From a virus: DNA of 20,974 nt. Each line of letters starts with the position of its first letter. Position 1 is the stretch's first letter. The stretch lies in IMG/VR virus record IMGVR_UViG_3300024229_000039, positions 1-20,974 of that record; one strand, given 5' to 3'. The translations under genes were made by a program, and so were the position numbers. The notes under the pieces are model-generated. The model was not told the DNA's origin and ran no database searches. It saw nothing but the letters and a program-made list of their open reading frames with translations. Shown here in pieces: positions 1 through 20,974 of the stretch.

Positions 1-18
1 AGCAAGTACACCACACAT
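1..18 (-). CDS. 5' end of a gene leaving the window; possible class II glutamine amidotransferase
   Basis: Only six codons are inside the window. The ATG at 18-16 overlaps the TAA stop (20-18) of the TET/JBP-like gene as TAATG, the same coupling used by neighbouring gene pairs. The codons read MCGVLA. Class II (Ntn-type) glutamine amidotransferase domains begin with Met followed directly by the catalytic Cys2 and a Gly, typically MCG(I/V), with the Met removed to expose the nucleophile. The match is suggestive, but six residues cannot prove a family. If correct, the enzyme would release ammonia from glutamine for amide or amine transfer. Its coupling to a DNA dioxygenase candidate would point to a base modification. 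An unrelated protein is possible. Confidence 0.4.
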
Positions 19-1412
19 TAGAAGAAGTCCTCTAGTGATCCAGCAACTTCAAATGCTTCAGGGTGGTATTGACGGACCATAGACTCACCACCTTCAACTG
101 TCAACCAATCGTACCACTCTTGTTCACCCCACATAGAAGGCGACACTCCGTTCCAATATGGTCGCCACAGTTTGTGTTCTTCGTTCTTGCGGCGAGAGTC
201 GACGTAGGCACGGCGCAGGTGCTCATATTCCCAAGTGCCCAACTTCGCCATGTCCTCTCGGAAGTAGAACACGAGGGACATACGCAGCAGATCATCCACA
301 CCAGTGTCAGGTGCTTCAATCGGGGTGTTACCGTGAATGACTCGCATGTTGTCAACGAGCAGTAGATCGCCTGGACGCACATTGATAGCAGCACGGACTT
401 CGGGACAGACAAGGTATCCACCCTTCCAGTCTTTCTTGCCGTCACTTATCACCGTCAGGTTGGAGAACCCTTCGTTCAGAGAACCAGCGTCACGGTGACA
501 CGCCATGCGAGCATTGCGGTCTTTGCTGGTGGTATTGACAGTGATGGTAGTGAAGGTTGTGTCTTCGGCGATCAGGAACTTCGGGTCAACCTTGTCAGCA
601 AACTCTTGCTGGCGTTGATGCCGGACTGGAAGTAACTCTTTAAAAGTTTGTTCCAACTTCCGTGCAAACGCATAGCACTTCTCAAATGTTTCTCGGTGAT
701 GATCAGTATATGCAGTGGCCCTACCGTAAGGAATGCGAGGATAGCGACCATAGAAACCAGCAATACCGCTCCAAATAGCAGTAGCATAAGATGTATCCGA
801 AATAAAATCCATTCTAATTTCTTTAGCATATAACGCAGCATCTTCAAGACTCATCCCTTTTATCTTTGCTTCAAGTATCGGAAAGAACTCCTTGTACGAT
901 CCGAACTCTGGTTCAACCTTAGTGCGCAACCAAACACCGCCACGAATCTCGTCGTCTACTTGTTGTGCAGCAAACTCAGCGAGAGGATCGGAACCGTCAA
1001 TGTTTGGCGGTTGTCCTTGCTCATACCAACCAAGGACATTCGATTGGTATGTAGTCACCCAGTCACGGTTGCCTTGCGAGTCCTCTCTTGGACCTGCTGC
1101 TAGACCACGGTTATTTGATTCAATAGCGGCACCGTACAAACCTTCATATGCACCCAACTGTTCTTCTTGGGTGAAGACGCCTTTGCGGAATTTGAACGCG
1201 ATACGCTCCTCGTCCAGTGGTTCTTCTTCCATACCACCAGAAGGCAAGTAGAAGTCTGCATCTGAATCGACGACCATATCATAAGAGTCTTCAGTTGCAT
1301 ACTGCCCAAGAAGTTCTGACTGGTCTTCAGTGAACAGAGCGACGTAAACGTCTTGCCCCTCATCACCCTTGAACTTCTGCCAAGGTCGACCGCCAATCGT
1401 TACATGTTCCAT
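18..1412 (-). CDS. TET/JBP-like 2OG-Fe(II) dioxygenase, candidate DNA base hydroxylase
   Basis: This 464-residue protein has a C-terminal double-stranded beta-helix with H306-x-D308 (ACHRDAG), distal H360 (VIHGN) and R377 (LRMSL), the set that binds Fe(II) and 2-oxoglutarate. The block from GFSNLTVI (315-322) through GGYLVCP (331-337) and PGDLLLVD (347-354) to RMSLVFYFRED resembles TET/JBP enzymes, which hydroxylate 5-methylcytosine or thymine in DNA. The HxD-to-His and His-to-Arg spacings (54 and 17) are close to those of JBP1. The N-terminal 280 residues are less recognisable but include RGLAAGP at 102-108. The protein ends in SLEDFF, like a T4-type sliding-clamp-binding tail. The start is ATG at 1412, after GAGGA. 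A consensus sigma70 promoter lies just upstream. The family call is by eye, the substrate (T, 5mC or other) is unknown, and a more distant Fe/2OG oxygenase remains possible. Confidence 0.72.
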   Translation of the reverse strand: MEHVTIGGRPWQKFKGDEGQDVYVALFTEDQSELLGQYATEDSYDMVVDSDADFYLPSGGMEEEPLDEERIAFKFRKGVFTQEEQLGAYEGLYGAAIESNNRGLAAGPREDSQGNRDWVTTYQSNVLGWYEQGQPPNIDGSDPLAEFAAQQVDDEIRGGVWLRTKVEPEFGSYKEFFPILEAKIKGMSLEDAALYAKEIRMDFISDTSYATAIWSGIAGFYGRYPRIPYGRATAYTDHHRETFEKCYAFARKLEQTFKELLPVRHQRQQEFADKVDPKFLIAEDTTFTTITVNTTSKDRNARMACHRDAGSLNEGFSNLTVISDGKKDWKGGYLVCPEVRAAINVRPGDLLLVDNMRVIHGNTPIEAPDTGVDDLLRMSLVFYFREDMAKLGTWEYEHLRRAYVDSRRKNEEHKLWRPYWNGVSPSMWGEQEWYDWLTVEGGESMVRQYHPEAFEVAGSLEDFF

Positions 1413-1438
1413 GTCAATTCCTCAATCACTATACTACC

Positions 1439-1466
1439 ATTATACTGATGTAGACTTTGATGTCAA
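1439..1466 (-). promoter_or_regulatory. Consensus sigma70-type promoter for the TET/JBP-like gene
   Basis: On the minus strand, TTGACA (1466-1461) is followed after 16 bp by TATAAT (1444-1439). Both hexamers match the bacterial consensus exactly. The predicted start near 1432 leaves a leader of about 20 nt containing GAGGA before the ATG at 1412. The promoter lies over the 3' end of the 62-residue gene, so the dioxygenase can be expressed by host RNA polymerase independently of the upstream operon. Confidence 0.75.
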
Positions 1467-1628
1467 GTCCTTTATATAAACTTCTCCATCATACATGGTA
1501 TACTCTGCCTTCTTGGTCACTATCTTGATCCCATCGAAAGACAACACCTTTTGTTTGGGTTTCGCTGAAAGCATCTCAGCATGCAGGGAACGTAGATCGG
1601 GATAACGCTTCTTCTTTGGTGTATACAT
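1440..1628 (-). CDS. Small basic hypothetical protein, 62 residues
   Basis: I do not recognise this protein. It starts at ATG 1628, which overlaps the TAA stop of the preceding oxygenase gene as TAATG, so it looks translationally coupled. The N-terminus is strongly basic (MYTPKKKRYPDLRSLHAE). The rest alternates short beta-like stretches (KVLSFDGIKIVTKK, AEYTMYDGEVYIKDL) and ends in polar residues. It has no signal peptide or membrane segment. The basic N-terminus would suit contact with nucleic acid, but this is only inference. Its 3' end overlaps the promoter of the next gene. It is supported as a gene by the tight fit between neighbours rather than by similarity. Confidence 0.7.
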   Translation of the reverse strand: MYTPKKKRYPDLRSLHAEMLSAKPKQKVLSFDGIKIVTKKAEYTMYDGEVYIKDLTSKSTSV

Positions 1629-2161
1629 TAGTTGCCCTTGTATGAGACCGACGATCGGTGGCGGTCGTCCATGTACTCGTTTGCGCGATCTGCGTGTGGA
1701 CCATTAGCATCCACATAATGCAGAAAAACCTGATAGGTGAAGTCAGCGGGGTTCTCTTCGCGCCAATGCTGAATCAATGGACCTCGATAGATAACAGCAT
1801 CGCCTTCGTCCATTGCGAAAGAACCACCAGTCCAAAAGAACTCCCATTTTGGACCCACATTCTTGAGGTTGACAGTGACAGAAACATCACACGAAGGTCT
1901 GTCTTTGTGTGGCACGAGAACATGACCAGTCGAGTAGATGCGACTGTAATCATAAGAGGGAAGGAGGTCCAACCCAGTCAGTTCAGACATCTTGTCGCAA
2001 CAGTCTTCGAGCAAGTCCCAGTGTAGACCATACCAAGACCATGCCCCAACTGCCTGAAGATCTTCCATATCAACTTCGGGGCAATTCTTGTGCGCGTCCA
2101 TCCGATCACTGTGGTGATCACAGACAGGTTGGGCGACAAAATGTTCTACGACTTGTGTCAT
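1628..2161 (-). CDS. Small 2OG-Fe(II) oxygenase, prolyl-4-hydroxylase-like fold
   Basis: The 177-residue product has H85-x-D87 (VPHKDRP) and a distal H132 (IQHWREE), the metal triad of Fe(II)/2-oxoglutarate oxygenases, and DAVIYRGPLIQHW leads into the distal His as expected. The strand after it reads YQVFLHYV. At the usual place for a 2OG-anchoring Arg or Lys there is no clear basic residue, so co-substrate binding may be atypical. Small phage proteins of this type are common in marine T4-like genomes, with substrates mostly unknown. The start ATG overlaps the gp46 stop as ATGA, placing it in the gp47-glutaredoxin-gp46 operon. Whether it acts on protein, nucleotide or DNA cannot be told from sequence. 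Confidence 0.8.
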   Translation of the reverse strand: MTQVVEHFVAQPVCDHHSDRMDAHKNCPEVDMEDLQAVGAWSWYGLHWDLLEDCCDKMSELTGLDLLPSYDYSRIYSTGHVLVPHKDRPSCDVSVTVNLKNVGPKWEFFWTGGSFAMDEGDAVIYRGPLIQHWREENPADFTYQVFLHYVDANGPHADRANEYMDDRHRSSVSYKGN

Positions 2162-3873
2162 TTTATAGTAGAGAAGTTCTTCTTCTTGACGAACTCGATC
2201 TTGGACTCGAACTTACCATCCAGCATCTCGCCTTTGTGAGAGATAATGAACACGTTTGTGTCGTCGCCGAGGGTGTGGATAATCTTCATCAGGTTATCAA
2301 TCCCTGCTTCGTCCAGAGAAGAGTCGAAAGTCTCGTCTAGGATCAACAGGTTGGTGCTGATAGAGTTCTTCATCTTGGCAACTTGTCTCCAAGAGAACAG
2401 AAGCGCCAAGTCAATGCGCTGCTTCTCGCCTTCAGAGAAAGAGTCATACGAGAACGAGTCACGGTGACGCGAACGGATAGTCTCTTCGAACTTCTCATCA
2501 AGATCAAAGTGCACGTAGAAGTCAAGGATAGACAGGTACTGATTGACCATCTTATTGATGACAGGCAGGTACTGCTTGATCACCTTGGTCTTGATACCAG
2601 TATCCTTCAACATCTCAGAGACAACAGAGTTGTACGCGGATTGGTCTGTCATACTGTTACGACTATCGATCAGTGCGTGATATTCCTTGGTCAGTACATC
2701 GAACTCATCGTTCGCCTTGGACAAGTCAGAATGAGAGTCAGAGAGATTCTCTATCTCTGTTCTCGCCTTATCAGCATTGGAGTTGTGGGTTTGTATGGTC
2801 TGTATATTGACTTGAACTTTTTGTAGATTCTCTTGAACAACCAGTTGTCTTTGGTTCAATTCTTCGAGAGTTTCTGTGACTTTGACTCGTTCAGATTGCA
2901 CCTTAACACCACCAGATTGTAACTCTGATGCCTTCTTCCTTGCTTCGGCGAGTTTACTTTCCTTGAGTTCTTCGCCGATGTCTTGGTCGCACGTCGGGCA
3001 GTGGTCGTTGTTCTCATAGAACTTTGTGTCCTTCACAAGAGTTTTTATTTTGGTTTTGAATTCAGATTCATACGAGGTCAACTGTGCGAGCATCTCGTTT
3101 GCCTCTTTGAACTTCGGGGTAATCTCTTCACTGATCTCCGACGCCAGAGTCTGACATTCAGCGTTCTCTTTCACGAGTCTCTCGACTTCACGCATTGCCT
3201 CTTCGATGTTCTCCTCTTTCTGTTTCTTGGCAACGGAGTTCATGTTAGACATATCGCGGATGTACTTCTTCTGCGCCTCAGTCTTTGTCTCATTGATTTC
3301 AATTGAGTGGTATATCTGGTTGATCTTCTCTCGTAGAACAGAGTTGCGTTCTTTGAGGATAGTGTTCATCTTGGAGAACACACCGATATCCAGTAGGTCT
3401 TCGATCACGTCCCTTCGGTTCACAGCAGACAATTGCATGAACGGGATGAAGGAAGAAGAACCGAGTACAACCACTTGGTGGAATGTCTTGTGATTCAACT
3501 TCAGTATGTTTTGCTCGAGGACTTTCTGGTACTCTTTGTTATGTGAGTTCTGGTTGATCATATTACCGTCAACATAGATCTCGAACTTAACAGGTTTCAG
3601 TCCACGAACAACTTTGTATGATTTGGCACCAATATCGAACTCAACTTCTACCCGCATGCCTTTGTTGTTAATGGAGTTGATTAACTGCGCCTTTTTGATA
3701 TTACGGTGAGACCTACCAAACAACCCATAGGAGATGGCGTCAAGCATAGTGGACTTACCAGCACCATTCTGCCCAACAATCAGCGTATGGTTACATTTAT
3801 TCAATGCAATCTCTGTCCAATTGTCTCCAGTGGAGAGAAAGTTCTTATATCGAATTATATTAAACTTAATCAC
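2158..3873 (-). CDS. 46: gp46, SbcC/Rad50-like ATPase subunit of the recombination nuclease
   Basis: The 571-residue protein is a Rad50/SbcC-type ATPase that works with gp47 to degrade and resect DNA ends for recombination-dependent replication and host DNA breakdown. The Walker A motif is GQNGAGKST at 34-42. A long charged coiled-coil region flanks a zinc hook, CPTC at 292-295. The ABC signature FSEGEKQ begins at 479, Walker B with its glutamate (LLILDE) is at 509-514, and the H-loop His is in ISHKG (546). Length is close to T4 gp46 (about 560). The start ATG overlaps the glutaredoxin stop as ATGA, and the end overlaps the next oxygenase gene the same way. All catalytic motifs are intact. 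Confidence 0.96.
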   Translation of the reverse strand: MIKFNIIRYKNFLSTGDNWTEIALNKCNHTLIVGQNGAGKSTMLDAISYGLFGRSHRNIKKAQLINSINNKGMRVEVEFDIGAKSYKVVRGLKPVKFEIYVDGNMINQNSHNKEYQKVLEQNILKLNHKTFHQVVVLGSSSFIPFMQLSAVNRRDVIEDLLDIGVFSKMNTILKERNSVLREKINQIYHSIEINETKTEAQKKYIRDMSNMNSVAKKQKEENIEEAMREVERLVKENAECQTLASEISEEITPKFKEANEMLAQLTSYESEFKTKIKTLVKDTKFYENNDHCPTCDQDIGEELKESKLAEARKKASELQSGGVKVQSERVKVTETLEELNQRQLVVQENLQKVQVNIQTIQTHNSNADKARTEIENLSDSHSDLSKANDEFDVLTKEYHALIDSRNSMTDQSAYNSVVSEMLKDTGIKTKVIKQYLPVINKMVNQYLSILDFYVHFDLDEKFEETIRSRHRDSFSYDSFSEGEKQRIDLALLFSWRQVAKMKNSISTNLLILDETFDSSLDEAGIDNLMKIIHTLGDDTNVFIISHKGEMLDGKFESKIEFVKKKNFSTIK

Positions 3874-4100
3874 AATGATTCATCCTGTATCCACTGTACA
3901 AACTCAGTGTACCCGCCAAGGAAGGTATCGTCGACCCAAATCTGAGGGAAGGTATGTGAATGCTTGACCCTGCTGATATCAGCATCTGGGTCATTACAAT
4001 CAACCAAGTTCTTGTTGTGATTGTCCAGTTCTATTGCAACAGACTTTGCCTTCATACAATAACCACAGTTTGGTATACTATAAATGGTTATCAACCCCAT
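3870..4100 (-). CDS. Glutaredoxin
   Basis: This is a short thioredoxin-fold protein of 76 residues with the redox centre C12-G-Y-C15 (IPNCGYCMKAK), the cis-proline strand TFPQIWVDD and the GG(Y/F)-type C-terminal site (LGGYTEF). This is the full size of a phage glutaredoxin. It would reduce disulfides or glutathione adducts and may supply electrons to ribonucleotide reductase. I chose ATG at 4100 because GGAGGT (4113-4108) lies 7 nt before it and the gp47 stop overlaps it as TGATG; a GTG one codon earlier is a weaker option. It sits between the two subunits of the Mre11/Rad50-like nuclease and overlaps gp46 by ATGA. Confidence 0.92.
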   Translation of the reverse strand: MGLITIYSIPNCGYCMKAKSVAIELDNHNKNLVDCNDPDADISRVKHSHTFPQIWVDDTFLGGYTEFVQWIQDESL

Positions 4101-5161
4101 CACATGACCTCCAATGTCTGTGCTTCAGTCATCAAGTCAAGAACTTCATTCTTTATTCTTTCTTTGTCCAACAGAGTCTCTACGTTATCAATGTATGCAC
4201 CAAGAAGGGTAGAGGTGTCCTCGATTTCCAGTCCATCGTCATTCACATTCTCGCCAGTGAACTCAGAGAAGTCCTCTTGTATCTTTAGGTCATAGATGTC
4301 ACGTTGTTGAATGCGGTCCAAGAAACGGTCGAAGGTGAACGTGTCAGACTTGTTGATCACAACTACCTTCACAAACTTCTTATCAAAGACAGAAGTGTCA
4401 AACTCGCTATAGTCATTCTTCGTGTCATCATAGTACACTTTCTGGAACAGAGTCAGAGGATTATGTACAGGTAACAGTTCCCGTGTCTCTGTATCGAGTA
4501 TGTGGAAGAACTTATCATCGTGCGCATCGTTCCAGAAGAACTCCATCTGAGAACCGAGATAGTGAATATTCTCTTGGTTCGACTTCACGTGGTAGTGTCC
4601 AGAGAGTACAAGTTCGAAACGACGTAGGTTTTCTGTAGACATACCGTGAGTACAAGGTACACCACGCAACATGTCAAACCCGTTCAATTCGAAGTGACCG
4701 CCTATGACATCTGCCTTACAGTTGACAAGGAAGTCATTAACCTCTTGCTCGTTGTCTTGACATATCCAAGGAACAAGACCCAACTTCAAACCATCATAGT
4801 CGAGGATGCTTGGTTCCATGACGATGTTCACTTCATTCATGTAGTGACCAAGCAGTTCTTTCAACGAGTTGAGTTCGTTTGTGTTCTTAAAATATGTATC
4901 GTGATTCCCAGGGATAATGTCCATGGAGATACCATCAGAACGTAGACGCTCAAGGAACACTTTACGATTGCTGTTCAGTGCCTTGAAGTTAATGTACCGA
5001 CGGTGTTCATAGTAATCACCCAAGTGGACGATGTTCTTGATACCATGATCGTTTAAGTAAGGGAAGAACACTTCGTTGTAGAAGCGTTCTTGGTAATCGA
5101 TGAATATGTCGGACGAATTACGAATACCACAATGGGTATCGTTCAGTAGTGCAATCTTCAA
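4100..5161 (-). CDS. 47: gp47, SbcD/Mre11-like nuclease subunit
   Basis: This 353-residue metallophosphatase-fold nuclease is the partner of gp46. Metal-binding motifs appear in order: D8-x-H10 (LLNDTHCG), GD49 (HLGDYYEHR), N86-H87-D88 (PGNHDTY), H156 (GGHFE) and H189-x-H191 (SGHYH). Its size fits T4 gp47 (about 340). The start is a TTG at 5161-5159. The TAG of gp55 is in the same frame only one codon upstream, so no earlier start exists. A later start would remove the first metal-binding strand. GAGGA upstream gives a good ribosome site. The C-terminal third is the less conserved Rad50-binding part. Confidence 0.95.
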   Translation of the reverse strand: MKIALLNDTHCGIRNSSDIFIDYQERFYNEVFFPYLNDHGIKNIVHLGDYYEHRRYINFKALNSNRKVFLERLRSDGISMDIIPGNHDTYFKNTNELNSLKELLGHYMNEVNIVMEPSILDYDGLKLGLVPWICQDNEQEVNDFLVNCKADVIGGHFELNGFDMLRGVPCTHGMSTENLRRFELVLSGHYHVKSNQENIHYLGSQMEFFWNDAHDDKFFHILDTETRELLPVHNPLTLFQKVYYDDTKNDYSEFDTSVFDKKFVKVVVINKSDTFTFDRFLDRIQQRDIYDLKIQEDFSEFTGENVNDDGLEIEDTSTLLGAYIDNVETLLDKERIKNEVLDLMTEAQTLEVM

Positions 5162-5164
5162 TGT

Positions 5165-5752
5165 CTATTCCTCAAAGAATCCAGAAAGGTCAGAGTCTGC
5201 GCGCACAGTGCGCTTGTTACCGAGTTTCTTTTTATATTCTTTGATTTTAGTATCTTTGTCTTTGACATCATCAATACGACGACGGAGGTTATCTACAAAG
5301 GACTGTACTGCCTTTGCAACTTGCGGGTCTTCATTGGGGTCAACCATGAACTCTTCAAGACCAGACTCAGCGAGGAACTTCAACTTCACGTCCTGCTGCT
5401 TCTTCTCTTTCTGGATACGTCGGAGAAACGCATACCAAGAGATCTGAGTGAAGTACCCGAAAGCATTTGGTTTACCTTTACGAGTTGCTGCGTCGATGTC
5501 ATAGTTTTGAACTGCTCGGAGGCAGTTCTCAACGGCATCCATCACCATCTCTTCACGGTATGTGTACCGCACGAAGTTAGACTTGTGAGACAACCCTTCG
5601 GCAATCTTCAAGAAACACTCGGCGACATATCGCGGCATCATAGGGGCAGGTTTATCATCTGCCTTAGCATCCCGCACGGTCTGGACATAGTCCACAACTG
5701 CTTGAGAGAACTCAGCGTTGTTGACATAATGTGGTCGTTCACTTGGTTTCAT
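5165..5752 (-). CDS. 55: gp55, phage late-transcription sigma factor
   Basis: This 195-residue divergent sigma factor directs host RNA polymerase to TATAAATA late promoters. The centre carries a region-2-like block, with TYREEMVMDAVENC, then GYFTQISWYAFLRR followed by basic residues, typical of gp55. The C-terminus SDLSGFFEE is a hydrophobic and acidic tail like the one that ties T4 gp55 to the sliding clamp gp45, coupling late transcription to replication. The ATG at 5752 is preceded by CGAGGA. A sigma70-like promoter lies 25 to 55 nt upstream, so gp55 can be made by unmodified host holoenzyme. Its targets are visible in this window, ahead of gp18 and the 66-residue core gene. Confidence 0.93.
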   Translation of the reverse strand: MKPSERPHYVNNAEFSQAVVDYVQTVRDAKADDKPAPMMPRYVAECFLKIAEGLSHKSNFVRYTYREEMVMDAVENCLRAVQNYDIDAATRKGKPNAFGYFTQISWYAFLRRIQKEKKQQDVKLKFLAESGLEEFMVDPNEDPQVAKAVQSFVDNLRRRIDDVKDKDTKIKEYKKKLGNKRTVRADSDLSGFFEE

Positions 5753-5777
5753 AATACATCCTCGAATAGAAGACTCT

Positions 5778-5806
5778 ATTCTACTATAATTTTAGTCTTC
5801 TGTCAA
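5778..5806 (-). promoter_or_regulatory. Sigma70-like promoter for gp55
   Basis: The minus strand shows TTGACA (5806-5801), a 17 bp spacer and TAGAAT (5783-5778), a perfect -35 box and a five-of-six -10 box at ideal spacing. It overlaps the last codons of the upstream 130-residue gene, and the start would fall about 20 nt before the gp55 ATG. It would serve gp55 and the coupled genes down to the 62-residue unknown. It was identified by eye only. Confidence 0.6.
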
Positions 5807-6184
5807 CAACTTCTTGTTTGGTGGGAAAGAGAGGACATTACCCTCAACGCCAGTTGCACTTATTTCCTCGGAAGCGCCCAACATTTCTTGTATAGTCTCA
5901 AGGGAAGAGACATATTGCTCAACAACCTTGGCAGAAGGAGAAGATATTGCAACTACTGTCAATGGGTTTATTGAGATAATGTTTTCCATATTATCTGAAT
6001 ATGATTGGAACGGACGGAGAATGTAGTATGTACGAATTTCGTCTTCGTCGTCATACTCTGCTGGTACCATATCGAGCACGTGACTACAGATGAAAGATTC
6101 TTCATCTTGCTCGACAGTGACTGCCAGCAATTCCTGTCCGGTGACTATCTTGACCTGTACTATTTTATCTTGATCGATGTTCAT
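5792..6184 (-). CDS. Conserved-looking small protein with Sm/LSm-like pattern, unknown function
   Basis: The 130-residue acidic protein is coupled to uvsW (ATGA overlap at 6184-6181) and lies just upstream of gp55. The pattern of beta strands (VQVKIVTGQELLAV, then ESFICSHVLDMVP, then TYYILRPFQSY, then ISINPLTVVAISSP) resembles a five-strand LSm-like barrel in which a Gly-containing first strand pair is followed by an L-(x)-P-F strand. A helix-rich tail (KVVEQYVSSLETIQEML) follows. This fold idea is inference; I know of no proven function. The position in the recombination and late-sigma operon suggests a nucleic-acid-linked or regulatory role. It shows no signal peptide and no catalytic motif. 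Confidence 0.8.
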   Translation of the reverse strand: MNIDQDKIVQVKIVTGQELLAVTVEQDEESFICSHVLDMVPAEYDDEDEIRTYYILRPFQSYSDNMENIISINPLTVVAISSPSAKVVEQYVSSLETIQEMLGASEEISATGVEGNVLSFPPNKKLLTED

Positions 6185-7644
6185 ATGTGCACCTTGTGTA
6201 ATTCAAAATCGAATTTTTCTCTGTTGTACATCTTGACCCTCTCTTCTGCGTGCTTAAGGGTGAAGTTCTTTTCATCCGAATAAGTTAGATCGTCAGACAG
6301 ATCGTACAACTTTGTATCTTGCCCGTTATCTGCTTTCCTCAGTCCTCTTCCGATGGACTGAAGAACCTTGACTTGAGACTTCGAAGGTGAAGCAAAAACG
6401 ATATTGTGAAGATTGCGGATGTTAATGCCAGTACTGAATGTCCCAAGACTAGCAACGATAATTGCGCCATTAGATCCCTCTACTATACCACGAATCGCTT
6501 CGCGGTCTGTAACGTCAGTGCCACCATGAACATAGAAGACTTGATCGTGCTTCTCCTTGATCATCTTATATAGCACTTCCCCGTGTTTCTCAACATACTG
6601 ATACAGCACCAGCGTGTTGCCCTGTTGTGTCAACGAAATGTTACGTATCAACTTGTTTCTTGGTTCGTGTCCGACGAGGAAGTCTACTTCTTCTTGATAT
6701 GTCCGACCTTTGTTAATTCTACGCACTTCCTTCGGATAGTCAAGCATTAACATGTCTATCTTCAATTTAGCGAGCGTACCCTTGTCCTGTAGGTCGCGAG
6801 TAAACGTCACACGCTTGGTTGGACCGAATAGTCCCTCAAGTACCAGTTTGTTCACTTGTGTCCCGTCCAGTGTACCAGTGGTACCGAAACGATACTCTGC
6901 CTCGGAACACTTGTTCATCATAGTAGACAAGGACTTTGCCTTGAACAAGTGGCATTCGTCTCCGAACACACAACCGAACGCCTCGAACCAGTCTGCTCCG
7001 AGTCGATACACTGACTGCCAAGTGGTTACGATAACTCTCTTGCTGGTCTTCTTGTCTTTACCTGAGTAGATCTTGTGTACTTCTTCCTCTACGTCCATAC
7101 CATAGTCGGAGAAGTCCTTGTACATTTGCTCTACAAGGGATGTGGTCGGAACCACAACGAGCACTGCCTTATCGTTGTTCTCGAGGTACCAACGCATAAG
7201 GTTATAGATGATGAACGACTTACCAGAACCCGTTGGAGAGAGCAGGAGACAACGCTTCCGCTCTATACCATGGGTGATTGCGTCATACTGGTAGTCGCGG
7301 GGAGCGAAAGGCATCTTCCACAGTGCTTGGGAAGAAACCAAATTCTGATGATCCACCTTGTTGCGGTCGTTGGGGAGTCCATAAGGACTATGCTTTAATT
7401 GAAGGTGGTAGTGGCGGTCAGAAGCAAACTTACATAGTTTGGTGTACAGACCTACGTTTAACTCGCAAGTCAGGTTATTGAATAAGCGAATCTTACCGTC
7501 CCACTGCTTGCGCTTGAACGCAGGCATAAACTTTGCTCCAGGGACCATGAACGAGAAGTACTCGGAAAGTTCATGCCGAACACCTGGCTCGCATAAAACT
7601 GCCATCATAGAGTGGTTCTGGAGTTGGACAGTAAGAGTTGCCAT
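6181..7644 (-). CDS. uvsW: UvsW, superfamily 2 DNA/RNA helicase
   Basis: UvsW is an ATP-dependent helicase that unwinds R-loops, branch-migrates recombination intermediates and restarts forks, shifting replication from origin-dependent to recombination-dependent mode. The 487 residues (T4: 503) carry the Q-motif region APRDYQYDA, Walker A PTGSGKS (137-143), motif Ia VVPTTSLVEQM, motif II DECH (229-232), motif III TTGT (255-258), motif V ASLGTFSTGINI and motif VI QSIGRGLRK (429-437). The N-terminal 110 residues, including KRKQWDGKIRLF, match the UvsW-specific DNA-binding region. The ATG at 7644 has only a weak Shine-Dalgarno (GAG). It lies between uvsY and the Sm-like gene. Confidence 0.95.
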   Translation of the reverse strand: MATLTVQLQNHSMMAVLCEPGVRHELSEYFSFMVPGAKFMPAFKRKQWDGKIRLFNNLTCELNVGLYTKLCKFASDRHYHLQLKHSPYGLPNDRNKVDHQNLVSSQALWKMPFAPRDYQYDAITHGIERKRCLLLSPTGSGKSFIIYNLMRWYLENNDKAVLVVVPTTSLVEQMYKDFSDYGMDVEEEVHKIYSGKDKKTSKRVIVTTWQSVYRLGADWFEAFGCVFGDECHLFKAKSLSTMMNKCSEAEYRFGTTGTLDGTQVNKLVLEGLFGPTKRVTFTRDLQDKGTLAKLKIDMLMLDYPKEVRRINKGRTYQEEVDFLVGHEPRNKLIRNISLTQQGNTLVLYQYVEKHGEVLYKMIKEKHDQVFYVHGGTDVTDREAIRGIVEGSNGAIIVASLGTFSTGINIRNLHNIVFASPSKSQVKVLQSIGRGLRKADNGQDTKLYDLSDDLTYSDEKNFTLKHAEERVKMYNREKFDFELHKVHI

Positions 7645-7667
7645 TACTCAGTTTATAAACCTTTGTG

Positions 7668-8108
7668 TTATGATCCTGCTTCAAATTGACGCCATCGGAT
7701 TACGTTTGCAATCGTTTGGTGTCTCCATTTTAGATTATCTATAATCTCTCGAAGGGTGTCTACCATTGTCTTATAGTACACAATCTTCGACTCGCTTTGC
7801 TGGATCTCTGGATCACTGTCATAGTAATACGACATATCACCTTTCATGACCTTCAACCCATCAAAGGGGTCAGGATCCCAACCGAGCGCCTTGACTTCCT
7901 CTTCAGACATTTTGCCGTTGTACCAGAGGAACTTGCTCTTGAGGAGAATCTGTTGTTTGTTTTCTGCTCGACTCAGGAGCAGTTTTGCTTGGGTGTGGTA
8001 ACCAAGGTATTTGGCGTGCAACTTGGGAGTATCACGGGAAGCGTCATCAAGTTTATTGCCAATCTCACAGTCCTGTGCCCATTGGGCAAGGATACCATCT
8101 AAATCCAT
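7668..8108 (-). CDS. uvsY: UvsY, recombination mediator protein
   Basis: UvsY loads the UvsX recombinase on single-stranded DNA covered by gp32. The 146-residue product is close to T4 UvsY (137). Features in common are a helix with KYLGYHTQAKLLLSRAE like the T4 YSKWLNKHSSIKKEMLRIE region, KSKFLWYNGKMSEEE resembling the T4 lysine-rich YYSGR part, and a C-terminal helix ending in RWRQFEAGS where T4 ends in DMRAFEAGK. It precedes uvsW, as expected in marine T4-like genomes. The ribosome site is weak (GTGAG before ATG 8108). No uvsX gene is in the window. Confidence 0.9.
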   Translation of the reverse strand: MDLDGILAQWAQDCEIGNKLDDASRDTPKLHAKYLGYHTQAKLLLSRAENKQQILLKSKFLWYNGKMSEEEVKALGWDPDPFDGLKVMKGDMSYYYDSDPEIQQSESKIVYYKTMVDTLREIIDNLKWRHQTIANVIRWRQFEAGS

Positions 8109-8115
8109 ATAAAAC

Positions 8116-8628
8116 TCACACTATGTCGAAATAAGAAAACCTAAAACTCGCAGGGAAAGTGACGTACTCAACTGATTGGTTCTGTGCCTCAAACCGTATG
8201 TCACCAACAGAAACAGGAACACAATCAATGTACTTGAAGATTTTGTTCTTGTTGTTGTGGGAAGTGAGTGCAGTGATGTGGATGTCAGCAAAGGTCGGGA
8301 CGGTGGAAGTCTTTCCAGCAAAGTTGTCCCGTGCCGTTACTTGTTCGTTGTTGACCAACCGAAGCAACCAGTTGTACATCTCTGTGTATGAGTTCAGGTC
8401 TTCGTCAAGAAGAACTTCCATTGTCAACTCACCATACTGCATTTGATTCCCAGGCATTGGCACACCAGCGACTCGTCGGAACGAAGTCTCGACAGCAGCG
8501 TTTGAAGCGCCTGGATGGTTGACTGACTGAACAAAGAACTCGAGGTTGCCGAAGTTCTTGCGGTCAATAGTCACCTTGAATCCGGTAGGTTGAAACAGAT
8601 TGATGTTTGATGTTAAACTATTACTCAT
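8116..8628 (-). CDS. Tail-tube-fold structural protein, paralogue of gp19
   Basis: This 170-residue protein can be laid over gp19 of the same window: an N-terminal F-x-V strand (GFKVTI against MFSVLVNF), a V/L-x-x-P-x-x segment (SVNHPGASNAAVE against AAQLPASTVNPVE), an FRR or FRG strand (FRRVAGVPMPG against FRGRIVKLAGD), then a LTMEVLLDED strand with a Trp-containing helix (MYNWLLRLV against AFETWMDGM), and a C-terminal YVTFPASFRFSYFDIV strand. It is therefore probably a tail-tube-like or tube-capping virion protein. Synteny puts it where some marine T4-like phages have a gene labelled gp3 (tail completion), so gp3 is an alternative. It begins a new transcription unit after the gp23 terminator, and the ATG at 8628 follows AGGAAA. 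Confidence 0.72.
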   Translation of the reverse strand: MSNSLTSNINLFQPTGFKVTIDRKNFGNLEFFVQSVNHPGASNAAVETSFRRVAGVPMPGNQMQYGELTMEVLLDEDLNSYTEMYNWLLRLVNNEQVTARDNFAGKTSTVPTFADIHITALTSHNNKNKIFKYIDCVPVSVGDIRFEAQNQSVEYVTFPASFRFSYFDIV

Positions 8629-8652
8629 TGCACTTTCCTGTGGAATGCCTCT

Positions 8653-8681
8653 ATTATACTCTATTTAGGATGAAAAGACAA
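8653..8681 (-). promoter_or_regulatory. Sigma70-like promoter after the gp23 terminator
   Basis: Minus strand: TTGTCT (8681-8676), a 17 bp spacer, then TATAAT (8658-8653). The -10 is perfect and the -35 matches at four of six. It lies immediately after the gp23 terminator and 25 nt before the tube-paralogue ATG, so it opens the uvsY-uvsW unit. No TATAAATA late box is present here. Confidence 0.55.
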
Positions 8682-8688
8682 TGGGAAT

Positions 8689-8715
8689 AAAAAAAGGGCG
8701 TCTCAAGAGACGCCC
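8689..8715 (-). terminator. Intrinsic terminator of the capsid operon
   Basis: The minus-strand transcript forms a 9 bp GC-rich hairpin, GGGCGTCTC-TT-GAGACGCCC, followed directly by a run of U residues (8695-8689). It lies about 60 nt after the gp23 stop and separates the late capsid unit from the recombination unit. Confidence 0.93.
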
Positions 8716-8775
8716 CATAAACCCTTATTATTATTTTTGGGTTTTGATCCTAGGTAGCAGGATTCTTACATCGAA

Positions 8776-10110
8776 TTACGCAGATACCATCAGGTTATCA
8801 ACGCGCATGATGCGGTAGTACTGGTTGCTCTTAGCAGCAGCAAGACCATTTGCTGGAGTAGCACCAACGAATGGGTTAGACGCCATACCATATCGCGTTT
8901 TAAACCCGATACGTGGTTGGAAGTCATTCTCGCCAACAGCGCGAACCATTTGCAGTGGTACGTATGGGCAGTAGAAAACACCTGCGTCATATGGGTTAGT
9001 ACCCTTGTATCCAACAGTTACATAGTCAGCAACAGCATATGGATCGATGTAGATGCGCATACGACCGTTCAGTACACCAGCGAAGGTGTTACCAGTGTCA
9101 TCTACCTGCAAGTTAGCAGAGATTGCTGGAGTGTAGTCAAGCATGCCAGAAGCAACAAGAGCAGTAGCAACGTCAGAAGAGACGATAGCAACGTTACCCT
9201 TACCACGACGAGTTTCCTTCGCGATAGTGTTTGCTTCACGATCAAGTTGAACCAACAGACCCTTGAACTTCTCAACCGACCAACGACCATCAGCGTCAGT
9301 GCTCAGATCGAAGATACCGTTTACAGCAGTGTTTGCAGTAGTGGCACCAGTCTTCGCTTGACTGTTGATAGTACGGATAACTTCACGGTTGATTTCAGCA
9401 AGAACTTCAACAGAAAGGATGTTAGCAAGTTCTGCTTCTGCTTCCAGACCGTGGATTGCTTTCAGGTCTTGAGCAAGTTCGATAGTGTACTCTGCCTTCA
9501 GTGCACGAGACTTTGCTTCAACAGCTGCTTTCTCGATAGTGAAACCCATCTCAGCGAAGTCACTTCCAGTGTTTCCGAGTGCTTCAGCGTCAGCAGTTGG
9601 CATACCGCCACCGACAGTTGGACCAGTACGGTCGTTGTCAATTGAAGAGTCACCGTTAGAGTCAGTCAGTCCGTCAAGACCAGAAGGTCCGCCAGATTGA
9701 GTAACAGAAGAGTCACCAGAGAATGGAGCGATTGCTTCACCAAACAGTGCTTCGTCGCCAGAAGTAGCGCCACCACGAGTAGTCTTGTACTTGCTCTTCA
9801 TAGCGAAGATCAAACCAGTAGGACCAGTCATTGGTTGAACACCACAAACGTCGTATGCCATCAAGTTAGGCATAGCACGACGTACTAATGAGATCAATAC
9901 TGGATCCCAGTTAGCAGCAGCAGGAGTAGCGTTGGCAGCAGTTTCAGTCATGAATTGTGACTGAGCGCCTTCAGCGATCATTGCTTTCTCTTGAGATTCA
10001 AGAACAGCAGCAGTTACTTTACGACGGTACTGATCAGTGATCGGTCCGGCAGTTTCTTCGTTCAGTACTGGTGCCCACTTGGCTACCAGTGATTCGTAGT
10101 TAAGTTCCAT
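8776..10110 (-). CDS. 23: gp23, major capsid protein precursor
   Basis: This is the hexamer-forming shell protein of T4-type heads. The 444 residues (T4: 521) include the hallmark block VRRAMPNLMAYDVCGVQPM at about 76-94 followed by TGPTGLIFAMKSKY, an acidic Gly/Ser-rich insertion domain near 115-180, and a C-terminal FKTRYGMASNPF segment. T4 gp23 loses an N-terminal propeptide to the gp21 protease. Candidate cleavage sites here are after E47 (AMIAE-G) or E56 (FMTE-T), leaving about 390 residues. A strong AAGGAG site precedes the ATG at 10110, and the gene is followed by a strong terminator. No late promoter is visible directly upstream, so it is probably read from the gp68-gp21-gp22 transcript or from one I cannot see. 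Confidence 0.97.
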   Translation of the reverse strand: MELNYESLVAKWAPVLNEETAGPITDQYRRKVTAAVLESQEKAMIAEGAQSQFMTETAANATPAAANWDPVLISLVRRAMPNLMAYDVCGVQPMTGPTGLIFAMKSKYKTTRGGATSGDEALFGEAIAPFSGDSSVTQSGGPSGLDGLTDSNGDSSIDNDRTGPTVGGGMPTADAEALGNTGSDFAEMGFTIEKAAVEAKSRALKAEYTIELAQDLKAIHGLEAEAELANILSVEVLAEINREVIRTINSQAKTGATTANTAVNGIFDLSTDADGRWSVEKFKGLLVQLDREANTIAKETRRGKGNVAIVSSDVATALVASGMLDYTPAISANLQVDDTGNTFAGVLNGRMRIYIDPYAVADYVTVGYKGTNPYDAGVFYCPYVPLQMVRAVGENDFQPRIGFKTRYGMASNPFVGATPANGLAAAKSNQYYRIMRVDNLMVSA

Positions 10111-10134
10111 TTATATTCTCCTTGAATTAATGGG

Positions 10135-11157
10135 TTATCGAGTAGTTTTGCGAATTGCAGTTAGGTAACGCTCCATTGAAGGAGAGGTATCTTCAGAGAT
10201 TGCTACAGGAGCAGTTTCTTCAGCGATTACTTCTTCAGTTGCGTTTGTTTGCTTGGCGAAGAATGATTCCTTGACAGTAGCGACTTTAGATGCAAATACT
10301 TCTGCGTCTTCAAATTCTACACTTTCAACAAGTTTCTCAAACTTCTCTGCCTGAGTTTCAGCAAGATCAGAAACTGCTTCAGCGACGATTGCCGCACGTT
10401 GCAGTGTCTCAACTTCTTCGCTCATAGCGATTGCATCAGCAGTAGTCTTGTTAAGTGCCTCTTCGAGTTCCTCAACTTGCTCTGCCAAATCATCAACGAG
10501 GTCAACCTTAGATTCTGGTACATCGATGTAAGACTCAGTGAACAATCCTTTCAGATTCTCCATGAAGTTCTCAGCGATCTCTGCACGTAAACCGTTCTGG
10601 ATTGCAACAGCGTTGTCTGCCATCCAGTTCTCAACCACGTAGTTCAGGTAGGAATCTACTTTCTCAACGAGTTCTGAACGCTGTACTTGAGTTTCCTCAG
10701 CAAGACGCTCTTCATAAGTAGATTCAATTCGCTCAATTTCTTCAGCGAGTTGTGACTTCAATGCCGCTTCAAAGATTACAGCAGTTTTTTGCTTGAACTC
10801 TTCGGAAAGAGTTGCTTCAGATTCGACCAGCGCATCCAGTTCTTCAGAGTAAGATGCTGCGTCTTCTGCAACAACTTCTTCTTCAGAAACTTCGATGTCT
10901 TCGCCCATCATTTTTCCGTATGAAGCTTGCAGATCTGCCTTCTTCATACTGTTCAACTTACCATACATTGCGTTGATCATGCCTGCTTTAGTCTTTGGCA
11001 TCGGATCGCTGTTCTTCTTATCACCAGTTCGTGCAGGTGCTTGAGAAGTAGAACCAGCGGCAGCAGCAGTAGCAGCTACAGATTGGTCTTCAGCGTTCTT
11101 CATGTCATGTCCTTCAGCGACAGCATCAACGAGTTCCACATTTTGCTCTTGATCCAT
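10135..11157 (-). CDS. 22: gp22, prohead scaffolding core protein
   Basis: This 340-residue, very acidic, Ala/Glu-rich protein is dominated by predicted helices and coiled coil (for example LVDDLAEQVEELEEALNK near 215-235). It occupies the fixed position between the gp21 protease and gp23. In T4, gp22 forms the internal core on which the capsid assembles and is then cut to peptides by gp21. This copy is longer than T4 gp22 (269), with an Ala/Ser-rich low-complexity N-terminal segment around residues 25-45 (SVAATAAAAGSTSQAPA). The ATG at 11157 follows AAGGAG. The assignment rests on composition and synteny, since scaffolds diverge quickly. Confidence 0.88.
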   Translation of the reverse strand: MDQEQNVELVDAVAEGHDMKNAEDQSVAATAAAAGSTSQAPARTGDKKNSDPMPKTKAGMINAMYGKLNSMKKADLQASYGKMMGEDIEVSEEEVVAEDAASYSEELDALVESEATLSEEFKQKTAVIFEAALKSQLAEEIERIESTYEERLAEETQVQRSELVEKVDSYLNYVVENWMADNAVAIQNGLRAEIAENFMENLKGLFTESYIDVPESKVDLVDDLAEQVEELEEALNKTTADAIAMSEEVETLQRAAIVAEAVSDLAETQAEKFEKLVESVEFEDAEVFASKVATVKESFFAKQTNATEEVIAEETAPVAISEDTSPSMERYLTAIRKTTR

Positions 11158-11172
11158 AATAGGACTCCTTAT

Positions 11173-11838
11173 TTAAAGGGTTTCTTTAAGATTAGAGAGG
11201 AAAGATTTGAACTCACGAGTCTGCTCGGCATACGAGTATACCTTTGCAGAAGGAGTAACGATTTCAGTCTCTTGTTCTTCACATATTTCCTGAGCGACCA
11301 GAACTCCTTTGCTCCAGACCCAGTCTACACCTTCCATAATACCATTAACGAAAGCATTCGGTGCAGATGGATCTTGTACGATATCAACCGTACTTAAAAC
11401 AAAGTCGTCTCCGACATACGAGGACCCGCCTCGTTGCTCAAGACTACCCATACCACGAGTTGAGACACCAAGGTTGACACCGCCTTCAAGCAAACCTTTT
11501 ACGATTTTACCCATAGGAGTATCAAGGATTGATGCCTTTCCGATCACATCATTGCCTTCGAAACGAAGATCAGTGATGAGATGCGAAACTTTGTCGAGGT
11601 TGACTGTTGGACCTTCAGGGTGGTTCAACTCGCCAACCGCTCGATTCTTAGATACCTGCTCTTCAACATACTTATTAACCGCTCTCTCCATAGTTTTCTT
11701 TGGATAGATACGACCATTCCGGTTCTTTTGCTCTGCTTGAGCAAACACACCTTCAATCACATAAGACTTTTCACCTTGCTCATTTTTCTCAACGATACAC
11801 TGTACGTTCTGTTCGTTGAATTCAGCAATCAGTTTCAT
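11173..11838 (-). CDS. 21: gp21, prohead core protein and maturation protease
   Basis: This 221-residue serine protease matures the prohead by cutting gp22, core proteins and gp23. It has the herpesvirus-protease-like triad region of the family: H73 in GELNHPEG, a nucleophile region GVSTRGMGS with probable S126 (S132 is the alternative), and an acidic VDIVQDPSAPNAF motif at 151-163. The N-terminus holds the NRNGRIYP motif (39-46) typical of the family. Length is near T4 gp21 (212). The ATG overlaps the stop of the 66-residue gene as ATGA. The C-terminal tail after about residue 180 may be an autocleaved segment, which is inference. Confidence 0.95.
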   Translation of the reverse strand: MKLIAEFNEQNVQCIVEKNEQGEKSYVIEGVFAQAEQKNRNGRIYPKKTMERAVNKYVEEQVSKNRAVGELNHPEGPTVNLDKVSHLITDLRFEGNDVIGKASILDTPMGKIVKGLLEGGVNLGVSTRGMGSLEQRGGSSYVGDDFVLSTVDIVQDPSAPNAFVNGIMEGVDWVWSKGVLVAQEICEEQETEIVTPSAKVYSYAEQTREFKSFLSNLKETL

Positions 11839-12035
11839 GTCAGTTCCTTGATAGCAGTCTCGATTGATTTAATAGCATCCTTTTCAGAACGGAAGGTGTC
11901 GAGAAGGTCACCGTCAATATACGCAGTAAACCCTTTAGGGGTCTTGTAGACCTGTGTGCCGATTCGCTTGTACTTCTTGCTGTGCACAAGGTTGCCGGCA
12001 GGTTTCTTATTACGTATTTCTGAAAAGGTTTTCAT
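11835..12035 (-). CDS. 66-residue protein in the gp68 position, possible prohead core protein
   Basis: This small basic protein begins MKTFSEIRNKKPAGN and continues with VYKTPKGFTAYIDGDLLDTF, then a helical C-terminus. It lies between the gp67-like gene and gp21 and is coupled to gp21 by an ATGA overlap, so a role in prohead core assembly is likely. T4 has gp68 (141 residues) in this slot; this protein is half that size and I see no firm sequence match, so the gp68 name is by position only. It has no Shine-Dalgarno before ATG 12035. Instead a TATAAATA late box ends just 6 nt upstream, so a transcript from it would be nearly leaderless. Confidence 0.8.
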   Translation of the reverse strand: MKTFSEIRNKKPAGNLVHSKKYKRIGTQVYKTPKGFTAYIDGDLLDTFRSEKDAIKSIETAIKELT

Positions 12036-12041
12036 AACTAT

Positions 12042-12049
12042 TATTTATA
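12042..12049 (-). promoter_or_regulatory. T4-type late promoter box before the gp68-position gene and gp21
   Basis: The minus strand has a perfect TATAAATA at 12049-12042, the sequence recognised by gp55. A second, one-mismatch AATAAATA lies just upstream at 12060-12053. Initiation would fall close to the ATG at 12035. The position suits late expression of the gp21-gp22-gp23 block. Confidence 0.65.
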
Positions 12050-12055
12050 CCTTAT

Positions 12056-12514
12056 TTATTCTTCAGATGAAAGAATTTCTTCTACGTCTGCTTCTGCTTC
12101 TTCGTCGCCGTATAACCCGAGAGTATCTTCTACTTCTTCGTGTTCTTCGTCTGACCCGAGGTCAATCTCAGCGACAGGTTCTTCAACCTCTACTTCAGCA
12201 ACAGGTTCTTCAACTTCTGTTTCATTGTCCAAGTCACTTATCAATGCGTCCATTGAGAAATCATCGACTTCTGCTTCAAGTTCAGCAGCGGCGTCTTCTA
12301 GATCCTTTTCGCTAACCTCTAGATCAGTTTCGCCGTTAAAGACTTGACCAGCAACTCGAACTTTCTCTGCTTCAAGGGCATCATACACCTTTGCTGACAT
12401 AAGGTCGGCAAACATCTTCTGCGAGTCCAAAGCGTTGCCACCAGCAATGGCGTCCAGCATGTCTTCAATAGAAGGGGTAATTACTTCAACATCTACAGTT
12501 TCATTATCACTCAT
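12056..12514 (-). CDS. 67: gp67-like prohead core protein
   Basis: This 152-residue, highly acidic protein matches the N-terminal pattern of T4 gp67: DMLDAIAGGNALDSQKMFAD followed by LMSAKVYDALEAEK, against LIEAIKSNDLVAARKLFAEAMAARTIDLIKEEK, and then a long Glu/Asp-rich tail. T4 gp67 is a small internal prohead component needed for correct head shape and is cleaved by gp21. It sits in the expected order between gp20 and gp21. Two ATGs are adjacent; I prefer 12514 because it is 6 nt from AGGAG, whereas 12517 is only 3 nt away. The tail holds a tandem nonapeptide repeat. It is longer than T4 gp67 (80). Confidence 0.85.
   Translation of the reverse strand: MSDNETVDVEVITPSIEDMLDAIAGGNALDSQKMFADLMSAKVYDALEAEKVRVAGQVFNGETDLEVSEKDLEDAAAELEAEVDDFSMDALISDLDNETEVEEPVAEVEVEEPVAEIDLGSDEEHEEVEDTLGLYGDEEAEADVEEILSSEE
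12171..12224 (-). repeat. Two tandem 27 bp units inside the gp67-like gene
   Basis: Positions 12171-12197 and 12198-12224 are near-identical in-frame copies that encode (E)TEVEEPVA and EVEVEEPVA. They extend the acidic tail, a typical sign of recent slippage or duplication in a low-complexity region. Confidence 0.8.
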
Positions 12515-12527
12515 CATTTTCTCCTAA

Positions 12528-14081
12528 TTACGAGTTGTTTTCTTCATCGTCTTCTGGCATATCACCAGACTCGACTTCTTTATCTATTTGCTCTTTCATC
12601 TTCTCCATTTCTTCTTCAGTGAAGCGGAAGATATTCTTCATTACCCACTCTTTGCTTAGGTAATCACCAACGTACTGTGCTGCTTGGTCCATTGTCTGGA
12701 GTTTGGATGCCAGTACTTCTGCGTCCTTGAGTTCAGTGTAGTGATTGTCTTTATAGAACTCTACACGGATACGGTTAGAGAACAACTCTTCCCAATCACT
12801 ATCAGTGATTACACCCTTCAACACTAAGTTTTGTCGCAGGATATGGAAGAACAGTTTAGAAAACCTAGAACGTAATCTAGATATAAACTTCTGAAACTTA
12901 ATCTCTTCTCGGTTGATTTCAGTAGCACGACCCAGAGAGAACGCTTGCTCTTGCTCAAGACGAGATACTGGCACATTCAGTGCTTGGTATACCTTACGCT
13001 GGAAGTAACGAACGTCATCGATCTCGCCAAGGTTCTGACCGCCTGGAAGTGTTGACACCTCAGTACCACGACCGCCTTCACGACGAGGTAACCAGAAGTC
13101 GTCAAGCATAGACATATGCTTACGTGAGTCCTTTAGTTCGCCAGTCGCTTGGTCATATACCAGTTTGTTTCTGTAACGGGTCATCAGGTCGTTTACCATC
13201 GCGTCTGCCTTACCCTTCGGCAAGTTGCCAGTATCAACATAGAAGATACGACGCTCTGGTGCACGTGCCAGACGGTAGATGATCAAGGAGTCTTCCATCA
13301 TGCGCAACTGGTTGATTGGGCGCAGTGCTTTGTGGATATGGGAAACAACCTTCTTTCTACTTTCATCAAGTAACCCAGAGGTGATGTAACTGACGGAGTC
13401 GTTGCTCAGACGTACAGCGTTGTTCTTTGGGTCAAGAGAATGCGAAGCACTGCCCTTCTTATCAGAGACTGGTTTCTCATTGTAGATGTAGAATTCTTCA
13501 ACAGAATCTACAAGAGAGATGCCTGTGTTTGGGTCGGTCTTCTTCTTGACGTTTTTAACTTTACGGATCTTGGTGGAGTCAACATAACGGACTTCTTGTA
13601 TGCCCTGTTTGAGATTGTTCTTGTCAACTACCAAGTGGTGGTACATGCGTCCGTCGACGTACCAAGAACGAAACATATCATGAGCACGTTCATTAAACAG
13701 TAACATGTCTAGGACAGTTTGAAACTCTTCGTGAATTTTGTTCTTGATATTCTTTGAGACTTCGACCGCGTCGAGGTTCAACTCAACTACGTTCTCGTCG
13801 TCAGGAATTACAATCGCCTCATTGACGATTTCTTCGATTGCCATATCGACTTCTGGGTGAGTCGCAGAAGAGCGATATTTGTTTATAAGGTCTGCTTGAT
13901 CTTTGACTTGAAGATCAGCATATATGTCCATGTGCGTTCCATAATGAAATGAGGGCGAAGTGACATATCCTGCGCCATCGTCATCAGTAGGGGCAACAAC
14001 AGATCCCATGCTGACTGGTTGGACCGCATCTTCGTCCTTCTTTGCTCTTTTAATTTCGAACCCGAACACTGACACTGCCAT
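12528..14081 (-). CDS. 20: gp20, portal vertex protein
   Basis: This 517-residue protein (T4: 524) is the dodecameric ring through which DNA is packaged and which initiates head assembly on the core. Family blocks include THPEVDMAIEEIVNEAIV near 73-90, APERRIFYVDTGNLPKGKA near 270-290, the tunnel-loop region around MLDDFWLPRREGGRGTEV, and VPVSRLEQEQAFSLGRATE near 365-385, a hallmark of T4-type portals. The C-terminus is acidic. The ATG at 14081 is preceded by AGGAAA. A terminator separates it from gp19, so it needs its own promoter; a TATAAGTA box at 14143-14136 is the best candidate. Confidence 0.97.
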   Translation of the reverse strand: MAVSVFGFEIKRAKKDEDAVQPVSMGSVVAPTDDDGAGYVTSPSFHYGTHMDIYADLQVKDQADLINKYRSSATHPEVDMAIEEIVNEAIVIPDDENVVELNLDAVEVSKNIKNKIHEEFQTVLDMLLFNERAHDMFRSWYVDGRMYHHLVVDKNNLKQGIQEVRYVDSTKIRKVKNVKKKTDPNTGISLVDSVEEFYIYNEKPVSDKKGSASHSLDPKNNAVRLSNDSVSYITSGLLDESRKKVVSHIHKALRPINQLRMMEDSLIIYRLARAPERRIFYVDTGNLPKGKADAMVNDLMTRYRNKLVYDQATGELKDSRKHMSMLDDFWLPRREGGRGTEVSTLPGGQNLGEIDDVRYFQRKVYQALNVPVSRLEQEQAFSLGRATEINREEIKFQKFISRLRSRFSKLFFHILRQNLVLKGVITDSDWEELFSNRIRVEFYKDNHYTELKDAEVLASKLQTMDQAAQYVGDYLSKEWVMKNIFRFTEEEMEKMKEQIDKEVESGDMPEDDEENNS

Positions 14082-14102
14082 TTTTTGTTTCCTATAATTG
14101 TG

Positions 14103-14132
14103 AAAAAAGCAGGGGAGATTTCCCTCCCCTGC
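14103..14132 (-). terminator. Intrinsic terminator after gp19
   Basis: The minus-strand transcript forms a 9 bp hairpin, GCAGGGGAG paired with CTCCCCTGC around a 6 nt loop (14132-14109), followed by six U residues (14108-14103). It starts 27 nt after the gp19 stop and limits read-through from the tail genes into gp20. Confidence 0.92.
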
Positions 14133-14135
14133 TAC

Positions 14136-14143
14136 TACTTATA
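14136..14143 (-). promoter_or_regulatory. Possible late promoter variant for gp20
   Basis: TATAAGTA on the minus strand differs from the late box TATAAATA at one base. It lies between the gp19 stop and the terminator, so a transcript from it would begin at or inside the terminator hairpin. Its use is uncertain. Confidence 0.35.
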
Positions 14144-14158
14144 CAGACTCTCCAAACC

Positions 14159-14695
14159 TTAGTTGGTGTTGGAGTTTGTCCAGTAGTCGTACTCGATCGT
14201 AACAGAGAACTGCTCAATCTCACCCGCTAGGGAGTAATCGAGGTCAATTGACGATACGTTAGTTGGGAAACAGTTCTTCAGTTCATACTTCTTAACTGCG
14301 TTTCCAACTTGATCAAGTTGCTGTACTTCCATAGTGGAAGTGTAAGTGACACCAGAGTTATTTGCCTGAACGCCTTCGTTCTTCTGGTGACTGTTCATCC
14401 CGTCCATCCAAGTTTCGAATGCGTCACGGACTGCGAAGTTTGTATCGTTATAGATGGTTATTGTCCATGGTTCGAAGGTACGATCACCAGCGAGTTTAAC
14501 GATACGCCCACGGAATGGGACTTCTACAGGGTTGACGGTTGAAGCAGGAAGTTGTGCAGCACGACACATGAAGTTAGTCAGATCCTTGTTACCACCAGTA
14601 TATCCTGGGAAGTTCACAAGTACTGAGAACATGTTCGAACGAGCACCGCCGCCTGTCAACTTTGACCGGAAGTCATCTACTTTTAAAATTGCCAT
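14159..14695 (-). CDS. 19: gp19, tail tube protein
   Basis: The 178 residues (T4: 163) form the inner tube of the contractile tail. Recognisable segments are the N-terminal DDFRSKLTGGGARSNMFSV, then MCRAAQLPASTVNPVEVPFR near 43-62, GDRTFEPWTITIYNDTNFAV near 71-90 with the following Trp-containing helix (AFETWMDGM), and a terminal EIEQFSVTIEYDYW strand. It follows gp18 by 26 nt with a strong AAGGAG site, the usual sheath-tube pair, and is followed by a strong terminator. A second protein of the same fold lies after gp23. Confidence 0.96.
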   Translation of the reverse strand: MAILKVDDFRSKLTGGGARSNMFSVLVNFPGYTGGNKDLTNFMCRAAQLPASTVNPVEVPFRGRIVKLAGDRTFEPWTITIYNDTNFAVRDAFETWMDGMNSHQKNEGVQANNSGVTYTSTMEVQQLDQVGNAVKKYELKNCFPTNVSSIDLDYSLAGEIEQFSVTIEYDYWTNSNTN

Positions 14696-14721
14696 TGTTA
14701 TATCTCCTTAGATGTCTTCGA

Positions 14722-16491
14722 TTACGAAAGAGTACCAATAACTTCTTCAAAATCAATTCCAGAGCGAGTAGCAACGAAGTTGAGTGTGATAAAGTTAATT
14801 GAGTACGCAGGTTTGATGAATATTGACGCGACCAGTTCGTTACGAGCAATCACTTCTGGAGTGTTGTTTCTCTCGTCACACTGAACGAAGAAATCCTCAA
14901 TACCACGTTGTGCTTGAATACCGCGAAGCAGTGGTTCGACGATCGCTACCATTTCTGAGCGAGTAAATTCATCGTTAAACTCGAACATAAAGTTGCGAGC
15001 AGCGAGAGCGACTGATTTTTCAACCGCGAGGAACAAACGACGTACATTGATGCGATCAAACGCAGATGGACGTGATTGCTTAGTCTTGTCTCCGAACAAC
15101 AGGATACCGCGACCAGAGAACTGGACAATTGGGTTTACACCCTTCTTGTACAGACTGTCACGCTCTGCCTTTGTAGGAGAGTAAGAAAGGTTAGTTACAC
15201 CGAAGTATTCACCACGACGCTCACCAGCAGGAGAGTACCATGGACCGAAACCAGCATCGGTTGCCGCCATGAGACCAGCAGTACTGGACGCAGCAGGAAC
15301 ATAGATGTAGTTATCGTTATACTTATCGTAAACACGGAGGAAGTTGTTATCAACAAACAGGTAGTTAGAACTTGGGAACCTGTCAGTAGTGCTCAGAGTA
15401 TCTGTCACTGGGTTGATGTTATTAACAACCGCTGCGCGGTTTGGTGAAGTTACTACAACGCAATCCTTACGAGTAGCGCCAGCGATACCGACAAGGTCAG
15501 CAACAACAGACACTTGATCGTCAGCAGTGGTCATGCCTGGAGCAATCAGGATTTGAACGTCGATCTCATCCTTGTCTTCGAAGTTATCGAAACCAAGAAC
15601 GTAGTCGCCGAGATCCAGCGCAGAGTGGTCATTACCACCACCAAGAGCGCCACGAGCAGAGTCGTTGGACCAAGAAAGGTTAGTTGCGTAGTCAGTAGAA
15701 GTACCACTTGGAGCAGTGCCCCAGTTGTCTCCGTGAACCATGTTCACTGAATCAAACTCGCCGAACCAAAGGTACTCAGAACCGTTGTTGATGACAGACT
15801 TAATGAAGTTGTCTCCACCATCAACAGTCTTTGCGCCAGTTGCAACAGATACGTATGGGAACACTTCAAGTACAGTGCCCTTGGTACCAGTGATAAGACC
15901 ATCACTATCGACAACAGCAACGTGTACTTCGTCGTTAGTTACAGTTCCTGCCTGTTGCTGTGCCCATTGAGAAGTTCCTGGAGTGCCATCAAAGTTGCCA
16001 GCGTAGTCCCAAGAGTTGAATTCAGAAATGGTAGTTGCAGAAGATGCAGATTCACCGGATTCAATTGCAAAGATAGAAACTGCAAGAGAGTTACCGAGTT
16101 GGCCTGGGTACTTAGCAACGAACATGTCAGAAGGAGTTGAACGCTCAAAAGATTGCTCGTTCTCAACCAGAGTACCGACACCAGACATAGTTGCGTTATA
16201 CGCAGAGTCGGTGGCAGCGCCTTGTGATACTTGACGGTTTACGATAAGGTTTCCAGAGTAACGGAGATACTGCGCAGCAGAGAAGTAGTCAACAGCGCGA
16301 GTCTGGTCGGGAGTGCCGAACAGAGCAGCGAGTTGTCCTTCATTCTCAACACGAGTAGGTACGTTCACTGGTCCCCACTTGAATTGTCCCACAAAACCGG
16401 ACAAAGAAGTTTCGACGTTTGGTGCAACACCAGTTAAGTCGATTTCTTTGACAACGATTGCTGGAGACACAGAAGGTGTAGTTAGTGCCAT
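14722..16491 (-). CDS. 18: gp18, contractile tail sheath protein
   Basis: This 589-residue sheath subunit (T4: 659) contracts to drive the tube through the cell envelope. Conserved features include the N-terminal MALTTPSVSPAIVVKEIDLT, the LSGFVGQFKWGPVNVP segment near 30-45, and the C-terminal sheath core with NVRRLFLAVEKSVALAARNF followed by MFEFNDEFTRSEMVAIVEP and ending in SINFITLNFVATRSGIDFEE. The frame is open up to 16563, but the ATG at 16491 is the start: it follows GAGGA at 8 nt spacing and gives the standard sheath N-terminus, while upstream codons give a non-homologous hydrophobic leader. A TATAAATA box lies 79 nt upstream. Confidence 0.97.
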   Translation of the reverse strand: MALTTPSVSPAIVVKEIDLTGVAPNVETSLSGFVGQFKWGPVNVPTRVENEGQLAALFGTPDQTRAVDYFSAAQYLRYSGNLIVNRQVSQGAATDSAYNATMSGVGTLVENEQSFERSTPSDMFVAKYPGQLGNSLAVSIFAIESGESASSATTISEFNSWDYAGNFDGTPGTSQWAQQQAGTVTNDEVHVAVVDSDGLITGTKGTVLEVFPYVSVATGAKTVDGGDNFIKSVINNGSEYLWFGEFDSVNMVHGDNWGTAPSGTSTDYATNLSWSNDSARGALGGGNDHSALDLGDYVLGFDNFEDKDEIDVQILIAPGMTTADDQVSVVADLVGIAGATRKDCVVVTSPNRAAVVNNINPVTDTLSTTDRFPSSNYLFVDNNFLRVYDKYNDNYIYVPAASSTAGLMAATDAGFGPWYSPAGERRGEYFGVTNLSYSPTKAERDSLYKKGVNPIVQFSGRGILLFGDKTKQSRPSAFDRINVRRLFLAVEKSVALAARNFMFEFNDEFTRSEMVAIVEPLLRGIQAQRGIEDFFVQCDERNNTPEVIARNELVASIFIKPAYSINFITLNFVATRSGIDFEEVIGTLS

Positions 16492-16569
16492 TTTTATTTC
16501 CTCGTTTTCGATCGAAAAATTATATGCATGCATTATAAGGAGGACACTCAGAAGAGTGTTCAATGCATA
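16492..16569 (-). other. Structured leader of gp18
   Basis: The probable transcript leader between the late box and gp18 is rich in dyads. It has a 6 bp stem with a 4 nt loop (16559-16544), the palindrome ATGCATGCAT (16533-16524) and a perfect 14 bp palindrome TTTTCGATCGAAAA (16518-16505) next to the ribosome site. A TCCTC at 16544-16540 is complementary to the GAGGA at 16503-16499. There is no U-run, so it is not a terminator. A role in translation or mRNA stability is possible but unproven. Confidence 0.45.
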
Positions 16570-16577
16570 TATTTATA
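16570..16577 (-). promoter_or_regulatory. T4-type late promoter box for gp18
   Basis: A perfect TATAAATA lies on the minus strand, 79 nt before the gp18 ATG and 20 nt after the gp17 stop. It is the gp55 recognition sequence and fits the very high demand for sheath protein. Transcription would continue into gp19 and stop at the terminator beyond it. Confidence 0.75.
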
Positions 16578-16596
16578 CCAGATCGAATCTACAAGG

Positions 16597-18210
16597 TCAG
16601 TCTTGATGGTACATGCTCCAAGGGTCGAGTTTGTCCTCGTATGATATCTCCTCTACACCATCGCAGTGGTATCCAAAGGGAGGAACATCATCTTCGATCT
16701 CTTGCATTCTTCTTTCGAACATCATCTTCTTCACATCAATGTCTGTCATCTCTGCAAAGAAAGTAGTTTGCACCAAATAACCTAACATGACTATATTCAT
16801 GACCAAGTCATCATGGTTCCCGTCTGATGCCTCATAGGAAGCACCTTTAGATTCAAACGTAGAGATCTCTAGTATAGTGTTTTCGTCTACGATGTCAAGT
16901 TTTTTCTCTTCCATTAAGTCCTTGAACCCTGAGCAACCAAGTCGCTTGGTTCTTCGGGTCATTTCCACACCGATGCCAGATGATTTAACCATAGACTCCA
17001 TGTGGACATTCTCATATTCCATTTCGTGGTATATCCCGTTACAAACTACTGCACCAGCATCGTTGGATTCAATTACAACGTATGCCTTGTTGTACGAGGT
17101 TGCCCATTTATAGATTACGTCTGGGTAGAGGAGAGGAGAGATTAAGTTGTTACGATACACGGCAACCTGTTTGAAGGGTCTGCTGCTGATGTCGATTACA
17201 TTGAAGGTAGAGTAATCCTGCCCTCTGCCCTTCGCCACGTCTACACACATAACGTATTGTGACCCCTTACGAGGTTCGTCGTATATAAGCAGGTCGCCAC
17301 CTTCAAGTATCCTCTTTGGACGACTTGCAACCAGACTCAGTAGAACTTCTGGGTTTATTAGCGTGTTACCTGTACCAAAGAACGTGTTACCAAATTCTTG
17401 GTCAAACTGGATTTGCGAGGAGTTTGCAACGGTCTGTTCCTTCCACGCTTCGTCTCGGCCAGGAACGTCCCACCAATCAACGCGGAATGGTTTATACTCG
17501 TTTACTTTCTGTACAGCACCTTCCCAGATCTTATGAAACGGATTACCGATACCGTTGGCAGTAGAAGTGATTATAACCTTTGTGTCCTTACCAGAAGAAA
17601 CTACAGGATAAGTCGAGGTGTAGAAGGTTGCGGCGTTTTGAACGAATGCAAATTCGTCCAAGAAAAGTAGGTTCACCGACTGTCCACGGATAGAAGATCC
17701 AGAGGTAGCAGCAGCAAATATCTTTGAGTTGTTACTGAAGTCTATGTTGTTCTTGTTTACCGCTTTACATCCAGGTTGCAGGTAGAAGGGTAAGTTCTCC
17801 AGCATTAAAGTTATACGCGCCAACATTTCCTTTGATGTGGCGTGTTTGTTCGCTACGATTGCGACGTTCTTTTCTGGATGAAACAAAGCATACCAGAGAA
17901 GGTATGCAACAGAGGAGATAGACTTACCAGACTGACGACAGGCGAGTACGACAGAGAAACGGTTCGAGTTGAAGTGCTCGAACATCTTCTCCTGATATGG
18001 ATAAAGGTCAAAGGGTACTAGACCGTCATCAAGGTTGATTACCTTGAGGTGCGTTTTGGCGAAGTGTACTGGGTCTGCCATACACTTCGCATATTCTGCT
18101 ACTTTCTCTTGGGTCCAATCTTCTTCGACGCCATCGCGTTTTATATGTGGGTTGCCGAGATATGATGTATCAGATTTATTCTTCGTCGTGTCTATGATCA
18201 ATTGCGTCAT
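16597..18210 (-). CDS. 17: gp17, terminase large subunit
   Basis: This packaging motor ATPase and headful nuclease has 537 residues (T4: 610). The N-terminal ATPase shows an adenine-binding YPYQEKM region, Walker A CRQSGKS (91-97, close to the T4 SRQ-LGKT type), Walker B LLFLDE (181-186) and the coupling motif TST (215-217). The RNase H-like nuclease shows acidic residues D324 (CVDVAKGRGQDYS), E381 (VVIESND) and D467/D468 (GNHDDLV). All motor and nuclease residues are present. The ATG at 18210 lies inside the gp16 coding end (35 nt overlap), so the two terminase subunits are translated together. Confidence 0.97.
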   Translation of the reverse strand: MTQLIIDTTKNKSDTSYLGNPHIKRDGVEEDWTQEKVAEYAKCMADPVHFAKTHLKVINLDDGLVPFDLYPYQEKMFEHFNSNRFSVVLACRQSGKSISSVAYLLWYALFHPEKNVAIVANKHATSKEMLARITLMLENLPFYLQPGCKAVNKNNIDFSNNSKIFAAATSGSSIRGQSVNLLFLDEFAFVQNAATFYTSTYPVVSSGKDTKVIITSTANGIGNPFHKIWEGAVQKVNEYKPFRVDWWDVPGRDEAWKEQTVANSSQIQFDQEFGNTFFGTGNTLINPEVLLSLVASRPKRILEGGDLLIYDEPRKGSQYVMCVDVAKGRGQDYSTFNVIDISSRPFKQVAVYRNNLISPLLYPDVIYKWATSYNKAYVVIESNDAGAVVCNGIYHEMEYENVHMESMVKSSGIGVEMTRRTKRLGCSGFKDLMEEKKLDIVDENTILEISTFESKGASYEASDGNHDDLVMNIVMLGYLVQTTFFAEMTDIDVKKMMFERRMQEIEDDVPPFGYHCDGVEEISYEDKLDPWSMYHQD

Positions 18211-18553
18211 GATTAGAACTCACTTCCTTCTCATTAATATCTTTCAACATTCTCTGCAATTCAGTAGTAGAACCAACGAAAACATTGTTAGTTGTATTAC
18301 CATGAGGAAGTGCAGCAGTTGTTGGAGCGTCTACTTTGTCCAAGTCTTTTTTCTGCTTTTGAAGAGTTAGCAGTTGATTGGATACGTCTGCTGTATCCTT
18401 AATCAGTTTGGCAAGAACCTCGTATGCCCTTGGGTGTTCTGATGCCTTTGCAACCTCGAACATTTCCTCTACACCGTCACGACCTTTACAGATCATATCG
18501 TATAGAGTTTCTCGGGCGAAGTCGAAATCGTTGTCTTTATCAGAGTCACTCAT
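18176..18553 (-). CDS. 16: gp16, terminase small subunit
   Basis: This 125-residue protein (T4: 164) recognises DNA and regulates gp17 during packaging. It has an N-terminal helical segment (FARETLYDMICKGRDGVEEM), a central coiled-coil-like pair (EHPRAYEVLAKLIKDTADVS followed by NQLLTLQKQKKDLDKV), and a polar Thr/Asn-rich linker with a C-terminal helix (STTELQRMLKDIN). This matches the T4 layout. The ATG overlaps the stop of the upstream oxygenase-like gene as ATGA, and its 3' end overlaps gp17. Confidence 0.93.
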   Translation of the reverse strand: MSDSDKDNDFDFARETLYDMICKGRDGVEEMFEVAKASEHPRAYEVLAKLIKDTADVSNQLLTLQKQKKDLDKVDAPTTAALPHGNTTNNVFVGSTTELQRMLKDINEKEVSSNHDAIDHRHDEE

Positions 18554-19185
18554 GCCATCAACTTTCCTTGTTCATACAGAGTATGTATAGTTGCTTCACC
18601 ACAGGTAAATGCAATAGCAGCACTTGCCCTGTAGTTGTTATTGTTCTCGTATCCGTGAACTTTCTGCGAATCAGCGACATAACAGGGAGACCACTCTACC
18701 TCGGCAACCTTTGTGTGCCCCGCTTCGTTATAGTATGTCAGAGGTGCCCATTCTTCAGCATCATATGGGGTCAGGGGTAGGAACATTACTGCCTTTCGGT
18801 ATTCCCTGAAATGCTCCCAATCTTTATGCGGTGACATGAAACCATAAGGTTGAGATCCCTGCAATATAATGTACGCTATGTACTGTTGCGCTTCAGGGTG
18901 GATCATATCCCAAAGTATCTTCAACTCAGGGGTGTTCCAGTTCGGAACGTATGACGTACCTTCCACCGCAGGGCAGGAGTCTATCTTGTTGATTGTATAC
19001 ATCACATCTCTTACCGACCTTGATATGTCGAAACGGTAAATGATCTCAGGGTTTGCTGCTTGCGATGAATGAAACAGAGAAGTCTTCGCTTTAGATTGCT
19101 CTATAAGGGTTTCCCTCAACTCTTCTGGTAATGTAACTCCCTCAACATGGAAGAAATAATCTGGTTTACGTGGTTGTGTAGTCAT
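18550..19185 (-). CDS. 2OG-Fe(II) oxygenase-like protein inside the structural operon
   Basis: This 211-residue protein has H120-x-D122 (SPHKDWEH), distal H177 (KVHGYEN) and R186 (NYRASAAIAF), matching the Fe(II) triad and 2-oxoglutarate-binding Arg of the double-stranded beta-helix oxygenases. The strand YIAYIILQG precedes the HxD and VMFLPLTPYDAEEW follows it. The substrate is unknown. I chose ATG 19185, which overlaps gp15 by 20 nt; the frame is open to a TTG at 19209, which would add 8 residues. Neither has a clear Shine-Dalgarno, so coupling to gp15 is likely. It overlaps gp16 by ATGA. T4 has no gene between 15 and 16, so this is an insertion. A catalytically dead fold reused in the virion is an alternative. 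Confidence 0.75.
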   Translation of the reverse strand: MTTQPRKPDYFFHVEGVTLPEELRETLIEQSKAKTSLFHSSQAANPEIIYRFDISRSVRDVMYTINKIDSCPAVEGTSYVPNWNTPELKILWDMIHPEAQQYIAYIILQGSQPYGFMSPHKDWEHFREYRKAVMFLPLTPYDAEEWAPLTYYNEAGHTKVAEVEWSPCYVADSQKVHGYENNNNYRASAAIAFTCGEATIHTLYEQGKLMA

Positions 19186-19969
19186 GTGGCACAAATTGGT
19201 CGCTATCAAGTATATCAGTAATTATAGTGTAGTCAGAGTCTGGACTCACTGGTTGCGGGTTAGTTTCTACCCTAACCGTCTCAAGGTATTTATCCGAGTC
19301 TGCTGCGTTGACATCCATGTTATAGAGGTCCATATCGATACGATTAATAAGTTCGCCTTCCGCTGCCTTTGGACCGTAGAAAGAAACTTTCATATCAAAC
19401 GAAAGGGTGTATATGATAGTCCTTCTCGCTTCCATAGCACCCTCGAAGTCGTCAGTAAAGGTCACTGACTGAAGGATTACCGGAACGTCTTCCACAATAT
19501 CAACATCGTCGACTGGTTTAACCGACAGAGTATATTGGGGAGAGAAGTATGGGAGTATTTGCTCGACTACTTGTAGGGCATCGTCATGCTGTTTGGCATA
19601 GATGCTCATCTCAAATGTTATGATGTATGGAGTTGCTGTGTAGAACTTTTGCCCTTTACCAGATTCGGATCCAGGTTTACAAAAGGAATTCATTTTTGGT
19701 AACTGGCGCTGGGCGTCGTATTGTATGTTGACAATCTCGAAAGACATACGCGGCAACTTGATAGCGAGTTGCCTCTCGTTATCTTCTCCGTTGTTCATCT
19801 CTGCAATACGCTCAAGGAACTTGCGCTGAGGCGCATACGCCAGAGGAACTTTCATCTGGTCATAGACAGTGTCGCCATGCTTGCGTATGATGTAGAGGTT
19901 GTTAAACATCGACCCGAAGATAGCAACCGACCGACGAACCCGTTCATTGTAAAAGTGTGTACCAAACAT
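19166..19969 (-). CDS. 15: gp15, tail sheath stabiliser and tail terminator
   Basis: The 267 residues (T4: 272) form the hexameric ring at the head-proximal end of the tail that caps the tube and sheath and joins the tail to the neck. The start FGTHFYNERVRRSVAIFGSM is characteristic, as are the blocks RMSFEIVNIQYDAQRQLPKM near 74-93, the long strand FYTATPYIITFEMSIYAK near 106-123, and TIIYTLSFDMKVSFYGP near 185-201. The ATG overlaps the gp14 stop as TGATG. The 3' end is overlapped by the inserted oxygenase-like gene. Confidence 0.95.
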   Translation of the reverse strand: MFGTHFYNERVRRSVAIFGSMFNNLYIIRKHGDTVYDQMKVPLAYAPQRKFLERIAEMNNGEDNERQLAIKLPRMSFEIVNIQYDAQRQLPKMNSFCKPGSESGKGQKFYTATPYIITFEMSIYAKQHDDALQVVEQILPYFSPQYTLSVKPVDDVDIVEDVPVILQSVTFTDDFEGAMEARRTIIYTLSFDMKVSFYGPKAAEGELINRIDMDLYNMDVNAADSDKYLETVRVETNPQPVSPDSDYTIITDILDSDQFVPHDYTTT

Positions 19970-20889
19970 CAGTTAATGTCTCCGAATGGGTTTGACTCGC
20001 TGAAGTCTAGGAACTCAAGCGCAGAAACATCAAACGAAGTCACATTACCATCTGCACCGCCAGGACTTGCTGGTTGTATCTCTTGTAGTTCTTGTATAAC
20101 TGTCGGAAATGCCTTGGCACCCGAGGTGTCACCGACGATGAGTTTGTTGCTAGCGAATGCCTTGTAGTCCCCAGAGTTGTTACCAACATGGGCAAGACGA
20201 AGTATGTTGCCACCCTCTGATTGATCAGAGTCTTGCCAGTGTACGACCTCGCCCGTTACGTTGTATGTCGGGAAAGTTTGAGTAATTGTTTCACCAATTT
20301 GGTAACCAGTCGAGGCAGAGTCCATAGTAAGTTGCCACTGGTATGCAGCAAACTCTGGGATGTCGTCGATCTCTGGGACACCAGTGTCGAACCTTGCGTT
20401 AGTGAATTCAAAGAGTTCACATCGCATACTGAATGTCGGCAACTGCCCGATCTGGTAGAACGGATTCTCGTCCTCCACCTTCATAATCTCGAAGGTAGAA
20501 CCAGAAAGTGGTAGGTGGATAAGGTCGCCTTCACGTGGGCGATAATACTTCTCACCGACTTCCGTGCCTTCTTGATACTTGCGTATCTCGTTGTTCCAAC
20601 GGCGACGCGACATTATCAGAGTTGCGGCATCACGTATCTCTACACCAAACTTTTGGAATAGGTCTCCATCACCATCAAAACCTTCTATGTTCTCAACATA
20701 AACCTCGACACGGTATGCGTGTTCGAAACTCGAGAGGATCTCATCGTTGAAGATCATATCACGAGAAACCACTTCGCGTGGAAGATAGTATATGTCCTGA
20801 CCATAGAACTTTAAAGACTCGACAATCAAGTCTTCATATAGGTTCTGCTCGGATCGGACGTTGTGACGGAAATGACGGGAAGTTGCCAT
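19969..20889 (-). CDS. 14: gp14, neck protein
   Basis: The 306 residues (T4: 256) make up the neck component that, with gp13, seals the packaged head and receives the tail. The diagnostic N-terminus contains EQNLYEDLIVESLKFYGQDI followed by YYLPREVVSRDMIFNDEILS, and later GDGDLFQKFGVEIRDAATLI with a basic MSRRRW stretch. The region PREGDLIHLPLSGSTFEIMK is also typical. The C-terminal third (about 220-306) contains GDTSGAKAFPTV and is longer than in T4. It starts at ATG 20889, 4 nt after the preceding stop, and couples to gp15. Confidence 0.95.
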   Translation of the reverse strand: MATSRHFRHNVRSEQNLYEDLIVESLKFYGQDIYYLPREVVSRDMIFNDEILSSFEHAYRVEVYVENIEGFDGDGDLFQKFGVEIRDAATLIMSRRRWNNEIRKYQEGTEVGEKYYRPREGDLIHLPLSGSTFEIMKVEDENPFYQIGQLPTFSMRCELFEFTNARFDTGVPEIDDIPEFAAYQWQLTMDSASTGYQIGETITQTFPTYNVTGEVVHWQDSDQSEGGNILRLAHVGNNSGDYKAFASNKLIVGDTSGAKAFPTVIQELQEIQPASPGGADGNVTSFDVSALEFLDFSESNPFGDIN

Positions 20890-20892
20890 GGT

Positions 20893-20974
20893 TCAACCTA
20901 TAAACATCGAAGGAGGAATTTCTTGCTCTTCACGCAACCTTGTACGCAGTGTTTCAATCTCAGATTTAGCATCA
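20893..20974 (-). CDS. C-terminal end of an upstream gene, probably gp13
   Basis: The frame entering from the right edge encodes 26 residues, DAKSEIETLRTRLREEQEI followed by PPSMFIG, and ends at TGA 20895-20893, 4 nt before the gp14 ATG. The first half looks like an amphipathic helix. T4-like genomes normally carry the neck protein gp13 here, so that is the likely identity, by position only. A different small structural gene cannot be excluded. Confidence 0.55.
   Translation of the reverse strand, partial: DAKSEIETLRTRLREEQEIPPSMFIG

Follow-up and report, generated by a model that had tools for sequence, protein, structure and literature searches.

A TET/JBP-family dioxygenase in a DNA-hypermodification cassette of T4-like phages, with C-terminal tails like that of the phage DNA polymerase

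The TET/JBP gene and its protein

A single open reading frame on the minus strand of the window (the whole stretch of viral DNA that was analysed, 20,974 nucleotides) occupies positions 18-1412, with its ATG at 1412 and its stop codon at 20-18, and encodes a TET/JBP-family Fe(II)/2OG dioxygenase of 464 amino acids. The first-pass annotation had placed the reading frame at the same positions without giving the strand. The Pfam profile Tet_JBP (PF12851) covers residues 236-386 with 57.8 bits against a curated cut-off of 34.9 (E=1e-15), and the protein matches phrog_24024 with E=7e-139. No non-DNA Fe/2OG family gave a better profile match, an outcome that would have refuted the initial reading: Tet_JBP is the best curated profile, and at E<=1 Pfam adds nothing but a much weaker match to TauD, under the TauD cut-off. 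A J-base-binding domain was not found in that search.

The motif blocks named at the outset are all present: CHRDAG, KGGYLVCPEVR, PGDLLLVDN, IHGNTPI and RMSLVFYFRE. They include the HxD metal-binding motif H306-R-D308 (489-497, minus strand), the second metal histidine H360 (333-335, minus strand) and R377 (282-284, minus strand), to which the role of 2-oxoglutarate-binding arginine is assigned from the family. H306, D308, H360 and R377 are unchanged across 14 relatives, a 44-member alignment and a 7-member alignment. The last reaches down to 23-24% identity and retains only 18 invariant columns, among them these four and N293 (in TVN, 534-536, minus strand), which is invariant as far as the homologues in the phages JAMaL and Melnitz. 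That N293 recognises the base is only a guess.

An AlphaFold2 model of the protein (mean pLDDT 81, pTM 0.73) was compared with solved structures by Foldseek, and the 26 best PDB matches were all TET2, CcTet, NgTet1 or CMD1 (best E=4.8e-9), several of them solved with DNA. The comparison with TET2 that had been proposed as a check thus came out in favour of the family, with TET2 among the best fold matches, at modest TM-scores of about 0.43. A profile built from the 7-member alignment also retrieves human TET2 among the solved structures (E=1.6e-6). Searched against the PDB by sequence and on its own, the window protein had given just clavaminate-synthase-like fragments, a result superseded by the broader profile and the fold search. 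The assignment of 18-1412 to the TET/JBP family is confirmed; the enzyme activity is inferred, and that the N-terminal part, some 230 residues, might govern specificity is conjecture.

A cassette of modification genes beside the dioxygenase

The enzyme family had been recognised correctly from the start, but the cassette downstream of the gene and the clamp-type tail at the C-terminus of its product were overlooked. The TET stop codon overlaps the start of the next gene (TAATG), of which the window holds six codons, MCGVLA, at 1-18 on the minus strand. The contig L001, which is 99.9% identical to the window across 9 kb and extends beyond the window end, contains this gene in full (11395-12075) as a class-II glutamine amidotransferase (GATase_6, E=8.5e-10). 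The gene order in L001 is TET, glutamine amidotransferase (GATase), a GNAT acetyltransferase (Acetyltransf_1), an "amino acid:DNA transferase" (ADDT; PF18724, 85.4 bits against a cut-off of 26.2) and a P-loop kinase. The kinase belongs to the PF18751 family (66.4 bits against 27, E=3.1e-18) and does not match the kinase models HMUD2 and HMUDK_hel, which do match in the phages Vi01 and Vibrio 207E48.1. The genes after TET are taken as later steps of thymidine hypermodification, a function that is inferred. Among copies of the amidotransferase, the N-terminus is MC[AG] in all, and 47 of 53 end in DLQ followed by 0-5 residues.

On its other side the TET gene follows the genes for UvsY, UvsW, gp55, gp47 and gp46 and is thereby placed in the T4 core module. 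The gp46-type recombination nuclease subunit, a marker of this module, lies upstream at 2158-3873 on the minus strand (SMC_N/AAA_23; 53% identity to the annotated SbcC-like subunit of phage C48C1), and the gp55-type late sigma factor, which ends in DLSGFFEE, at 5165-5752 on the minus strand (phrog_234, E=2.9e-52). The window also encodes a small 2OG-oxygenase-like protein at 1628-2161, for which the top PHROG matches are labelled "ferrochelatase", a doubtful name, and at 18550-19209 a protein that by eye resembles another 2OG protein but has no family match.

TET relatives are found in the complete T4-like phages C48C1 (72% identity), Stenotrophomonas phage DLP6 (48%) and Caulobacter phage Cr30 (39%), where they are annotated as hypothetical or as "SNF2 DNA repair protein". 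At least 573 relatives were confirmed in IMG/VR, far above chance. The label "SNF2 DNA repair protein" and the label "queuine tRNA-ribosyltransferase" are wrong, as the proteins match Tet_JBP; such misannotated TET/JBP proteins occur in phrog_6059 and in the JAMaL (gp2), DLP6, Cr30 and S-CBWM1 records. The P-loop kinase is likewise misannotated, as "terminase small subunit" or "adenylate kinase" (for example JAMaL gp4).

Of 20 carrier records, 16 have ADDT and 15 the kinase; those lacking them are short contigs, apart from C48C1 and DLP6, which have TET and neither of the two. Of the 51 loci that extend 3 kb or more to both sides of TET, 33 contain both ADDT and kinase. The genes occur in permuted orders (TET-GAT-GNAT-ADDT-KIN, GAT-GNAT-ADDT-TET-KIN, TET-GAT-amidoligase-GNAT-ADDT-KIN and others, "amidoligase" standing for a sub-threshold PF12224 match), and because the order is shuffled the linkage between TET and the cassette looks functional and not a matter of inherited synteny alone. 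In one contig (L013:12040-14796) the cassette has two insertions, the amidoligase-like protein and an unassigned 430-aa protein that by eye resembles ParB.

A different content is found at the 18 loci that lack the ADDT and kinase pair. A glycosyltransferase, mostly the "TET-associated glycosyltransferase" (TAGT), is near TET in 14 of them, and three have an unassigned protein and a UDP-galactopyranose mutase. The latter module is seen in C48C1 (L022:20001-23448; also L073 and L125), where the genes after TET are those for an unassigned 344-aa protein and the mutase, and possibly serves galactofuranosyl decoration. Carbamoyl decoration by the carbamoyltransferase of C48C1 was considered and not adopted, since the phage enzyme that has been characterised uses the 5hmdC nucleotide and not the 5hmdU one (PMC8670742). 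The ADDT and kinase module and the glycosyltransferase module are mutually exclusive (Fisher p=3e-8, which is optimistic because the loci are related to one another), and only Cr30 has both.

Fe/2OG enzymes are versatile, and with a further small 2OG-type protein in the window, and maybe a second, it could be argued that the dioxygenase targets RNA, a nucleotide or a protein and that the cassette is an incidental neighbour. This is very improbable given that the top fold matches are TET-family DNA enzymes, that the linkage to ADDT and kinase is kept across many gene orders and down to 39% identity (Cr30), and that the ADDT and kinase module and the glycosyltransferases exclude each other. A DNA-base dioxygenase, as the first-pass annotation proposed, agrees with the top curated profile, the top folds and a context that is a DNA-hypermodification cassette.

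Similar clusters are known from phages of Actinobacteria, which differ in this from the T4-like ocean phage of the window. In mycobacteriophage JAMaL, gp1-gp4 are ParB, Tet_JBP, ADDT and Ploopntkinase3, and like the lineage of the window this phage combines TET, ADDT and kinase with no PF00303 protein (see below) and no C5-methyltransferase. The JAMaL TET, however, is only 23% identical to that of the window and falls below the Pfam cut-off, and GATase, GNAT and amidoligase were not seen in its cluster. Clusters of ParB, TET/JBP, pyrophosphorylase and kinase in Gordonia phage CaiB and Rhodococcus phage Tonitrus have been reported as predictions (PMC9302106, PMC11955845). The idea of a TET-started pathway therefore has precedent in itself. 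Iyer et al. 2013 reportedly also predicted hypermodification that begins with TET.

The base that is oxidised

Thymine and 5-methylcytosine had both been left open as the substrate. No C5-cytosine methyltransferase was found by PF00145 search in any of 14 carrier records, including the three complete phages and a 154-kb contig, nor was one found near TET in 51 full-flank loci. The same search does find the C5-methyltransferase beside TET in the T4-like phage Melnitz, which served as a positive control. The "DNA methyltransferase" of C48C1 was excluded as a source of 5-methylcytosine (5mC), as it belongs to the D12 class of adenine methyltransferases (PF02086). The absence of a C5-methyltransferase, together with the presence of ADDT and kinase, narrows the choice to thymine, which is the most likely substrate; this remains an inference without activity or base-composition data.

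The PF00303 family (thymidylate synthase and dUMP/dCMP hydroxymethylases) is absent in 13 of the 14 carrier records, the exception being Cr30. It had been suggested that oxidation after incorporation would set this phage apart from T4, in which hydroxymethyl-dCMP is made before incorporation. The gene content supports this, with no dCMP/dUMP hydroxymethylase homologue save the thymidylate synthase family member of Cr30. Conversely, other phages that use ADDT, namely Vi01, Cygsa01 and two Vibrio phages, lack TET and encode a PF00303 homologue, and JAMaL, with its ParB-TET-ADDT-kinase row, lacks PF00303. The 5-hydroxymethyl group thus appears to come either from a nucleotide enzyme or from TET, each replacing the other.

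In the phages ViI, phiW-14 and M6 a 5-hmdU DNA kinase is followed by enzymes of the amino-acid:DNA transferase type, and these kinase and transferase steps have been described (PMC6449724). The lineage of the window resembles them in its ADDT and in having a kinase, here one of the PF18751 family. They differ in that their 5hmdU arises at the nucleotide level and is then incorporated (PMC6449724), with a thymidylate-synthase homologue. Oxidation by TET in DNA would take the place of the dUMP-hydroxymethylase route that ViI and phiW-14 follow. Amino acids placed on 5hmdU are reportedly altered further by enzymes that include acetyltransferases (Lee et al. 2022). The kinetoplastid enzymes JBP1 and JBP2 oxidise thymine in DNA, as is predicted here, and the sister phages with TET and a glycosyltransferase would arrive at a base-J-like product. 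The window protein differs from them in having no J-binding domain recognised by Pfam.

An alternative is that TET oxidises 5mC, supplied by the host or by an unrecognised phage methyltransferase, to 5hmC, which the cassette then decorates. Phage TET homologues have been stated to oxidise 5mdC to 5hmdC (PMC11404850), Melnitz shows that a T4-like phage can have a C5-methyltransferase adjoining TET, and a host methyltransferase could supply the 5mC. This reading is unlikely in view of the empty PF00145 searches (0 of 14 carrier records and 0 of 51 loci near TET, with a positive result in Melnitz) and of the partners ADDT and kinase, whose relatives work in 5hmdU pathways (PMC6449724).

Phages with TET and a C5-methyltransferase, such as Melnitz, also have TET/JBP in a modification cluster, but there the 5mC comes from a phage methyltransferase that is missing in the lineage of the window. 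Burke et al. 2021 reportedly describe such a pairing of phage TETs with C5-methyltransferases. In Melnitz (L053:4010-8090) a C5-methyltransferase, TET, an unassigned 427-aa protein and a weak PF18751 kinase stand in one row, an arrangement that, as a side reading, would amount to the same pathway acting on cytosine within a T4-like phage.

C-terminal tails shared with the DNA polymerase

The TET protein ends in GSLEDFF. The tail SLEDFF (21-38, minus strand) is interpreted as a polymerase-type sliding-clamp-binding motif on the basis of the tail pattern and of the polymerase ends; clamp binding is inferred. Among DNA polymerases from the same group of phages the C-terminus reads SLEDFFQ or SLEDFFG, and similar ends are found in ADDT (TGLEEFFV), GNAT (YSLDAFL) and TAGT (TTLESFFS). 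Among non-identical tails the pattern L..F[FL]x0-2$ is present in 62 of 67 for TET, 27 of 41 for GNAT and 13 of 42 for ADDT (25 of 42 with a looser pattern). It is absent from the kinase (0/35), GATase (0/39) and amidoligase (0/13). The background is 46 of 867 tails in 106 families, mostly DNA polymerase, gp55 and glycosyltransferases. These counts concern related proteins and are hence not independent observations. The pattern is met by six of the 179 ORFs in the 154-kb contig, namely those for polymerase, TET, ADDT, GNAT, gp55 and a baseplate protein. A DFF end on the T4 gp26-type baseplate protein (PF12322) is seen in four phages (L148:12025-12771, L027:102-806, L030:15695-16393 and L169:22979-23749), which may be structural or an unsuspected clamp contact. 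The tail pattern alone thus has false positives.

The tail is not universal among TET proteins. The Cr30 TET ends in GATLF and does not match, and the TAGT of Cr30 (DLSKLF) resembles the Cr30 polymerase (DLSSLFD). No clamp-type tail was found in the S-CBWM1 TET. In cultured phage DLP6 both TAGT (L024:17048-17911, AAY80_028) and TET (AAY80_030) have clamp-type tails; with no C5-methyltransferase and no PF00303, DLP6 is, as judged from its genes, a candidate for base-J-like DNA. A Dam-type adenine methyltransferase that adjoins the DNA polymerase in C48C1 (L022:3898-4782) has a clamp-type tail too, STLDAFFG.

The clamp itself is encoded nearby, as the gp45 gene lies at 18967-19680 of L001 and its product shares 50% identity with the protein annotated as the clamp in C48C1. 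T4 gp43, gp55 and gp33 bind the gp45 clamp via C-terminal motifs that are interchangeable (PMC2988020; see also PMC7892883 for C-terminal clamp binding in T4). The T4 ends (gp43 ASLDFLFG, gp55 SLDFLYEAND) are like the tail in the window in being hydrophobic and acidic at the extreme C-terminus, with an L..F[FL]-like arrangement. The difference is that here the motif is carried by DNA-modification enzymes, whereas the T4 enzymes a-gt, b-gt, gp42 and Dam were checked for it and have none. Clamp contact of one T4 modification enzyme is already known: alpha-GT co-purifies with gp45, although gp45 binding is not the main determinant of the glucosylation level (PMC13216743).

In phages with other polymerase ends the modification enzymes change accordingly. 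The Vi01 polymerase ends in NLLSMMGKKG, and like ends occur in three of 184 ORFs, namely the polymerase, the 5-hmdU kinase HMUD2 (SLLGLMRKA) and ADDT (NLMSLLKR). In Vibrio 207E48.1, where the polymerase ends in SKRLW, KRLW-type ends are found in five of 195 ORFs: polymerase, ADDT, HMUD2, HMUDK_hel and a 99-aa ORF (L159:14752-15048), which is a candidate clamp client. Phage phiW-14 was looked at as a fresh case after the prediction had been made. Its polymerase ends in KLGAFFV, the kinase-like gp036 in GLGGFFKG and the ADDT gp110 in TGLGSFFR; HMUDK_hel gp072 ends in TTLAQFAP. The protein gp036 is termed kinase-like because its record gives similarity to the YuA/M6 ORF054 protein, and Pfam gave no match on it. 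GLGxFF ends are also seen on an exonuclease (L169:26496-27353) and a 105-aa NrdA.1-like protein (L170:31170-31484), both candidate clamp clients. The hypergeometric p-values for the four genomes are 1e-4, 2e-4, 3e-6 and 9e-4, which combine by Fisher's method to 5e-13, or to 2e-10 when the discovery genome is left out. A polymerase-type tail was not found in the siphoviruses M6 and JAMaL or in the small phages HTVC112P and P12024L. ViI and phiW-14 thus resemble the lineage of the window in that modification enzymes share the tail of their own polymerase, and JAMaL differs from it.

The tail type (SLEDFF, NLLSMM, KRLW, GLGxFF) therefore varies by phage group in step with the DNA polymerase. This covariation bears on the possibility that TET and the cassette work as proposed while the common tails are conserved fold ends or bind another replication protein than the clamp. 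There are no binding data, the DFF-ended baseplate protein shows that the pattern can have another origin, and kinase and GATase lack the tail. Such an explanation is nevertheless doubtful: besides following the polymerase, one and the same tail is found on unrelated folds (dioxygenase, GNAT, transferase and two glycosyltransferase families), such an end in polymerase and gp55 is known to bind gp45 (PMC2988020), and phages M6 and JAMaL are without it. Tethering to the clamp is thus preferred.

On the proposed mechanism, in which chemistry and order of steps are inferred, TET on the clamp would oxidise the methyl group of thymine after incorporation, in new DNA, to 5-hydroxymethyluracil. The P-loop kinase would phosphorylate and so activate the hydroxymethyl group, and ADDT, also on the clamp, would swap the phosphate for an amino acid of unknown identity. 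GNAT might then acylate the added amino acid, and GATase, with the amidoligase-like protein in some relatives, might act on the carboxylate. In sister lineages a clamp-borne TET-associated glycosyltransferase is predicted to put a sugar on 5hmU, giving a phage counterpart of base J. TET, ADDT, GNAT and the glycosyltransferases would be kept on new DNA by a C-terminal copy of the clamp-binding tail of the polymerase. Modification would then follow the fork, and the replisome could use ordinary dTTP since hydroxymethyluracil is formed within the DNA. That TET oxidises thymine in DNA and starts a hypermodification by enzymes held on the clamp through polymerase-like tails is considered probable, by about two chances to one.

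Clamp tethering of modification enzymes appears to be previously undescribed; modification enzymes of several pathways sharing the clamp tail of the polymerase were not found in the literature searched, in which subscription journals are thinly covered. It is rather probable, though held with somewhat more reserve, that a general rule applies to phages with a T4-like clamp, in which many DNA-modifying enzymes carry the clamp tail of their own polymerase and form a toolbelt behind the fork, with TET making hydroxymethyluracil in DNA in the present case.

If this is true, it would account for the way phages direct modification at their own DNA and not that of the host, and do so fast enough, because the enzymes ride on the phage's own clamp. 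A polymerase-like protein end would become a handle for spotting unknown modification enzymes, and the solitary TAGT glycosyltransferases left unassigned earlier (PMC13216743) would be open to rereading. Thymine-oxidising, base-J-like or aminoacylated-thymine chemistry is predicted in the cultured phages Cr30 and DLP6.
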